Origin: Geitlerinema sp. BBD 1991-9
GTDB taxonomy: Bacteria; Cyanobacteriota; Cyanobacteriia; Cyanobacteriales; Geitlerinemataceae
Assembly (NCBI GenBank): GCA_001657325.1
Contig: LWRO01000004.1
Coordinates: 1 to 64,000, forward strand
DNA: 64,000 bases
Direction: 5' to 3'
Shown here: positions 1-64,000 of the stretch, piece by piece
Numbering within the stretch: the stretch's first letter is position 1
How the letters are laid out: each line of letters begins with the position of its first letter
Translations under genes and position numbers: made by a program
Notes under the pieces: model-generated
Seen by the model: only the letters and a program-made list of their open reading frames with translations
What the model was told of the DNA's origin: nothing
Databases searched by the model: none

Positions 1-2
1 AA

Positions 3-149
3 GATACGCAACTTCCGACCTCCTGGCAAGAGGACACTTCCGAGCCGTTAGTTGAAGCGCAAGGATGGACAGTCAACGATCGAGGGCAGGTCGTTTTAAT
101 TTCCGACAGTCTACCAGCCCATTCAAATTTACCGTGTTTCGATCGATAA
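3..149 (+). CDS. C-terminal tail of a two-partner-secretion (filamentous haemagglutinin-like) exoprotein, partial
   Basis: The window opens inside a reading frame that stays open from base 3 to a TAA at 147-149 (48 residues). It contains the phrase VEAQGWTVNDRGQVVLIS, which resembles the short conserved tail of large cyanobacterial exoproteins carrying an N-terminal haemagglutination-activity (TPS) domain. Those proteins are exported through an FhaC/ShlB-type Omp85 pore and are often encoded beside CHAT-domain proteins, as here: the next gene starts 39 bases downstream on the same strand. The main body lies outside the window, so the family call rests on this tail and the context only. Confidence 0.5.
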   Translation, partial: DTQLPTSWQEDTSEPLVEAQGWTVNDRGQVVLISDSLPAHSNLPCFDR

Positions 150-188
150 TCCTTCAAAAATTCTTCAATCATTGGGGGTATCAAACCC

Positions 189-3032
189 ATGTTCAAAAAA
201 CAATATCTCTGTTCGATCGCCCTTGCGTTATTGGGGTTCGTTCCGGTATTTTCGGTTTCTGCATTGCCGTTGTCTTGGGTTGACAGAACGACAGATATTG
301 TCGCGCAACGATCGAACCCCAACGCTCGTCAGTTTTTACAAGACGGAATTACACTTTACGACCAGGAAGATTTTGAAGAATCGATCGATCTTTGGCTAGA
401 AGCCGCGAGAATTTTTGCCGCCGAAAACGATCGACTGGGTGAAGCGTTAACTCACAGCAATCTGTCTCTGGCATACCAACATCTCGGAGAATTAGAGAAA
501 GCCGCAGCATCGATCGAGCAGAGTTTTGAGATTCTCGAAAATTGGGACGATCTCGACAATCTCACTTATCTCGAAATTCACGCAAAAGCATCAAATACTT
601 ACGGTCACTTACACTGGCGCAATCGAGAGATTGAAGCAGCTCTTTCGAGTTGGGAACAGGCAACGCGCTATTACGCAGAGGCAAATTACGAACCGGGAAT
701 TATTACGAGTAAAATCAATCAGTCGCAGGCATTACAAGCGTTGGGTTTGTACCGACGGGCAGCCCAGATGTTAGAGGAAATTTACGAGCGAATTAAAGAT
801 GACGAAAATTCAGAACTGAAAGCGATCGCACTGCGCGATCTCGGGAAAGCGTTTCGGCGAATTGGTGTTTTAATGAGTGAAAGCCAGGGAAAACCCGGCT
901 CTTTGGAAGTTTTGGAGAAAAGTTTAGAAATTGCCGATCGAGCGGAAACTTGGCTTGAATTAGGAAACACGCAACGCGCTTTAGCCGCTCGATCGATCGC
1001 GTTCAAACGAGACGAATTAGATTATATTGATTTAGCACTTCTATCATACCAAAATGCAGAACAAAAAACAACATCTTCGATGATAAAATTGCAAGCGCAA
1101 CTCAATCAATTGAGTTGGTCGATCGAAACAGGGCGAGGCTTAGAAAATTTTGAAACTTTGCGATCGAACATTTCTCAATCTCTAAATACCCTAACTCCCA
1201 ACCGCTCGATCGTTTACGCAAAATTAAACTTCGCTTGGAATTTAACCTGTTTGAAGCAATCGATCGATGTTGACATTCCATCTTGCTTGAGTCGCGATCG
1301 ACGAGAACTTTTAACTCAAAATTCTGACGTTTTGGCAATTCGTCAAACCCTCAGCAATCGAATGGCTTGGGAAGATATCGAACAAATTTTAAATTTCGCC
1401 GTTCGCGATGCCGAGAATTTAAACGATCGTACTGCACAATCCTATGCGATCGGTCAATTGGGTGGAATTTACGAATTAAAAGGCGATTTAGAAACAGCAT
1501 TAATGTTTACAGAAGCTGCACTCGAACGTCTGGTAAACATCCAAGCTCCAGTTGCTGAAATTGAATATCGCTGGCAATGGCAATTAGGACGTTTGTTAAC
1601 CCGAAAAAGCCCCGATGGTGAACTGAAAAACGCGATTGATGCTTATGAAAATGCCGCACGATCGCTAAAATCCGTTCGCAGCGATTTACTAACAATCGAG
1701 TCAGACGTTCAGTTTTCATTCCGAGATGATGTCGAACCGCTTTATCGGGAGTTGCTATCCCTGCTTTTACCAGTTTCTACAAGCGAGATCGATCGCGAAA
1801 ATCTCAAAAAAGCCTTGTTCTACGTCGAAGAAATTCAACTGTCTGAATTAGAAAGTTTTCTTCGATGCGATTTGGGAACGTTACGAATCGAACGAGTTGA
1901 AGATCGAGAAAATCCTTACGATACACTACTGACAAAACTTGACGAAGTCCTCGATCGAGATCGAAACTCTGCTTTTATCTATCCGATTTTGTTTGAAGAT
2001 CGTGTTTCGATTATCCTCAAAACACCAGGCTCTGAAGAAAATTTAATATATTTTGAAGGTAAACTGAGCGATCTCGAACAACCTTTGAATGAAATAATTT
2101 TAGAAACCAAAGATTTATTGTCAGAACAAACTAATCGACCCGATCGAGGCAAAAAACAGCTTCAAAAATTATACAATATTCTAATGAGACCGATTGACAG
2201 ATATCTCGACGAAGCGAATGTTGAAACACTCGTTTTCGTTCTCGACGGTAATTTAAGGAATATTCCCATTGCTGCACTACACGACGGTGAAAATTACTTG
2301 GTCGATCGAGACTATTCGATCGCCATATCTCCGGCTATCCAACTCTTGAAATTTTCAGAAATACAACAAAGTAAAATCAACGTTTTAATTGCAGCATCGT
2401 CCATCAACCGAGATAGTGAGCGAGAAAATTTTCCCGATCTTAATTTTGGATTAGTCGAACGTCAAATCCATGGGATTGAAGCCATACTTACTCAAAACGA
2501 GTATCACTTTACAACTTTATACAACGGTCAATTTACTAAAAAGAACTTATCCGAAGAAATGTCAAGCGCACCTTACACGATCGTTCATGCCATCACGCAC
2601 GGACAGTTTACCGCCGATCCGAGTGAAAGTTTTATTATGACCGACGACACGATCGACGATAAGTCAGACTCAATAGATCGATCGGACTATACGATCGATC
2701 TTGACGAGATTGGGAAACTCCTACAAGGGAGCGTCCAACGGCGAGAACAACCTATCGATCTGCTGGTTTTAAGTTCCTGTGAAACTGCAACAGGAAACAA
2801 TCGTGCAGTTTTGGGAATTGCTGGAATGACGGTCAAATCTGGCGCAATTAGCACCCTGGCTCCACTATGGAAAGCAGACCAAGAATCAACCGCCGAATTG
2901 ATGATAAACTTTTACACGTATTTGGCTGCTGGCTCGAGTAAAGCTGAAGCACTACACTTGGCACAACAAGATTTGAAGGAAAAGTATCGCAGTCCTTACC
3001 ACTGGGCATCCTTTGTTTTAGTGGGTTATTAA
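189..3032 (+). CDS. Secreted TPR-repeat protein with C-terminal CHAT (caspase-like) protease domain
   Basis: 947 residues. The N-terminus is a signal peptide (basic MFKKQ, hydrophobic core to about residue 25, Ala-rich cleavage region), so the protein is probably periplasmic or exported. Residues about 50-480 are helical TPR-like repeats. The last 300 residues form a CHAT domain: the catalytic His is His804 in HAITHGQF, and the catalytic Cys is Cys864 in LVLSSCETATG, followed by the family's usual GMTVKSGA and APLW segments and a final ASFVLVGY strand. Both members of the dyad are present, so peptidase activity is plausible. It follows the tail of a two-partner-secretion exoprotein, a known cyanobacterial arrangement that suggests a shared secretion role; the substrate is unknown. 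Confidence 0.85.
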   Translation: MFKKQYLCSIALALLGFVPVFSVSALPLSWVDRTTDIVAQRSNPNARQFLQDGITLYDQEDFEESIDLWLEAARIFAAENDRLGEALTHSNLSLAYQHLGELEKAAASIEQSFEILENWDDLDNLTYLEIHAKASNTYGHLHWRNREIEAALSSWEQATRYYAEANYEPGIITSKINQSQALQALGLYRRAAQMLEEIYERIKDDENSELKAIALRDLGKAFRRIGVLMSESQGKPGSLEVLEKSLEIADRAETWLELGNTQRALAARSIAFKRDELDYIDLALLSYQNAEQKTTSSMIKLQAQLNQLSWSIETGRGLENFETLRSNISQSLNTLTPNRSIVYAKLNFAWNLTCLKQSIDVDIPSCLSRDRRELLTQNSDVLAIRQTLSNRMAWEDIEQILNFAVRDAENLNDRTAQSYAIGQLGGIYELKGDLETALMFTEAALERLVNIQAPVAEIEYRWQWQLGRLLTRKSPDGELKNAIDAYENAARSLKSVRSDLLTIESDVQFSFRDDVEPLYRELLSLLLPVSTSEIDRENLKKALFYVEEIQLSELESFLRCDLGTLRIERVEDRENPYDTLLTKLDEVLDRDRNSAFIYPILFEDRVSIILKTPGSEENLIYFEGKLSDLEQPLNEIILETKDLLSEQTNRPDRGKKQLQKLYNILMRPIDRYLDEANVETLVFVLDGNLRNIPIAALHDGENYLVDRDYSIAISPAIQLLKFSEIQQSKINVLIAASSINRDSERENFPDLNFGLVERQIHGIEAILTQNEYHFTTLYNGQFTKKNLSEEMSSAPYTIVHAITHGQFTADPSESFIMTDDTIDDKSDSIDRSDYTIDLDEIGKLLQGSVQRREQPIDLLVLSSCETATGNNRAVLGIAGMTVKSGAISTLAPLWKADQESTAELMINFYTYLAAGSSKAEALHLAQQDLKEKYRSPYHWASFVLVGY

Positions 3033-3134
3033 AGCGAAGTTGCGCTTGTCTGTCTTCCGCAGAGGAGAGTCCTTGCCAGCAAACACTCTCCAGCATTTCA
3101 AACAACATCTTCGAGATCGTTCTCTTCGAGATCG

Positions 3135-3956
3135 TTAATTGCTGTAAAGCTCGTGTACGACCTCAACAAAAGCACCTAAATCCACACCTTCTGCTTCAAA
3201 CAATTCGCGCAATCGTTCGCGTGCCAACACGGGATCGATCGAATACAGATCGACGATCGAACTAAGTGTTTCGTACCACAATCCCTCGCGAGCATACAAG
3301 ATAATACGTTCGTTGAGATCGTCAGGAAGATTGGCAAGGGGTGAAATGCGTTCGATCGTTCCGCCGACGTAAACGCGATCGCTATCCCCACAAGTAATCG
3401 CAAATTCCCAATAATAGGTTCTTCCGACCGCTAAATTCAACGTTGGTGAAACCCGAGCGATTCCCGGTATTTCTGTTAAAGGTTCCCGTTGTTCGTAAAC
3501 CAACTCGTCATTGCTGAGATCGACAATCGCAAACTCAGCCATCACGTCCAACTCAGATCCATAGGGAACGTAAAACCAAAAATTCGGATTCGCTTGTGTT
3601 GTAAACGTTGCGAACGCATCGGACTTGAGGCCGGGAACCAACGCCGTTAACGCTCGATCGAGTCTCGGACATTCATTCGAGCCAAACGCTCCCCCTGGCT
3701 CTCGTCGGCCAGGCGGTTCCTCCGCATCGGGGCGATTTTCCCACTGGAGTTCAGCTCCTCCAGGTACCGTATCTGATGCTTCTTCGTCTGCGCTATCTGT
3801 CGTAAATTCAGGTTCGATTGGGAGATCGAGCCTCTTTATTGCATCGATCGCGTCGATCGATTCTGCGAACGCAATCCCTGTAAAACTCACAACTGCAAAA
3901 CTCGCGACGACGATCGCGGCCGCCGTGAGTTGGATAGTCCAAATCTGTAACGTCAT
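3135..3956 (-). CDS. DUF928 family secreted protein
   Basis: 273 residues. It starts with a signal-peptide-like hydrophobic stretch (residues about 8-30, ending in GIAFAES). A low-complexity acidic/proline segment follows, then the DUF928 core: FWFYVPYGSE, a strand region with PGIARVSPT, and the YYWEFAITCGD segment. The C-terminal part is helical and may bind a partner. DUF928 is a cyanobacterial family of unknown function, repeatedly found beside CHAT, CHASE2 and TPR genes. Here it lies 49 bases downstream of the CHAT-cyclase-CHASE2 gene on the same strand, probably as the second gene of one transcript. No catalytic motif is visible. Confidence 0.75.
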   Translation of the reverse strand: MTLQIWTIQLTAAAIVVASFAVVSFTGIAFAESIDAIDAIKRLDLPIEPEFTTDSADEEASDTVPGGAELQWENRPDAEEPPGRREPGGAFGSNECPRLDRALTALVPGLKSDAFATFTTQANPNFWFYVPYGSELDVMAEFAIVDLSNDELVYEQREPLTEIPGIARVSPTLNLAVGRTYYWEFAITCGDSDRVYVGGTIERISPLANLPDDLNERIILYAREGLWYETLSSIVDLYSIDPVLARERLRELFEAEGVDLGAFVEVVHELYSN

Positions 3957-4005
3957 GGCGATTCCCCGATGTATTTACCGATCGAGTATTTCATCGATCG
4001 AGTAT

Positions 4006-6972
4006 TTATCGATTCATTCTGGCTAATCGTATTTTATCGGCTGTTATACCAATTCCCATCAAAAACAGCCCTGTTGCTGCCGGAACGAGAGGTATCCAAC
4101 CGCCTTGGGTCAAAACGCCCCAGCACAGTCCGTATAAAACAACAAACGCCACACCTTCCCCAAATCCTGTTACGAGGAACGCCTTTCCTAGAGGACGTTT
4201 TTCTAAGTGAACGTACCACACCACAACACCGCCGATCGCCGACCAAAGCCACACCCAAAGCACATCTCCCCACCACGGCCACATCCAAATTAGCGGACGT
4301 TGTTGAGTCGCGACATCGATCAGAGCACTGACCATCTGAGCGTGAACGAATACCCCCGGTATTGTGTCTTCCGCTCGATAGCCTGGACTGTAGGGGGTTC
4401 GATGCCGATCGACGTGGACTTTATCGACACCGATAATCACAATGCGATCTCGGATTTCTCCAATGAGTAACTTTTCGTCTAAAACCTGGGTGAGCGATAC
4501 AACGTTCGCAATATCGCGAGTATAGTCTCGATACGGACGATAGTGAAGGAGTATTTGAAACGCTCGATCGACCCCGGAATCGAGACGATGGTAGCCACCT
4601 CGATGGCGATCTAAAGGGAAAATCTGCATTTCCCCGATCTGTAAAAACGGATCTTCCGGACGATCTCGACGGGCGATCCCATCGACCTCTAAATACTTCA
4701 AGGCCAATCGCAAACTAAAGGCTTGAGCCTTTTGGGTTTGACAAATCGAGTCATCTCGAACGCCTTGAAATAAGAGATGGCGACGGATAACGTTATCCTT
4801 ATCCACCAGAAGATCGACAAAGCCAATTCCTTCCTCGGGAGAATCCCTTGGCGCTTTAATATCTTCCGAGTAAAGATTCGATCGACTGAAACACGCGGAA
4901 ATGAGGCGACCTTGTTGCAAAGCGTTCTTTAAATGAAGATATCGAGCGTCCAGTTCTCCCGGTAAGAAAATATCTAAACCCATCACGCGAGGCTGATATT
5001 TTTCGAGCGTCTTAATCAATAGATCGAGATTGTTGTCAGATAGAGAGCGCGTCCCATGATTCGTTTCTTCGTCAGTTTGCTCGAGTCGATCGATATCTTC
5101 TTGGGTTACGCGCACGATGGTAATGCGCTTGTCCGGCCCGATAACCTGTTGCTTTCGCACCAAATAGTCATAAGCTTTCAGCTCCCAAGGCTGTAAATAG
5201 CCCTGCCAGCGTCCCCACATCACCAACGCCGCCACCATCGCACTGGTGACGAACACACTCGCCAACCCCCGCCAGCTTGCAACGCTCCTCAATGGCGTTC
5301 TCTCAGGAGAAGATTCGAAATCTGACAAAAGCGCATCGCTCTGATAGAGCAAATTAAAAACCGGAGCCGTTCCAATCCCTTTCAAGAATCGATCGCCTAA
5401 CGATTGCAACGTTCCCTCAACCTGTTGTTCGTGGCGAATTAACGCCGCCGTCACCTCCGACAGCAAAATCTGTTTGCCCTTCGCCAACCCCGAAATGCGA
5501 GCCGCATAATCGACTTCTTGACCGATAAAATCCGACCCTTCATGTAACGGACTGCCCGTGTGCATCCCGACGCGAACTTCCAAATTGCCGAAGGGAGTCG
5601 GAATCGGCTCGTTATGGTGACTCTGCTGCACGTCAACAGCCCACTTCACCGCTTGCACGGGATTGGCAAACACCAAAAAGAACGCATCCCCTTCCGTTTT
5701 GACCACCCGTCCTCGATACTGTTGCAAACTTCCCTTCACTCGCCGACGGTGAGGTAGTAGAATTTCGTCCAAATAACTGCGGTTGCGTCCACCAATATCC
5801 GTTCCGTCTAAATAATTTTTAATCGCCGTAGAATTCACCAAATCGGTAAACACCATCGTGACGATATCCTGTCGCGGCGCTTTTCTTCGATCGCCCCCTA
5901 AACGTTCCCAAGTCGGCGGAATTGCCGCCGGATGTTGGCAGATCGTCGGCAACCAACTGGCACAAGGAAACTGTCCTTCCAAGCCTTGCAATCGTTCCCG
6001 AGCTTCTCGCACTGAGCGATAAAAGGTTTTTCCCCCTGCAAAGCCTTGAAGAAAGTATTTCAAAAACGCCTGTGCGACGGGGTCGGGAACGGGTTCGCGC
6101 ATGACGATCGACTGAGGAAGCGGTAACTCTTCCAATCCCCAGGCCAACCCCAAACCGTCGCAGGTATTGAAAATGGCCAATTGCAAGCCGCGCTCGATGG
6201 CTTGACGCAAGCCGTATTTCAACTCGTCGAGGCTCAAACTATCGGTTTCGTTGATGTAAATGCGGCCTTTGCCGTTTTTTGTCTGTCCGTGTCCGGCGAA
6301 AAACCAGATATCCCAGGGTTGTTCCCACAGTCGATCGCTTAACTCCTGGCGCTGAGGTTCGACGAGGGTGGTCAGTTCGACACCGGGTAATTGTTCGAGG
6401 GTTTTTCGATCGGCTTCCGTATCGATGCCTTGACTGTCCCCCAGCACCGATAAAATGCGTACTTGACCCGGTGGGGTTGAAACCTTAGCTACCGGTCGGT
6501 TGGCGCTGGGAACGTGAATCGAGACTTCGACGTTGGGATAAGGTTCGACGGCATCCCACAGATGCCAGGGTAAGCGTAAGATCGATCGACTGTGACTGCG
6601 CACTACCAACCGCATTTCTTCAGAAGGAGTCAACTGTTCGAGCCAACATTCGCGAACGGCCCGAAAGCGGTCTGAGGCTAACCAGCGATTGAAGTGTTGG
6701 TGCAGTCGTTCGGCTTGATGGCGACAGTCTTCACGGCTGCGGTTGGGAGAGCCGTCATAGGTGATTTTTTCCGGAATGATGGCCCGTTCGGGTTGGCACA
6801 GTCGGCGATAAGCGACTTGCCATTGGCGATAGGTAGCGTTTAACTCCGTTGTCGGCGGTAACTGACCCGTAGCTTCAAGACTGGGAAATTCCCCTTCGCC
6901 CCCCAGGGTTAAGGTGGCTTGATATCCCGTTGCCATGCGTCCGACTAGCTTGAGAACCCCGACATGAGCCAT
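4006..6972 (-). CDS. CHAT protease - class III nucleotide cyclase - CHASE2 membrane fusion protein
   Basis: 988 residues without a signal peptide. Residues about 1-350 are a CHAT domain with the dyad His228 (FFAGHGQ) and Cys271 (FNTCDG). Residues about 367-545 are a class III adenylyl/guanylyl cyclase: metal-binding Asp377 (FTDL) and Asp429 (KTEGDA), substrate-lysine position Lys425, and Arg492 in VDYAAR. The usual transition-state Asn of VNxAAR is Asp488. One membrane helix (about 568-588) precedes a CHASE2 sensor (about 595-870), followed by three helices near the C-terminus (about 895-985). CHASE2 normally sits outside the membrane, leaving CHAT and cyclase in the cytoplasm. CHASE2 proteins usually carry one output domain; two outputs placed before the sensor is unusual. 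The DUF928 gene follows directly. Confidence 0.85.
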   Translation of the reverse strand: MAHVGVLKLVGRMATGYQATLTLGGEGEFPSLEATGQLPPTTELNATYRQWQVAYRRLCQPERAIIPEKITYDGSPNRSREDCRHQAERLHQHFNRWLASDRFRAVRECWLEQLTPSEEMRLVVRSHSRSILRLPWHLWDAVEPYPNVEVSIHVPSANRPVAKVSTPPGQVRILSVLGDSQGIDTEADRKTLEQLPGVELTTLVEPQRQELSDRLWEQPWDIWFFAGHGQTKNGKGRIYINETDSLSLDELKYGLRQAIERGLQLAIFNTCDGLGLAWGLEELPLPQSIVMREPVPDPVAQAFLKYFLQGFAGGKTFYRSVREARERLQGLEGQFPCASWLPTICQHPAAIPPTWERLGGDRRKAPRQDIVTMVFTDLVNSTAIKNYLDGTDIGGRNRSYLDEILLPHRRRVKGSLQQYRGRVVKTEGDAFFLVFANPVQAVKWAVDVQQSHHNEPIPTPFGNLEVRVGMHTGSPLHEGSDFIGQEVDYAARISGLAKGKQILLSEVTAALIRHEQQVEGTLQSLGDRFLKGIGTAPVFNLLYQSDALLSDFESSPERTPLRSVASWRGLASVFVTSAMVAALVMWGRWQGYLQPWELKAYDYLVRKQQVIGPDKRITIVRVTQEDIDRLEQTDEETNHGTRSLSDNNLDLLIKTLEKYQPRVMGLDIFLPGELDARYLHLKNALQQGRLISACFSRSNLYSEDIKAPRDSPEEGIGFVDLLVDKDNVIRRHLLFQGVRDDSICQTQKAQAFSLRLALKYLEVDGIARRDRPEDPFLQIGEMQIFPLDRHRGGYHRLDSGVDRAFQILLHYRPYRDYTRDIANVVSLTQVLDEKLLIGEIRDRIVIIGVDKVHVDRHRTPYSPGYRAEDTIPGVFVHAQMVSALIDVATQQRPLIWMWPWWGDVLWVWLWSAIGGVVVWYVHLEKRPLGKAFLVTGFGEGVAFVVLYGLCWGVLTQGGWIPLVPAATGLFLMGIGITADKIRLARMNR

Positions 6973-7115
6973 GTTCTTCTTGCGATCTCGTCACATTTAA
7001 CATAACTGACTCGAGCCGACAGCAAGTACCTCAGAGAAACTCAAGCTTGTTCTCACGTTTCAGTTTTTATTGTAATTCAGACCCGCTATCGTGTATTTCT
7101 AAGGTCTTGAGGAGG

Positions 7116-7343
7116 CTACTTCAAACCCAAAAATTCAAAAATTCCCTGGTGGGTGATGAGTTCGATGAAAACGATCGACAAAAAGCCGATCATTGCAAGG
7201 CGGCCGTTCCAAATCTCGGCTTTCGGTGTGAATCCGAACGTCCCACCGTCTGAGGACTGAGCTTGACTTTTGGACTTCGAGCGTTTCGTCGCTTCCGTTT
7301 TCTTGCCAAATCCTTTATCTGTTGCTGCGTTGGGCTTTGCCAT
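7116..7343 (-). CDS. High light-inducible protein (Hli/Scp family chlorophyll-binding protein)
   Basis: 75 residues. After a basic, disordered N-terminal 30 residues comes the Hli signature [19 protein letters not shown], containing the chlorophyll-binding E43-x-x-N46-x-R48 motif and a single membrane helix, and ending in FLGLK. Hli proteins sit in the thylakoid membrane, bind chlorophyll and carotenoid, and protect photosystem II and chlorophyll-handling proteins during light stress. The lysine-rich N-terminal extension is longer than in the shortest Hli proteins. It is a single gene, oppositely oriented to the gene at 7483. No convincing HLR1 (RpaB) repeat was seen in its upstream region. 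Confidence 0.9.
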
Positions 7344-7482
7344 GATGGTTTGCTCGATCGAACGTCTGTGACGTACAGAATCTTACCATTTTGCACTGAC
7401 GGGTCGCTGTTATCGGCTTGATTGACAGATTGGGGAATTCGATTATTGTGAAAGCAGTTCGATACAGTAGTCTCGAAACATC

Positions 7483-7965
7483 ATGACTTCCGAACCTCAA
7501 ACTCCTGAAACCCCAGCAACCTCTGAAGACTCCGCCATCGTCGAAGTCAGCGACGAAACGAGGAAAATCGTCAAAGACGAGATGCCGAATCTCGATGAGG
7601 AAATCCGCGCCAAGGTCGAAGAACTGCTAGAGGTGGTACGCCGGAAAGCTCAGGCTGAAGTGCAAGCTGCCAACGACTGGACGAAGGATTCCTATCTCAA
7701 AGCGATCGATAACGCCAAAGAGGCGATCGAAAAAACAGAACAGTTCGCGAAAGAACAGCAAGAATCCCTCGATAATGCAGTGAACCTCGCCCAAAACGAG
7801 GTTCAAACCCGTTGGGACGGTCTGACCAAAGAAATTGAAGATTTTGGCGAGCGTTTGCAAGAAGCTGCTGAAGCCATTTGGCAGATCTTCACTCGACCCA
7901 AAGTAGAAACGCCAACAGCGACGGAAGAATCTTCTGATAGTGAAGCTGCTGACGAGTCGAAATAG
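7483..7965 (+). CDS. Hypothetical acidic coiled-coil protein
   Basis: 160 residues, not recognised as a named family. It has an acidic N-terminal tail, then a long amphipathic helical region (residues about 30-130) rich in Ala, Glu, Lys and Gln with heptad-like spacing, resembling apolipoprotein or late-embryogenesis-type helices, and finally an acidic Glu/Ser tail. No signal peptide or membrane helix. The body has one aromatic cluster (AIWQIFTRP) at the end of the helix. It stands alone between the divergent hli gene and the ABC1 kinase gene. A stress-related structural or membrane-surface role is only a guess from composition. Confidence 0.6.
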   Translation: MTSEPQTPETPATSEDSAIVEVSDETRKIVKDEMPNLDEEIRAKVEELLEVVRRKAQAEVQAANDWTKDSYLKAIDNAKEAIEKTEQFAKEQQESLDNAVNLAQNEVQTRWDGLTKEIEDFGERLQEAAEAIWQIFTRPKVETPTATEESSDSEAADESK

Positions 7966-8056
7966 CATTCGATTTTATCTCGCACCTTTTTATCTAACGC
8001 CTTTTTCCCTCGCTCCTCGATACTTTCTGCATACACCCGAAGGTCGAGGAGCGATC

Positions 8057-8095
8057 GACAAGGGACTGACCAGCGTGTTGTGTCAGTCCCTTGTC
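8057..8095. repeat. 14-bp perfect inverted repeat (hairpin) in intergenic DNA
   Basis: Arms 8057-8070 and 8082-8095 are exact reverse complements with an 11-base loop. The right arm's TCAGTCCCTTG then repeats directly at 8094-8104. The hairpin is about 90 bases after the coiled-coil gene and 170 bases before the ABC1 kinase gene. There is no clear T-run, so it is not a convincing intrinsic terminator. It could be an mRNA 3'-end stabiliser or a leftover palindromic element. Confidence 0.6.
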
Positions 8096-8264
8096 AGTCC
8101 CTTGCCCTTAACTTTTAGGCTTCAGACACCACAAAAACCTAAAAAAGTCAACAAAAATCTCTAGATCGTAAATTTGATTAAACTAAATAAAGAGTCGAGC
8201 TAAACATCTAAGGAGACGTCGTACTCTAACCCCCAACAATTCACGTTTCTGACATCGTCTTCCT

Positions 8265-9911
8265 ATGCTGCAACTGGCACGAAACTCTCGCCAAGCCGAA
8301 ATCCTCGAAGTCGTTCTCAGCAATGGCTGGGACTATATGCGAGGTCTCCTCAGTAGCGGACAAGTCGGCGAGCCGGACATTCCTCCCCCAGCGGTTTTAC
8401 GCAACATCCTCACCGATTTGGGGCCGGTTTACGTCAAACTGGGGCAACTGATGAGTACGCGCCCCGACTTACTCCCTCCCGAATATATCGAATCCCTCAG
8501 CGCCCTTCACGCGAAAGTCCCTCCCGTTCCTTGGTCGGAAATCGAAGGGGTTATCCGCCAAAGTCTTCCCCGACCGATGGAAGAGGTATTCTCGGATATC
8601 GATACGCAACCCCTCGCGGCGGGGTCGATGGCGCAAGTACACCGCGTTCGCCTGCGAGACGGACGAGAGATGGCGATGAAGGTGCAGCGGCCGGGAATCG
8701 ATAAGCTCGTCGCTCAGGACGTGGAACTGATTCAAAATATTGCCAAACTGATGGCCACCACAGAATTCGGGAAAAGTTACGATGTCGTGGGACTCGCCGA
8801 CGAATTTGGCAAAGCGCTGTACGCCGAACTCGATTTCACCCAAGAAGCGTACTATACGGACAAACTCCGTCAAAATCTCGCCTCGAGTCCGTGGTTCGAT
8901 CCCGATCGATTGAAAGTTCCCGCCATCGAACGCCAACTCACGACACAGAAACTCTTAGTCATGGAATGGCTCGACGGCGTTCCTCTGTTGACAGCGCACT
9001 TACAGGGAAGTCATCGAGATGGCAACACGGAAACCGAACGTGCCGAACTGACAACGCTGATTTTCCGGGCGTTTTTTCAACAGTTTCTCAGCGACGGCTT
9101 CTTTCACGCCGACCCCCATCCTGGAAACCTGTTCTATCTAAAAGACGGACGGATAGCGATTCTCGATTGCGGGATGGTGGGATCGCTCGACCCTCGCACT
9201 CGATCGGCTTTGACTGAAATGTTGCTGGCGATTGTCAACGCCGATGCGTCCCGCTGCGCTCAGTTGAGTTTGCAGTTGGCGGAACCAACACAACCGATCG
9301 ATCTGGCGCGGTTGGAAGGTGATTACGTGCGATTGTTGCGCCGTTACTACAACTTGAGCCTGTCGGAACTCAACACGAGCGAGGCGTTTTACGAAGTTTT
9401 GCAAGCGGCGCGGCGCAATCACCTGCGTTGGCCGGGAAATATCGGCTTGTTTGCAAAATCCCTCGGAAATTTGGAGGGCGTTGCCCGTCAATTTAACCCA
9501 CAGGTGAACGTCCTTGAAGAAGTCAAACCGTTGATGACGGATATCTTTAGAAAGGAACTCGTCGGTGACGATTTGGGACAGGCGTTATTTAGAACGACGT
9601 TGGAGTTTAAAAACCTCTCTCTCGAATCGCCCCGTCAGGTAGGTTTCTTGCTGAACCGCCTCAGTAACGAAACCCTACGGTTTAATCTAAGGGTGGAAGG
9701 ATTGGACGCTTTGCGACGCAGTATCGACGAATCGGCGAACCGCCGCACGTTTGGAACGGTGTTGAGTGCGCTGATTTTAGGCGCGGCGATTCTTTCGACG
9801 GGGGCGCAAACACCGCAATTGGTTCTGTTGACGAATATTTTGTTCGGTGCGGCGAGCCTGATCGGGTTGGTGTTGTTGTATAAGATCGTTCGATCGGGGA
9901 AATTGCGGTGA
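8265..9911 (+). CDS. ABC1/UbiB-family atypical protein kinase (AarF domain)
   Basis: 548 residues. Family hallmarks in order: the KxGQ motif (YVKLGQLMSTRPDLLP, near residue 50), the Ala-rich nucleotide loop (AAGSMAQVHRV), the invariant lysine region (MAMKVQRPG), ELDFTQEA, and the catalytic and metal-binding segment HADPHPGNL followed by ILDCGMVG (Cys where many kinases have Phe in DFG). Two hydrophobic segments at the C-terminus suggest membrane association. ABC1 kinases in cyanobacteria and chloroplasts act on prenylquinone metabolism and plastoglobule-like functions; the substrate here is unknown. Two small membrane-linked genes follow after 12 bases, so an operon is likely. Confidence 0.9.
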   Translation: MLQLARNSRQAEILEVVLSNGWDYMRGLLSSGQVGEPDIPPPAVLRNILTDLGPVYVKLGQLMSTRPDLLPPEYIESLSALHAKVPPVPWSEIEGVIRQSLPRPMEEVFSDIDTQPLAAGSMAQVHRVRLRDGREMAMKVQRPGIDKLVAQDVELIQNIAKLMATTEFGKSYDVVGLADEFGKALYAELDFTQEAYYTDKLRQNLASSPWFDPDRLKVPAIERQLTTQKLLVMEWLDGVPLLTAHLQGSHRDGNTETERAELTTLIFRAFFQQFLSDGFFHADPHPGNLFYLKDGRIAILDCGMVGSLDPRTRSALTEMLLAIVNADASRCAQLSLQLAEPTQPIDLARLEGDYVRLLRRYYNLSLSELNTSEAFYEVLQAARRNHLRWPGNIGLFAKSLGNLEGVARQFNPQVNVLEEVKPLMTDIFRKELVGDDLGQALFRTTLEFKNLSLESPRQVGFLLNRLSNETLRFNLRVEGLDALRRSIDESANRRTFGTVLSALILGAAILSTGAQTPQLVLLTNILFGAASLIGLVLLYKIVRSGKLR

Positions 9912-9923
9912 GGAGATGAGGGG

Positions 9924-10379
9924 ATGAGTGAAGTAGGGTCGAACCGAACCGTTGCGTCCGACGGATTTCGAGAAAAATTCGAGGTGTTGGTGTCGATGGT
10001 TCTCGAGGAGTGGCCTCAGGTATCGCGAGAGGAGTTGCTGGAGACGGAAGGAGAACTCGATCGAGTGGTGGAATTGGTCGCAACGCGCACGGAACACACA
10101 AAACAACTGGTTCGCCGACAGTTGGCGGAACTCGATCGCCTGTGCGAATCCCCGGAAACCGAACCGGAGATCGATCGAAACGCCAATCTTTCGGTCGACG
10201 AAGTTCTGGAACGGTTAGAACGACGGACGGAAAAATTGCTCGATCGTGTGAAAGCTGAGGTACTTCCTGAAGTCAAAGTCCAGACGAAACGGCATCCCGT
10301 CACGAGCTTGCTGACAGCGATGGGAATTGGCTTTATCCTGGGATTGCTCTTTGCTGGAGGTGGCCGCAATCGCCGCTAG
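9924..10379 (+). CDS. CsbD-like / YqjD-ElaB-like membrane-anchored protein
   Basis: 151 residues. The N-terminal half has a CsbD-like pattern (W-x-x-x-S-x-E-E-L, then EGELDRVVELV). The middle is highly charged and helical. The C-terminus is a single glycine-rich membrane helix (TSLLTAMGIGFILGLLFAG) ending in Arg-rich GGRNRR, as in ElaB/YgaM/YqjD inner-membrane proteins that tether ribosomes in enterobacteria. It lies 12 bases after the ABC1 kinase gene and overlaps the next gene, which looks YqjE-like, so the pair mirrors the yqjD-yqjE order. Function in cyanobacteria is not known; the family call is by pattern. Confidence 0.6.
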   Translation: MSEVGSNRTVASDGFREKFEVLVSMVLEEWPQVSREELLETEGELDRVVELVATRTEHTKQLVRRQLAELDRLCESPETEPEIDRNANLSVDEVLERLERRTEKLLDRVKAEVLPEVKVQTKRHPVTSLLTAMGIGFILGLLFAGGGRNRR

Positions 10380-10767
10380 TTCGTTGTTTTCTCAACTCGA
10401 TCGATACGTTCGCCGAATTTTTCGACTGTTGGCGGTGTTGGTGGAAATGCATCTCGACATCGCACAACAGGAAGCCGCGCGAGAACAACAGCGCCTCGCT
10501 ACAGGATTGGCGTTCCTCGTGGCGGGGGCCGGCTTGTTGGCAATGGGGTTTGGAATGCTACAAGTGGCGGCGGTGTGGCTGTGTCACGTGTGGGGATTGA
10601 GTTGGCTCGCCTCAATTTCGATCGTGGGGGGTGCGGATTTACTGGTGGGTTTGGTTCTCCTCAACGCTGGCTCGAACAAACTGCGTGGTGCGTATATGGT
10701 GGAAACTCGCGATCGCATTGCCAGGACGACAGTGGCGCTGACGCGAGACGATGGGGACTCGAGCTAA
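10360..10767 (+). CDS. YqjE-like phage-holin-family (DUF1469) membrane protein
   Basis: About 135 residues when started at the GTG at 10360. The frame is also open to a TTG at 10327, and the exact start is uncertain because the 5' end overlaps the preceding gene. An amphipathic helix (EMHLDIAQQEAAREQQR) is followed by two hydrophobic segments (about residues 45-70 and 75-105), then a basic tail. This is the layout of the Actinobacterial-holin/YqjE family of inner-membrane proteins. Overlap with the YqjD-like gene implies translational coupling. The role is unknown; membrane-stress association is a family-level suggestion. Confidence 0.6.
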   Translation: MAAIAASSLFSQLDRYVRRIFRLLAVLVEMHLDIAQQEAAREQQRLATGLAFLVAGAGLLAMGFGMLQVAAVWLCHVWGLSWLASISIVGGADLLVGLVLLNAGSNKLRGAYMVETRDRIARTTVALTRDDGDSS

Positions 10768-10816
10768 ATACAAGGCGAGAGTTTCGATCGAATCTAGAAC
10801 GACAATTGCGCGCGTA

Positions 10817-10953
10817 GGGTCTGTTGGAATTGCGGTGGTATTGGATTGCCTATGATACCAAAACCCTTGTCGGGGCGAACGGCCGTTCGCCCCGACGCCA
10901 ACGGTTTCGGAATTTCATAAACTCTGCGAGATCGCCCTAACTCCAACAGACCC
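10817..10953. repeat. Dispersed palindromic element, copy 1, with terminal inverted repeats
   Basis: The element begins GGGTCTGTTGGA and ends with the exact reverse complement TCCAACAGACCC (10942-10953). At its centre (10869-10896) is a 28-base perfect palindrome built from the GGGGCGAACGG unit. A second copy is at 48093-48226 with near-identical left half. No open reading frame for a transposase is present; the element is either a MITE-like non-autonomous element or a large extragenic palindrome. The single-stranded form would fold into a long hairpin. Confidence 0.8.
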
Positions 10954-11112
10954 CGCGCGTAACGAGGGAAGCGGTCTGATACATCCGATTTTCTCGTCTT
11001 ATCTCTTTCCTCAAGCCCAGATCGTTTTGTGAAAAGCGTTGCCCTATAAGCTCGCCTGATTGCTCCATCACCTCTTGGCAACACCTTTCCCGGATATCGA
11101 TCTCGTATATCT

Positions 11113-11140
11113 TTGACATAGCATCTGTCTATTTTATAAT
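11113..11140 (+). promoter_or_regulatory. Consensus sigma-70-type promoter
   Basis: A perfect -35 TTGACA (11113-11118) and a perfect -10 TATAAT (11135-11140) are separated by 16 bases. The nearest plus-strand gene is the hybrid histidine kinase 366 bases downstream, so the transcript would have a long leader, or the promoter drives an unrecognised small RNA in 11150-11500. Confidence 0.6.
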
Positions 11141-11329
11141 AGGTATAGCCGTATTAGTGCTGGCGGCGTTTCAGATGTTGCATTCATGAAGAATTGCCAA
11201 AGTACCTGCATTCAATACGTGATAACAGCAATAATTGATTTAATTCGATCTTAGTTCTAGAGCGTTGTTAGATATTCTTTGTGGCTTTTTTGAGTATTGT
11301 TTTTAAATTTACGAACGTCGATCTCGCCA

Positions 11330-11437
11330 ATAAATCTACGGAAAACGCTGGGGCTTATACGGAGTGATTGTTGATTTGTTCCGATAAACCTACGGAAAAT
11401 ACTGAGGTTTATACGAAGTGACGGTTGATTTATCGAT
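11330..11437. repeat. Two imperfect 54-bp tandem repeats upstream of the histidine kinase
   Basis: Unit 1 (11330-11383) and unit 2 (11384-11437) share TAAA-C/T-CTACGGAAAA, then G-TTATACG-AGTGA and GTTGATTT at a fixed 54-base period. They lie in the 550-base gene-free stretch before the kinase start at 11506. They may be duplicated regulator sites or a duplicated RNA element. Apart from these repeats, the palindromic element and the promoter, nothing else is seen in 10954-11505. Confidence 0.7.
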
Positions 11438-11505
11438 CGACATCAACATCAAAATAATACAAACTTCATATTCGATACAAAGGTGATTGTCTTGAGGGAT
11501 TCCAA

Positions 11506-14298
11506 ATGACTGAAAAGACCTATAGATCTTTAACCCATGATACATTGCGTAACCTGGGAATCAGAATTGTTGCTGTCATCACAATTGTATCTTTACTGAG
11601 TTATTCTTGTTTAACCTCTCAGTTGTCGAGTGATACTCAAAGCCAACTCGCAAGGTATACTACAGAACGAGAAAAGCGAGAAGAAACAATCTTTATTTTG
11701 GCTGAAGACAACCATGAATTACTTCGTGAAAACGCGATCGCAAAACTACAAAACACACCGCCTAAAGAAAGTATAGAAAAATTCGATCGATATTTTTTTC
11801 GATGGTCAGATGGAACGATTAGAAATGTTCCTGAGGAAACGTCTTCAGACCCTTTTGATACAGAGCAGTATCCGACTGCATTTATCGGACAAAACGTTAC
11901 AATTGACGACGATTTACGAAAACGAATGGTCGTCTTTTACGAGTTAGTTGAAAAATACGGAGCAGGCTGGCGAAATCGTTTTCTCAATACTTATATTAGT
12001 CTCCCCGAAGGTGCAAATATCGTTCTGTGGCCGGGGGCAGCTTGGGGAATCGAAGCTGAGGCTGAATTAGATATTCCCCAGGAAGAATGGGCTTACCTCG
12101 GAACCCCACAACACAATCCACAGCGAGATACCTTGTGGACGAGAGTATATGCCGATCCCGTCATCCGCAATTGGATGGTTTCGGTGGAAACCCCAATCGA
12201 CGATGCAGAAGGAAGACATATTGGAACGATCGGTCACGATGTCGTTTTAAACGATCTACTCGATCGAACGATTCACGACAAGTTAGACGGAACTTACAAC
12301 ATTCTCATTCGATCGGATGGAACGCTCATTGCGCACCCCGATTTCATGGAGCAGATTCAAGAAAGAGACGGAAGGTTAACCGTTTGGGAACTCGGCGACC
12401 AACACCTCCAGCGTATCTTTAACATCGTTCGATCGAGCAAACCCGAGGAAGCAGTCTTTCACAACCCAACCGATCGTGAATACTTGGCAGTTGCCCAACT
12501 CAACGGATCTCATTGGTATTTAATCTCTGTCTATCCAGAAAGTTTACTGCACAAACAAGCCGTTTGGATGACTCAGTTTATTTTCGCGATCGGCGTGACC
12601 TCATTATTGTTAGAAATCATCTTAATTTTTCTGGTTCTACGACAAAAAATTACCATTCCCTTAAAAAATCTCTTAGCCGCAACGCAAAAAATTTCTGCTG
12701 GAAACTTTGACGTCAACCTCGATACCCAACGCCAAGACGAATTGGGACAATTGGCAGTCTCGTTTAACAACATGGTCGAACGACTGCAAGATGCATTTGC
12801 AACCCTAGAAAAGCGTGTTGAAAAACGCACTGCTGAGTTAGCTGTTGCCAAAGACAAAGCCGATCGAGCCAATCAAGCCAAAAGTGAATTTCTCGCCAAC
12901 ATGAGTCACGAATTGCGAACTCCCCTCAACGGCATCCTCGGCTACGCTCAAATCCTACAACGCAGCAGCGATCTCAACTCACAGCGACAGGGAGTCGATA
13001 TCATCCAAAAGTGCGGTTCTCACCTACTGACGCTGATTAACGATATCCTCGACCTCTCTAAAATTGAAGCGCACCGATTCGAGCTGTTGCTCGGCGATTT
13101 TCACTTTCCCTCATTTCTCACTGGAATCGTCGAACTCTGCCAAATCAACGCTCGACAAAAGGGATTAGCGTTTGAGTATCAACCGACCTCTTCGCTACCC
13201 ACTGCCGTTCGAGCTGACGAAAAACGACTGCGGCAAGTTTTAATCAACTTACTTGGAAATGCCGTTAAATACACACAACGAGGTATCGTGACGTTTCAAG
13301 TGGGCGTTATTTCACAATTTCCCAGAGAAGGCGAGGAGCGAGATTCAGTGCGAGTCCGTTTCCTCGTTAAAGATACGGGAATTGGCATGGATTCCGAACA
13401 AATCACTCAAATTTTCCATCCTTTTGAGCGAGTTGAGGACGCTTCGCAGATGTCAGAAGGAACGGGCTTGGGTTTGGCGATCGGTCAGCAAATTGTTAAG
13501 TTGATGGACAGTCAGATTCAAGTGAAGAGTGAACCCGGAAAAGGGAGTACGTTCTGGTTCGATGTAGACTTACTCTTGAATCGCGATTGGATCGCGAATG
13601 AAAGTACGCCTTACCGTCCGATCGTGGGGTATCGAGGATCGCCGCGAAAAATTTTACTGGTAGACGATAAGTGGGAAAATCGGACGGTGATCGTCAATGT
13701 TCTCGATCCGTTGGGATTTGAAACGATCGAGGCGAAAGACGGACAAGAAGCACTCGCGCAAGCCGTTGATGAAAACCCCGATTTGATAATTACGGATTTG
13801 GTCATGCCTCAACTCGACGGCTTCGAGATGGTGCGGCGGTTGCGTCAAATGCCGGAATTTAAGAACGTTCCGATTATCGTATCTTCAGCGAGTGTATTCG
13901 ACCTCGATCGACATCGGAGTCTCGAGGCGGGAGGGAACGAGTTTGTCTCGAAACCCGTGCATATTGAAGAACTGCTCGATAAGATTCAAAGCCTTCTCAA
14001 ATTGGAATGGGTCTATGCTGAACGTCAGGAAGACGCTAAGCCGACTGTCGGATTGGATATTTCGAGCGATCCCGATGTTATCGTCCTCCCAACAGTTGAC
14101 GAGCTTGACGTTCTTCTCGATCTGGCGAGGCGGGGAAGCTTGCGAAAATTGCGCAATCGTGCGAACGAGTTAGTCTCGATCGATCCGCGATACGAACCCT
14201 TTGCACGCACGCTCGACGAGTTGGCGAAGGGCTTTCAGGAGCGAGCCTTGTTAGAACTGTTGGAACACTATCGATCGTCTTACGATGTAAGTGTTTGA
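11506..14298 (+). CDS. Hybrid sensor histidine kinase/response regulator with extracytoplasmic Cache domain
   Basis: 930 residues. A membrane helix (about 18-38) is followed by a large extracytoplasmic region of Cache type (about 45-345, with VSVETPIDDAEGRHIGTIGHD and GTLIAHPDF), a second helix (about 355-378), HAMP (about 380-435), coiled coil, HisKA with phospho-acceptor His468 (MSHELRTPLNG), and HATPase with the N-box (NLLGNAVKY) and G-boxes (DTGIGM, GTGLGLAI). A receiver domain follows with Asp764 (TDLVMPQLDGFEM). A helical 90-residue tail, common in cyanobacterial hybrid kinases, ends the protein. The ligand of the Cache domain is unknown. The adjacent downstream genes are on the opposite strand, so no partner is implied. 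Confidence 0.92.
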   Translation: MTEKTYRSLTHDTLRNLGIRIVAVITIVSLLSYSCLTSQLSSDTQSQLARYTTEREKREETIFILAEDNHELLRENAIAKLQNTPPKESIEKFDRYFFRWSDGTIRNVPEETSSDPFDTEQYPTAFIGQNVTIDDDLRKRMVVFYELVEKYGAGWRNRFLNTYISLPEGANIVLWPGAAWGIEAEAELDIPQEEWAYLGTPQHNPQRDTLWTRVYADPVIRNWMVSVETPIDDAEGRHIGTIGHDVVLNDLLDRTIHDKLDGTYNILIRSDGTLIAHPDFMEQIQERDGRLTVWELGDQHLQRIFNIVRSSKPEEAVFHNPTDREYLAVAQLNGSHWYLISVYPESLLHKQAVWMTQFIFAIGVTSLLLEIILIFLVLRQKITIPLKNLLAATQKISAGNFDVNLDTQRQDELGQLAVSFNNMVERLQDAFATLEKRVEKRTAELAVAKDKADRANQAKSEFLANMSHELRTPLNGILGYAQILQRSSDLNSQRQGVDIIQKCGSHLLTLINDILDLSKIEAHRFELLLGDFHFPSFLTGIVELCQINARQKGLAFEYQPTSSLPTAVRADEKRLRQVLINLLGNAVKYTQRGIVTFQVGVISQFPREGEERDSVRVRFLVKDTGIGMDSEQITQIFHPFERVEDASQMSEGTGLGLAIGQQIVKLMDSQIQVKSEPGKGSTFWFDVDLLLNRDWIANESTPYRPIVGYRGSPRKILLVDDKWENRTVIVNVLDPLGFETIEAKDGQEALAQAVDENPDLIITDLVMPQLDGFEMVRRLRQMPEFKNVPIIVSSASVFDLDRHRSLEAGGNEFVSKPVHIEELLDKIQSLLKLEWVYAERQEDAKPTVGLDISSDPDVIVLPTVDELDVLLDLARRGSLRKLRNRANELVSIDPRYEPFARTLDELAKGFQERALLELLEHYRSSYDVSV

Positions 14299-14353
14299 GC
14301 CACGAGATCGCACTCGTTCGAAACTTCCGGCAAGAGTCGATCGTTGCCGATCT

Positions 14354-14623
14354 TCAATGTTTCCAGAGCAGCTTGAGCGCCATTAACGCAAACCCAAAAG
14401 CTGCCACGCCTTTGACTAGATAAGTCGGTAGGAGATGCGCGAAGCCTTCGCCGACGAGAACGCCAAGCAAACTCGCCAGTAAGAGTGCGCCAGCCGTTCC
14501 AAAGAAGACGGCTTGCGGCGATTTAGAACTTCCACTGAGGGCGATCGCCGCCAGTTGACTTTTATCTCCGAGTTCGGAAATGAAAACGGCGATAAAGCTA
14601 AGTCCAATTAGGTTCCAATCCAT
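14354..14623 (-). CDS. Half-size TMEM165/GDT1 (UPF0016) cation exchanger subunit
   Basis: 89 residues, three hydrophobic segments. It contains the GDT1 signature E-L-G-D-K-S-Q near residue 18 in the first helix. Full-length GDT1/Mnx proteins have two such motifs in one chain of about 200 residues; this protein has one, and the gene 150 bases upstream on the same strand encodes the other half. The two probably assemble as a heterodimer that moves Mn2+ or Ca2+ out of the cytoplasm, a function shown for the family in cyanobacteria (Mnx) and chloroplasts (PAM71). The ion is inferred, not visible. Confidence 0.85.
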   Translation of the reverse strand: MDWNLIGLSFIAVFISELGDKSQLAAIALSGSSKSPQAVFFGTAGALLLASLLGVLVGEGFAHLLPTYLVKGVAAFGFALMALKLLWKH

Positions 14624-14772
14624 GGCAAAAATCGATCGTTAAAGGCTGTACGTTACAGAGAGACTTTACAGTGAAGCGTGAAAAGTGCAGCGTTTTCAGG
14701 GGGACAAGGGAGAAATAACTCGCTGAAGCCTGTTTTCACTCGTGAGTGCGTCACTGATAACGGGTAGCTGTG

Positions 14773-15126
14773 TTAAGCATCGAGCATATCGCCGAGAAGC
14801 AGAATGGAAATGAACATGAGAATGACAGCAGCAGCGGTTTCGATGGTTTCTTCAGAGACGCGCTTGGCCAACCACTGTCCGAGCAGAACGCCGATTAAGC
14901 TGGTCGTGACGAGTGCAGCTCCCGCGCCGAGAAAGACTAACCACGGGGATTTCGACTCAGCCGTCATCAGTAGCGTCGTGAGTTGGGTTTTGTCCCCCAT
15001 TTCGGCGAGAAAAATCGTCAAAAACGTAGAACCGAAGACCGTGAGTGTCGATCGAGAAACTTTAGAGGGTTTTAGCAATTGAGGGGTTTCGGAGGTGGTT
15101 TCGGGGGGCGGTGTCAAGACTTTCAC
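14773..15126 (-). CDS. Half-size TMEM165/GDT1 (UPF0016) cation exchanger subunit
   Basis: 117 residues: a polar 30-residue N-terminus, then three hydrophobic segments with the motif E-M-G-D-K-T-Q near residue 44. It pairs with the half-size gene at 14354-14623; transcription runs from this gene to that one across a 149-base gap. The two proteins are similar but not identical, consistent with duplication and divergence of one half-exchanger. The expected role is Mn2+/Ca2+ homeostasis at the plasma or thylakoid membrane. Confidence 0.85.
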   Translation of the reverse strand: MKVLTPPPETTSETPQLLKPSKVSRSTLTVFGSTFLTIFLAEMGDKTQLTTLLMTAESKSPWLVFLGAGAALVTTSLIGVLLGQWLAKRVSEETIETAAAVILMFISILLLGDMLDA

Positions 15127-15177
15127 GAGTAACAGTTTCGATCGAGAACTTTATAGAATTTTACAAAACGATGGCAG

Positions 15178-15558
15178 TTATTCAGCTTGTCGAGGACGTA
15201 AAATGCGAGGCGTTCCCACCGCTCGATCGAAGCGCAGCATTTCCAGGCTTCGGTCTCCGTAGATATCGGCGATGTGTTCTCGACAACAGTCGATCGCGAA
15301 TTCGTCTAATGCTTCAGGCTCGACGTCGTATCGCATTTGATATTCGGTCGCGTCCACACGGCAAAACCGGGGTCGATCGGCGTAAATTCGACATTCTCGG
15401 GTGTCTCGATCGAGGTTAACGCACCAACCGTCAACATCGACGAGATTCAAGTAGTGTTCGAGTTCTTCGGGGGATAGATATGTTTCTAGGTCGGGACGTT
15501 CTTCGGGGGCGAGGTAACAACACGCACCGCACTGTTTGATACATTGCCAGGTGGCCAC
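15178..15558 (-). CDS. YkgJ-family cysteine-cluster protein (UPF0153)
   Basis: About 126 residues from a GTG at 15558. The frame is open to an ATG at 15624, but the usual family start is close to ATWQCIKQCGACC, so GTG is preferred. Clustered cysteines (WQCIKQCGACC; later GWCVNLDRDTRECRIY and RFCRVD; near the end DCC) form the metal or Fe-S binding pattern of YkgJ/FliB-like proteins. Function is unknown; a zinc or iron-sulfur cluster is expected. It stands alone, 51 bases after the GDT1 half-gene start, on the same strand. Confidence 0.8.
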   Translation of the reverse strand: MATWQCIKQCGACCYLAPEERPDLETYLSPEELEHYLNLVDVDGWCVNLDRDTRECRIYADRPRFCRVDATEYQMRYDVEPEALDEFAIDCCREHIADIYGDRSLEMLRFDRAVGTPRILRPRQAE

Positions 15559-15699
15559 GCAATCGATCTCCTGGGGTAAGCCTTCTTCTTCGAGCTTAGC
15601 GGTTTTTCCGCATCGATGTCTCAATGGGGTCGGTCTATCTCACGCGATCTCACCTTGTTTTTTATAGTTTTGTAAAGTTTCTTAAAATGAAGCGTCGCT

Positions 15700-16082
15700 C
15701 GGCCAGTACAATGTCAATCGGCATTTCGAGCGATCGATATCAGAATCTCAAGCCAGCGTAAAGCTGCCATGTTGGGTCTAACCGGATGGCGCTAAACGCA
15801 AGCCGAGGCAGTGTTAAAGTAAAACTGCCCGTGTGAAGGCGAATCCCCGTTTCCGTCGCCAACGTTCGGCGGCAATCTGGGAATTCTGTCACCAACGCGG
15901 CAAGTTTGGGTCTCGCGAACTGAGATTCCGAGTTCTTGCGGGAGTACTAAGACCAAAACGATGTGGGCAAAAACCTGCTACGGATTTGGCAATTCCCGAT
16001 CGATAGAGCAGCATCTCACTCACGCGACTCGCGTTGAGATGTCCTCAACCGTTAAACCGTTTCGTCCGTTTGGGAGAGCGTT
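15700..16082 (+). other. Long structured gene-free region upstream of psb30 (candidate leader or small RNA)
   Basis: No protein gene is supported here. The plus strand contains several potential hairpins. One pairs CTCGCGAACT with AGTTC..GCGGGAG (about 15913-15946). Another, at 16014-16043, has CATCTCA pairing with TGAGATG and ACGCG pairing with CGCGT inside. A GC-rich segment around 15855-15885 could also fold. This could be the 5' leader of psb30 or an independent RNA gene. It does not match a riboswitch or stable RNA that I can identify with confidence. Confidence 0.35.
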
Positions 16083-16202
16083 ATGGAAGCTTTAGCATCA
16101 ATCAACTGGGAACCAATTTTACAACTTACCTTTGTGGGACTGATTGTTATTGCAGGCCCTCTCGTCATTTTCGTTCTGGCTGCCCGAGGCGGCGATCTTT
16201 AG
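16083..16202 (+). CDS. psb30: Photosystem II protein Psb30 (Ycf12)
   Basis: 39 residues: a short polar N-terminus ([11 protein letters not shown]), one membrane helix (about 13-33) and the conserved end AARGGDL. This matches Psb30/Ycf12, a single-helix subunit of the photosystem II core in the thylakoid membrane that stabilises the complex under strong light. The length is typical of the family. An intrinsic terminator follows 22 bases after the stop, so the gene is probably monocistronic. Confidence 0.9.
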
Positions 16203-16223
16203 ATTTATTCGTTCCTCCATGCC

Positions 16224-16253
16224 AGCCCGATCGAGGATTCGATCGGGCTTTTT
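16224..16253 (+). terminator. Rho-independent terminator of psb30
   Basis: Arms AGCCCGATCGA (16224-16234) and TCGATCGGGCT (16239-16249) form an 11-bp stem with a 4-base loop, followed by a T-run to 16253. Confidence 0.9.
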
Positions 16254-16332
16254 CAGCGCAAAGCGATCGGCGTCAAGTCAAGTCTTCCAAAGAGGCTCAG
16301 ACGGTCTGACAAGCTTCAACCCCAGCTTTCGA

Positions 16333-18363
16333 TTAGATCTCTAATGCTTTCTTGGCAGCCTTAATTAAATCCATAAAGTATGTGTGACGGACATCTACCG
16401 TTTTTATAAGCTCTCGATCGACTTCAATACGACCCAGAGTACTCCCTTTTTTTACAGCGAGAACTTGACCGTTATTGTTGCGAATTCTCAATTCTCGTTC
16501 GTCGCCATTTTGACGAATAAAACATTGATATTCGCGGCTTTGATGCTGAAATGTCGTAACTTTTGGTTTGGGTGCCGATGACTGAGGAACTAAAATTTCA
16601 ACCCCATCAGGCAACCGAACACCCACGACTTCCAATTCGATCGAGCGATTGCCTTGCCATCGATTGTCTCGTAATTTATAAGCAATATCCAAGCGTGGCG
16701 GGAGTGGAAAATATTCGCGCCAACCCCAAGCCAGGGCAGATTTTTGCGTAGTATCGTCGTCTGTTACGAGCAATTTTAAATGTCGTTGCTTGATGATGTT
16801 TTGCTCGAGAACCCGCACGTTGGACGACCAAAACACAGGTTGAGCGTTCCCAATTCCACAGGGTTCCAATCGATCGATCTCGTCGTAAAGTCCTTCGTCT
16901 AACACCTCAAGAGACAGTTGGCTGTCTACAGAAACCAGGGGCTTGAGATGCTGCGGTTCCAAACACTGAGCGGCAAACTCGCTCAGCCTCGATCGAAACT
17001 CGTCAAAATTCTCCGCAGGAAGCGAAAATCCTCCCGCCGCTCGATGTCCCCCGTGCTTGCTCAGCAGGTCTTTACAATACTCCAACGCCTCGAACACATT
17101 AAACTCGGGAATACTCCGCGCCGAACCGCGAATCTGTTGTTGATTCGCATCCTCGTAAGTACAGATAAACACCGGAACCCCGTATCGATCGACCAATCGC
17201 GAAGCGACGATACCAATGACTCCGTGATGCCATCCTTCCTGTAACGGGACGAGAACTCGCTCTTTCAACAAATCGATATTTGAGGTTTCGCACCACGCGA
17301 CGGCCGCTCGTTCGATATCGCGGCACATCTCCTGACGCTGCTGGTTGATTTGTTCGCACTGCATCGCTCGCTCGAGTGCCACGCCTTCATCGTCTGTCGA
17401 GAGCAGCTCGATAACCACTTGCGGGTCGCCAATTCGCCCGACTGCATTGATACGAGGCCCCAAACGAAACCCGATTGCATCGGGTTTGAGCGGCCGGCTG
17501 CCATTTTCTGAAGTCCCCGACACTCGTACGAGTGCCTGAATACCGGGAATCTCAGAGCGGGGGATCAGTTGTAATCCCTGTTTTGCCCAGTGACGGTTCA
17601 CGCCTGCGAGCGGGGCGAGGTCGGCAATTGTCCCCAAGGTCAGTAACTCCAACATGGGCAACCGCAACGCTTCGACGCACCCGAAGTGTTCGGCTAGGTG
17701 CATCGCCAACATATAAGCCACGCCGACACCCGCCATCCCGCGATAGGGAGAATCCGCACGAGTCATTTTCGGATTGAGAATGGCACTCGCGAGGGGAATT
17801 TCAGGGGGAAGGTCGTGGTGGTCGGTGACGATGACTTCGATGCCGAGTTCCCGGGCTTCGTCGATCGGTTCGTGGGCGCTAATTCCGTTATCGACCGTGA
17901 TAATCAGTCCGACTCCGTCTTCGTGAAATTCGTTGACGATGCGGGAGTTGATGCCGTAGCCGTCCGTCATGCGGCTCGGGATAGCGTAAGTCACCTCGAT
18001 GTCGATTATCCGAAAGGCTCGTAGCAAAAGCGCCGTACTCGTCATTCCGTCGGCATCGTAGTCCCCGCAAATGGCGACGAGTCGCTTTTGTTCGTGCATC
18101 TCCCGCACGAGTTCGAGACAGATCTCTAAATCCGGAAAGTCATCGACGGGGCGGGGAAGGTTCGCGCGATCGGGTTCGAGGAACAATCCCGCGCTTTCCG
18201 GCGTGTCGAAGCCGCGATTGACGAGGATTTGTGCGAGAACCTTCGAGATGTTGAGGGTTTGGGTGAGTTCTCGCACGAGATCGGGATTCGATGGGTAAAC
18301 GTGCCACCGCTGTTGGGGAAATTTGGGGGTTGTGGAAAATCGCGGAGGAGATCGATCGAGCAT
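16333..18363 (-). CDS. recJ: Single-stranded-DNA-specific exonuclease RecJ
   Basis: About 676 residues from the ATG at 18363; the frame continues upstream to 18423, but conserved sequence starts near RFSTTPKFPQQRW. DHH-family motifs are present: CGDYDADGMTSTALL (metal-binding Asp cluster, motif I), VDNGIS, and VTDHHDLPPE (DHH). Later come the GGHRAAGGFSL DHHA1 motif and an OB-fold region (GIGNAQPVF). RecJ degrades single-stranded DNA 5' to 3' in recombination and mismatch repair. The last 90 residues after VRLPDG look like the extra C-terminal domain found in cyanobacterial RecJ. No neighbour suggests another role. Confidence 0.93.
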   Translation of the reverse strand: MLDRSPPRFSTTPKFPQQRWHVYPSNPDLVRELTQTLNISKVLAQILVNRGFDTPESAGLFLEPDRANLPRPVDDFPDLEICLELVREMHEQKRLVAICGDYDADGMTSTALLLRAFRIIDIEVTYAIPSRMTDGYGINSRIVNEFHEDGVGLIITVDNGISAHEPIDEARELGIEVIVTDHHDLPPEIPLASAILNPKMTRADSPYRGMAGVGVAYMLAMHLAEHFGCVEALRLPMLELLTLGTIADLAPLAGVNRHWAKQGLQLIPRSEIPGIQALVRVSGTSENGSRPLKPDAIGFRLGPRINAVGRIGDPQVVIELLSTDDEGVALERAMQCEQINQQRQEMCRDIERAAVAWCETSNIDLLKERVLVPLQEGWHHGVIGIVASRLVDRYGVPVFICTYEDANQQQIRGSARSIPEFNVFEALEYCKDLLSKHGGHRAAGGFSLPAENFDEFRSRLSEFAAQCLEPQHLKPLVSVDSQLSLEVLDEGLYDEIDRLEPCGIGNAQPVFWSSNVRVLEQNIIKQRHLKLLVTDDDTTQKSALAWGWREYFPLPPRLDIAYKLRDNRWQGNRSIELEVVGVRLPDGVEILVPQSSAPKPKVTTFQHQSREYQCFIRQNGDERELRIRNNNGQVLAVKKGSTLGRIEVDRELIKTVDVRHTYFMDLIKAAKKALEI

Positions 18364-18615
18364 CGTCAACGGTTGAAGCGTTGTTTCACAAATATCACGA
18401 TTGATGGGACGGTTCAAGCACAATTTGCGCTATAGTTATAAGTCGCTCTGCAAACCCCCAGCTCGTTCGAGGTACGATCGAAAAGGTGTGGGGGGCTTCG
18501 ATATCCCGAACGGTTGCGTTCGTGGAAGATCGAGTGAGTCCTTGCATCGAGTGCCGTCGTGGGTTCGATCTCGCCTCGATGCCATTTTGTCCACAAGGAG
18601 TTCAACGAAACGATC

Positions 18616-18945
18616 GTGAAAGATTTCGTGTACGAAACCATGTATATCCTGCGCCCCGATTTGGGAGACGAGCGCGTGGATATAGAAGTTGAAAAATATC
18701 GCAACATCCTGTTGGAAAATGGAGCGCAAGACCTCGATATCCAGCACCGAGGTAAGCGTCGCCTGGCTTATGAAATTCAAAAGCATCGCGACGGGGTTTA
18801 CATTCAAATGAACTACACCGCCCCTGGCAACTGCATCGCCATGATGGAGCGCGCGATGAAAATGTCGGAGGAGGTGTTGCGCTATTTGACGGTGAAGCAA
18901 CCTTTACAGCCTGTTGCGGCAACAGCTGACGACGAGGAAGAGTAA
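18616..18945 (+). CDS. rpsF: 30S ribosomal protein S6
   Basis: About 110 residues from a GTG at 18616; the frame is open to an ATG at 18559, but residues before [14 protein letters not shown] are not conserved. A Shine-Dalgarno-like AAGGAG sits at 18594-18599, 16 bases before the GTG, so the start remains uncertain. Typical S6 features: [10 protein letters not shown] strand, [18 protein letters not shown], and an acidic C-terminal tail (ADDEEE). S6 binds 16S rRNA with S18 in the platform of the small subunit. A terminator follows, so it is not co-transcribed with rplU. Confidence 0.9.
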
Positions 18946-18970
18946 TCTTCCTGTTTGTTATTGACGATTG

Positions 18971-19011
18971 AGAGCCAACTTGCGACAATAGGTAGTTGGC
19001 TCTTTTGTTTT
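18971..19011 (+). terminator. Rho-independent terminator of rpsF
   Basis: AGAGCCAACT (18971-18980) pairs with AGTTGGCTCT (18994-19003), with a 13-base loop and a TTTTGTTTT tail. Confidence 0.85.
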
Positions 19012-19078
19012 AGCTCGGAACGGGTCGTACAAATGCCGAATTTGGCTACCCCTACGGCACTGATGGAAGGACGGTTTA

Positions 19079-19477
19079 ATGACTTACGCAATTATTGAAA
19101 CTGGCGGCAAGCAGTTAATGGTGCAGCCCGGTCGGTTCTACGATGTAGAGCTGCTCCCCGTGGAACCCGGCGAAACCGTAACGATCGATAAAGTATTACT
19201 CGTTCACCACGAAGACGACGTTCGCGTCGGTCAGCCCCTGGTGGAAGGTGCAACGGTAGAAGGCACGGTGTTGCGACAGCGCCGGGGTCGGAAGGTTCTC
19301 GTCTACAAGATGAAACCGAAGAAGAAAACCCGCAAGAAACGCGGACACCGCCAAGAACTGACTCGGTTGTCGATCGATCGCATCAGCTTAAACGGAGCGG
19401 TATTGGCAGAAGCGTCAGTTGAAGTCCAAGCATCGGTTGAAGCTGCGGCAGAACCGGCAACGACTGAGGAAGAATAA
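19079..19477 (+). CDS. rplU: 50S ribosomal protein L21
   Basis: 132 residues. Conserved L21 features: [16 protein letters not shown] at the N-terminus, [15 protein letters not shown], and the rRNA-binding basic stretch [16 protein letters not shown]. The last 25 residues are an Ala/Glu/Val tail longer than in many bacteria. L21 binds 23S rRNA in the large subunit. rpmA follows 61 bases downstream in the same direction, the usual rplU-rpmA operon. Confidence 0.96.
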
Positions 19478-19538
19478 GAGATTAAGGAGACGGCTTCGGG
19501 TCGTCTCGATCGCGTTTATCGAGATACTGGAGGAAAAG

Positions 19539-19796
19539 ATGGCTCACAAGAAAGGAACGGGGAGTACTCGGAACGGCCGCGACTCGAACGCTCAGCGCTT
19601 GGGTGTCAAGCGTTATGGTGGTCAAGTCGTGAAAGCGGGCAATATTTTGGTTCGCCAACGCGGTACGAAAATCCATCCCGGTGCTAACGTCGGTGTCGGA
19701 CGAGACGATACGCTGTTCGCGTTAATCGACGGTGTGGTGAAGTTCGAACACAAAGATCGCCGTCGTAAGAAGGTGAGTGTTTACGCGCAAGCGTAG
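19539..19796 (+). CDS. rpmA: 50S ribosomal protein L27
   Basis: 85 residues starting [16 protein letters not shown], with the conserved [11 protein letters not shown] and [15 protein letters not shown] segments. There is no cleavable N-terminal extension of the Firmicute type. The start is set by GGAGG a few bases upstream. L27's N-terminus reaches the peptidyl-transferase centre of the ribosome. It is the second gene of the rplU-rpmA operon, which ends at the terminator near 19878. Confidence 0.96.
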
Positions 19797-19877
19797 GGTG
19801 TTCGATCGCGCATTAACCCTCATGGCGATTAAAACGTCATAACGATCGCGTATCCTACCCAGCTGTAAGTTTCAGCG

Positions 19878-19916
19878 ACGGTGTGTCGGGCAAGTCTCGG
19901 CACACCGTATTTTTTT
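19878..19916 (+). terminator. Rho-independent terminator of rplU-rpmA
   Basis: ACGGTGTGTCGGG (19878-19890) pairs, with G-U wobble, with CTCGGCACACCGT (19897-19909), followed by seven T with one A. The rest of 19797-20138 shows no gene. Confidence 0.85.
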
Positions 19917-20138
19917 AGGGATCGTTCTCGAGGGACTGTTGCCGAAAACGACGCGACCGCAAGCGATCCCGAGTTGGTCACACCTCAAAATTGAGGGTGT
20001 AGTATGTTACAGAACGATCGCGGAAGATGTATTAATAACTACCAAAATTCGGGTAGATTTGTTACAAATATTCCAGATCGTTTCAGAATATCCGCTATCA
20101 AGCCCGGACGCGACCGGGTTTAGGAGAGTTTGACAACA

Positions 20139-20612
20139 ATGGATTGCCGTCACATTCGCTATTGCGATCGCAAGTCGGAAATTGACGTGAACCAATTGAA
20201 AACCCTATTTGACCTCTCGGCATTTTGGGCCGCCGAGCGCTGTGTTGAAGATTTGGAAATTGCGCTAGCGAACAGTAACCCCGTTATTGGCGTGTGGGAT
20301 CGAGATCGACTCGTCGGATTCGGCCGCGTCACGTCAGATGGCATTTATCGCGCAACGATTTGGGACGTGGTCGTGCATCCCGAATATCAGGGAGTTGGAT
20401 TGGGCCGCAAACTCGTGGAAACGCTGCTGACTCACCCCCACGTCAGCCGGGTGGAGCGGGTTTACTTAATGACAACGCACCAACAGCGGTTTTACGAGCG
20501 CATTGGCTTTGAAGAAAACGCGACAACGACAATGGTGTTGCACAATACGCCGCTTGTCAGTCAGTTTCCGATGCTGGAAACGCCCTTGGCAGCGAGCATC
20601 GAATTCGAGTAA
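20139..20612 (+). CDS. GNAT-family N-acetyltransferase
   Basis: 157 residues from the ATG at 20139, placed 12 bases after TAGGAG; a TTG at 20130 is too close to that site. GNAT motif A is clear: VVVHPEYQGVGLGRKLVETLL (acetyl-CoA binding, Q/R-x-x-G-x-G/A near residue 90), with the later YERIGFEE motif. It acetylates an amine on an unidentified small molecule or protein. The 3' end overlaps by 56 bases with the convergent histidine-kinase-like gene. Confidence 0.85.
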   Translation: MDCRHIRYCDRKSEIDVNQLKTLFDLSAFWAAERCVEDLEIALANSNPVIGVWDRDRLVGFGRVTSDGIYRATIWDVVVHPEYQGVGLGRKLVETLLTHPHVSRVERVYLMTTHQQRFYERIGFEENATTTMVLHNTPLVSQFPMLETPLAASIEFE

Positions 20613-21501
20613 TCCAACTGCTATCGCCGTCTGTGGGGGCTTCAAGAATTTCGAGATCGCCGCTCATCAGATCGATGAGGGTTCGATCGAGTAACAGGGT
20701 TAAGCTGTGCGAGAGTTGGCAATTCGTGTTTCGAGGATCGTCGGGAGAGAGGGGAGCGCTCATCGTTTCGATGGGATCGCTCCAAGCCTCCCAGGGACAG
20801 GGAGAATCGAGACACAAGCTGACGGTTCGATCGAGCGAGACGGCTGACAGGCGCAAACTTCCCTCGTTCATGCCATCGATCGATTTCTCGATCAGGTCGA
20901 TCGAGATCTGAACGAGGAGTTTGAAATCAGCACGGACGGCTAACGTTGGATCGGGTCTCTCGACATACAATTTGTAGTTGCGATTGGCCGCTTGCAGATG
21001 TGTCAAGCGACGGATGTCTTCAAAAACCTCTGCAAGCCGAACGCTCTCGAGTTTGAGGGGCGTGCGTCCCTGTTCGGCTCGGGCGACTTTGAGAATGGTA
21101 TCGAGGATCTCGACCAGTTTGAGGGCAGATTCGTGGGCTTTGCCGATGAATTCTCGTTCTTCATCGCGATCTTCGCACAGATCGGCCAGGATGAGTTGAA
21201 GGGCTCCGATCGAACCATTGAGGGGCGATCTCAGTTCGTGGGAAATGCGCGAGAGAAACCCCGATTTGAACTGAGCGATCTGCCGGGCGAGATGATAGTT
21301 CAGCTCGAGGTGTTGCACGCGATCTCGCAAATCGTCGCGCTCTCGTTGAAGGGTTTCGTGACGCTCGCACCGCGTCACGAGATCGGCAACGCGACGACGG
21401 AGATCTCGATCGGGAATTCGTTCGAGATCTTTAGGCGTGAGAACTGCGTCAGGTGTGAGGACTTCGTCGTGACGGCCAGCCGAGGAACGTTCGTTTTTCA
21501 T
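20557..21501 (-). CDS. Soluble histidine-kinase-like protein with degenerate ATPase domain
   Basis: 314 residues with no membrane helix or recognised sensor domain. A charged N-terminus and coiled coil (about 45-80) lead to a HisKA dimerisation domain with phospho-acceptor His88 (RISHELRSPLNG). The second half has HATPase length, but its motifs are eroded: the N-box position reads SIDLIEKSIDG instead of NLLxNAxKF, and no DxGxG or GxGLG box is seen. It may therefore accept or relay phosphoryl groups, or act as a dimeric scaffold, without autophosphorylation. It converges on, and overlaps by 56 bases, the acetyltransferase gene. Confidence 0.75.
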   Translation of the reverse strand: MKNERSSAGRHDEVLTPDAVLTPKDLERIPDRDLRRRVADLVTRCERHETLQRERDDLRDRVQHLELNYHLARQIAQFKSGFLSRISHELRSPLNGSIGALQLILADLCEDRDEEREFIGKAHESALKLVEILDTILKVARAEQGRTPLKLESVRLAEVFEDIRRLTHLQAANRNYKLYVERPDPTLAVRADFKLLVQISIDLIEKSIDGMNEGSLRLSAVSLDRTVSLCLDSPCPWEAWSDPIETMSAPLSPDDPRNTNCQLSHSLTLLLDRTLIDLMSGDLEILEAPTDGDSSWITRIRCSLPRAFPASETD

Positions 21502-21552
21502 GGGATTTCTTGCGATCTCGCGTTTGGACGTGCGATCGAGATGAGAGAGCGA

Positions 21553-22137
21553 CTATTTCAACTGTAACGCTCCCGACCGGAGAATTTCCCAACGATCGCC
21601 GACCCACTTCGCCACCGTTGAGGGTAAACCGGAGGCGGACGAGGAAGGATATTCGTCCGGCGCGAGAACGAGAACTTGGGGAAACGATCGATCGATCGTT
21701 TCGGGGGTCGTGAGGGGTGGATCTCCGGAGCGATTGGCGCTCGTGGTGGCGAGGGGGCCGGTTTCAGCCAGAACGCGACGGGCAATATCGCAGTCGGGAA
21801 CGCGCAGTCCGATGGTCGTCGGGTTGCTGGGGTTGACTTGAGGCGGAAGTCGAGAGCTGGCGGGGAGAATGAGGGTGAGCGCTCCAGGCCAGTATTGACG
21901 CGCTACCGTTTGCCAAAGGGCGCGTTCTTCGGGTGTTCCGTCTGTGTACGGCCAGAGGTCTTCGGCACTCGCTGCCATTAAGATCAACGGTTTTTCCGAG
22001 CTGCGTTGTTTGAGGTCGAAAATGGCCTCGGCGCGATCGGGACGAACGGCAAGAGCGGGAACGGTATCGGTCGGAAAACTTCCCACGCAGCCCGATCGCA
22101 GGCCGTCGGTGAGAGCGGGAAAGGAAACAACGGTCAT
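21553..22137 (-). CDS. L-threonylcarbamoyladenylate synthase (Sua5/YrdC/TsaC family)
   Basis: 194 residues from the ATG at 22137. YrdC-domain signatures: GSFPTDTVPALAV near the N-terminus, IFDLKQRSSEKPLI, YWPGALTLILPAS, TTIGLRVPDC and TTSANRSGDPP. The enzyme makes the threonylcarbamoyl-AMP used for t6A modification of tRNAs at position 37. The gene overlaps the stop of prmC (TGATG), so translation is coupled. The order is tic22-prmC-sua5. Only the short YrdC-type domain is present, without the C-terminal Sua5 domain. Confidence 0.9.
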   Translation of the reverse strand: MTVVSFPALTDGLRSGCVGSFPTDTVPALAVRPDRAEAIFDLKQRSSEKPLILMAASAEDLWPYTDGTPEERALWQTVARQYWPGALTLILPASSRLPPQVNPSNPTTIGLRVPDCDIARRVLAETGPLATTSANRSGDPPLTTPETIDRSFPQVLVLAPDEYPSSSASGLPSTVAKWVGDRWEILRSGALQLK

Positions 22138-23081
22138 CAGGGTGTTTGAGATGAGGTCGGACAATAATAAGCAAGGACGAAGCGATCGAACCCCGCCCAA
22201 TCGCCAATCGATCGCACGTCGCGATAACACTTGCAATCGTACAGGATTTTGCAGACAGACTCAGATTGTCCGGCCATGTGTTCGACGAGCCAAATTCCGC
22301 CCGGTTGCAAGTAAGCTGGAGCCGTGCGAGCGAGGTGTCGCAGAGCGCTCAGTCCGTCTTGTCCTCCGTCGAGGGCGAGGTGCGGTTCGTGGCGGGCGAC
22401 TTCTGGCTGTAGCTGGGGAACGAGATCGCTCGGAATATAGGGGGGATTGGACACCATGCCTCGAATGCGCCCCTTCAATGCGTCGAGGGGATCGAACCAA
22501 CTGCCTTGACGGAATTCGATACGATCGAACAATCCAGCGGCTGTAGCGTTGTGGCGGGCAATGTCGAGGGCGGCACGACTGGTATCGACCGCGACGATCG
22601 AGGCTTCGGGCAACGCCTCAGCTAAACCGAGGGCAATGACACCGCTTCCCGTACCGAGATCGACCCAAATGCCATCTCGATCGTCCCCTGCTGCTTCAAC
22701 GGCAATGTCGACGATCGCTTCGGTTTCCGGTCGGGGAACGAGTACGTCAGGGGAGACGACGAGGTCGAAATGTCGCCAGGACACCTGACCGACGAGATAT
22801 TGAACGGGGGTTCGATCGAGAATCCGGCGATCCCACAGTCGATCGAGATCGGTAAGGGATCGATCGACTTTAACGTGTTCCGGTAGATGCGACCGGCCCA
22901 ACCGCAACGTCAGTCGATCGAGATTGGCAACCCGTTGTAGCAACCAATCGACTTCGCCTTCGTCGATATCGGCTTGACGAGCCTGTTGGCGAGCTTTTTC
23001 CCGCCATTCCCATAGCAAAAGACCGGAGACCCAGACCGATGAGGTCTCCGGCAAAAACGAACGACAACGAGCGTCACTCAC
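22137..23081 (-). CDS. prmC: Peptide chain release factor N5-glutamine methyltransferase PrmC
   Basis: About 314 residues from a GTG at 23081, chosen because it lies 4 bases after the tic22 stop with a purine-rich site before it; the frame is open to 23153 but that would overlap tic22. An N-terminal helical domain (LLLWEWREKARQQARQ) is followed by the methyltransferase with SAM motif I VDLGTGSGVIALGLA, the acidic VAVDTS loop, and the catalytic NPPY (MVSNPPYIPS). PrmC methylates the GGQ glutamine of release factors. It lies between tic22 and sua5 in one compact transcript. Confidence 0.92.
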   Translation of the reverse strand: MSDARCRSFLPETSSVWVSGLLLWEWREKARQQARQADIDEGEVDWLLQRVANLDRLTLRLGRSHLPEHVKVDRSLTDLDRLWDRRILDRTPVQYLVGQVSWRHFDLVVSPDVLVPRPETEAIVDIAVEAAGDDRDGIWVDLGTGSGVIALGLAEALPEASIVAVDTSRAALDIARHNATAAGLFDRIEFRQGSWFDPLDALKGRIRGMVSNPPYIPSDLVPQLQPEVARHEPHLALDGGQDGLSALRHLARTAPAYLQPGGIWLVEHMAGQSESVCKILYDCKCYRDVRSIGDWAGFDRFVLAYYCPTSSQTP

Positions 23082-23085
23082 GAGT

Positions 23086-23934
23086 CTATTCGTTCCCCGT
23101 GGGCAGCTCGATTTCAGGTATTTCCGCGTCTCCAGACGGAGACTCAATGTCATCGACTAAATTTTGCACGAACTCCAGCGAATCGCTGTCCGGTACGAGC
23201 ATTAACTGCTGGAGAACGGGGTTGTCCTCGTTTTCGAGTGCTTCGATCGTCCCTTCGAGCTGCACGACTTCAATTTGAACGCTGTCGGCAACCTCGGGCT
23301 GTTGTTGGCGGAATCGTTCGAGAACGTTGTTGAGATCTTCTCGATCGAAAAAGGCTGGAATCACCACTTCGCCGTTGTATTCGAGCGTCATATACCCTTG
23401 GTTGGGGCCCGCCGTGGCCAGAAACAGGGGGACGCCGGGAAACTGATATTGCGTTTCGCCGTTGGCGTCTTGGACTTGTCGGAGTTCGCTTTGACGCTCG
23501 TTTTCGATAAAGACTGATACGGCGGCTTCGACATCCTCCTGCGTTGGAATATAAGAGAATTCGATGGGGGTATTGTTGTTGGTGTTTTCTCGATCGAGGC
23601 GGTAAATTTCTGCCAGAGAAATGACAGTGACCTGAACGTCGTCCCCAATGTCGGGCTGCTGAGATTTCAGGCGTTCGACAAAGCGGCGAGCGTCTTCAGC
23701 ATCGATGAACACGCCAGCGACTTCAGTGGTTTCGCCTGAATTGCCAGCGTTGGTAATGGTGGCGATCAGCGGTGCGCCTTCTGCATCGGTGACGGTAAAA
23801 ACGGGAATGGATTCTAGTTTGTCGAGGATTTCTTCTTCAGACAGCGCTAGTGCAGCTGGGGCCGTTGCCGACGCACCGAACAACAAACCCACGATCGATC
23901 CAAACGTAGCAACCCGGCGAACGAACGATTTCAT
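23086..23934 (-). CDS. Tic22-family periplasmic protein
   Basis: 282 residues from the ATG at 23934, with GGAG 7 bases upstream. A signal peptide (residues 1-31, ending ALALSEEE) is followed by the Tic22 fold: EILDKLESIPVFTVTDAEGAPL, VAGVFIDAEDARRFVERL, and a second similar half with PGVPLFLATAGPNQGYMTLE and VIPAFFDREDL. Cyanobacterial Tic22 is a periplasmic chaperone linked to outer-membrane biogenesis and Omp85; the chloroplast homologue works in the intermembrane space during protein import. It is the first gene of the tic22-prmC-sua5 transcript. Confidence 0.88.
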   Translation of the reverse strand: MKSFVRRVATFGSIVGLLFGASATAPAALALSEEEILDKLESIPVFTVTDAEGAPLIATITNAGNSGETTEVAGVFIDAEDARRFVERLKSQQPDIGDDVQVTVISLAEIYRLDRENTNNNTPIEFSYIPTQEDVEAAVSVFIENERQSELRQVQDANGETQYQFPGVPLFLATAGPNQGYMTLEYNGEVVIPAFFDREDLNNVLERFRQQQPEVADSVQIEVVQLEGTIEALENEDNPVLQQLMLVPDSDSLEFVQNLVDDIESPSGDAEIPEIELPTGNE

Positions 23935-24038
23935 AGCAACTCCTAATTGCAATATAGAGGCTCAAACTGTGAACTTCTGTTAACGAATTCCCATCATTGT
24001 ATCGTTTTACATCTGAATAGACGACAGCCTCCGGACAG

Positions 24039-24147
24039 TTCGATTTTCGTCAATCCTGGGTTATTTTATTCTCGACTTCGCGACGTCGGGATCGACTTTA
24101 GTCTGTTTTAGGTTCGATTTTTGTCAATCCTTAGTTATTTTGTCTCG
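24039..24147. repeat. Direct repeat duplicating the 3' end of the RodZ-like gene
   Basis: Two about 36-base copies (24039-24074 and 24112-24147) share GTTCGATTTT-GTCAATCC, then TTATTTT and TCTCG, at a 73-base period. The second copy includes the last codons and stop of the RodZ-like gene, so the first looks like a local duplication of that gene's 3' end. Confidence 0.7.
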
Positions 24148-24994
24148 GCGTCGTCCCCGGCGCACCTCGAGAATCTGCCGTCAACGTGACTTCTTCAACA
24201 CTTCCCGGTTCTCCCATGGGTTGGGCTTCGTTCCCGTTGACCGCAATAGTCACACCGCCTGCATTCCCGGCGAGAACCGTCAATTTTTCTTTCGCCGTCC
24301 AAACATGAGTGCCTTCCGACAAAATACCCTCGAAGGCCGTTTCGCCGTCGGCCTTGACCACGATCCAAGATTCGTCTGTAATTGTCAAGCCGACCCGAAC
24401 CGATTGGCCTTCGGCGTTGGCGTTACCCGTTGTTTCAACAGTCGTCGACGAAGAGGTTGAAGGTGTCGAAGTCGGATTGACCGCAGGGGCAACATTAGAT
24501 GGTGCAGGTTGAGAATTCGGACTGGGGGCTGTAGCGGGAGCGGTGGGTGCGTCCCCAGAAGTTTGACTGACCGAGTACGACAGGCCGCGCACGGAAAAGA
24601 TGATGATGGAGATATACAGCAAATACAGGTGTAGCGGCCGTAGCTGAGCCGCTGGCGAGTTGCGCCAACTTCGGGGGCGGGCTTTGAGTTCGAGTCCCGT
24701 GGGAAACTGACGGGCGTATTCCAGACCGTCGAGTCCGAGAACATCCGCAAAGCGTCTCAAGAAGCCTTGAACGTAAACTGGTTCCGGGAGTTTGTCGAGG
24801 TTCCCTTCTTCGATGGCATTCAGCAGACGTGCGGGAATGAGTGTGCGCCGAGACACCCAGTCGAGAGTTAGCGATCGATCGCAACGCAATTGGTGCAGGT
24901 GGCTGCCCAATTCAGCGAGGGTTTCAGCTTGCACCTGTTGGAGATCGCGTTGGGTTTTCTTCTTGTTTCTGAATTGAATCCGCGTGAACTTCAT
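24131..24994 (-). CDS. RodZ-like membrane protein: cytoplasmic HTH, one membrane helix, DUF4115-type C-terminus
   Basis: 287 residues from the ATG at 24994, which follows AAGGAG by 8 bases. N-terminal HTH of the RodZ type (about 25-80: LAELGSHLHQLR, LTLDWVSRRTLIPARLLNAIEEGNL, with VYVQGFLRRFADVLGLDG). A membrane helix sits at about 120-138. A Thr/Pro/Ser-rich linker leads to a C-terminal beta domain (WIVVKADGETAFEG... GTHVWTAKEKLTVLAG), as in RodZ DUF4115. RodZ links MreB to the cell wall in rods; the role here is inferred. It overlaps the upstream pseudouridine synthase gene by ATGA. Confidence 0.82.
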   Translation of the reverse strand: MKFTRIQFRNKKKTQRDLQQVQAETLAELGSHLHQLRCDRSLTLDWVSRRTLIPARLLNAIEEGNLDKLPEPVYVQGFLRRFADVLGLDGLEYARQFPTGLELKARPRSWRNSPAAQLRPLHLYLLYISIIIFSVRGLSYSVSQTSGDAPTAPATAPSPNSQPAPSNVAPAVNPTSTPSTSSSTTVETTGNANAEGQSVRVGLTITDESWIVVKADGETAFEGILSEGTHVWTAKEKLTVLAGNAGGVTIAVNGNEAQPMGEPGSVEEVTLTADSRGAPGTTPRQNN

Positions 24995-25788
24995 CCGCTG
25001 TGCTCCTTGAGGTTCGATCGCAAACGTACTGATTTTAGGTCGAGGTGCGTTTGTAAAGAACGAAGTTCTGAAGCGCACAAAGCACGATGGCATCCGGAGC
25101 GCAATGGCTTGCCGTTAGGTTGGGTTAACCGAACCGAGCCGATCTCCGTGCGGTGGAGGCTTTCGACTGGATAGCCGAGTTGTTCGGCCACACGACGAAT
25201 TTGCCGGTTGCGCCCCTCAGTCAGAACGACTTCGAGTTGTGTTCGACCAGCTCGATCGTGTTGAAGGACTTGCACGCGAGCGGGTAACGTCAAACGATCG
25301 TCGAGGAGGATTCCTTGCCTCCACGATCGAAGGGCGGATTCGGATGGATACCCCTGAACCCAAACTTGGTACGTCTTAGAGATATGATAGCGAGGATGGG
25401 TTAAACGAAACGTCAGATCTCCATCGTTGGTGAGCAGTAACGCCCCCGTCGAGTCGTTGTCTAAGCGTCCCACTGGATGTAAGCCCCGACCTCGGGCGAG
25501 CGAGGGAGGTAGTAAATCTAAAACGGTCGATCGACCTTGGGGGTCACGACAGGTACTGACGATACCGAGCGGTTTGTTGAGAAGAATATAGAGTGGTGTG
25601 GGTCGCTTCGAGGGGGAAATCATACGGCCGTCGAGTTCAATGCGATCTCGACTCGGACGTGCTTTCTGACCCAATTCAGCTACACAACCGTTGACCTTGA
25701 CTCGTCCTTCGCGAATCAAGGCTTCAGCTCGTCGCCGAGAGGCAATGCCCCACTGCGATAATAGTTTTTGCAGTCGTTCTTCTACCAT
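24991..25788 (-). CDS. Ribosomal large-subunit pseudouridine synthase, RsuA/RluB family
   Basis: 265 residues. S4 RNA-binding domain at the N-terminus (ERLQKLLSQWGIASRRRAE), then the pseudouridine synthase with catalytic Asp110 in HPVGRLDNDSTGALLLT and the GRNRQIRR motif near the C-terminus. RluB-type enzymes modify U2605 of 23S rRNA; RsuA modifies 16S U516. The sequence fits the RluB side more by overall pattern, not certainty. It overlaps the RodZ-like gene downstream (stop TGA within ATGA), so translation is coupled. Confidence 0.88.
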   Translation of the reverse strand: MVEERLQKLLSQWGIASRRRAEALIREGRVKVNGCVAELGQKARPSRDRIELDGRMISPSKRPTPLYILLNKPLGIVSTCRDPQGRSTVLDLLPPSLARGRGLHPVGRLDNDSTGALLLTNDGDLTFRLTHPRYHISKTYQVWVQGYPSESALRSWRQGILLDDRLTLPARVQVLQHDRAGRTQLEVVLTEGRNRQIRRVAEQLGYPVESLHRTEIGSVRLTQPNGKPLRSGCHRALCASELRSLQTHLDLKSVRLRSNLKEHSG

Positions 25789-25887
25789 CGAACATTCGAT
25801 GCGATCGAGTTTAAGCGAGGTCAGATTTTCGACACAACGCCTCAGTCGCTACACAAATCTTACACGCAAATTTACCTAAACTCACCT

Positions 25888-26064
25888 TCAACTTACTCGA
25901 TCGTGGATACTGTCGGTCGAAGGGAGATTGGGGTAAGTCTCGCAGTCCTCGCAATCCATACCAATCGAACTCATACCCGTGGCAGCTTTGGAAAACGATT
26001 CGGGAGAGCGTGAGATCGATCGAATTGTCGAAGCATCTTTGAGATCTATCTGTTCGCTTACCAT
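25888..26064 (-). CDS. Possible small protein (58 aa), doubtful
   Basis: An open frame from an ATG at 26064 with Ser/Asp/Glu-rich composition and two close cysteines (MDCEDCETYP). It lies in the 310-base gap between the divergent pseudouridine synthase and the TIGR01777 gene. No Shine-Dalgarno site is visible and no family is recognised. It may be a chance frame; nothing else is seen in this gap. Confidence 0.2.
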   Translation of the reverse strand: MVSEQIDLKDASTIRSISRSPESFSKAATGMSSIGMDCEDCETYPNLPSTDSIHDRVS

Positions 26065-26098
26065 AAACAATAGCGGAATTTCACGAAAGTAGTAGCTT

Positions 26099-27028
26099 AT
26101 GAAGGTCGCAATTGCAGGTGCAACTGGGTTTGTGGGAACTCGTCTCGTTGCTCGACTCCATCAGGATAACGCTGAAATTATCGTCCTCACGCGCAACCCG
26201 GAACGAGCGCGGCGCGTGTTGCCCGCCTCCACTTTTCCGAGGGCGAACGTTGTCCACTACGATCCGAAGCAGTCGGGAAATTGGCAGCAGGCGATTTCAG
26301 GTTGTACGGGCGTCGTTAACCTTGCCGGAACACCTATCGCAGACCAACGTTGGACGCCAACTTACAAACAATCGATCCTCGAAAGCCGACAGGTCACGAC
26401 GGCGAAACTCGTTGAGGCGATCGAGCAAGCGTCTGAAAAACCGTCGGTGCTGGTGAATGCGTCCGCAGTCGGCTATTATGGAACGAGCGAAACGACCGCG
26501 TTCGACGAATCGAGTCCGCCGGGTCGCGATTTTTTAGCACAGGTGTGTCAGCAGTGGGAAGAACGAGCGCACCGGGTCGAGGCGGCTGGGGTGCGCTTGG
26601 CAATTTTGCGTTTTGGTATCGTATTGGGACCGGGCGGTGCGCTGGGGAAGATGCTGACACCGTTTCAATTTTTTGCGGGCGGGCCCATTGGAAGCGGCCG
26701 CCAATGGGTGTCCTGGGTTCATCGCGACGATGTCGTACAACTGATCGTCGAAGCGCTTTCCAATCCTGCTTTTTCCGGGGTTTACAATGCCACCGCCCCC
26801 AATCCCGTCCGGATGAATACGTTATGTCAGACTCTCGGTGAAGTCATGCATCGACCCTCTTGGTTACCTGTTCCGGCCTTCGCTTTGGAGTTGTTGTTGG
26901 GGGAGGGGGCAACGGTCGTTCTCGACGGCCAGCAAGTTTTACCAAAACATACGTTGTCCGCCGGTTTTGAGTACCGCTACGAAACTGTAAAACCGGCCTT
27001 ACAAGCAGCACTGGCGGAGTTCGGCTGA
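26099..27028 (+). CDS. TIGR01777-family epimerase/reductase (SDR superfamily)
   Basis: 309 residues. It starts with the NAD(P)-binding glycine motif GATGFVGTRLV. The family-specific GVVNLAGTPIADQRW, the SAVGYYG active-site region (Tyr of the SDR YxxxK area), the GVRLAILRFGIVLGPGGALGKML strand and the WVHRDDV motif follow. The C-terminus carries the DUF1731-type helix region (SWLPVPAFALELLLGEGATVVLDGQ, given in part). Homologues are linked to cell division (SulA-like name in cyanobacteria) and chloroplast GC1; the reaction is unknown. It is transcribed alone. Confidence 0.88.
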   Translation: MKVAIAGATGFVGTRLVARLHQDNAEIIVLTRNPERARRVLPASTFPRANVVHYDPKQSGNWQQAISGCTGVVNLAGTPIADQRWTPTYKQSILESRQVTTAKLVEAIEQASEKPSVLVNASAVGYYGTSETTAFDESSPPGRDFLAQVCQQWEERAHRVEAAGVRLAILRFGIVLGPGGALGKMLTPFQFFAGGPIGSGRQWVSWVHRDDVVQLIVEALSNPAFSGVYNATAPNPVRMNTLCQTLGEVMHRPSWLPVPAFALELLLGEGATVVLDGQQVLPKHTLSAGFEYRYETVKPALQAALAEFG

Positions 27029-27129
27029 GGAGACGAGGAGGCTTTGACTGGGAAGTGAAGCGTGGAGGATAGAAATAGTTTTGAGTCTGTTCTCACGATC
27101 GCTTCATCTTCTCATTTCGGGCGAAAATC

Positions 27130-27163
27130 AAAAAAATAGCTACACTAAATGCTTTAGTGTAGC
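27130..27163 (-). terminator. Rho-independent terminator for the 27196 gene
   Basis: GCTACACTAAA (27139-27149) and TTTAGTGTAGC (27153-27163) form a perfect 11-bp stem with a 3-base loop. The A-run 27130-27136 reads as seven U on the minus strand. Confidence 0.9.
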
Positions 27164-27195
27164 CGCCGAGTTGAATGGTTCGGAAGAGAACAACA

Positions 27196-27387
27196 CTAAT
27201 CGATAGCGTCCTCCAACGATTCTAAGTTGTCGGGATCGACATAGTGGCAGCTTACATCATCAAGGCAAATGAGCGCCCAACCGGATTCGTCTACACCCAT
27301 TAGCTGATATTCAGCATCTTGAATAAAGAAGCCTTTGTGATTGCGAGTTTCTGGTTTAACTGAAACATTTCTGGTATTATTACTCAT
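27196..27387 (-). CDS. Hypothetical small protein (63 aa)
   Basis: 63 residues, acidic, with no signal peptide and no membrane helix. GGAG lies 10 bases before the ATG, and a perfect intrinsic terminator follows the stop, both supporting a real gene. The sequence has a Trp/Cys-containing centre (ESGWALICLDDVSCHYVDPDNL) that may form a small beta-alpha fold, similar in tone to unnamed small cyanobacterial proteins. No family is recognised. The stretch 27388-27686 upstream shows no gene and is AT-rich; it probably holds this gene's promoter. Confidence 0.6.
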   Translation of the reverse strand: MSNNTRNVSVKPETRNHKGFFIQDAEYQLMGVDESGWALICLDDVSCHYVDPDNLESLEDAID

Positions 27388-27686
27388 GAGGCTGATTCTC
27401 CAAATTGAAGTGGTTGAATTAAAAAAGCAGGATAGTTAATGTCTGACTTCACTAAATCTTATCATTATCTTTGCCTGTTTTTTATGAAGTTATCTAAGGA
27501 ATTATGAAGCTTGCTTAATACTCGAAACTAAGAAGTCTGAAGGTCGATCGATATCGCACAGTATAAAAACCTATTAAAATTGCAGGTTCGAGGGGAGGCA
27601 GGTAAAACGGTCACCGTCAAAAGTTTGGTTAAAGTGGCGACATTCCCACTCGAACACTGTCAGGATTTGGCGAAATTTCGCGAAAT

Positions 27687-28109
27687 TTAAGCTTCAAATA
27701 ACCAGCGACGAACGCGCAGGAGACTTTCCCAATCTGGTTTTCGCTGTAAGCCATCCTCGAAGTTGCGCTCGACTTCTTCCCGCAACTCCGCAGACATATT
27801 GAGAACCTCTAAAGCACGATCGATATGAGCGCGAACCCCCGTTTTTTGACATTCCAGCATCGAGATGGCTAGATTGACCTGTGCTTGGGGATCGTTGGGA
27901 CTGAGTTTTACGGCTTTCACAGCCGCTTTGTAAGCTGATTTCGGTCGATCGTCGAGTAGGTATAACCACGCTAAACACGTCCAGGCGGCACTACTTTTCG
28001 TAGCTCGATCGCAGATATCTTTAAAGATGGGGATCAATTCTTTTACAGATGCACCGTTTTGATACTGCGCGATCGCCTGCTCGAATTCTGATTCGGCTTG
28101 TGTCGTCAT
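27687..28109 (-). CDS. TPR-repeat protein
   Basis: 140 residues from the ATG at 28109, with GAGGAGA upstream. Helical throughout; the repeat FKDICDRATKSSAAWTCLAWLYLLDDRPKSAYKAAVKAVKLSPNDPQAQVNLAISML (shown by its landmarks AAWTCLAWLYL and SPNDPQAQVNLA) matches tetratricopeptide spacing. Residues after 100 form additional helices with a conserved-looking RKPDWESLLRVRRWL end. It probably binds another protein. Its transcript would follow iscA, but a terminator lies between the two genes. Confidence 0.75.
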   Translation of the reverse strand: MTTQAESEFEQAIAQYQNGASVKELIPIFKDICDRATKSSAAWTCLAWLYLLDDRPKSAYKAAVKAVKLSPNDPQAQVNLAISMLECQKTGVRAHIDRALEVLNMSAELREEVERNFEDGLQRKPDWESLLRVRRWLFEA

Positions 28110-28144
28110 TGGGTTTGAAATCTCCTCTAGCGTTCCAAACAATT

Positions 28145-28173
28145 GAAAAAGAGGCGCTTTGTCAAAACGCCTC
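28145..28173 (-). terminator. Rho-independent terminator of the IscA/SufA gene
   Basis: On the minus strand GAGGCG pairs with CGCCTC around a TTTTGACAAAG region that can extend the stem, followed by five U. Confidence 0.8.
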
Positions 28174-28220
28174 TCTTAAGATATCGGTAAAACTGTCTGT
28201 TTTAGCAGGGTTTGTCGATG

Positions 28221-28577
28221 TTAGGCTGAAAACGAACTGCCACAGCCACAGGTTTGTGTTGCGTTGGGATTTGTAAACGTGAATCCACCGCCGATCAAAG
28301 CCGTGTTGTAGTCCAGAACCAGACCGTAGAGATATAGCATGCTTTTTCGATCGCAGACGACTTTAAATCCTTTGTAATCGTACACTTCGTCGTGTTCGGT
28401 AATTTTGTCGAGATCTTCAAAGTCCATCGTGTAGGACATTCCAGAACACCCCCCTTGGCGAACACCGACACGCAAACACAAATCTCTTCCTTGTTGTTCC
28501 CGCAACGCCAAAACCTGCTTCATGGCAGTGTCCGTCATCTGGATACCCCGTTGTGGAGCCTGAGTTGCTTCCGTCAT
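28221..28577 (-). CDS. A-type iron-sulfur cluster carrier (IscA/SufA/ErpA family)
   Basis: 118 residues. The three cluster-binding cysteines of A-type carriers are Cys44 (GGCSGMSY) and Cys110 and Cys112 (TCGCGSSF). The middle has the family's DYNTALIGGGFTFTNPNA segment. These proteins deliver Fe-S clusters to apo-proteins in the cytoplasm. In cyanobacteria they also respond to redox and iron; the exact paralogue (IscA or SufA) is not decided here. A terminator follows its stop. Confidence 0.92.
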   Translation of the reverse strand: MTEATQAPQRGIQMTDTAMKQVLALREQQGRDLCLRVGVRQGGCSGMSYTMDFEDLDKITEHDEVYDYKGFKVVCDRKSMLYLYGLVLDYNTALIGGGFTFTNPNATQTCGCGSSFSA

Positions 28578-28660
28578 GGCTTGTTAAAACTCCCTATTTA
28601 TCAGACGTGGGTTGCGAACAACCACAACCTTATAATAGTCAGATTTAGTTTTGATTTCAG

Positions 28661-28732
<72 letters not shown>

Positions 28733-28827
28733 GTGAAACTCCATCGTATCACAAAATTGCTCGATCGAGCAATTTTGTGAGGGAGAGATGGGGAAATGAG
28801 GAGACAACTCGATCGTTTTACATCTCA

Positions 28828-29562
28828 TTACTCTCCATCCTGTGGCAACTCTTCCCACAACGTCGTTTCTTTCCGCAAACTCGCAAAATTGCCATGTCCC
28901 AAAATCAGGTGATCGAGAATTGGAATTGAGAGAATCTGAGCAATTTGCAGCAAGCGGCGCGTGAGTTCGATATCTTCAAGACTCGGCGACACGTTACCAC
29001 TTGGATGGTTGTGCGCGACAATGGCACGATTCGCACCTTGACGAATCACCTCGCGAAACATATCTGGTGGATGTGCTAGGGTTTCCGTCGCCGTTCCAAT
29101 CGTGAGAACCTGGGTTCCCAAAACGCGATTGCGAACGTCGAGCAGTAAAATTGCAAATCGCTCGGTTTCCTGCCACATTAAATCGTGACTCAGATAAGCG
29201 ACGGCGGTTGCAGGATCTTCGATCGTCTGACGCTCCGCCGGACGAGTTTGAAAGGTGCGTTTCCCCAATTCCACCGCTGCGACGATCGTTGCTGCTTTGG
29301 CTAAACCGATTCCCTGAATTTGCATTAATTCCTGTGGTGAAACGTTCCGCAACACTTCTAGGGGATCGCGTTGGTGTTCTCCCAATTGGTGGAGAATTTG
29401 CTGTCCCAATCCCACCGCTGATAGTTTTTGTGCTTTACATCCCGTTCCGAGTAACAACGCCAATAATTCCGCAGTCGCTAAGTGCTTCACGCCGTAAGTC
29501 ACTAATCGTTCGCGAGGCCGTTCTGTAGCTGGTAAATCTGCAATTCTGACGTTGTAGGACAT
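28828..29562 (-). CDS. radC: RadC-family JAB-domain protein
   Basis: 244 residues from the ATG at 29562. An N-terminal helix-hairpin-helix region ([29 protein letters not shown]) precedes the JAB/MPN-type metalloprotein domain with the metal-binding [14 protein letters not shown] motif (His-x-His...Asp). RadC was named from a DNA-repair mutant, but its biochemical role is not established. Start chosen because it is immediately followed by conserved sequence; the frame opens six codons earlier. It is close to tRNA-Val on the same strand. Confidence 0.9.
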
Positions 29563-29655
29563 GAAAGCACCCGAAAACATGGTTTTCGGAAAATTTTAGC
29601 GGATCGCGTTTTGAAAAATGAGGAATTCAATCGAATTTCCGTGTTTTTGCTGATA

Positions 29656-31641
29656 TCAGTCTGTTAGCACGAGCATGACATGGCATTTGGGGTTTCCCGC
29701 TACCGCGAGTGTAACGTAATTGTGATTTTCGGAAGGGGTGACGGTATCGCTGAAACGGCCGTTTTCAGATATTGACAAGGATTGAGTACTCGAGATCGTC
29801 CCTCGAGTGTTGCGGAACTCCACAATCGATCGAACACCTTGACAACCTGTAATCTCTCCCGAGATCTCTCGCGCTTCCACAATTGGAGACATCCACAAGA
29901 GCGAGATCGGTAACGGCCCCGAAAGGCGATGAGATCGATCGATTTTCTCGATCTTCACGCCAGGGGAAACAGATACCCATTCTGAATGTTTTTCGTAACG
30001 AGGCTCGATCGAACGTTGCATTTTTTCGATCGTCTTCACTGCTGTTTCTAGATTTGTGGATTTTACTCGCTGATATAACTGAACTGTTGTTCCATCTAGC
30101 AAAAAGCGCATCTGCAACGGTTGAAAATCCGTTACAACATCCCAGTTTTCAGAAAATATGGTATAGACGACGCGAACGACATCTTGCGCTTGAGGTTGTA
30201 GGTTGTATTGAAATGAATTGGGAACGACAACTGTTTGTGCTTCGAGCAACTTTGCTAATGGATAATCGTCACTCGAATCGACTTGTGGAATTCGCAACAC
30301 CGACAGTTTTAAGTTGTCGGGATACAGCTTCTTTTCTGCGCTGACCAAAATTTCAGGATTGAGCAGATCTGAAGATGCTGCAACATAGATCGGTTGTGGG
30401 AGTTCTCGCAAGGTCGTAACTAAACGCGAAATCTCAGCATAGTCACGGCGAAATAAGGGTGGAAAACCTTTAGCAAATCCCGGAAAGTTTTGAATTAATC
30501 CTGTTAATCCTATAATCGCATTAAGGCTCAAACAAGCCCAGATTAAAATATTTTTTTTAGAGATCTTAGACTTGACGTTGTAAATTCCAACAAGTCCCCA
30601 AACCACAAATGACGTAAAGTGTAATGTATAGTGAACGTGATTGTAGCGTAGAAATCCCAACCAAAGCAAAATTTCAAACAATCCGAACAGTAAGGGGAAA
30701 CGTGCGATTTTCCAAGGCCACAGCATCCACCATCCCCAAATTGCCAATCCCCACAGCAATAAACCAAAAGCTGTTCCGTAATATTGAATAACGTCAGCAA
30801 TAGGAAAACTGAAGGAGGAATAGATCGATCGATAGTTCCGCGTCAAACTATCTAGAACAAAAGTAGGCGTGAGAATTCCTAATGTTAAAAGCGCACTCGT
30901 CGCCACTGTAGCCACTCGTAATCCAACGGCGAGGATTGCACGTTTTCCCTGTTTCAATGCTGGAATCCCTTCAAACACGATCATCGCGGCGAGAAACGAT
31001 GCAACACTATATGCAAAATGACGTCGAAAGACGATCGAACTGCCTAATAAAACTCCCAACCCAAATAAACTTAAGACTGTTGAAATAAAAGTCGATCGAG
31101 CGTGATGCTGTTTGAAATAAAACTGTTTGATATAGATGAAAATTGCCAAACAAATCAATGTAGCACTTCCTGTGTCGGGTAAACCGCGAAGTGTCGGTGC
31201 AGCTGTTGCCGGAACGAGCAAACTCAAAAATGCTGTCCCCCAAAACACTAGATATTTTGAGTCTCGAACCAGTTGAGATGCAACTGCACCGAGACTCAGG
31301 GAAAATGGTAGTAAATAGAAAATACCTAAACTGATAATATAAGTTTGCCGCGACGATCCAAAAATATCGAAAATCGGCAAAATAGGCAGTGTGAAAATTA
31401 GATTGTAAGATTTGGTCTGTAGCGAATTAAAAACAACCTGCAATGCTTCGATCTTCGATTGTTTGTAAATTTCATAAACATAGTCAGCAAAGTATTGGTA
31501 GTTAACGAAGTCTGACCAGTAAAACGTTTGCTCTGAGGCGACGTACAACCCGGAAAAAGCAGTTATAATAATGCCTATTAAAATCAAAAATATTGAGTTT
31601 CTATTGAATCGATCGAGCCATTTCTTATAAATTTTCTTCAT
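29656..31641 (-). CDS. Multi-spanning membrane protein, GT-C glycosyltransferase-like
   Basis: 661 residues from the ATG at 31641; a TTG two codons earlier overlaps the upstream stop. About ten to twelve hydrophobic helices fill residues 15-375, with an acidic first extracytoplasmic loop (YWSDFVNYQYFADYVYE) as in GT-C enzymes that use a lipid-linked sugar. The C-terminal 280 residues are soluble and rich in beta strands. No precise family is recognised. It is the last gene of the seven-gene minus-strand run starting at 42434 and directly follows the DUF2079 gene. A role in glycan or protein glycosylation at the envelope is inferred. Confidence 0.65.
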   Translation of the reverse strand: MKKIYKKWLDRFNRNSIFLILIGIIITAFSGLYVASEQTFYWSDFVNYQYFADYVYEIYKQSKIEALQVVFNSLQTKSYNLIFTLPILPIFDIFGSSRQTYIISLGIFYLLPFSLSLGAVASQLVRDSKYLVFWGTAFLSLLVPATAAPTLRGLPDTGSATLICLAIFIYIKQFYFKQHHARSTFISTVLSLFGLGVLLGSSIVFRRHFAYSVASFLAAMIVFEGIPALKQGKRAILAVGLRVATVATSALLTLGILTPTFVLDSLTRNYRSIYSSFSFPIADVIQYYGTAFGLLLWGLAIWGWWMLWPWKIARFPLLFGLFEILLWLGFLRYNHVHYTLHFTSFVVWGLVGIYNVKSKISKKNILIWACLSLNAIIGLTGLIQNFPGFAKGFPPLFRRDYAEISRLVTTLRELPQPIYVAASSDLLNPEILVSAEKKLYPDNLKLSVLRIPQVDSSDDYPLAKLLEAQTVVVPNSFQYNLQPQAQDVVRVVYTIFSENWDVVTDFQPLQMRFLLDGTTVQLYQRVKSTNLETAVKTIEKMQRSIEPRYEKHSEWVSVSPGVKIEKIDRSHRLSGPLPISLLWMSPIVEAREISGEITGCQGVRSIVEFRNTRGTISSTQSLSISENGRFSDTVTPSENHNYVTLAVAGNPKCHVMLVLTD

Positions 31642-31643
31642 TG

Positions 31644-33053
31644 TCAATCTATCTTAGCAAATAAAAATACGTCATCCTGACTATAAATGAGATTGAAATT
31701 TGGACGGTTGAGAAAATGCGTCACCAAATTCCGAACGACTTCAGCATTGGGTTCCCAAGGATGGCGTGCGTTCAGTAAAATATACTCGGGTGTTTCTAGA
31801 TCGATCGAGAGTGGACTCGGATGTCCCACCAATAGCAGATTTTTACGATGCGTTAGATGGGGAGCCAGCCAATTATCCGTTAAAACGGTAGCATCGGATG
31901 GAATCAGTTCGATCGATTCCCGCGTCGCCTCCCACGTATCCAATACCCGAAACCCATTGAAAAACTTTTTGGGATTTCCCAAAAACAGTAACGCCACCAC
32001 ACACCAAGCTATTACCACTTTACGACTTGGAATTTTCCAACCTGTTGCCACTGCTTCGATAATAGCAATAAATAAAAACGGCAAAATTGGTAAACTATAC
32101 TGATGTTCTAAAGTTCGTTGTAGTGGGTGTTCCGATAGCAAGTTAATCCCCAAAACCGGAAACGCACCCAGCAACGGCGCGAGATGTCGTGGCGACAATC
32201 CCCAAATCACTGGAAACGCCAAAATTGCCAAATATTTCAAACTTTCCCACGAGAGTAGCCTTCCTAAAATCAGATGGGGTTTTAACAGAAAATTCAGAAA
32301 AATTTCACCAACAGAATTTCCCAAATACGCATATCGAAAAACGGCTTCTACACCATCCGGACGAAATGCCGGAATGACGACTTTCGTAGCCAACACAAAC
32401 CAAACTAGCCCTAACACTAACGCTGCAAAACCATATTTACAGCGTCGCTTAAAAATCCACAACCAAATCCCCATCGCCGCCACAGTTAGCGATATCACGG
32501 CTTTACATCCGAGGACGAACACTACGCAGAAAACGAACCCACCAAGCCATGATTTTTTCAAAGCCAACCAAACTGCGGCTAGTAACCCTGGAACTGCCAT
32601 GACTTCCGGGTGAAAATCGAACAAATTGACGTTAAATACTAGCGGATACAGCCAATATGAGATCGCCAGGGTTATTGACGAATATTCACCGATATTCCGT
32701 TGACGCGCTAACAACCATACAAAAATGCCGCCTAAAGCCAAAGAAACGGCCTGAATTGCCAACAGCCATCGCGCGTCAGGATAGAGTTTATACAACTCGG
32801 CGATAAGATATAGATTGTAATCAGCGTGTCCTCCGAGAACGTGATATCCCCAAAACGAGACAATAGGAAGTTCGCCGCGACTCATGAGATAAACTGCTTG
32901 GTCAAAAAATCCCAAATCCATCGCCGTAGATTGAAATGCAGTATGTCGGAAATTGCTACAGGTAAAAAAGATTATTGCTGCAATCACGGACATCGATGAG
33001 ATGGGATGGCTGATTCCCTGAAATGCTTTTTTGAGGAGTTTGTCTGACGACAT
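31644..33053 (-). CDS. DUF2079 multi-spanning membrane protein
   Basis: 469 residues with about ten membrane helices. The N-terminal loop has the family's FFDQAVYLMSRGELP and FWGYHVLGGHADYN segments, with acidic residues placed as in GT-C glycosyltransferases, and then LALGGIFVWLLAR. DUF2079 is found in actinobacteria and cyanobacteria beside polysaccharide genes; no reaction is proven. The stop overlaps or touches the next gene, so the two are translated together. The last 100 residues form a soluble domain. Confidence 0.75.
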   Translation of the reverse strand: MSSDKLLKKAFQGISHPISSMSVIAAIIFFTCSNFRHTAFQSTAMDLGFFDQAVYLMSRGELPIVSFWGYHVLGGHADYNLYLIAELYKLYPDARWLLAIQAVSLALGGIFVWLLARQRNIGEYSSITLAISYWLYPLVFNVNLFDFHPEVMAVPGLLAAVWLALKKSWLGGFVFCVVFVLGCKAVISLTVAAMGIWLWIFKRRCKYGFAALVLGLVWFVLATKVVIPAFRPDGVEAVFRYAYLGNSVGEIFLNFLLKPHLILGRLLSWESLKYLAILAFPVIWGLSPRHLAPLLGAFPVLGINLLSEHPLQRTLEHQYSLPILPFLFIAIIEAVATGWKIPSRKVVIAWCVVALLFLGNPKKFFNGFRVLDTWEATRESIELIPSDATVLTDNWLAPHLTHRKNLLLVGHPSPLSIDLETPEYILLNARHPWEPNAEVVRNLVTHFLNRPNFNLIYSQDDVFLFAKID

Positions 33054-33144
33054 ACAAAGCTTTTATATTTATTGAGTGATTCTATTAGCGTTAATTTCTG
33101 TCAGGCTAGAAGCTCAAACGGCAAAAGCTTCAATATCGGATACC

Positions 33145-35415
33145 TTAGAATTCAGAATCTCGAGCTTGAAATCCTCCTAACTCGTACCCGATAAACTTGA
33201 CGCGAATCCTCGGTTCAAACAAACTCGGGTACAGCGTTGAAAATTTAAACCCATAAATGCGTTGAGGCAACTGTCCCTGGAAAATTTCAAAGGCTTCGGT
33301 ATCGTTTTGGGGAAGGTGACTCAACCAAACACCATCTTCAGAGTTTCCCGTTAAAATTTTATATGTCCGTTCTTCGCCATCCATATCGCGAACTGTCACC
33401 ATGACAGGAGGAACTCGGAAAAAGGATTTCATTAATTTACCCAACCAGGAATAATTAAACTCGACTGAGGCACGAACGATCTCTCCATCTTCGGCTTCAA
33501 ACAATCCCAATTCATCCCAAACGATCGAAATTTCGCGTCCTTGCCGTTCTCCCACACAGCGATTTTCGGGTGATGGTTCCAATACCATCAAATTCCCCAA
33601 CTTGGGAAGGGTCACAAAATCGGGAACGTTGGGGGAAATTTGATAGTTACAGGTGTAATAAAACGCTGTTGCGGGTGCGTCAAAGAATGGATGTCGTCCG
33701 TCTACCGCGTGGAAGTTATACAATAAGAAATCTCGTGGCTCGGTAGCAAGACTGTCGCGATTTGCAAAATCGAGATAGGGACGATAGGCGGCTTGGGATT
33801 GGAAAATGGGACGAGGGTTCCAATTGAGTTGATTTGCTGGAACGAGAGAGGTCTCCCACGGAATAACATCGATGGTTGCGTCCCCGATAACGTCGCGAAT
33901 TTCGGGAGGAAGAATGACTCCTTCGAGGTTGTTCTGGCTTTGTACTGTTAACTCTCGTCTGAGTTTCCCTGGATTGAAGAAATACCCTGCTTTTTCTTTA
34001 ACTAAAGCGGGGGCGAGCGGACGTGCTAGATTTTGGGGGTAGTAGTTTGAATAGAGTTGAGAATAGTGGCTGTAACTGATCAAACAGAGAATTAAACCGA
34101 AAAGGTGAAAGCCATAAGCAAACTTGCGCCAAAATCCCGGTCGAATTTGGACAGCGCACAAGGCCAAAATTAACGGCATACTAAAGAAAAAACGGATGAC
34201 GTGTGCGCCTTGTCGGACAAAACCGTGCTTGAAGGTCAGTAAAATGACGAGTAGCATGGCGAGAGAAAAGCTGGCATTTCCATCTCTCGCAACTAAGGTT
34301 AACAGAAAGAGTAAGCCGACTATTTCAACGATTGCCAATCCGAGTTCGAGGGGGGAACCTACGTAACTCATAGCACTGGAATAGCCAGCAGTGATATTGG
34401 AATATCCTTGGAGATAGGCGAAAAGGGAAGGTTGCGAGAAAACGATAATGCTGAGGAGACTAATCCCGTAGAGGATTCGCGTTACAAAGTGGCTGATATT
34501 TGCAAGATCTGGGGTTTTATTTTCGTGAATCACTTCTGATTCTGAGTCTGCTTCTATAAGTTCGAGTTCGCTAGATTCTTCTTGCTTGAATCGTTCGCGG
34601 AAGCGGTACTGAACACGGTCGAACTTTTTTAAAGCCTTCGGAATTAGCCAAAATCCAAGGACGATCGAAGCGGAGAATGAAATTGCAACTTTGCTAATAT
34701 TGCTGAGGTTAGTTGGTGCGAGAAATAAAAAGGCGGTGGTTCCAGCCGCGAGTTGAGAATCTAGCAATAATAGTAAGTTTGTCCGAATGTTTCGATCGAT
34801 TTGAAGTTCCCACAATACGCGGATGGCAAAGAATAAAAATAACGAAACAGAAGCTTGCAAGCCGAGGGAGACTTTACTATGGAGAAGAAAACCGCCTGCT
34901 GCACCGACACCGATCGCCCAGTATTGTGCCGATTTTCCTTGCCAAAAGTCTCGGAATGATAAAATTAAAACGATTATATATAATAATTGATATTCGGTTT
35001 GTAGCGCTTGATAAAAGTCGGAGATGAGATATGGAAAGCTAACGCTCAAACCGATCGCGAGTTGTTCGATAATGTTGCGAGATTTTAAGATTCGCCCGAT
35101 CGTAAAACCAAAAAGTGCAATATGAACTATTATTTTAAATAAGAAGATGTCCCAAAAATTGCCGTTTATAACGGCACCGCGAACCAGATACCCAAACGGC
35201 CCGTAAGTAAAAATAATATCCTTGCCGAAGATCGCACCATTTTCGGCCAGCTGGCTGATGCCGTATTTCCAGGAGGGATCGAGTCCAGTGTCAATCGGTT
35301 TTGGGATGGGTAAAAATGCAAAAAATAGATAGAGTCCGAGGAGAGAGAGAAAAAAATAAATGATGGTTTGAATATCGATCGTGATTTGAATGGGTTTAAT
35401 GGAATTGATTTTCAC
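33145..35415 (-). CDS. Large multi-spanning membrane protein of unknown function
   Basis: 756 residues with about twelve hydrophobic helices (to residue about 445) and a C-terminal soluble domain of about 300 residues rich in Tyr, Pro and beta strands. An N-terminal loop reads DPSWKYGISQLAENGAIFGKDIIFTYGPFGYL, notable for its acidic and Tyr/Gly/Pro residues next to the first helix; the layout again resembles GT-C enzymes. A cytoplasmic acidic loop (about residues 285-305) interrupts the helices. It lies between the DUF2079 gene and a glycosyltransferase-39-like gene. I cannot assign a named family. Confidence 0.6.
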   Translation of the reverse strand: MKINSIKPIQITIDIQTIIYFFLSLLGLYLFFAFLPIPKPIDTGLDPSWKYGISQLAENGAIFGKDIIFTYGPFGYLVRGAVINGNFWDIFLFKIIVHIALFGFTIGRILKSRNIIEQLAIGLSVSFPYLISDFYQALQTEYQLLYIIVLILSFRDFWQGKSAQYWAIGVGAAGGFLLHSKVSLGLQASVSLFLFFAIRVLWELQIDRNIRTNLLLLLDSQLAAGTTAFLFLAPTNLSNISKVAISFSASIVLGFWLIPKALKKFDRVQYRFRERFKQEESSELELIEADSESEVIHENKTPDLANISHFVTRILYGISLLSIIVFSQPSLFAYLQGYSNITAGYSSAMSYVGSPLELGLAIVEIVGLLFLLTLVARDGNASFSLAMLLVILLTFKHGFVRQGAHVIRFFFSMPLILALCAVQIRPGFWRKFAYGFHLFGLILCLISYSHYSQLYSNYYPQNLARPLAPALVKEKAGYFFNPGKLRRELTVQSQNNLEGVILPPEIRDVIGDATIDVIPWETSLVPANQLNWNPRPIFQSQAAYRPYLDFANRDSLATEPRDFLLYNFHAVDGRHPFFDAPATAFYYTCNYQISPNVPDFVTLPKLGNLMVLEPSPENRCVGERQGREISIVWDELGLFEAEDGEIVRASVEFNYSWLGKLMKSFFRVPPVMVTVRDMDGEERTYKILTGNSEDGVWLSHLPQNDTEAFEIFQGQLPQRIYGFKFSTLYPSLFEPRIRVKFIGYELGGFQARDSEF

Positions 35416-35445
35416 CCCAAAGCGATCTCCTAGCGATCGATGCGT

Positions 35446-37071
35446 TTAACGGACTCGATGGAACGGGTGTGAAAACTTCAGACTGCGCCATCGAGATTCT
35501 AAATAGGATACACCAATACACATCAGTAACCACAGCGACGGTAAGACGGGACGAAGATATCGATCGCCACGATCGACTGACCAACTGGTGACATCGACAT
35601 AGGCGACTAAAACCACGCGCACGACGATACAGAACAGTAGGATTCCCGACAACCATAGCGGAATTAGGCGAGAATCCCGAAAACACACGAGTTCGACGAG
35701 AAATCCCAACACCGCCAATCCCAAGAGAACGGGAAACGCCAGTTGATACGATCGAGACACCACCGTAACGACCCCGTCTTTAAATCGATCGAACAGTTGC
35801 TGTCGCCGTTGGAAAAAGTCGGCCGGTTCGCGGGTAATTTTGGCATAGTACTGCTGGCGAAGTTCGATGTCTTCGACTCCAGAATCCAGTTTGAGGGGTA
35901 GAGAACTGGTCGTGAGATTGTAGCTGAGTCTCGCGATTCCATACAGCCAGGGTTGGAGGATCTCGGTGGAGAGAGAAGGAACGAAGCTGGCGAAATCTTG
36001 CGCTTTACAGCGAAGGAGATTTCGATCGCAAGCCGTATCGACTTCTCGAGCAATTTGTTGGTAAAATCCTTCAGTTTCTAGGGCAGATCGATAATAGCCT
36101 TCATCTTCCACAGCATCTCGTAAAGCCCAAAAAAACACCCCTGCGGCGTAGTCATCGCAAATTCCCATGTCACAGGAGACTTTTCGCCACCCTCGATCGA
36201 TCTCGATTTCCAACGAATCCTGTAACCGCCGAAAACTGGGACTGACTGCGTAAATTTCTTCTCTCGTTGCCTGAGGAACGGCGATTTGAGGGCGATGGCG
36301 TTCGGGAGAGACGCGACGCAAGCTGCTGTAAGCCGCCGTCAGACCCGGAGATTTGAGATCGTAGGTGTTATAAAGGCCGTATTGGAGATAGTTTACAAAC
36401 GCGAACGTCGAGGTTACAAAAATGACGGGAGCGATCGAAAAAACAGCGGCATACAAAAGTTTTCGTAAGTTTTGAAGCCGCGAGCGAATTGCGATAACTC
36501 CGTAAGTTAGTGCGACGATGGGGACGATCCAAATCCCTTCTGGACGTGTATTCCAAAACAACGCTAACGCAATTCCCAAGCCGAGAGAATCTTGAAAAAA
36601 AAGTCGTTCGCTTTCGACATCTTTCAACAGATTCAACAAGCCCGCCAAAATTGTTGCTGTTAGCGGTAAATACAACACTTCTTGTAACGTTTGGCGGTTC
36701 CAGTGGTAGGAAAAAGGAGCCAAAGCGTAAATAGCAAAAAACAACAGCGTCAGCCACCGTTTGGGGAGCCATCGATCGATTGCCGTCGCTAAAAACAAAC
36801 CCGCTCCTAAATATAAAAACTCCTGAGAAATTCGCAGCGGCAGTCCCAACCAATAACTCAACAAAATAAACCCAGGATATCCAGGCTGTCGCACTAAGGT
36901 TAATTCACCATACGGAACGTTTCCCCGTAATAAATTCGTTGCCGTAATAACGTATCTCAAATTGTCGTGAAATGCGATCGACGCACGAATTGGAAGATGG
37001 GCGACCGCCCACAGTTTAAACACTGCGATCGCGATCGCCCAAAGCCAAATCGAACGAACGACAGACTTCAT
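35446..37071 (-). CDS. Glycosyltransferase family 39-like (PMT_2-type) membrane protein
   Basis: 541 residues. The first loop after helix 1 has HDNLRYVITATNLLRG followed by LVRQPGYPGFILLSYWLG, the arrangement typical of PMT_2/ArnT-like GT-C transferases (acidic residue, then PGYP). About eleven helices in total; the central region (about 230-430) is a soluble loop with cysteines (KVSCDMGICDD). Such enzymes move a sugar from a polyprenyl phosphate to a lipid, glycan or protein outside the membrane. It starts 3 bases after the stop of the HlyD-family adaptor gene, so it belongs to the same transcript. Confidence 0.7.
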   Translation of the reverse strand: MKSVVRSIWLWAIAIAVFKLWAVAHLPIRASIAFHDNLRYVITATNLLRGNVPYGELTLVRQPGYPGFILLSYWLGLPLRISQEFLYLGAGLFLATAIDRWLPKRWLTLLFFAIYALAPFSYHWNRQTLQEVLYLPLTATILAGLLNLLKDVESERLFFQDSLGLGIALALFWNTRPEGIWIVPIVALTYGVIAIRSRLQNLRKLLYAAVFSIAPVIFVTSTFAFVNYLQYGLYNTYDLKSPGLTAAYSSLRRVSPERHRPQIAVPQATREEIYAVSPSFRRLQDSLEIEIDRGWRKVSCDMGICDDYAAGVFFWALRDAVEDEGYYRSALETEGFYQQIAREVDTACDRNLLRCKAQDFASFVPSLSTEILQPWLYGIARLSYNLTTSSLPLKLDSGVEDIELRQQYYAKITREPADFFQRRQQLFDRFKDGVVTVVSRSYQLAFPVLLGLAVLGFLVELVCFRDSRLIPLWLSGILLFCIVVRVVLVAYVDVTSWSVDRGDRYLRPVLPSLWLLMCIGVSYLESRWRSLKFSHPFHRVR

Positions 37072-37074
37072 GCT

Positions 37075-38649
37075 TTAACGCACGTTTTCCAAGCTGCGCG
37101 TACCACCCGTAAACCGGTCGAGAAAAATACTCAGCACCGTCCGATTTCGCACTTTAATATTGGCACTGACCGCCATCCCTGCTTGCAAGTCAATTTGCCG
37201 ACCTGTTTTCAGTTCAAAATACTGTTGTTCGAGTTCGATCGTCACCGGAAACGCATAGAACGGACGGTTTTGTTCCGGTTCCAAAACATCTTCCCCGATC
37301 GAAACTAACTCACCGGGAAGCGTTCCGAACTCCGTCGCTGGGAACGCATCAATTTGCAGCTCGACTTCCATTCCCTCCTCAATAAAACCAATATCTTTAT
37401 TGGTCACAAAGACGTTCGCGATGAGATTACTATTCGGAACGATCCGAATGGCAGGTTCCGTCGTATTAATCACAAAACCTGTCGTTCCCGTTTCCTCGTT
37501 CGCTGCGAAGTTCGGCAACACCTCAAACACGATTCCGTCAATAGGCGATCGAATTTCCGTATATTTCAACTCCTGCTCGGCGCGAGCGAGCTGACTGCTC
37601 AGTTGCGTGTCCTGCTTCTGGTTTTCAGCAATCACTTGATACGCTTCCCGCTGCGAAGAAGCGATGATATTTTGCAGTCGGGCGTTCGCTTCCAAAACCG
37701 CTGCCCGCAGGCGCTGTTCCTCACCCAACAGCCGATCTTTTTCCGATCGCCGTGCCAGCAAATCCGACTCCAAGCTGGTAATTTCCGCTTCCCGCCGCTG
37801 CATTGCTTCTTCTAGCTGCGTCATTTCCCCTTGACGTTCGAGGATTTCGTCTTGAGTACTCGACACTTCCCGTTCGCGGGTAATGACCTGTTGACGTTGT
37901 CGCGTCACCTGCAACCGAGCGATGCCCCCATTTTCGAGGAGCGGTTCCAAGTCCGCTAAAACCGCACGATCCTCGTCCAAGAGCGCCCGAGCTTGCGTCA
38001 GTCGTTGCTGAGCTTCCCGAAAGCGTTCCTGAGCGGTCGCGAGCTGTTGTCGATCGGCCGCCCGTCCGTTTTCCGTAATCGTCAAACGATTTTGCGCGTT
38101 TTCAATTTGTGCAGTGGTGGCCGCGATCTGTCCTTGCACCTGCGTCAACTGCGCTTCCAGTTGTCGGATTTGGCTTTCCGTCGCATCCTTCTGCGCTTCG
38201 AGTTCCCGAATGCGAGCGTTAACGCGCTGCTGCTGGGTTCGATCGAACTCGTTGCCCTCGCCGACGTAATCTAACCCGCTCACCTGAGCTTGATACGCTC
38301 TGGCTTCACTGCGGCGTTGGTCTCGCGCTTCCCGCAACGCTTCCACGTCTGCTCGTGATACAGTTGAATCCAACGTCAACAGTAGGTCGCCTTCTTTAAC
38401 CTCATCGCCGCCGTCGACGTGAATTTCCCGGACCACACCACCGACCGGTAACTTAATTTCTTTGACCGAGCCTTCCGGTTCCAGTTTGCCCTGAGCGGGG
38501 ACGGATTGGTCGATCTTCGCTAAACTAGCCCACAACAATCCCGAAGTCGTGATACCCACGATCAGCCAGATAAACGCCCGTGCCCAAAACGCAGGCTGTT
38601 CGAGGATAACGGGTTGGTCTTGAATGGATTCGAGTCGTTCGATATTCAT
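37075..38649 (-). CDS. HlyD-family membrane fusion protein of type I secretion
   Basis: 524 residues. One N-terminal membrane helix (about 27-47), a lipoyl half-motif (GKLEPEGSVKEIKLPVGG), a very long coiled coil (about 95-345, Gln/Arg/Glu rich), a second lipoyl half (LKYTEIRSPIDGIV) and a C-terminal beta-barrel region. HlyD-type adaptors bridge an inner-membrane ABC transporter to a TolC-like pore. It lies 45 bases downstream of the cognate ABC transporter gene. The pair resembles Synechocystis Sll1180/Sll1181, reported in export of an S-layer-type protein; that equivalence is from memory. Confidence 0.88.
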   Translation of the reverse strand: MNIERLESIQDQPVILEQPAFWARAFIWLIVGITTSGLLWASLAKIDQSVPAQGKLEPEGSVKEIKLPVGGVVREIHVDGGDEVKEGDLLLTLDSTVSRADVEALREARDQRRSEARAYQAQVSGLDYVGEGNEFDRTQQQRVNARIRELEAQKDATESQIRQLEAQLTQVQGQIAATTAQIENAQNRLTITENGRAADRQQLATAQERFREAQQRLTQARALLDEDRAVLADLEPLLENGGIARLQVTRQRQQVITREREVSSTQDEILERQGEMTQLEEAMQRREAEITSLESDLLARRSEKDRLLGEEQRLRAAVLEANARLQNIIASSQREAYQVIAENQKQDTQLSSQLARAEQELKYTEIRSPIDGIVFEVLPNFAANEETGTTGFVINTTEPAIRIVPNSNLIANVFVTNKDIGFIEEGMEVELQIDAFPATEFGTLPGELVSIGEDVLEPEQNRPFYAFPVTIELEQQYFELKTGRQIDLQAGMAVSANIKVRNRTVLSIFLDRFTGGTRSLENVR

Positions 38650-38694
38650 AATTCTTTTGGCTGAGGTGGCACGGCACGCACCACCAACCGTGGT

Positions 38695-41682
38695 TTACAA
38701 CTGCGATTCTTGCTGTTGGTACAGACAGTAATAACGTCCTTTGAGTGCCATCAATTCTTTGTGAGTGCCTTGTTCGACCACAGCCCCCGCATCCATCATT
38801 AAAATCACGTCAGCATTTTGAACGGTGGGGAGACGGTGGGTGATGAAAAAGACCGTGCGTCCTTTGAACTCTTCGACGAGGTTTTGACACACCAAACTTT
38901 CTAGGTTGTAATCGAGGGCGCTGGTGGCTTCGTCGAGAATGAGCAGACGCGGTTTTTGTAGTACCGTGCGTGCGATGGCAATCCGTTGCCGTTGTCCCCC
39001 CGAGAGCGAGGCACCCCGTTCGCCGACGATGGTGTTGTAGCCCTGGGGTAAGGTCATAATAAAATCGTGTGCGGCCGCGACTTTCGCTGCTTCAATAATT
39101 TCATCGTCGCTGGCTTCGGGATTGTTTAAGGCGATGTTGGCTTTAACCGTATTGTTAAACAAGAGCGTGTCTTGGAGTACCACACCGATCTGCCGTCGCA
39201 GGGAGTACAGTTCGACTTTACTAATATCGTAACCATCGATTTGGATGCGACCGCTTTCCGGGGGATACAGCCGTTGTACCAGCTTCATGAGGGTACTTTT
39301 CCCGGAACCGCTCTGTCCGACGATCCCGACAAACGAGCCGGCTGCATATTCGAGGTTGACGTTAGCCACTTGCAGCGGACCGCTGGGGTTAAAGCGGAAG
39401 CAGACCTCTTCAAAGGTCACCTGACCTTCGATGTTCGGGAGGGGGATATTGAGTCGATCGGAGTCGTCACTTTCGGGTTCGGAGCCGAGAATGTCTCGCA
39501 GACGCTCGATCGACATCCCAACTTCTTGGAAGCTCTGCCAAACTTGGACGAACCGCAACAACGACCCGGTCACGTTCCCCGAGATAATCCGGAACGCGAT
39601 GAGCTGACCGAGGGTCAATTCGTTTTGCAGCACCAAATACGCACCCACCCACAGCAGCAGCAACCCGGACAGTTTGTTGAGGAATCCGGCCACCGAGCTG
39701 GCGGCGGTATTGGTCAAAATAGTACGGAAACCGGCGTTCATGTAACGCGCGTACCGTTCGTACCAGTTCCAACGGGAGGTCAACTCGATGTTTTGTGCCT
39801 TCACCGTCTGAATCCCGTTGAGGGTTTCGACCAGGTACGACTGCGCGTCGGCGTAGCGTTCGGCCCGTTTTCGTAGCAGTCGCCGCACGATGGGGGAGAC
39901 GAACAGAATCAAGGCGGTGAAGAAGGGAACGGTGATCAACGCCACGAAGGTCAGCACCAAGCTATAGGTGACCATGACGGCGATGTAAACCACTGAGAAC
40001 ACGGCATCGAGGACGACGGTGAGAGCCGTTCCCGTCACGAACTGGCGGATGTTCGCCAACTCATTGATCCGTCCTGCGATGTCGCCGACGCGCCGCTTGT
40101 CGAAATACCCTAACGGGAGGCGGAAGAGGTGATCGATCACCTCCGACCCCAAGGTTAAGTCGATGCGGTTTGTCGTATCGACGAACAAGTACGTTCGCAA
40201 GCTAGTCAGCAAGGCCTCGAACAAGGCCACCCCAACCATGAAGATCCCTAAAACGTTCAGGGTGTCGATACTGCGCTGTCCCAAGACTTTGTCAATGATG
40301 ACCTGGGTGAGCAACGGGTTCGCCAGTCCGAACAGTTGAACGAAAAAGGAGGCGATGAAGACCTCGATGAGTACTTTTTTGTAGCGTAAGAGCGAGGGGA
40401 CGAACCACCAGAAGCTGAATTTTTCGGATTGATCGCCGGCTGGCGGTTGGACGAGAACCACCTCCGCGATATCACCTTCGATCGTCTCGGCAATTTGTTC
40501 GGGGGTTCGGTGGAGGATGCCGACCTCGGGAACGGCAAGAACGACTTCTTTCTCGCTAATGCTGTAGATGACCGCATAGCTGTCTTGCCATTGCATCATT
40601 CCGGGGGCTTTAAGCCGCCCGATGGCGTTGGTGGGAACGCGGGCCAGTTGTGCGCTGACTCCCAGGGTCGGCATAATCGTCCCGCAACCGTAGAGAGAAA
40701 CAGCCCCTTTGCTTTTGAGTTGTTGTTCGAGCAGTTTGCGAATCGCGTCTTTGCGGAAGTTAATTCGCATATGCTTGCAGAGCATATGGAAGCAAGCCAA
40801 AGGCGATCCGATGGGACCGCTGCCGCGCACGTAGGGATATTTCGGCGGCGGTGCGAGGGGATCGCGGGGGGGTTCTTGTGGGCGAGGGGGTGCTTCGGTG
40901 ACTCCGGAAAGGGCGCTCGATTCTTCGGAGATGGGGACGATCTGCCCGTCGGTTTCGGGCGTGACACTGGGGAGCGATCGAGCGACGTTTTGCGGCCAGG
41001 GCAACCCCACCAATCTCAGGGGGGAAGGGAGCGTGATGGCAGACAGTCGATCGAGGTCGAGGCGACTTCCGATGTCGGCATCGCCGAACTTGCCGCTGCT
41101 GATCAGCCAAACCCGATTTCGATCGAGTCGGTTGGGGTCGAGTTGAGTTCCAGCGGGGAAGTCTAAAACCGTGGCTTGCGGCCAGATTTCATAACAGAGA
41201 TCTTTGGCATTGGAGCTGGTATCGGCACGGCGTTGGAGTTCGGCGCTGGTCAGCTCGAAGACTTCGCTGAGACTTGGGTGTTCGCGAACGGCTCGATCGA
41301 ACGACGGCTCGGCACTCAGACCGGCACGAAAGTCTTGGACGGGAATGCTGATACAGACGGTTTCCGTTGAAGCGATGACGGTTTCGCAGGGAATGCCCCG
41401 CACGACTCCAATCCAGCCGAGGACTTCCCCTTCACCGACGACGCGCAAGCTCGTCGTTCGCTCGATGCGTCGATCGTAGCCTAAGACGCGCACTTGGCCT
41501 TGGTAAATGATGGAAATTTGAGCGGGCATTTTGTCCCGCACTAAAATGGGTTGACCGACGCGGTAGCGCAACAGTTGAGCTTTCGCTGCTAACTGCCGCA
41601 CCGTTTCCGGTTTCAGTCGATCGAACGGAGCCGTTTGGCGGAGAAAGTCTGATATTTGAGGTTGAGACGTTGTCTGAGTCAT
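38695..41682 (-). CDS. Type I secretion ABC transporter with N-terminal cyclic-nucleotide-like domain and degenerate C39 peptidase domain
   Basis: 995 residues. Residues about 18-130 resemble a cyclic-nucleotide-binding fold; 270-285 is proline-rich; about 285-400 is a C39 peptidase-like domain in which the catalytic Cys position is Ser293 (GSPLACFHML) and the catalytic His position reads Ser in QDSYAVIY, so it is probably a non-cleaving substrate-binding domain as in HlyB. ABC membrane domain about 425-700, nucleotide-binding domain about 745-985 with Walker A GQSGSGKST, signature LSGGQRQR and Walker B LLILDEATSALD. It overlaps the isomerase gene by ATGA. No substrate gene with a clear RTX or double-Gly leader is in the window. 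Confidence 0.88.
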   Translation of the reverse strand: MTQTTSQPQISDFLRQTAPFDRLKPETVRQLAAKAQLLRYRVGQPILVRDKMPAQISIIYQGQVRVLGYDRRIERTTSLRVVGEGEVLGWIGVVRGIPCETVIASTETVCISIPVQDFRAGLSAEPSFDRAVREHPSLSEVFELTSAELQRRADTSSNAKDLCYEIWPQATVLDFPAGTQLDPNRLDRNRVWLISSGKFGDADIGSRLDLDRLSAITLPSPLRLVGLPWPQNVARSLPSVTPETDGQIVPISEESSALSGVTEAPPRPQEPPRDPLAPPPKYPYVRGSGPIGSPLACFHMLCKHMRINFRKDAIRKLLEQQLKSKGAVSLYGCGTIMPTLGVSAQLARVPTNAIGRLKAPGMMQWQDSYAVIYSISEKEVVLAVPEVGILHRTPEQIAETIEGDIAEVVLVQPPAGDQSEKFSFWWFVPSLLRYKKVLIEVFIASFFVQLFGLANPLLTQVIIDKVLGQRSIDTLNVLGIFMVGVALFEALLTSLRTYLFVDTTNRIDLTLGSEVIDHLFRLPLGYFDKRRVGDIAGRINELANIRQFVTGTALTVVLDAVFSVVYIAVMVTYSLVLTFVALITVPFFTALILFVSPIVRRLLRKRAERYADAQSYLVETLNGIQTVKAQNIELTSRWNWYERYARYMNAGFRTILTNTAASSVAGFLNKLSGLLLLWVGAYLVLQNELTLGQLIAFRIISGNVTGSLLRFVQVWQSFQEVGMSIERLRDILGSEPESDDSDRLNIPLPNIEGQVTFEEVCFRFNPSGPLQVANVNLEYAAGSFVGIVGQSGSGKSTLMKLVQRLYPPESGRIQIDGYDISKVELYSLRRQIGVVLQDTLLFNNTVKANIALNNPEASDDEIIEAAKVAAAHDFIMTLPQGYNTIVGERGASLSGGQRQRIAIARTVLQKPRLLILDEATSALDYNLESLVCQNLVEEFKGRTVFFITHRLPTVQNADVILMMDAGAVVEQGTHKELMALKGRYYCLYQQQESQL

Positions 41683-42434
41683 GCGGATGGTGAAGGTGAA
41701 GACAACCGATCGATTTCAGCAGAAACGAGGCTTTGAACTTCGGTTTGCAGCCAGCCTGCAAAAAGTTCGTCGAGCATTCGCGCTCGCATGGCATCGTCGA
41801 GCTGGGCCGGGTGGAACTCTTCTAAGCGAATGATGATAAACCACTCGGCGAGTGCGCGGGGCGGCCACAACTGTCCCGGTTGGCTGACGGAAAGCAATTT
41901 TCCGATGGCCGGGTGGGGACGATTGAGCGGCACGGGACCGAGTTTCCCCCCCGTTCGCGCTTCGGGGCCCTGTGAGTATTCACGAGCGCATTCTTCAAAG
42001 GTTTGTTCCCCTTCTTGGATGCGATAGTACAGTTCTTGGGCTAATCCATCGTCTTTGGTGCGAATGAGCGAATAGACAACTTGGTCGAGACTGCTTTTTC
42101 GGGTCATGAAGTGCGATCGCACTTTGCGTCCCCAGGTCTCTTCTTTGTATTTTTGGAGTAACACCGGACGCACAGCCACTTCTTCAAACTCGGCAGGGGT
42201 CATAGCATGAGCTTTCAGCCATCCCTGCTGCGCTTCCGGAGAGGTAAGCTGGTGTTGCTGGCAAAATTTCTGAATGGCTGCCTGTTTTTCTTCGTCGGTA
42301 CAGGTGTAGTCGGCAACAGCTCGATCGATGACCAACCCCTGTAAAAACTGGGGCATGAGTTGGTAGCGCTTCAATAGTTTAGGTATTTCGCTGGCGGTAA
42401 TCTCCCGATCTCCCACTTGAAAAACTTCAGTCAT
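41679..42434 (-). CDS. Parvulin-type peptidyl-prolyl isomerase (PpiC/SurA-like)
   Basis: 251 residues without a signal peptide. A helical N-terminal SurA-like chaperone domain (about 1-130) is followed by the parvulin fold: EGEQTFEECAREYSQGPEARTGGKLGPVPLNRPHPAIGKLL (landmarks TFEECAREYS and GGKLGPV) and WFIIIRLEEFHPAQ. It is the first gene of the secretion run, overlapping the ABC transporter gene, which implies a chaperone role for the transported protein inside the cell before export. Such isomerases accompany T1SS genes in several cyanobacteria. Confidence 0.85.
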   Translation of the reverse strand: MTEVFQVGDREITASEIPKLLKRYQLMPQFLQGLVIDRAVADYTCTDEEKQAAIQKFCQQHQLTSPEAQQGWLKAHAMTPAEFEEVAVRPVLLQKYKEETWGRKVRSHFMTRKSSLDQVVYSLIRTKDDGLAQELYYRIQEGEQTFEECAREYSQGPEARTGGKLGPVPLNRPHPAIGKLLSVSQPGQLWPPRALAEWFIIIRLEEFHPAQLDDAMRARMLDELFAGWLQTEVQSLVSAEIDRLSSPSPSA

Positions 42435-42670
42435 CGTCTCGCGTCAATTCAACCCACAGCACAAGTAACACTTTCAAATCTGTTGTCGTCAGCTGTCGCC
42501 CTTCTGACTCGACGACCTCGCTTCTGACAACTGACCGCCATCTGTGTAAAGCCATACTAATCGATTTTGCCCCTTACAAGCGAATTGGATCGCGCCCATC
42601 GGGCCAGACCGACTTCGATCGAGGGATGTTCCTTTTACAGCGCATCGTTAACCGTCAACAGTGAGCTGTA

Positions 42671-42691
42671 GGGGCGGGAAGATCCCGCCCC
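42671..42691. repeat. GC-rich palindrome of the GGGGCGGGA type
   Basis: GGGGCGGGA (42671-42679) and TCCCGCCCC (42683-42691) with a 3-base loop, preceded by GTA; it belongs to a class of short dispersed palindromes common in cyanobacteria. It lies between the transaldolase stop and the isomerase start. No T-run on either strand. Nothing else is recognised in 42435-42741. Confidence 0.75.
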
Positions 42692-42741
42692 CAGGATCGT
42701 TCGCGACGGGTCAAAAAATTCTCTTTGACGACCGCTGCGAT

Positions 42742-43920
42742 TTATTTGGCCTCCAACAGAAACGCCGCGCCGAGGCCGGCCGCCATTTCTTCCGGGGCGA
42801 TCTTACCGTCTTGGTTCACGTCGAGCGCATCGAAGACGGCATCAGTCCCCGACCACTCTTCGCGGGTGATAAAGCCATCGCCGTCGAGGTCGTAGACTCG
42901 GAAGAGGTCTGCGGCCACGTTGTTGACGAGTTCCCGGCTTTCGAGGTGCTGGAGTCGAGCGGCCAGCAAAGCTTCTAGAAGTTCTAGGGCTTTGGAAAAA
43001 CCTTTGATGCCTTCGTCGAGTTTTTGCGAAGCCATGGGGTCTTCAGCGTGCATTCGATCGAACGTCGCTTTATCGATCGAGATCCGTTCGATTTCCATTT
43101 GCGCGGCGGTTTCGGGGGACAGCTTGCGAGGAAGCGGTGTTTGGGTCGATTGCAGTTCGCTCAACAGCGCCGGGGAAATGGTCAGTAAGTCGCACCCCGC
43201 AAGTTCTGTGATTTCGCCGATATTCCGGAAACTCGCTCCCATGACTTCGGTTTGATAGCCGAATTTTTTGTAGTAGTTGTAAATCTTCGTCACGGACAAC
43301 ACGCCGGGATCTTCTTGGGCGGGATAGCTTTCGCGTCCGGTTTGTTTCTTGTACCAGTCGAGAATTCGTCCGACGAAGGGGGAAATTAAGGTGACACCTG
43401 CTTCCGCACAGGCCACGGCTTGGTGGAAACCGAACAGCAGCGTGAGGTTGCAGTGAATGCCATCTTTTTCGAGAACTTCACCGGCTCGGATGCCTTCCCA
43501 AGTCGAGGCGATTTTGATGAGGACTCGATCGCGCGAAACGCCTGCTGCCTCGTACTGGGCGATTAATCCTCGCGCCGTTTCGATGGTGGCTTCGGTGTCG
43601 TAGGACAGTCGCGCGTCAACTTCCGTTGAAACTCGGCCGGGAACGATTTCTAGGATTTTTAACCCAAACGCAACCGCTAACCGTTGAAACGCCAGATTCG
43701 CGACTTCCGAGGCGGATGCGTCTTTGCCTAAGGTTTGACGGGCTTGTTGAAGCGTTTCGTCAACGATGCCTTGATACTGGGGCATTTGAGCCGCAGCAGT
43801 AATTAAGGAGGGATTGGTCGTTGCATCGCGGGGCGTGAAGGTTTCGATCGCTTGGATGTCTCCCGTATCGGCGACCACGATCGTCATGTCCCGCAGTTGT
43901 TCGAGTAAGTTCGCGCTCAT
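42742..43920 (-). CDS. tal: Transaldolase with C-terminal EF-hand pair
   Basis: 392 residues. Transaldolase core (1-325): TTNPSLI near the N-terminus, Schiff-base lysine in [13 protein letters not shown], and [19 protein letters not shown]. It moves a dihydroxyacetone unit between sugars in the pentose-phosphate pathway. The C-terminal 55 residues contain two canonical EF-hand loops, [12 protein letters not shown] and [12 protein letters not shown], each with acidic positions 1, 3 (or Asn), 5 and 12. Such EF-hand transaldolases are known in cyanobacteria and may allow Ca2+ control. The gene stands alone, followed by the palindrome near 42671. Confidence 0.93.
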
Positions 43921-43936
43921 GATATCTCCTTTTTGA

Positions 43937-43978
43937 CAGTGAACAGCGAGCAGTGAACAGTGAACAGTGAACAGTGAA
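43937..43978. repeat. Six tandem 7-base repeats (CAGTGAA)
   Basis: CAGTGAA at 43937, 43951, 43958, 43965 and 43972 with a variant CAGCGAG at 43944. This is a short tandemly repeated repeat (STRR) of the type found in cyanobacteria, in the intergenic region upstream of transaldolase. Confidence 0.9.
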
Positions 43979-44042
43979 AATGAGCTATCACTCCTTCGTC
44001 TTCCGGGTCTCCCTTGTCCTCTCTCTTACCTCCTCATCTAAC

Positions 44043-44417
44043 TTACTCTTGGGGGTGTTTGAAGTGGCGCAAGCGCTTGGACATACTGTGCATGACTTCA
44101 AGGGCAAACATCGGTGTATTTTCAATGACGAACAGAAATCGTTCTCGATCGAGTATGGCTAGGGTACAATCGGTTTTTGCCACAGCGGTTGAAGCCCGAG
44201 TGCCTTCGAAATGGACGAGCGCACCTTCGCCAAACACATCACCTTGTTTGATGGTTTCAGCCACCTTGTCGTTGACTTTTAAATCGACGGCTCCCTCAAT
44301 GATGCCGTACATGACATCACCGGGTTGCCCTTCTTCAAAGATGACTTCTCCAGTTGAGAATTTTTGGGGTTGTGCGTGTTTTTGAAAGATGCTAACTGTT
44401 CTCGCGGGATCTAACAT
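44043..44417 (-). CDS. Stand-alone cyclic nucleotide-binding domain protein
   Basis: 124 residues: only a cNMP-binding fold. The phosphate-binding cassette reads VFGEGALVHFEGTRASTAVA, keeping the Gly-Glu, Ala-Leu and Arg positions needed for cAMP or cGMP binding. No DNA-binding or catalytic domain is attached, so it may act by binding a partner. The C-terminal helix (MHSMSKRLRHFKHPQE) is basic. Cyanobacterial stand-alone cNMP proteins are known in light and motility responses, but the partner here is unknown. Neighbours do not suggest a link. A cyclase domain is encoded at 4006-6972. Confidence 0.85.
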   Translation of the reverse strand: MLDPARTVSIFQKHAQPQKFSTGEVIFEEGQPGDVMYGIIEGAVDLKVNDKVAETIKQGDVFGEGALVHFEGTRASTAVAKTDCTLAILDRERFLFVIENTPMFALEVMHSMSKRLRHFKHPQE

Positions 44418-44936
44418 AAACTTTCCTTAAGGTTTTCTGGGGTGACGATTTTTGTCGATAACATCAATTGAATCAGCTCGTTCGCCTGCAATATACGAAT
44501 ATAGTAATCCGAATTGCGATTTTAGATCGAGCTTCTTGTCTAAATTAGGGCTTTCGAGAGGAGGAATTCTCGAAGGCAAGTTTTTGATGTGTTCTTTCTA
44601 TTTTGATTTGACGGCCGTATAATCGATCGAGGATTTTCTGGTTTGAGTAGAGACTCGCTGCTCAAAAACACGATCTTCACCGCAAGTTTAAGTTTTAAGA
44701 TGTCTCAAAGGTTGCAAACACAATACTTCGTTTTTTTGCAATCTAAGCGATATGAGTTAGAATCACAAAATACTAAATTTTGTTAAATTTACATCTTTTA
44801 ATCGCTTTGCATTTGATAGGCATCTCCGATTCAAAAAAACAATTTTTTATGAAAACAAAAACACAAAAAATAAATCGTTCGATCTGGTAATAAATTTCCA
44901 GTACAATACATTCAGATATCCTTTGTTTTTTGAGTT
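44418..44936. other. 519-base AT-rich intergenic region with divergent promoters
   Basis: No gene is supported. It separates the divergent cNMP gene and purT. A TACAAT close to 44902 is a plausible -10 for purT. Short symmetric sequences are present: ACAAAAT-ACTAA-ATTTTGT near 44766, and CTGG..CCAG near 44887. No known regulator site is certain. Confidence 0.35.
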
Positions 44937-46100
44937 ATGAAACTCCCCAAAAAGTTTATGCTCCTCGGTTCGGGTGAGCTAGGAAAAGAATTCGCAATCG
45001 CTGCTCAACGATTGGGAAGCTCGATCGTGGCAGTCGATCGCTATCCAAACACTCCTGCGATGCAAGTCGCCGATGCTTCAGAAGTTATTTCCATGCTTGA
45101 CAGCGACGATCTCGAACAGGTTGTCAAACGCCATCATCCTGATTATATCGTTCCTGAAATTGAAGCAATTTATACCCCAAAGCTCCTAGAACTCGAACGC
45201 CAAGGCTTTACTGTTATTCCTACTGCAATGGCGACGAATTACACGATGAATCGAGATCGCATTCGCGAACTCGCTCATACTGAACTTGGGATTCGTACAG
45301 CAAAGTATGACTACGCTAACTCCCTCGCGGAACTGCAAACCGTGTCAGCCCAGATCGGTTTTCCCAATGTCGTCAAACCCGTCATGTCCTCGTCAGGAAA
45401 AGGGCAGTCGATCGTTCGATCGATGGAGGAAGTCACCAATGCTTGGCAATACGCCCTCGAAGGAGCGCGAGGTGAAAGTCACAAAGTTATCGTTGAAGAG
45501 TTTATCGATTTCGAGGTTGAAATTACCCTCTTAACGATCCGACAGTGGGACGGACAAACATTGTTTTGTCCTCCCATTGCTCACCGTCAGGAGCGAGGCG
45601 ACTATCAGGAATCTTGGCAAATAGCCAACATTTCAGAACCACAACTCGCCCAAGCACGAGAAATTGCTCGTACAATCACCTCCGCGTTAGGTGGGGCAGG
45701 TATTTTTGGTGTGGAATTTTTCATCACCCGCAACGAAGCGATTTTCTCAGAGCTGTCTCCTCGTCCCCACGATACGGGGATGGTGACGCTGGTTTCACAA
45801 AATCTTAACGAGTTCGAGTTACACCTGCGGGCGATTTTGGGACTTCCCATTCCCTCGATCGAGGTGTTATCGCCAAGTGCCAGTGCTGTCATTCTCGCCG
45901 ATCGCACCTCTGACAAGGTGTCCTTTGAAGGATTAGCGGAAGCTTTGGCGGAACCCGATGTCGAAGTTCGCCTGTTTGGAAAAGAAACGACACGTCCCTA
46001 TCGACGGATGGGAGTTGCCTTGGCGAAGGGGTCAACCGTAGAGGAGGCGCGAGACAAGGCCAACCGAGCGGCGCAGCGGATTCGCCTCTGTTACGACTAA
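44937..46100 (+). CDS. purT: Formate-dependent phosphoribosylglycinamide formyltransferase (GAR transformylase 2)
   Basis: 387 residues, ATP-grasp family. N-terminal dinucleotide-like loop FMLLGSGELGKEFAIAAQRLG, then VPEIEAI, the ATP-grasp loop VMSSSGKGQS, EEFIDFEVEITLLT, and the C-terminal metal-binding HDTGMVTL and RPYRRMGVALA. PurT uses formate and ATP to formylate GAR in purine synthesis, an alternative to the folate-dependent PurN. Length and motifs are complete. It is transcribed alone with a long AT-rich upstream region. Confidence 0.94.
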   Translation: MKLPKKFMLLGSGELGKEFAIAAQRLGSSIVAVDRYPNTPAMQVADASEVISMLDSDDLEQVVKRHHPDYIVPEIEAIYTPKLLELERQGFTVIPTAMATNYTMNRDRIRELAHTELGIRTAKYDYANSLAELQTVSAQIGFPNVVKPVMSSSGKGQSIVRSMEEVTNAWQYALEGARGESHKVIVEEFIDFEVEITLLTIRQWDGQTLFCPPIAHRQERGDYQESWQIANISEPQLAQAREIARTITSALGGAGIFGVEFFITRNEAIFSELSPRPHDTGMVTLVSQNLNEFELHLRAILGLPIPSIEVLSPSASAVILADRTSDKVSFEGLAEALAEPDVEVRLFGKETTRPYRRMGVALAKGSTVEEARDKANRAAQRIRLCYD

Positions 46101-46225
46101 CTGGGAGCAAAGAGTTCCCCCTCAGCTGAAACCGATTTTCACGGGTGACTGATGACGGGTGACTGCAACGGGTATGTTATGATATTGATGTAAAAGTCAA
46201 TAGCTGATTTGGGGGGTCAAGGATT

Positions 46226-46636
46226 ATGGTAAAGATCCGTCGTTCCCAAACCACGCGCCACGATCGATTGCGGAAAGCGGCGATTCAGAGTAACAAGCAT
46301 CTCAATGCCATCATTCATCGATGTGGCGGTACGGACAAAGAACAGATTGCGGGAAAAGATCGCAACACTTACGCGACCGTTGCTGATATGAATAACATTG
46401 CTGTCAAAGGGACGATGGCTCACGTGATTCAACTGACGCAAGGGGTGAAACAAACCCGAGACGCTTATAGTGACGTGGAACTGGCTCGAATTGCACTGTT
46501 GGAAATGTTGGAAGCTCAGGTGTTAGAAGATCGAAAACCCCAGGGTCATGCAGAAATTATCCGTTTAGTCGATCGAGAAATTACAAATGTCATTCCCTCG
46601 CTTTTGAAACAAACTCGGAAAAGTGGACGTCGATAA
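46226..46636 (+). CDS. Hypothetical basic protein
   Basis: 136 residues, not recognised. A very basic N-terminus (MVKIRRSQTTRHDRLRKAAI) is followed by a polar segment with one Cys (HRCGGTDKEQI) and a long amphipathic helical second half (RDAYSDVELARIALLEMLEAQVL). No membrane helix or signal peptide. The basic start might bind nucleic acid. A strong terminator follows the stop, so it is a single gene. Confidence 0.55.
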   Translation: MVKIRRSQTTRHDRLRKAAIQSNKHLNAIIHRCGGTDKEQIAGKDRNTYATVADMNNIAVKGTMAHVIQLTQGVKQTRDAYSDVELARIALLEMLEAQVLEDRKPQGHAEIIRLVDREITNVIPSLLKQTRKSGRR

Positions 46637-46714
46637 CGGTTCGCGTATTGCCGATCTGCTACGATCGAGAAACGATGGTTGCACCTCGATCGAACAGATA
46701 ACATAAGTTTTGAG

Positions 46715-46747
46715 AACGGTCGAGTCTATAGATTCGACCGTTCTTGT
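46715..46747 (+). terminator. Rho-independent terminator after the 46226 gene
   Basis: AACGGTCGAGTC (46715-46726) pairs, with one G-U, with GATTCGACCGTT (46731-46742), followed by CTTGTTT. 46748-47122 holds no gene; it contains a weak hairpin at 46980-47020 resembling the dispersed palindromes. Confidence 0.85.
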
Positions 46748-47122
46748 TTGAAGAACGTAAATCCAAAAAACTTGAAGTCGAGCGAGGTGACATCACCCGC
46801 GCTCGAGCTTTGTGGAAAACCGCGATTGCGACTTCTGTTAGAGGACGCTTTCCATTCCATAATCTTCACTTTGAATGAAATTTGGAGGAATATTTCTAAC
46901 TCTGTCAAAGCTTTGTTTTATAAAAATAATAACTCAAGTCGGGTGCATCTCACTTTTGCGATCGGAACCCCACTCATCCTCTCCTTACTAAGGGGAGATG
47001 CTGAAGGCAGAGGGGTCATTCTACGAAATTAAAATACATCCCTCAATTCTTATTTTTTCTGAATTTTAATTCTTTTTATGGAATTTAGATTGGCTTATTT
47101 TGTATGGAATTGAGATTTTCTA

Positions 47123-47998
47123 TTAAATTTCACTCCACTCAGAAATCGAACGAATTTGCTCGAGTGTATGCTCGTATTTTAGAATATCTCCTTGCCCTCG
47201 ATACAGTCTGGCTGCTCGTTGAAAATCTTCGATCGATCTCTCTCGATTTTGAAATTCGTTATTCAAGATTGCTGCACGATTAAAGTAAGCATCAGCATAG
47301 TTCGGCTCGAGTTCGATAGCTTTATTGAAATCCGCTAAAGCCTCTTGGAATTGTTGAAATTCAGCACGAGCAACCCCTCGATTGAAATAGACGATCGAAT
47401 CGTTCGGATTAATTTGAATTGCTTGTGTATAAGCTTCGATCGATCCCTGTAAATCTCCGATTTGCGCTCGCGCCAATCCTAAGCCCAAATAAGCTTGGAA
47501 ACGATCTCCTTCAAGCTGTAAAGTACGGTTGTAATCTGCAATTGCACCGGAATAGTGACCCAGATCGGCTTGAATATCTCCACGAACGAGATAAGCTTCA
47601 GAGCGATTGGGGGCAAGGGTGATGGCTTGGGTTAAGTCAACCAGTGCTTCTAGGGATTCACTTCGATGTTGGTGACGGATTAAACCCCGATAGACATAAG
47701 CCGTCGGATGGCGTGGATCGAGGTCGATCGCGTGAGATAAATCGGCGAACGCCCGGTCGAAATGACTTTGTTGGTACGAAATAAATCCCCGATAGACGTA
47801 AGCTTCAGCATAGGTGGGATCGAGGGCGATGGCTTGGGTAAAATCCTCGAGCGCCTGAGTTAAGTTTCCCTGCTGATAGTGGTTCGCTCCTCGAAGGTAG
47901 TAATCGATCGCACTCCCAGTAGATACCTCGTTCGCGATCGAGATTGTGGGAGCCACCAAACTCACCAGTACCACCACGCTACTTGAAATGACGTTCAT
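47123..47998 (-). CDS. Secreted TPR-repeat protein
   Basis: 291 residues from the ATG at 47998. The frame is open 74 codons further upstream, but that part is translation of a palindromic DNA repeat, so the internal start, which yields a clean signal peptide (MNVISSSVVVLVSLVAPTISIANE), is preferred. Seven or so TPR units follow, each with patterns such as ALEDFTQAIALDPTYAEAYVYRG and ALADFNKAIELEPNYADAYFNR (given by landmarks FTQAIALDPTYAEAY). TPR repeats mediate protein binding. No close partner gene is seen. Confidence 0.82.
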   Translation of the reverse strand: MNVISSSVVVLVSLVAPTISIANEVSTGSAIDYYLRGANHYQQGNLTQALEDFTQAIALDPTYAEAYVYRGFISYQQSHFDRAFADLSHAIDLDPRHPTAYVYRGLIRHQHRSESLEALVDLTQAITLAPNRSEAYLVRGDIQADLGHYSGAIADYNRTLQLEGDRFQAYLGLGLARAQIGDLQGSIEAYTQAIQINPNDSIVYFNRGVARAEFQQFQEALADFNKAIELEPNYADAYFNRAAILNNEFQNRERSIEDFQRAARLYRGQGDILKYEHTLEQIRSISEWSEI

Positions 47999-48092
47999 GA
48001 TGCCATCGAAAGTTGTCTCTTCGATCGTAAAGCCTCGATACTCCCAAACCCCGGCTTCTCGAAAAAGCAATGCGATCGTACCGTACACAACC

Positions 48093-48226
48093 GGGTCTGT
48101 TGGAATTGCGGTGGTATTTGATTGCCTATGATACCAAAACCCTTGGCATCGGGGCGGACGGCCGTTCGCCTCGACAACGATATGGGTATCGTAAGCAACC
48201 CAATACCACCGCAATTTCAAGAGAAC
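48093..48226. repeat. Dispersed palindromic element, copy 2
   Basis: The left half (GGGTCTGTTGGAATTGCGG onward) is nearly identical to copy 1 at 10817. The right half is its imperfect reverse complement (CCACCGCAATT..CAAGAGA), and the centre is again a GGGGCG-ACGGCCGT-CGCC palindrome (about 48151-48172). It lies just upstream of the TPR gene (47998) and reads through in frame with it. Both arms have diverged. Confidence 0.75.
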
Positions 48227-48638
48227 TAAAAATTATTATTGGATCGTATCAATTTTTGAAATCTAGTTTTTCTGTTTGATAGGAAGATCGTGCCAATTCC
48301 CTGAATGAACATCGTTCTAATTTCAATCGTTTGAAGACGAGAAGAGAGTCAATCTCTAGATTGCCGAGAAATTCAATCTTTAAAAATTCCTGCTGCATAG
48401 TTTAGCTCTACTGATGTCATAGCATCTTGACAAAACACACGAACAGCTAACCTGCTGACACGACCCGCAAGAAAACGCTGAAATATACACTAGAAAGGCA
48501 TTACAGTCGTTCTAAAAGGGGTTTACACAGGGAAATCAAAAACAAGCTGAAATACATTGTTAGTACAATATACACATTATGTATGCTATGCTATGGTAGA
48601 GGCGGCTCACTCGAGTTCAAACCAAAACCCGAAAACTT

Positions 48639-48809
48639 ATGACAACCACGAAAGATCGGAACCTAGCACCTTCGACTGTGGAGATTCTAGAAAATCCGAT
48701 CGGATTTTCTAATCCCTCTGCTGTGAACTGGAAGCAATACCTCACCGCAGCTGTCGATTTCATGTTTGCAGTTTTGGTTCAAGTCGAACAGAATTTAGAA
48801 ACACTCTGA
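48639..48809 (+). CDS. Small hypothetical protein (56 aa)
   Basis: 56 residues from the ATG at 48639: a polar N-terminus (MTTTKDRNLAPSTVEIL) and an aromatic amphipathic second half with hydrophobic segment (AAVDFMFAVLVQVEQ). An AT-rich promoter-like tract (TTGTTA at 48557, TATGTA and TATGCTATG after it) lies 50-80 bases upstream. It is in the 715-base region between the TPR gene and the dehydratase gene; nothing else is supported there. Small size means it could be a chance frame, but composition looks coding. Confidence 0.4.
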   Translation: MTTTKDRNLAPSTVEILENPIGFSNPSAVNWKQYLTAAVDFMFAVLVQVEQNLETL

Positions 48810-48935
48810 TTAGCAGTTTGTTGAAGGGGTTGAGAGTTTTCATTGCTAATCCGAATGACTAGAAGCAGCAATCGTCGGTCATAGGCTATGCTGACAAATA
48901 TTCACCCTTGAAAATTGTGACTTTCAGGGAAGTCC

Positions 48936-49925
48936 ATGGTCGATCGATTCGATCTCGAACGTCTCGTCTCGTTTGCTGACGTCGCGAATGCAGCCGAACG
49001 CTTGCACGGTGTTGCCCACTGCACGCCTGTCATGACCTCACGAACCGTAGATGAGCGCGTGCAAGCTAACGTCTTCTTTAAATGTGAAAACTTCCAACGC
49101 ACGGGATCGTTTAAATTTCGCGGTGCTTACAACGCCCTCTCTCGTCTGAGCGACGAGCAAAAACGACGGGGCGTTTTGACGTATTCTTCAGGCAACCACG
49201 CCCAGGCGATCGCCTTAGCGGGTAAGCTTCTCGGCATCTCCACCACGATCGTCATGCCGGAAAATGCGCCCGAGGTGAAGTTAGAGGCGACAGGAGACTA
49301 CGGCGCGGAAATTGTTCTTTACCATCCCTCGGAAGTCGAACGGGAACGCCTCGGCCGCCAGATTGCAGCCGAACGCGGTTTGACTGTCGTTCCACCTTAC
49401 GACCATCCTCACGTTATCGCGGGTCAGGGAACGGTGGCGAAAGAATTGTTTGAAGAAGTTGGCGAACTCGATTGCCTGCTGGTATGTTGTGGCGGAGGGG
49501 GGTTACTGTCCGGTTGTGCAATTGCGGCTCGAACCCTGTCGCCGAGCTGTCGCACGATTGGAGTCGAACCGGAACGAGCTGACGATGCGACGAGATCGTT
49601 TTACACGAAAACGCTACACACCATAAAAAGCCCCGATACCATTGCGGACGGGGCGAGGACACCGAGCTTGGGAGAGATAACGTTTCCGTTGGTGTTGCAC
49701 TACGTATCGGAAATGGTTGCTGTGTCGGAAGCGTCGATCGCTCGATCGATGTTTTTTCTTTGGGAACGGATGAAGCTCGTGGTGGAACCGACTGGGGCGT
49801 TAGCGACAGCCGCGCTGCTCGAAGGAGAAGTTATCGAGCCGAATACCCGTGTTGGCGTTGTCGTGACAGGAGGAAACGTGGCGTTGTCTCAACTCCCTCA
49901 TTTGCTCGACCTCGCGCAGCACTAG
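48936..49925 (+). CDS. PLP-dependent threonine/serine dehydratase-like enzyme
   Basis: 329 residues, fold-type II PLP enzyme. The PLP lysine is in GSFKFRGAYNAL (Lys near residue 60); SSGNHAQAIA binds the substrate carboxylate; the glycine loop CCGGGGLLSGC binds PLP phosphate. The length (no C-terminal ACT domain) matches catabolic threonine dehydratase, serine racemase or threo-3-hydroxyaspartate ammonia-lyase. Which substrate is used cannot be read from the sequence. The DUF2949 gene is convergent 18 bases downstream. Confidence 0.88.
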   Translation: MVDRFDLERLVSFADVANAAERLHGVAHCTPVMTSRTVDERVQANVFFKCENFQRTGSFKFRGAYNALSRLSDEQKRRGVLTYSSGNHAQAIALAGKLLGISTTIVMPENAPEVKLEATGDYGAEIVLYHPSEVERERLGRQIAAERGLTVVPPYDHPHVIAGQGTVAKELFEEVGELDCLLVCCGGGGLLSGCAIAARTLSPSCRTIGVEPERADDATRSFYTKTLHTIKSPDTIADGARTPSLGEITFPLVLHYVSEMVAVSEASIARSMFFLWERMKLVVEPTGALATAALLEGEVIEPNTRVGVVVTGGNVALSQLPHLLDLAQH

Positions 49926-49943
49926 CTCGAGATGAAGACGTAT

Positions 49944-50135
49944 TTATGCAGTCTCTAGCCACTCGAAGATTCGATCGAGCTGGTCGATGGTAATGAGTCC
50001 ATACTGCCACAACACCATTGAAAACGTATTAGGAGAGTTTTCGCCTCGGCGGAGCGCCAAGTCGATGGAGTTCGCAGGGATGGATAAATCGTCTTGTAAA
50101 AAGCGGATTAATTTAGAAAGCTTGTTAAATTTCAT
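49944..50135 (-). CDS. DUF2949 small protein
   Basis: 63 residues. The sequence SKLIRFLQDDLSIPANSIDLALRR, then FSMVLWQYGLITIDQLDRIFEWLE matches the cyanobacterial DUF2949 family in layout (given by the landmarks LIRFLQ, SIDLALRR and ILWQYGL-type core). All-helical, soluble, function unknown. It converges on the dehydratase gene. The region 50136-50579 upstream contains no supported gene and is AT-rich. Confidence 0.8.
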   Translation of the reverse strand: MKFNKLSKLIRFLQDDLSIPANSIDLALRRGENSPNTFSMVLWQYGLITIDQLDRIFEWLETA

Positions 50136-50579
50136 TTTTCAATTCCGACCCGTTCGTGCAACACCCTTACTATGAGATAAATTCTATCGCCAATCTACGA
50201 TCGATATAACCTTTAAACTGTGATCTAGATCGCTTCACCTCGCGATCGAATCCTGTTTCCATCAATTCCCAGCCCCTTTTATAGTCTGCGATCCCCATGC
50301 TGCCTGCATCATGCTACCTCTCGATTCGCTGCCATTTCGACCTCGATCGTTTCGTTAAGTTTTTTCAATTTAAGCTCTTACTTCCAGACATGAATTGTTA
50401 CAGGAAAAAATAAATATTTTTTGAAGAAAATCTAAAGCATTCTCGAGATTGGTTCTAGGATCGGTAACTTCACGGATGTTAATTAACGGCCACTTCCCAA
50501 ACTGTCCGTATATTCCGCAATCTCAAAAACAATGAGATTAGGCTGGAAGCAGGTTGAGTGTTGGATAGGGATAAATACG

Positions 50580-50864
50580 ATGAAAGAAATGGACAATCTG
50601 CCAAAAGTCCACAGTAGCGGCTGGATTTTTCAAACCTGGGCTTCCTTCATCATTGCGATTTCGACGATGTCAGTGGGAATCATCTACCTTCCCGTTGGTG
50701 CTTGGCACAAAGCCTTTTTGGGAATGGGACTTTTGTTTTCTGTCGGCTCGACGTTGAACGTCGCGAAAGTCACCCGTGACCTCCACGAAGCAACCCGGAT
50801 TACGTCTCGACTCGATGAGGCACGCATTGAAAAGCTCCTCAGCGAACACAGTCCGCTCTCCTAG
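50580..50864 (+). CDS. YiaA/YiaB-family inner-membrane protein
   Basis: 94 residues from the ATG at 50580, with GATAGGG upstream. Two hydrophobic helices (about residues 18-40 and 45-65: FQTWASFIIAISTMSVGI and GAWHKAFLGMGLLFSVGST) match the YiaAB two-helix domain. The C-terminal 30 residues are charged and cytoplasmic. The function of this family is unknown. A strong terminator follows. Confidence 0.75.
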   Translation: MKEMDNLPKVHSSGWIFQTWASFIIAISTMSVGIIYLPVGAWHKAFLGMGLLFSVGSTLNVAKVTRDLHEATRITSRLDEARIEKLLSEHSPLS

Positions 50865-50891
50865 TCGAGCGAAATCAGGGAAGATACTGTA

Positions 50892-50918
50892 AAGGGCGGT
50901 GTTAAACCGCCCTTTTTG
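50892..50918 (+). terminator. Rho-independent terminator of the YiaA-like gene
   Basis: AAAGGGCGGT (50892-50901) and ACCGCCCTTT (50907-50916) form a 10-bp stem with a 5-base loop and a T-run. Confidence 0.9.
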
Positions 50919-50921
50919 AAT

Positions 50922-50995
50922 CGGGATGACTGGATTCGAACCAGCGGCCCCTTCGTCCCGAACGAAGTGCGCTACCAAGCTGCGCTACATCCCGA
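50922..50995 (-). tRNA. tRNA-Pro (anticodon CGG)
   Basis: A 74-base cloverleaf on the minus strand: acceptor arms CGGGATG and CATCCCG, anticodon arm CTTCG-TTCGGGA-CGAAG with CGG at 34-36, T-arm GGTTCGAATCC, discriminator A. CCA is not encoded. The 3' end is 3 bases from the convergent terminator of the YiaA-like gene. Confidence 0.93.
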
Positions 50996-51101
50996 CTTGG
51001 GTTGACTATTCTAACATAGATAAGATATCACAGATCGATTGAGCCTGCATCTTTATTTGCCTGTTTTTTTCAAAAAATCTCCCAAAACTTTTTTATCGAT
51101 C

Positions 51102-51953
51102 GTGTCAAACTCCCCCGAACCAGGAACGCTATACGTTGTCGGCACTCCGATCGGCAATCTGGAAGATATGACGTTTCGCGCCGTGACGACCTTGAAAACC
51201 GTCGATGTCATTGCGGCTGAGGACACGCGCCATACGGGAAAACTACTACAACACTTCCAAATCTCAACGCCCCAGATCGCCTATCACCACCACAATCGAT
51301 CGCAGCGAATTCCAGAAATCCTCGATCGACTGCAACGGGGAAATGCGATCGCCCTAGTGACGGATGCGGGAATGCCGGGAATTTCCGATCCCGGTTACGA
51401 ATTGGTGAAAGCCTGTGCTGAATCGGGGGTTTCTGTGGTACCGATTCCGGGCGTGAGTGCCAGCATTACAGCGTTGAGCGTTTCAGGACTCGATTCCCAA
51501 CGATTTACCTTCGAGGGATTTTTACCGACGAAGGGAAAGGAACGGCGAGAACGCCTCGAACAGTTAGCCGGAGACGTGCGCACCTTGATTTTCTATGAAG
51601 CGCCCCACCGATTGCGAGAAACCCTATCCGATCTAGCAGCGGTTTTGGGAAAACCGAGATCGATTGTCTTGGCACGAGAGTTGACGAAGCGATTTGAAGA
51701 GATTTGGCGCGGTACCTTAGAAGAGTCGATCGAGCGGTATCGGGAGCGGGAACCGAAGGGAGAATATACGATCGTCGTGGCGGGGGCGAGTTCCGAATCG
51801 ATCGTGTTGTCAGAAGAGGCTTTGAAAGCAGAGTTACAGCAGTTAATGGCACAGGGCATCTCGCGCTCTCAAGCCAGTCGCCAACTCGCACAGTCGTCCC
51901 AGTTGTCGCGCCGTCAGCTCTATCAACTCGCGCTGACGATCGAGCTCGATTGA
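51102..51953 (+). CDS. rsmI: 16S rRNA (cytidine(1402)-2'-O)-methyltransferase
   Basis: 283 residues from the GTG at 51102; the frame is open to a TTG at 51039, but conserved sequence begins at PGTLYVVGTPIGNLEDMTFRA (landmark GTLYVVGTPIGNL). Other marks: AAEDTRHTGKLL, LVTDAGMPGISDPG and FYEAPHRL, all typical of the tetrapyrrole-methylase-fold RsmI. The enzyme adds the ribose 2'-O-methyl group at C1402 of 16S rRNA. It stands alone, transcribed away from tRNA-Pro. Confidence 0.93.
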   Translation: MSNSPEPGTLYVVGTPIGNLEDMTFRAVTTLKTVDVIAAEDTRHTGKLLQHFQISTPQIAYHHHNRSQRIPEILDRLQRGNAIALVTDAGMPGISDPGYELVKACAESGVSVVPIPGVSASITALSVSGLDSQRFTFEGFLPTKGKERRERLEQLAGDVRTLIFYEAPHRLRETLSDLAAVLGKPRSIVLARELTKRFEEIWRGTLEESIERYREREPKGEYTIVVAGASSESIVLSEEALKAELQQLMAQGISRSQASRQLAQSSQLSRRQLYQLALTIELD

Positions 51954-52387
51954 GATACGGTTTAGGAAAAGCACGCGAACGAAAAAAAGGAAACATTTAC
52001 CCTGTACTGAGTAGCATTGAAGTCAGACTTATTAACGCTTCGATCTCAATTGAAACGCATTGCAAATTATGTTCGTTTAAGTGAAGATAAACTTTCGTTT
52101 CAGTACGCGATCGATCTCAAAAATATCTTGACTGTTTGAGTCTTTTTAAGGTATTTTACGATCGGTTCGAGGTCTCGTTGTATTTTTAGTCTTGAAGCAT
52201 CGATCGTTGCATATATCAAGCGTTCCAATGATTGACAAACTGCATCGAAAGTAACGATGGTAGAGAGATGAGGGAATTGAAAATTTTAAAGGTTCGGAAC
52301 TCGTTAAGATGTGTTATCTAAAGTCGTTCCAAAAAAAACGTCACAGTAAGATTGATTTAGTCGTGTCATAGCGCAGAAACAAAAATT
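51954..52387. other. 434-base gene-free region upstream of the phycobiliprotein pair
   Basis: AT-rich with no supported frame. It should contain the promoter of the phycobiliprotein operon; a TAAGAT near 52344 is a candidate -10, but no good -35 is seen and the ATG at 52388 lacks a clear Shine-Dalgarno site. No NtcA, RpaB or known light-regulator box was identified with confidence. Confidence 0.3.
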
Positions 52388-52909
52388 ATGCTGGATTCGT
52401 TTTCTAAAGCCGTTGCTGAAGCTGATACCCAAACGACTTATGTCGAAAGTTACCGTATTGCAGAACTGCGTCAATTTATCGAAACGGGTTCGCATCGCAT
52501 CGAAATCGCCAAAATGTTAGGCCAACAGGCCAAATCGATCGTGGCAAATGCAGTATCTGCGATGTTAACCGAAAACCCTCAATTAATTCAGGAAGGTGGA
52601 AACTGCTATCCCGCTTCTCGCATGGCTGCATGTTTACGCGACGGCGGGTTTATCCTGCGCTATATCAGTTACGCGCTTTTAGCAGGGAATGCATCTGTCC
52701 TCGAAGAACACTGTCTCTTTGGCTTGAAAGAGACTTACAACACTCTCGGTGTACCTATTCCTTCTGTACTTCGCGCCGTTGCAGTAATGAAAAACTCGAC
52801 CCTCGAACTCGTTGAAAACTTATTAGGAGATAGTGACGCATCTATGAAAGCATCTTTAGTTCTAGAAACGTCGCAGTATTTCGATCTCGTGACAACGGCT
52901 TTATTGTAG
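52388..52909 (+). CDS. Divergent phycobiliprotein beta chain (phycoerythrin-like, single canonical bilin cysteine)
   Basis: 173 residues, globin-like phycobiliprotein fold. Landmarks: MLDSFSKAVAEAD at the start, GGNCYPASRMAACLRDG in the chromophore region, then RYISYALLAG and GLKETYNTLGVPI. The bilin-binding Cys82 and the Asn72 position are present. The extra cysteines of phycoerythrin beta (50/61) are Ser/Thr-type here, and no cysteine follows residue 109, so the 155/165 site is missing. It resembles CpeB in NCYP and in the N-terminus, and ApcB in the GLKETYN region. The alpha partner lies 70 bases downstream. No lyase or linker gene is near. Confidence 0.85.
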   Translation: MLDSFSKAVAEADTQTTYVESYRIAELRQFIETGSHRIEIAKMLGQQAKSIVANAVSAMLTENPQLIQEGGNCYPASRMAACLRDGGFILRYISYALLAGNASVLEEHCLFGLKETYNTLGVPIPSVLRAVAVMKNSTLELVENLLGDSDASMKASLVLETSQYFDLVTTALL

Positions 52910-52979
52910 ACTTTAGCATGAATCCTACCCTCGAAATACCATCTGTTCGACAACTGGAGAACTCACGAATTTTGAAGCG

Positions 52980-53474
52980 ATGAAATCGAACATTTCCACA
53001 GTTATTAATATTGCAGAAGTTGCCGGACGTTTCCCGAGCGAAAGCGATCTCACGACGATGCACCGTTACTTAGAAAACGGGGACGCTCGACTGGAAGCTG
53101 CCGAAAAACTCGCCACCTATCACGATGCCCTCGTGCGCGATGCGGGTGATGCTGTTTTTCAGCGTCACGCCAACCTCCAAAAACCTGGTGAAGGTGCAGA
53201 TACGCAAGAGAAAGTCCAGAAGTGCTATCGCGATATCGCTCACTATTTGCGGTTGGTCAATTATTGTTTAGTGACTGGGAATACGAGTCCACTCGACGAG
53301 TGGGGCATTGCAGGAGCGCGAGAACTGTATCGCACGTTAAAGTTGCCCACAGTCCCTTACGTAACTGCGTTTGAGTACCTTCGAGATCGCGCTCATGCTG
53401 GATTGAAGCTGTCGCCGGCTGCTTTGTCGGAACTGCGATTTTATTTGGATTATTTCATTAACGCGATGTCGTAA
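52980..53474 (+). CDS. Divergent phycobiliprotein alpha chain (CpeA-like, one bilin cysteine)
   Basis: 164 residues, the length of phycoerythrin alpha. CpeA-like features: MKSNISTVINIAEVAGRFPS start, RLEAAEKLA, QKCYRDIAHYLRLVNYC with chromophore Cys82, LDEWGIAGARELYRTL, and a FYLDYFINAMS end. The second phycoerythrin alpha bilin site (Cys139 in C-PE) is His139 (RDRAHAG). One bilin is therefore expected, instead of two. It is encoded with the beta chain, beta then alpha as in normal operons. The colour and phycobilisome location cannot be predicted. It is unlike allophycocyanin alpha in the conserved N-terminus. Confidence 0.88.
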   Translation: MKSNISTVINIAEVAGRFPSESDLTTMHRYLENGDARLEAAEKLATYHDALVRDAGDAVFQRHANLQKPGEGADTQEKVQKCYRDIAHYLRLVNYCLVTGNTSPLDEWGIAGARELYRTLKLPTVPYVTAFEYLRDRAHAGLKLSPAALSELRFYLDYFINAMS

Positions 53475-53520
53475 TCTGTAGGCGATCGAAATCCGTGGGC
53501 GATCGAACGCGACTCTGTCG

Positions 53521-54384
53521 CTATCGAAACAGCCAAACGGGAAGATGACAGCGACGCAGCATTTGCGCCGTCGTACTGCCAATAACTAAATGACGGATGC
53601 GACTGTGACCGTAAGCGCCCATCACCATCATATCGATGGGATGGGTTTCAATGTAATTGGCGATCGCGTTTTCCGTTTCGCCGTGTAGCAAATGACAGAT
53701 CGGCTCGAATCCCGAAGCTTTCAAGCGCATTTCGGCGACTTCTAGATTCTCTCGCTGGGTTTTGTCTCGTCCCATTTTCGCGATCGTGATAACGTGTACG
53801 GTCAAATCTTGGAAGACGGGAGACGACACCATGAAATCGAGGGCTTTTTGACAGCCTTTTCCGCCGTCGTAGGCCAAAACCACTTGGCGAATCGGATGGA
53901 AATCTCGCGAGGTGACGAGACAGGGCTTGTGGCTCGATCGAACGATCCGTTCCATGTTCGCCCCGAGGTGTTCTGAGGCAAAGGCCGCTGTTTCGCCGCG
54001 TTTTCCCATCACGATAACGTCGGCTTGTGACTCGAATTCGTGAAACAAATCGACTAAAAATCCGGTGCGGTGGGTTTTCACGATTCGATCGATCCCGTGC
54101 GATCGCAACCGTTCTTCCGCATCGTCGAGAATAATTGTCGCGCGGGCGTGCTGGAGTGTTGCCGTCTCCCGCTCTAAATCGACCAATCGATCGAGCAGTT
54201 CTTGATGGGCGTCGATGCCAATCGTACCGCTGTAGTCGGGATTGCTCAGGGCCTGCTGTTTTCGGATATCGGTCACGTACAACACTTCGATCGCTCCGTC
54301 GATACGCTGCGCCAGCCAGGCGGCGTATTCGTATCCGATCTGTGCGAACGCGGAACCATCAGTACAAAGGAGAATGTGTTTCAT
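53521..54384 (-). CDS. Tandem universal stress protein (two UspA domains)
   Basis: 287 residues containing two Usp folds. The first (1-155) has HILLCTDGSAFAQ, ADVIVMGKRGETAAF with a GxxG pattern replaced (HLGANMERIVR). The second (165-287) has VVLAYDGGKGCQKAL, MMVMGAYGHSRIRHLVIGSTTAQML, keeping the G-x2-G-x9-G-S/T ATP-binding motif. The second domain therefore probably binds ATP while the first may be regulatory. Usp proteins help survive starvation or oxidative stress. It is convergent with the phycobiliprotein alpha gene, 46 bases apart. Confidence 0.9.
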   Translation of the reverse strand: MKHILLCTDGSAFAQIGYEYAAWLAQRIDGAIEVLYVTDIRKQQALSNPDYSGTIGIDAHQELLDRLVDLERETATLQHARATIILDDAEERLRSHGIDRIVKTHRTGFLVDLFHEFESQADVIVMGKRGETAAFASEHLGANMERIVRSSHKPCLVTSRDFHPIRQVVLAYDGGKGCQKALDFMVSSPVFQDLTVHVITIAKMGRDKTQRENLEVAEMRLKASGFEPICHLLHGETENAIANYIETHPIDMMVMGAYGHSRIRHLVIGSTTAQMLRRCHLPVWLFR

Positions 54385-54557
54385 CGGTAATGGGTCGTAA
54401 ACAATCGAGTGATATCGATCTCTGTAGATTCCTTAAAACGAGTCGGTAGAAAATGCAAATTTTTGCATATCACACGTTTGGAAGACTATCGAAATCTGCA
54501 AGAAATTCTCAACTAAAACACGGTTTAGAAGACTGTAAGATTCATTTTCTCATAGGT

Positions 54558-54575
54558 TGATAGTAATGATTATCA
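54558..54575 (+). promoter_or_regulatory. Candidate Fur-box-like inverted repeat
   Basis: TGATAGTAATGATTATCA matches its own reverse complement at 14 of 18 positions and resembles the Fur consensus (GATAAT units). It lies 230 bases upstream of the 4Fe-4S ferredoxin gene and 174 bases upstream of the Usp gene. Spacing to either start is long, so the call is weak. The rest of 54385-54804 holds no gene; a short ATGCAAA/TTTGCAT palindrome is at about 54453. Confidence 0.35.
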
Positions 54576-54804
54576 ATTAATGGATGAGATTTCTTCGATC
54601 TCGTTAAGGGAATTGTTGCGGGAAAGCGAGCCATTATATCATCTCCATTCACCAGTTTTTACATTTGTAGAATTACCCAATCGTTTGATAGAAAAAAACG
54701 AATATTTTGCTATGATTCTTTAAGTACCCTTCTGCCTGCCAAGGTCAAATCTACAACCAGCGACAGTGGGGCAACGTTCAAACGTTTATAGCTTAGGTAA
54801 TCAC

Positions 54805-54996
54805 ATGGCCAGAGAAGTCTACGTCGAGAAGGACGATTGTACGAGCTGCATGCAGTGTGCGAACAACCTGCCCGAAGTTTTTCAAATGGACGACGAAAAC
54901 CTCGCTGAGGCTCACGATTCCGCTGGTGCGGACGAAGATGCGATTCAAGACGAGATCGATTCTTGCCCTGGAGTGTGCATTCACTGGAAAGAGTAA
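54805..54996 (+). CDS. Single-cluster 4Fe-4S ferredoxin
   Basis: 63 residues from the ATG at 54805. Four cluster ligands follow the CxxCxxC...CP pattern: Cys12, Cys15, Cys18 and Cys54, with an additional Cys58. The body is strongly acidic (LAEAHDSAGADEDAIQDEID), fitting an electron-transfer protein that docks on basic partners. It belongs to the small low-potential ferredoxins of cyanobacteria, distinct from the plant-type 2Fe-2S PetF. A palindromic terminator follows between it and SulP. Iron regulation is possible (see the Fur-like site). Confidence 0.88.
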   Translation: MAREVYVEKDDCTSCMQCANNLPEVFQMDDENLAEAHDSAGADEDAIQDEIDSCPGVCIHWKE

Positions 54997-55094
54997 TCGA
55001 CCAGTCATTTCAGGCAGTCGCTTTTCTGGAATCGTCTGTTGATTCAGCGAGCAGTGATTCGTATTTTCATATTTTGAGACAGATTTTATATCTG

Positions 55095-55130
55095 TAAAAA
55101 CAGCACTTTCGATCGAAAGTGCTGTTTTTA
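55095..55130. terminator. Bidirectional terminator, 36-base perfect palindrome
   Basis: The sequence 55095-55130 is its own reverse complement, centred on CGATCG, with A-run on the left and T-run on the right, so it can terminate both the ferredoxin transcript and the oncoming sulP transcript. Stem 16-18 bp. Confidence 0.92.
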
Positions 55131-55174
55131 GATTGAAACGGAAGAGAGTCCGATTTCACGAGGAACGCATCGAT

Positions 55175-56653
55175 CTAATGACCGCTTAAATCTTGAAAGG
55201 CTTCCGGTTTATTATGAATTGCGTGCCGCTCGAGTACAGTTGCACTGGCTTCGTTCAACCCGATTAACTTGACTTGAACGCCATTGCGACGGAAGCCGAT
55301 GACCACCTTATCCACAGCCGCCACCGCCGATCGATCCCATAAATGAGCGTTCGAGAGATCGATCGCGGCGAGATCGAGTTCCTCCTTAAAATCAAACGCT
55401 TGGATAAACCGCTCTACTGATACGAAGAAAATCTGTCCGGCGACGCTGTAAATTCGCTCTTTTCCGTCGGGACTCAAGACCGAGTCGATAAAGACCAAAC
55501 GAGCAATTTGTTCCGAGAAAAAGATCGCACTCAAGGCTACGCCACTCAAAACCCCCCAAGCTAAGTTATGCGTCGCCACAGTCACCACAACTGTCGTGAG
55601 CATCGTCGCCGTTTCGCTACGGGGGAGACGATGAACGTTGGAGATCGACGACCAATTGAACGTTCCGATCGACACCATAATCATCACCGCGACCAACGCC
55701 GCCATGGGAATTTGTTTGACCCAATCCCCCATCACCAGCATGAAAAACAGCAACAATACGCCAGCGCTGAGGGTTGACAATCGCGTTCGTCCACCCGATT
55801 TAATATTGATGACTGACTGTCCGATCATGGCGCATCCGGCCATCCCACCGAAAAACCCGGTTACGATGTTGGCGATCCCTTGGCCTTTCGCTTCTTTATC
55901 TTTATCGCTCATCGTATCCGTCAGTTCGTCCACGACACTTGCTGTCAAGAACGATTCCAGCAAACCCACCATCGATAGCGGGAGTGCGTAGGGGAAAACG
56001 ATTTTCAGCGTTTCTAAATTGAGCGGAACTTGTGGTACGCCGAACGTTGGGAAGGTTGTCGGTAACGTTCCCATATCGCCGACAGTCGGCACGTCAACCC
56101 CCGAGAAAATTGCGATCGCCGTTAAAGAAACGATGGCCACCAGTGGCGAAGGAACGACTTTCGTAAAGCGCGGCAAAATATAGATAATTGCTAAACCGCC
56201 CAGAACCATTCCGTAGACGACCCAAGAGACTTCTTCAAGTTGCGGCAGTTGAGCGTCGAAAATGAGAATGGCCAAGGCGTTGACGAAACCCACCATTACC
56301 GCTTTGGAAATAAAGCGCATTTGACGGCCGAGTTTCAAAAATCCCCAAGTAATTTGGAGAATTCCCGTCACGATCGTGGTGGCTAACAGGTAATCGAGAC
56401 CGTGGTCGCGAACGAGGGACACCATGAGTAAAGCCATCGCACCCGTCGCGGCCGAAATCATTCCCGGCCGTCCGCCTAAAAAGGCAATGGTCAAGGCCAT
56501 TGTAAAGGAGGCATACAATCCGACTTGCGGATCGACCCCTGCAATAATTGAAAACGCAATTGCTTCGGGGATCAGCGCCAAAGCAACCACTGCACCGGCC
56601 AGAAGATCTGCCGATATGTTAGAAAACCAAGCTTTTCGGATCGAACTCGTCAT
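55175..56653 (-). CDS. SulP-family inorganic anion transporter with STAS domain
   Basis: 492 residues. About twelve hydrophobic segments: [34 protein letters not shown] at the start, then [18 protein letters not shown]; the C-terminal 90 residues form the STAS domain ([39 protein letters not shown]). The N-terminal pattern fits sulfate-permease-type SulP more than the bicarbonate transporter BicA, but the substrate is not decided. The leader carries an intrinsic terminator (56677-56706), so expression may be attenuated. The Uma2 pseudogene lies upstream on the same strand. Confidence 0.88.
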
Positions 56654-56676
56654 TCCCTCTCTCGATCGACTCCATC

Positions 56677-56706
56677 AAAAAACCCATCTTTGACAAAGAT
56701 GGGTTT
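56677..56706 (-). terminator. Intrinsic terminator in the sulP leader
   Basis: On the minus strand AAACCCATCTTTG (56694-56706 strand-reversed) pairs with CAAAGATGGGTTT with a 1-3 base loop, followed by six U, only 24 bases before the sulP ATG. A second hairpin (arms 56732-56737 and 56744-56749, GACAAG/CTTGTC) lies upstream. It is either the end of the Uma2 transcript or an attenuator. The 56707-56909 stretch has no gene. Confidence 0.75.
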
Positions 56707-56909
56707 GTAACATTTTTTTACACTATATGACGACAAGGGGGGACTTGTCATGTTGCGACGAGTAATTTTACTCATTGTCCGAGATGGACGAATCGGAAAG
56801 CTGGCGAATAGAGTCGTGTTATCGGGATCGATCGATTGAATTGGATTGAATTGAATGGTCTCGATTTTTTTAGAAGTCCGTTCGCGTTCCCGGTCAAGCC
56901 AGACTCGCA

Positions 56910-57476
56910 TCACACATTGAAAATGTCTCGAACTGTGAGATCGATCTGCGAGAAAATTTGGGATGCGATCGAATCCTCTTTTTCAAACACCGTTTCTCGA
57001 TATTTTCCCTTAACAAGCTTCACAATAGAGATCGACTCCGAAAACAGCTTGACAATCCAATATTCGGAAATTCCAAGTGCTTCGTATTCGGCTCTTTTTT
57101 GACGATAATCGCGATCGATCTGTTCTTCTCCCGAACTCACCACTTCCACCACCAGCAGCGGTGCAGAAGTTAAAACTGCCGATTTTCCCCGAATTTCCTG
57201 GCATTGTTGCTGAGTAAACACCACCACGTCGGGGAGACGACAGCGATCGATTGACGTCCGAACTCCCGTTCCACTCGATCGAACCACCCAATCGACCTGA
57301 AGTGTTTGAATTTACCGATAAAAACAAACGAATAAAAACGCGATAATCGCTTCGTGAAGATCGGAGGCAGGAGGCATAATTTCTAAATGTCCCGCCACTA
57401 ATTCAGACGATCGATCGGTGTCATCGTCATAACTCAAATATTCCTCAAATGTTAGACGAATAGGAGTTCTAATCAT
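56910..57476 (-). pseudogene. Uma2-family (DUF820) nuclease, interrupted by an in-frame stop
   Basis: Translation from the ATG at 57476 gives MIRTPIRLTFEEYLSYDDD, then VAGHLEIMPPASDLHEAII, the family's N-terminal half, and reaches TAA at 57312-57314 (codon 55). The same frame continues after the stop as IQTLQVDWVV, GVRTSIDRCRLPDVVVFT, LLVVEVVSSG, RDYRQKRAEYEALGISEYWIV, the complete catalytic half of a restriction-endonuclease-like Uma2 fold. Because the frame is unchanged, this is a nonsense mutation, not a frameshift. A GTG at 57287 could start the second half. Uma2 genes are very numerous in cyanobacteria. Confidence 0.82.
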
Positions 57477-57544
57477 TTCAGATCCCTTTTCCAGAATCGT
57501 ATTTAGAAGCCTGTCTCAAAGTATTTGAAAACCGAGAATCAGCC

Positions 57545-59461
57545 TTACTTGCCAACCCCCACTGCTTCTTTCCGATAGCGCGTTTCCAAATAAATCAGCA
57601 GTGCGTTCACATCCGCTGGATTCACTCCACCAATCCGCGAGGCTTGTCCGATCGTCAGCGGACGAACTTTCGTCAACTTCTCCCGCGACTCCTTCGAGAG
57701 CGTATCGATCGCGTTGTAATCTAAATCCTGCGGAAGTGGACGGTTCGCCTCCCGTGTAATTCGATCGATTTGATTTTGTTGGCGTTGCAGATATCCCGAA
57801 TACTTAATATCGATTTCCGCGCCTTCGAGTTCCACTAGCGTGAGATCGGGATTTCCCAAACCGAATCGCTCGAGATCCACATAATGGAACTTCGGACGGC
57901 GCAACAACTCCGCCAGCGTCGCCGAACCCTTGATTCCCTGCTGGGTGGCTTCGATAATACGCTGTCCGACTTCGTCGTGTTGCTTGACGCGGGTTGCGTG
58001 CAACCGTTCCTTTTCCGCCGCGATGTTAGCTTGCTTGCGTTGGAACAGTTCCCAACGTCGATCGTCGATGAGGCCGATTTCTCGTCCCAACGGCGTTAAC
58101 CGTCGATCGGCGTTGTCCGATCGCAACACCAACCGATACTCCGAGCGCGAAGTCAACATCCGATACGGTTCCCGCAACTCCTTCGTACAGAGATCGTCGA
58201 TTAACGTTCCGATGTAACTTTCCTCGCGGGGGAACACCAGCATTTCCCAACCCCGAACGAATCGCGCCGCGTTAATTCCCGCCACAATTCCCTGCGCCGC
58301 TGCTTCCTCGTATCCCGTGGTTCCGTTAATCTGTCCCGCACAAAACAGACCCTCGACTTTCTTCGTCATTAGTGTGGGAAAACACTGTGTCGCCGGAAGA
58401 TAATCGTATTCCACCGCATACGCCGGACGCAGCATGATGCAGTTTTCCAAACCCGGAAGCGTCCGCAACATCCGCAATTGTAGGTTTTCCGGCAATCCCG
58501 TCGAAAACCCTTGAATGTAGAGTTCGGGAAAATCTCGACCTTCCGGTTCGATGAAAATTTGGTGACTCGGCTTGTCAGCGAAGCGAACGATTTTATCCTC
58601 GATACTCGGACAGTAGCGAGGGCCCTTCGCATCCACCCAACCGCCGTAAACGGGGGATAGGTGCAAGTTGTCCTGAATGATTTTGTGGGTTTCTGCCGTG
58701 GTTCGTGTCAGGTAACAGTTCATCTGTTCCCGTTCCACCCAAGCTTCGGGATCGAAACTGAACCAGCGCACCTCCTCGTCAGGGGGTTGCGGTTCCATCT
58801 GGCTGTAATCCACAGAACGCTTGTCTACTCGTGCAGGGGTTCCCGTTTTCAGTCGATCGACCTCAAATCCCATCCGTTGTAAGGTTTCCGTCAGTCCCAC
58901 AGCGGCAAATTCTCCCGCGCGTCCTGCTGGCATGGATTTATTCCCCACCCAAATCACGCCGCCAAGGAAGGTTCCCGTTGTGAGGATGACCGTTTTGCAC
59001 TTAAACGCAACGCCGAAGTAGGTTTGAACGCCGATAATTTCGTCGTTTTTGCCCAACACGATATCCGTCACCATGCCTTCGCGCACTGCCAGGTTTTCCT
59101 GATTTTCCACGATGCGCCGCATGATGGCTGCGTACTCCCGCTTGTCCGTCTGCGCCCGTAACGCCCAAACGGCCGGCCCTCGCGAGGCGTTGAGGACGCG
59201 CTTTTGCAGATAGGTTCGATCGGCCATTTTGCCGATTTCGCCACCGAGGGCATCGACTTCGTGGACGAGCTGCGACTTTGCGGGTGCGCCGACTGCGGGA
59301 TTGCAGGGTTGCCACGCAATTTTATCGAGGTTCAGCGTCAGCAGTAGAGTTCGGCAACCCAATCGCGCGGTGGCGAGGGCAGCGTCGCATCCGGCGTGTC
59401 CTGCCCCCACGACGACCACATCAAATTCGTCTTGGAATTCTATGGGGGTGTTGACGGTCAT
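57545..59461 (-). CDS. mnmG: tRNA uridine-5-carboxymethylaminomethyl modification enzyme MnmG (GidA)
   Basis: 638 residues. FAD-binding motif [16 protein letters not shown] at the N-terminus, [29 protein letters not shown], the catalytic-region [11 protein letters not shown] and [38 protein letters not shown] (landmarks [14 protein letters not shown]), and a C-terminal helical domain ([16 protein letters not shown]). With MnmE it makes the cmnm5 modification at U34 of tRNAs. Start and length match the family. Transcribed alone in this window. Confidence 0.94.
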
Positions 59462-60081
59462 GGCGTTTGTGTTGGGTTGGCAAGGGGTCAGTCTTCTATT
59501 TTAGTAAATTTGTTAAGCTTGATGCGAGAACCTTGGCGTTTCGGATACGATAGCAATACGGAAAATTGAACTCAGTTTTGAGACGTTTTGAGACGATTTC
59601 GCTCGAATTGATGGGAGATACAAGTCCGATGACGGAATTCTCCTCGAACAATTTCGCTTGTATCGATCGATCCCGAAGTTTTAAGAATATTTTCTTGTCA
59701 GACGCTCGAAACTTTTCGTCAAACCCTAACGCAAAACCCGAAAAAATCAATAGCTTCGATGGGAATTCGTCACTCGAGATATGACCTTTCGACGATCGCC
59801 CATCCGAGATGAAGGATTGCTAACAGGACTTGCTTTTCGAGAAATCGTTTGAAACGATCGACCCCAGCAAGCCATCTCGATCGACACCACACAACGACCG
59901 CACATCTGCGCGAACGAGCCAAAAAACTCATCTCCAAAGCAAAAATTGTCGATTTTGATAGTTGGCGATCTCTATCCTGAAGCGCGTGTGCAATCCTGCT
60001 GACAGCAGTGTCTCGTCTACACCTTATATATATGTCACCGTTTTGGAGGGGGAGATAAGGTGGGATCGATCCTCGTCTCCC
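59462..60081. other. 620-base gene-free region
   Basis: No supported gene. A minus-strand frame of 84 codons (59496-59750) has no family resemblance and no ribosome-binding site and is probably chance. A short direct repeat TTTTGAGACG occurs twice at about 59573-59592. Composition is mixed, and decayed coding sequence is possible but not shown. Confidence 0.4.
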
Positions 60082-60750
60082 TCATTCCGCAGTATCGACA
60101 AGCAACATTTCTAAAAACGCACTCGTCACGCGATAATCGTCGTCTTTCTTCAAATATGCCAGAGCTGCTTGGGCTTGGGGCTGTTGGAAGTGTCGCAACG
60201 CCAGAACAACGCGACTGCGAACGCGCCAGTTTTCATCGCTGACAAAGGGAAGTAACTGCTCGAGAGCATCGTCCTGTTTCGGCGTGTTCGCTAAGGTTCC
60301 TAGGATCTCGATGGCCATGAAGCGCACAACTGTATCAGCATCTTTGAGTGCGACTTGACACAAATCGTAAAGGGCCTCGGGGTCGAACAGTTCGATCGCG
60401 ACGGCTAGGATACTCTGACGAAGCAACCAGTGACCGTCTTCGCGAAACAGATGGCGCAGATAAGGGATCGCCCGATCTCCATATAGCGACATAGAACTCG
60501 CCGCTTCAGCACGAACGTTATAGTCGGGGTCGTCCAGCATTTTGACCAAAGCATCGAACGCTAGGTCGTTTTGTTTTCGCCCGAGTCCCATGGCAACGAA
60601 CGATCGAACTAATAGTTCGGGATCTTCGATCCGGCTTTTCAGCAACGGAACGGCGACCTCTGCGTCGTACTCGCGTAAGGCAGTTACAGCTCGCATCCGC
60701 TGCTGAGGGTCTTGACTGTTGAGAGAAATTTCGATCTGTTGAATGTCCAT
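60082..60750 (-). CDS. HEAT-repeat protein
   Basis: 222 residues from the ATG at 60750. Consecutive HEAT/PBS-lyase-like repeats: RMRAVTALREYDAEVAVPLLKSRIED, LLVRSFVAMGLGRKQNDLAFDALVKMLDD, NVRAEAASSMSLYGDRAIPYLRHLF and further units to WRVRSRVVLALRHF (landmarks VRAEAASSMSLYGD). Such repeats occur in phycobilin lyase E/F-type and NblB-like proteins and in general scaffolds; the sequence has no clear lyase signature. An HLR1-like site (60784-60801) lies 34 bases upstream, suggesting light-dependent control. Confidence 0.8.
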   Translation of the reverse strand: MDIQQIEISLNSQDPQQRMRAVTALREYDAEVAVPLLKSRIEDPELLVRSFVAMGLGRKQNDLAFDALVKMLDDPDYNVRAEAASSMSLYGDRAIPYLRHLFREDGHWLLRQSILAVAIELFDPEALYDLCQVALKDADTVVRFMAIEILGTLANTPKQDDALEQLLPFVSDENWRVRSRVVLALRHFQQPQAQAALAYLKKDDDYRVTSAFLEMLLVDTAE

Positions 60751-60783
60751 GCCCGCATCCTCGATCGCTCTTGTCAATTTTAG

Positions 60784-60801
60784 TTTACATAAATTTACAA
60801 A
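60784..60801 (-). promoter_or_regulatory. HLR1-like site (RpaB binding) upstream of the HEAT-repeat gene
   Basis: Reading on the plus strand, TTTACATA (60784-60791), two bases, TTTACAAA (60794-60801) matches the HLR1 consensus of two (G/T)TTACA(A/T)(A/T) units separated by two bases. RpaB binds HLR1 at high-light-responsive cyanobacterial genes. The site is 33-51 bases before the HEAT gene ATG, in its promoter region; psbN ends 113 bases away. Confidence 0.55.
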
Positions 60802-60913
60802 ATGTAACAACAATCGAAGCGGCGGACAACTGAACTCGCGTAATATCCCCTAAAACAAAAGATGCGCCAAGCGGCGCAGGAAAGAGATAATTGCAGTTAG
60901 CACTCGATCGAGC

Positions 60914-61045
60914 CTAGTCTTCGTGTTCTTCAAACGGATCGATGAGATCTTTAGACGGCGGACCGAAAGACATATACACCCCAAGCGCCGTGATCGCGAG
61001 GAGAAGCGCCGCAATCGAAATGCTAAGAACTGTTGCAGGTTCCAT
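60914..61045 (-). CDS. psbN: Photosystem II assembly protein PsbN
   Basis: 43 residues: a single membrane helix (about residues 6-27: [22 protein letters not shown]), then [17 protein letters not shown], the conserved PsbN end. PsbN is a thylakoid protein that assists repair and assembly of photosystem II, not a stable subunit. As in most cyanobacteria and plastids it is opposite and close to psbH (61132), with divergent transcription. Confidence 0.95.
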
Positions 61046-61075
61046 ACACGAATTAAAAAATGATAGCTCTTCCCC

Positions 61076-61081
61076 TATAAT
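61076..61081 (+). promoter_or_regulatory. -10 element of psbH
   Basis: TATAAT at 61076-61081, 51 bases before the psbH ATG; no strong -35 is seen. Confidence 0.5.
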
Positions 61082-61131
61082 ATTACGAAAACTTAAAATT
61101 CTCTCAGATACAACTCACCCCTGGTTAACTC

Positions 61132-61335
61132 ATGGCACAGAAGACTCGTTTAGGCAATATCCTCAGACCCTTAAATTCCGAATACGGGAAAGTCGTTCCG
61201 GGCTGGGGAACCACGCCTCTGATGGGGACGTTCATGCTTCTCTTTTTCGTCTTCCTACTCGTCATCCTGCAAATTTACAACTCCTCACTCCTCATTGAAG
61301 GCGTTGATGTAGACTGGGCGAACTTGACGCGCTAA
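61132..61335 (+). CDS. psbH: Photosystem II reaction centre protein PsbH
   Basis: 67 residues, the cyanobacterial length: polar N-terminus ([20 protein letters not shown]), one membrane helix (about 30-50: [19 protein letters not shown]), and the lumenal tail [10 protein letters not shown]. PsbH stabilises QA/QB and the dimer of photosystem II. It is divergent from psbN and is followed by its own terminator. Confidence 0.95.
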
Positions 61336-61378
61336 CGAGCTGGTTCAGTTTGGGCGAGTGTCTTTCGCTTCCAACAGA

Positions 61379-61402
61379 GTCCCGGTTCGGCCGGGATTTT
61401 TT
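61379..61402 (+). terminator. Rho-independent terminator of psbH
   Basis: TCCCGGT (61380-61386) pairs with GCCGGGA (61390-61396) with a 3-base loop, followed by six T. Confidence 0.85.
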
Positions 61403-61473
61403 GTCGGTACAATATAACGACATTGGGGACGCTCCCCGCAACGCTGCTCTTCCACATTGCAGGAGACAAAATC

Positions 61474-61725
61474 ATGAATATTTTTGGGATTGGCTTACCC
61501 GAGGCGATCGTCATTCTGGTTATTGCTTTGCTGATCTTCGGACCGAAAAAGCTCCCAGATATTGGAAAGAGCCTGGGGCAAGCCATCCGCAGCTTCAAAG
61601 ATGCCTCGCAAGAGTTTGAAAACGAGTTGAAGCGAGAAACTCAGCAACTCAACGCGCAAAAGTCGCAAGAGGTGAACAGCCAAGCGTCTGCTGCGACTTC
61701 TTCTGAAGAAACCTCGAAATCGTAA
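61474..61725 (+). CDS. Twin-arginine translocase subunit TatA/TatB-type
   Basis: 83 residues from the ATG at 61474, with AGGAG upstream. N-terminal membrane helix IFGIGLPEAIVILVIALLIFGPKKLPDIGKSLGQAI (landmarks IFGIGLPE and FGPKKLPDIGKSLG), followed by an amphipathic helix and a Gln/Ser-rich tail. This is the core TatA/B architecture; the E in position near the helix start fits the TatA/Hcf106 split loosely, so the subtype is not decided. It exports folded proteins with twin-arginine signals. pth follows 13 bases downstream. Confidence 0.92.
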   Translation: MNIFGIGLPEAIVILVIALLIFGPKKLPDIGKSLGQAIRSFKDASQEFENELKRETQQLNAQKSQEVNSQASAATSSEETSKS

Positions 61726-61738
61726 TCGTTCAATCCCA

Positions 61739-62365
61739 ATGACCTCGAGTTCTGCACCCGCTAAACTCTTAATCCCTCAACTCGTCGTCGGATTGGGAAA
61801 CCCCGAGCCGAAGTACGATCGAACTCGCCATAACATTGGATTTGCGGCTATCGACGCACTGGCTCGATCGTGGCAGATTCCCCTAAGCGAACAGCGTAAA
61901 TTTAAAGGGGAGTTCGGTGAAGGAACCGCAACTGGCCAAAAAATCCGCCTGCTCAAACCGCTCACCTATATGAATCGATCGGGTGAGTCGATTCACGCTG
62001 TTGTCAATTGGTACAAACTGACTCCCGAATCTGTCCTTGTGGTTTACGACGATATGGACTTACCCGTGGGACGCATTCGACTGCGCTTGACTGGATCGGC
62101 TGGGGGACATAACGGTATGAAATCCACGATCTCCCATTTGGGAACCCAAAAGTTTCCTCGCTTGCGAGTTGGGATCGGACGGCCGAACTTGGTGGGAAAC
62201 AATTCAGTGTCCCACGTTCTCGGTAAATTCTCCCCCCAAGAAAACGAGATCGTTTCCGATGTGTTGTATCTCGTTCGAGACGCGATCGAAACTAGCTTGA
62301 AAGAAGGTGTAGAGAAAGCCATGAGTCTCTACAACAACCGCAACGTCGCACCTGAAAACGGTTGA
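61739..62365 (+). CDS. pth: Peptidyl-tRNA hydrolase
   Basis: 208 residues. Catalytic His in the motif YDRTRHNIGF, then the substrate-binding LLKPLTYMNRSGES, YDDMDLPVGRIRLRLTGSAGGHNGMKS and RLRVGIGRP (landmarks YDDMDLPVG and SAGGHNGMKS). Pth recycles peptidyl-tRNAs released early from ribosomes. It is transcribed with tatA upstream (13 bases) and a DUF3146 gene downstream whose start overlaps the pth stop. Confidence 0.95.
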   Translation: MTSSSAPAKLLIPQLVVGLGNPEPKYDRTRHNIGFAAIDALARSWQIPLSEQRKFKGEFGEGTATGQKIRLLKPLTYMNRSGESIHAVVNWYKLTPESVLVVYDDMDLPVGRIRLRLTGSAGGHNGMKSTISHLGTQKFPRLRVGIGRPNLVGNNSVSHVLGKFSPQENEIVSDVLYLVRDAIETSLKEGVEKAMSLYNNRNVAPENG

Positions 62366-62625
62366 GTTCTCAACGTTTACCTAAAACCACCGCTTACGTT
62401 CGCGTGACAGACTGCTCTTGGCATCGCGGCCGGTTGGTCGGCGAAGTGACAGCAGGAACGTTCGCGTGGCAGTTTGAATGGCAGTTTCGCCGATCTCGCC
62501 TGATTGTCGAACCTTCTCGCGGACGCGCCCTCATTCAAGAACCCCTCGGACGGTTTTTAGAACAGCAGGATTACCAACTCGAACCGGGGAGCGATTACTC
62601 CTTCACGATCCGAGCTGATATTTAA
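62362..62625 (+). CDS. DUF3146-family cyanobacterial protein
   Basis: 87 residues. A TTG start overlaps the pth stop (TTGA), which implies translational coupling. Landmarks of the family: RLPKTTAYVRVT, the Trp-rich WQFEWQFRR strand pair, and GRFLEQQDYQL near the end. Small soluble beta protein of unknown function, commonly next to pth in cyanobacteria. A 16-bp terminator follows. Confidence 0.75.
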   Translation: MSSQRLPKTTAYVRVTDCSWHRGRLVGEVTAGTFAWQFEWQFRRSRLIVEPSRGRALIQEPLGRFLEQQDYQLEPGSDYSFTIRADI

Positions 62626-62639
62626 CCCGATTTACAACA

Positions 62640-62676
62640 GACAAAACCCGACTTTTCAATAAAGTCGGGTTTTGTC
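62640..62676 (+). terminator. Rho-independent terminator of the tatA-pth-DUF3146 run
   Basis: GACAAAACCCGACTTT (62640-62655) pairs exactly with AAAGTCGGGTTTTGTC (62661-62676), with a 5-base loop and T-rich right arm. Confidence 0.9.
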
Positions 62677-62731
62677 GATCGAGTTGCTCGTTAAATTGTC
62701 AAATTTTGATGACATTAAGGATGGCGTCTCA

Positions 62732-62782
62732 GATCGTTATGTCAAGAAAAATTGACATAACGATCCCTGCAAAACCTATAAC
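62732..62782 (+). promoter_or_regulatory. Palindrome overlapping a promoter upstream of the DUF4912 gene
   Basis: GATCGTTATGTCAA (62732-62745) and TTGACATAACGATC (62752-62765) form a perfect 14-bp inverted repeat with a 6-base spacer. The right arm begins with a perfect TTGACA -35; CTATAA/TATAAC (62776-62782) is 18-19 bases later. A repressor bound to the palindrome would cover the -35. A second smaller inverted repeat (GTCAAG-ATTT-CTTGAC) lies at 62922-62937, close to the gene start at 62969. 62677-62968 has no gene. Confidence 0.5.
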
Positions 62783-62968
62783 TTCGTCAAAGTCCCTCAA
62801 ATCAATTGTTTCCGCCCCTTGTATCTTGGAGCAACTTTTTGCAAGATATACCTAGCCGGACGATCCCGGCGATCCCAAAGTCATTACAAACTTTCGGCAT
62901 CTCTCGAAACCTCCGTTCGTTTGTCAAGATTTCTTGACGCTATCGTTCGAGATAGACCCCAAAGCACT

Positions 62969-64000
62969 ATGTCACAAGAACGCCCGCCTTTAGAGGAAAT
63001 GACCCTGCGCCAGCTACGGAAAGTAGCGAGCGAGTGCAATATTTCCCGATACAGCCGAATGCGGAAAGCCCAATTGCTAGACGCGATTCGCTCGGTTTTA
63101 CCGGAACAAACCATTCAACAACCTCAAAGTCCAACTAACTCATCTCGTCAACTGGAGGCTCAGGAAGCAGTGGAAGCAGCAAAATTTGAACTCGGTCAAG
63201 ACGATCGCACAGGCGGCGAACTCGCTTCAGTCGATGAAGGTCTAGCCGATTTGCCCGATGGCTATGGCGAAAGCCGCATCGTCCTCATGCCTCGCGATCC
63301 CCAATGGGCTTACTGCTATTGGGACGTATCGAACGAGCATCGAGAAGAACTCCGCCGTCAAGGCGGCCAACAGCTCGCCCTTCGGATTTACGACGCGACC
63401 GAGATCGATCTCAACAGCCAACGCCCGCACAGCATCCAAGAATATCCCTGCGACGAACTGGCGCGGGAATGGTATCTGCCGATTCCCGTCAGCGATCGCG
63501 ACTACATCGTCGATATTGGCTACCGCTGTGCAGACGGCCGTTGGTTAGTCCTCGCTCGCTCGATCTCCGTTCACATTCCTCCGGTTTACCCCTCTGATTG
63601 GATCGAAGACATCTTCCTGACCATCAATTGGGACGAAGAACTGCGCAGCAAAACCTTCGTGGAACTGGTTCCCCCGAGCAAAAAAGTTCCTGCCGTCGAT
63701 AATCCCATCTACGAAGAAATCTTCGGCATGGCCAAATCAGCCGAAGCGCAACGGGTGGCTGGCTCGCTGTTCGGTTCCATGCAACAAGTGCCCGAACAAG
63801 CTATCAGTTCCTATGTCTTCCCCTCCGGTGTGGGAATGTGGGCCGTTCCAACTACCTCCGGTATGGTGTCCGGTCTGACCATGTCCGGCGTGGGAATGTC
63901 GGGGGTCGGTTTCAGTGCCTCCATGCCCCCAATTCGCCCACGCAAATTCTGGCTGATCGCCGATGCAGAACTGATCGTGTACGGTGCGACCGAACCCGAC
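62969..64000 (+). CDS. DUF4912 protein with N-terminal Rho-N/SAP-like domain, 3' end outside window
   Basis: 344 codons to the window edge with no stop. The N-terminal 40 residues (EEMTLRQLRKVASECNISRYSRMRKAQLLDAIRS, landmarks LRQLRKVASEC and KAQLLDAI) look like a Rho-N or SAP helix pair that binds nucleic acid. After a polar linker comes the DUF4912 domain (VLMPRDPQWAYCYWDVS, ALRIYDATEID, WYLPIPVSDRDYIVDIGYR). From residue about 285 a low-complexity Met/Gly/Ser/Val segment (TMSGVGMSGVGF) leads to the edge. DUF4912 function is unknown. Confidence 0.85.
   Translation, partial: MSQERPPLEEMTLRQLRKVASECNISRYSRMRKAQLLDAIRSVLPEQTIQQPQSPTNSSRQLEAQEAVEAAKFELGQDDRTGGELASVDEGLADLPDGYGESRIVLMPRDPQWAYCYWDVSNEHREELRRQGGQQLALRIYDATEIDLNSQRPHSIQEYPCDELAREWYLPIPVSDRDYIVDIGYRCADGRWLVLARSISVHIPPVYPSDWIEDIFLTINWDEELRSKTFVELVPPSKKVPAVDNPIYEEIFGMAKSAEAQRVAGSLFGSMQQVPEQAISSYVFPSGVGMWAVPTTSGMVSGLTMSGVGMSGVGFSASMPPIRPRKFWLIADAELIVYGATEPD

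Follow-up and report, generated by a model that had tools for sequence, protein, structure and literature searches.

A two-gene locus in the window (the whole stretch of DNA analysed here, 64,000 nucleotides) encodes a predicted biliprotein that is functional, lineage-restricted and derived from phycoerythrin (PE), and that could hold no more than two bilins in the window and no more than one in the related genomes. We give a probability of roughly 0.5 to the explanation that a PE alpha-beta pair was duplicated, departed from the rod antenna and persisted outside the rods as a biliprotein poor in bilins, partnered by a HEAT-repeat protein. The relatives are seven genomes of a related genus (g6; G005, G007 and G009-G013), here called Phormidium_A. 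G010 was taken as P. yuhuli AB48, G005 as P. alkaliphilum, G009 as Phormidium sp. OSCR, G011 as SL48-SHIP, G013 as P. willei BDU 130791 and G012 as Geitlerinema sp. P-1104. A passage of PMC9420970 assigns named strains of this pair-bearing genus to GTDB Phormidium_A.

Gene pair and bilin attachment sites

The two open reading frames (ORFs) of the orphan pair lie on the same strand, separated by 70 nt, and contain no internal stops:

52388-52909, + strand: orphan PE-like beta subunit, 173 aa; Cys82/Asp85 and Asn72 present; Cys50, Cys61 and the C-terminal bilin Cys absent
52980-53474, + strand: orphan PE-like alpha subunit, 164 aa; Cys82 present, Cys139 replaced by His

Both chains matched PF00502 (E 8.1e-49 for beta and 1.9e-46 for alpha). 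Among the NCBIfam families, beta scored highest to CpeB (191.8 bits), followed by CpcB (141.3 bits) and ApcB (138.2 bits), and alpha scored 217.1 bits to CpeA versus only 99.1 bits to ApcA; both remained below the curated cut-offs (275 bits for CpeB, 225 bits for CpeA). The intact PE-like pair reported in a preliminary description, made from the letters alone, was thus confirmed. The suggestion made there that beta is intermediate between CpeB and ApcB was ruled out, as CpeB gave the top family score and the beta clade joined CpeB in the trees (below). Membership in the allophycocyanin or phycocyanin families failed on the same two grounds, family score and tree position.

The pair is flanked by an RsmI-like gene upstream and a UspA-like (universal stress protein) gene downstream, and the real cpe cluster of the same genome is located on a different contig. 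Its placement outside any rod operon, also part of the preliminary description, holds.

To count the bilin sites, we aligned 62 beta-type and 70 alpha-type chains. Cys50 and Cys61 were present in 35/35 CpeB versus 0/8 orphan betas, and the C-terminal bilin cysteine, found in 35/35 CpeB and 15/15 CpcB, was likewise missing from all eight. Cys82, Asp85 and Asn72 were all kept in every orphan beta. The alpha Cys82 occurred in 33/33 CpeA, 15/15 CpcA, 6/6 ApcA and 7/7 ApcD versus a single one of the nine orphan alphas, that of the window, which also retains Asp85. Cys139 was found in 33/33 CpeA and 0/9 orphan alphas, the residue being His in the window and Ser in the other eight. This equated to two of the five C-PE bilin sites (beta 50/61, 82 and C-terminal; alpha 82 and 139) in the window and one of five in Phormidium_A. 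The cysteine pattern first read by eye for each chain was reproduced by the alignments, as was the view of a PE scaffold cut to two bilins or fewer in the window pair, which is maintained as a discrete lineage.

In Phormidium_A, the alphas have lost Cys82 and Asp85 together with 13 residues within the stretch 62-120, so at most one bilin is left per pair. Conservation was lowest in this stretch, where 19/46 aligned residues matched the window alpha, compared with 31/61 and 22/40 on its flanking sides. This region bears on whether the pair may be a minor, weakly expressed antenna part that sits on phycobilisomes as a variant disc or cap and is tuned by few bilins. The window alpha, with its Cys82 and 64% identity (38/59) to a normal CpeA across residues 62-120, is consistent with such a role, as is the PE-like fold of beta. 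However, the deletion and the loss of Cys82 and Asp85 in Phormidium_A argue against it, and no rod operon adjoins the pair in any of the eight pair-bearing genomes, even if linkers might come from rod genes at other loci. We consider an antenna role improbable.

Occurrence, loss of phycoerythrin and ancestry

A beta search of 99 relatives recovered orthologues in all seven Phormidium_A genomes, 53-56% identical to the window beta. With an alpha profile run on 388 genomes of the order, the seven Phormidium_A genomes and the window scored above 235 bits, a genome of another genus (G002) 160 bits and ordinary CpeA at most 151 bits. A beta profile run on 386 genomes of the phylum, a draw that overlaps the alpha-profile set and included four of the seven Phormidium_A genomes, gave 345-351 bits in these four, 309 bits in the window and 205 bits for the next best match. 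Both profiles were built with orphan sequences, which inflates the orphans' own scores, and the gap to other PEs is the informative part. A contig-collection search with the single window beta returned zero matches and a search with the beta alignment four loci, all from Phormidium_A relatives. Within the family (f1, 14 genomes), eight genomes carried the pair, one carried alpha alone and five (one of them 61% complete) carried neither. The beta start codon is GTG in 7/7 Phormidium_A genomes (e.g. L047:9841) and ATG in the window. Among the open-licence papers listed for the topic, no published description of the orphan pair was found.

Elsewhere, the window's genome encodes complete CpeBA, PebA, PebB, PcyA and CpeY (713 bits, cut-off 600). 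Its cpe cluster comprises CpeB, CpeA, three further HEAT-repeat genes, PebA, CpeY and a CpeS-type gene. In addition to this genome, CpeY exceeded the cut-off in G001, and it did so in neither G002, G003 nor any of the seven Phormidium_A genomes. The latter each contained 10 to 12 PF00502 matches, none of which gave a CpeB- or CpeA-like score beyond the orphan pair (seven of seven genomes; four of seven for the beta profile). Each Phormidium_A genome also possessed a single bilin reductase, PcyA (344-346 bits, cut-off 206), and PcyA was likewise the sole one in G002. The alpha Cys82 has been lost in the genomes that lack CpeY and PebA/B. Since PcyA is the only bilin reductase, the one bilin left to the Phormidium_A pair is presumably phycocyanobilin. 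CpeS-type genes numbered seven in the window's genome and, in the six Phormidium_A genomes searched out of seven, five each in five genomes and four in one; a form scoring ~241 bits was present in five of these six. CpeS/CpcS-type lyases can serve the Cys82 sites of many phycobiliproteins. That the pair is kept intact in relatives without PE or red-pigment enzymes suggests reuse beyond bulk light harvesting.

The chief result against our preferred explanation came from G002, which keeps an alpha orthologue (L094:9634-10185) without beta and without the HEAT-repeat gene described below (E <= 1e-40). This argues against a light sensor that strictly requires both chains; in this genome, alpha may serve a separate function or be decaying. 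In the G002 alpha, Cys82 is replaced by Gly, and the gene adjoins the same SLH-domain gene as in Phormidium_A.

For the phylogenies, near-identical chains (similarity > 0.92) were removed and chains outside set length limits were dropped. The orphan betas formed one clade (99.8/100, SH-aLRT/UFBoot), and the node uniting them with CpeB received 80.5/96, and 92 in a second tree, in which structure-derived PEs were added and allophycocyanins and all phycocyanin chains except six were left out. The orphan alphas fell on the CpeA side, with CpcA apart (99.4/100); the node joining them to CpeA was weak (23.2/49, and 53 in the second tree). A PE origin is thus clear in the case of beta, and for alpha it is likely. 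In the second tree, the orphan beta adjoined one picocyanobacterial CpeB (L229, which still has its bilin cysteines) with support of 100, whereas the orphan alpha adjoined CpeA of genus g68, also with support of 100. The orphan sequences sit on long branches, and the conflict between the sister lineages of beta and alpha could stem from these.

HEAT-repeat gene and the divergent 190-aa phycobiliprotein

The preliminary description had also called the pair isolated from any lyase in the window. This was incomplete, as a HEAT-repeat gene with weak likeness to the CpcE/F lyases occurs further downstream, near the remnant of another phycobiliprotein:

60082-60813, - strand: HEAT-repeat protein resembling NblB, with PBS-lyase-like repeats; start codon probably the ATG near 60750
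59897-59999, + strand: N-terminal remnant of a divergent 190-aa phycobiliprotein; a 25-aa piece with 72% identity (tblastn E 6e-7), after which the frame shifts

The HEAT gene, whose best score was to NblB (115.4 of 300 bits), lies 6.6 kb beyond alpha on the opposite strand and adjoins a tatA-like gene and pth. In 7/7 Phormidium_A genomes, beta is preceded at a distance of 27 nt by a HEAT-repeat gene of 217 aa, so that its linkage to the pair is fixed in this genus; the window HEAT gene is 51-55% identical to it and is its orthologue. There, beta and alpha are 13-64 nt apart, and an SLH-domain gene follows alpha at a distance of at most 16 nt or with a 4 nt overlap. The HEAT neighbours again include pth (7/7) and a tatA-like gene (6/7, by BLAST).

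At E <= 1e-40, a threshold picked after the data were seen, the HEAT gene was detected in 24 of 59 relatives: 12/13 PE-bearing genomes, 7/7 pair-only genomes and 5/39 others, PE status being defined as a non-orphan beta-search match at E <= 1e-40. This rules out a universal cyanobacterial gene. Its presence went with that of PE (12/13 versus 5/39; Fisher test, p 3e-7), in a comparison of related genomes that ignores kinship, and the co-occurrence may reflect some other client. We infer that the HEAT protein is a partner of the pair. Its gene offers a specific candidate for a factor that matures biliproteins. The cpe cluster of the window's genome (L045:3398-6561) contains three HEAT-repeat genes besides CpeY, one of which is a paralogue of the window HEAT gene; the other two may be CpeZ and CpeF. 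A 205-aa HEAT gene beside cpeA is distinct from the window HEAT gene and may be CpeZ.

The phycobiliprotein remnant belongs to the context of the window HEAT gene, outside the orphan pair, and an intact copy is located elsewhere in the genome (L044:12203-12775). This 190-aa phycobiliprotein adjoined the HEAT gene at 6 of 19 loci examined (L255, L257, L258, L260, L261 and L264), always in divergent transcription and 109-477 nt apart. It was present in 12/13 PE-bearing genomes and in 1/30 others of the order. At E <= 1e-25, it was found neither in the Phormidium_A genomes nor in any of five picocyanobacteria, CpeB being present in at least four of the five. The orphan pair may have taken the seat of this protein beside the HEAT gene. 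Its identity as AplA is not established: it was missing from 5/5 picocyanobacteria at this threshold, although one paper describes aplA from PEII strains.

Selection, possible role and known systems

Both orphan genes are under purifying selection. Across 21 Phormidium_A species pairs, median dN/dS was 0.179 for beta (range 0.066-0.219), 0.080 for alpha (0.033-0.176) and 0.093 for the HEAT gene, compared with 0.113 for pth (15 species pairs). Open reading frames in 8/8 pair-bearing genomes, together with these ratios, rule out a recent pseudogene. A relict heading for loss, with no selected function, would agree with the step-wise loss of bilin sites, the disappearance of beta from G002 and the long branches. 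However, the pair is intact in all eight genomes, dN/dS is close to that of pth, and expression is reported in AB48 (a passage of PMC9420970), which makes a relict very improbable. That passage states that P. yuhuli AB48 encodes and expresses cpeA and cpeB; the source names no loci, and because no other CpeA- or CpeB-like gene was found in G010, these can hardly be anything other than the orphan pair. The passages found of a P. alkaliphilum metaproteome paper name no phycoerythrin.

The constraint on alpha also bears on a bilin-independent scaffold or assembly factor, in which the heterodimer, or alpha alone, would bind another protein and any remaining bilin would be incidental. No bilin cysteine is present in eight of the nine alphas, and yet alpha has the lowest median dN/dS of all (0.080) and persists alone in G002. 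Conversely, a purely structural role would not need the Cys82, Asp85 and Asn72 kept in 8/8 betas. A scaffold is possible, though we do not favour it.

AlphaFold monomer models were obtained for the window beta (pLDDT 86.2) and a Phormidium_A alpha (pLDDT 84.2). Gloeobacter phycoerythrin was the best PDB match for both (beta, E 1e-11, TM 0.86; alpha, E 6e-8, TM 0.69, rmsd 6.2). Under the preferred explanation, a non-rod biliprotein with a HEAT-repeat partner, beta would fold as a normal phycobiliprotein and receive one bilin at Cys82 via a CpeS/CpcS-type lyase. In Phormidium_A this bilin would be phycocyanobilin, while the organism of the window could attach either that or phycoerythrobilin. 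Alpha would mainly be a structural partner of beta, and the HEAT protein may be a chaperone, much like CpeZ towards CpeB, or a partner that handles bilins. A pair that has only one or two bilins, and neither linker nor rod operon close by, more probably works as a sensor or bilin carrier than in bulk light harvesting. Storage and assembly are further candidate roles, and the new class proposed in the preliminary description, acting as a sensor, for storage or in low light, may apply. More tentatively, and against somewhat unfavourable odds, the pair may constitute a family-specific class made from PE, with a bilin-free structural or effector alpha, a beta carrying one phycocyanobilin and a dedicated HEAT partner. 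Such a class would serve as a light sensor or bilin carrier after PE loss, and in Phormidium_A would sit beside the HEAT gene where the 190-aa phycobiliprotein sits in several PE-bearing cyanobacteria.

Among known systems, C-phycoerythrin (CpeB/CpeA) is the nearest family for both chains and shares their fold, length, subunit pairing and beta Cys82 site. The orphan pair differs in lacking beta Cys50/61, the C-terminal Cys and alpha Cys139, in scoring below the NCBIfam cut-offs, and in having no cpe operon, PE lyases or pigment genes alongside. The reduced PEs of Prochlorococcus are themselves already known, and the reduction here is a different one. The eight betas of presumed low-light type retain their 50/61 cysteines, and Cys82 is present in their alphas. 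The four free-standing betas (genus g157), of presumed high-light strains, lack an alpha partner and still carry Cys61 and Cys82. Unlike either, the orphan lineage retains alpha and loses its cysteines. The closest precedent is provided by these Prochlorococcus proteins (passages of PMC9916406 and PMC2327270), the former paper describing PE genes reduced outside phycobilisomes, of unknown role and with a photoreceptor function proposed. The AplA class, for which part of PMC2246261 proposes a photosensor, is also a phycobiliprotein outside the rods; however, AplA resembles ApcA, whereas the orphan pair is PE-derived and two-chained. CpeZ, a HEAT-repeat protein tied to PE-type subunits and chaperone-like for CpeB, assists CpeS and keeps CpeB soluble (a passage of PMC7948978), whereas the HEAT gene of the orphan pair scores best to NblB. 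The PE-type proteins described here form a natural series from the five-site PE of the window's genome, through the two-site window pair and the one-site Phormidium_A pair, to the bilin-less lone alpha of G002. Along it, attachment sites are lost jointly with the lyase and the pigment enzymes. Closed-genome isolates, P. yuhuli AB48 among them, are found within its carriers. The series makes testable both how antenna proteins come to take on new functions and how the PE fold handles phycocyanobilin.
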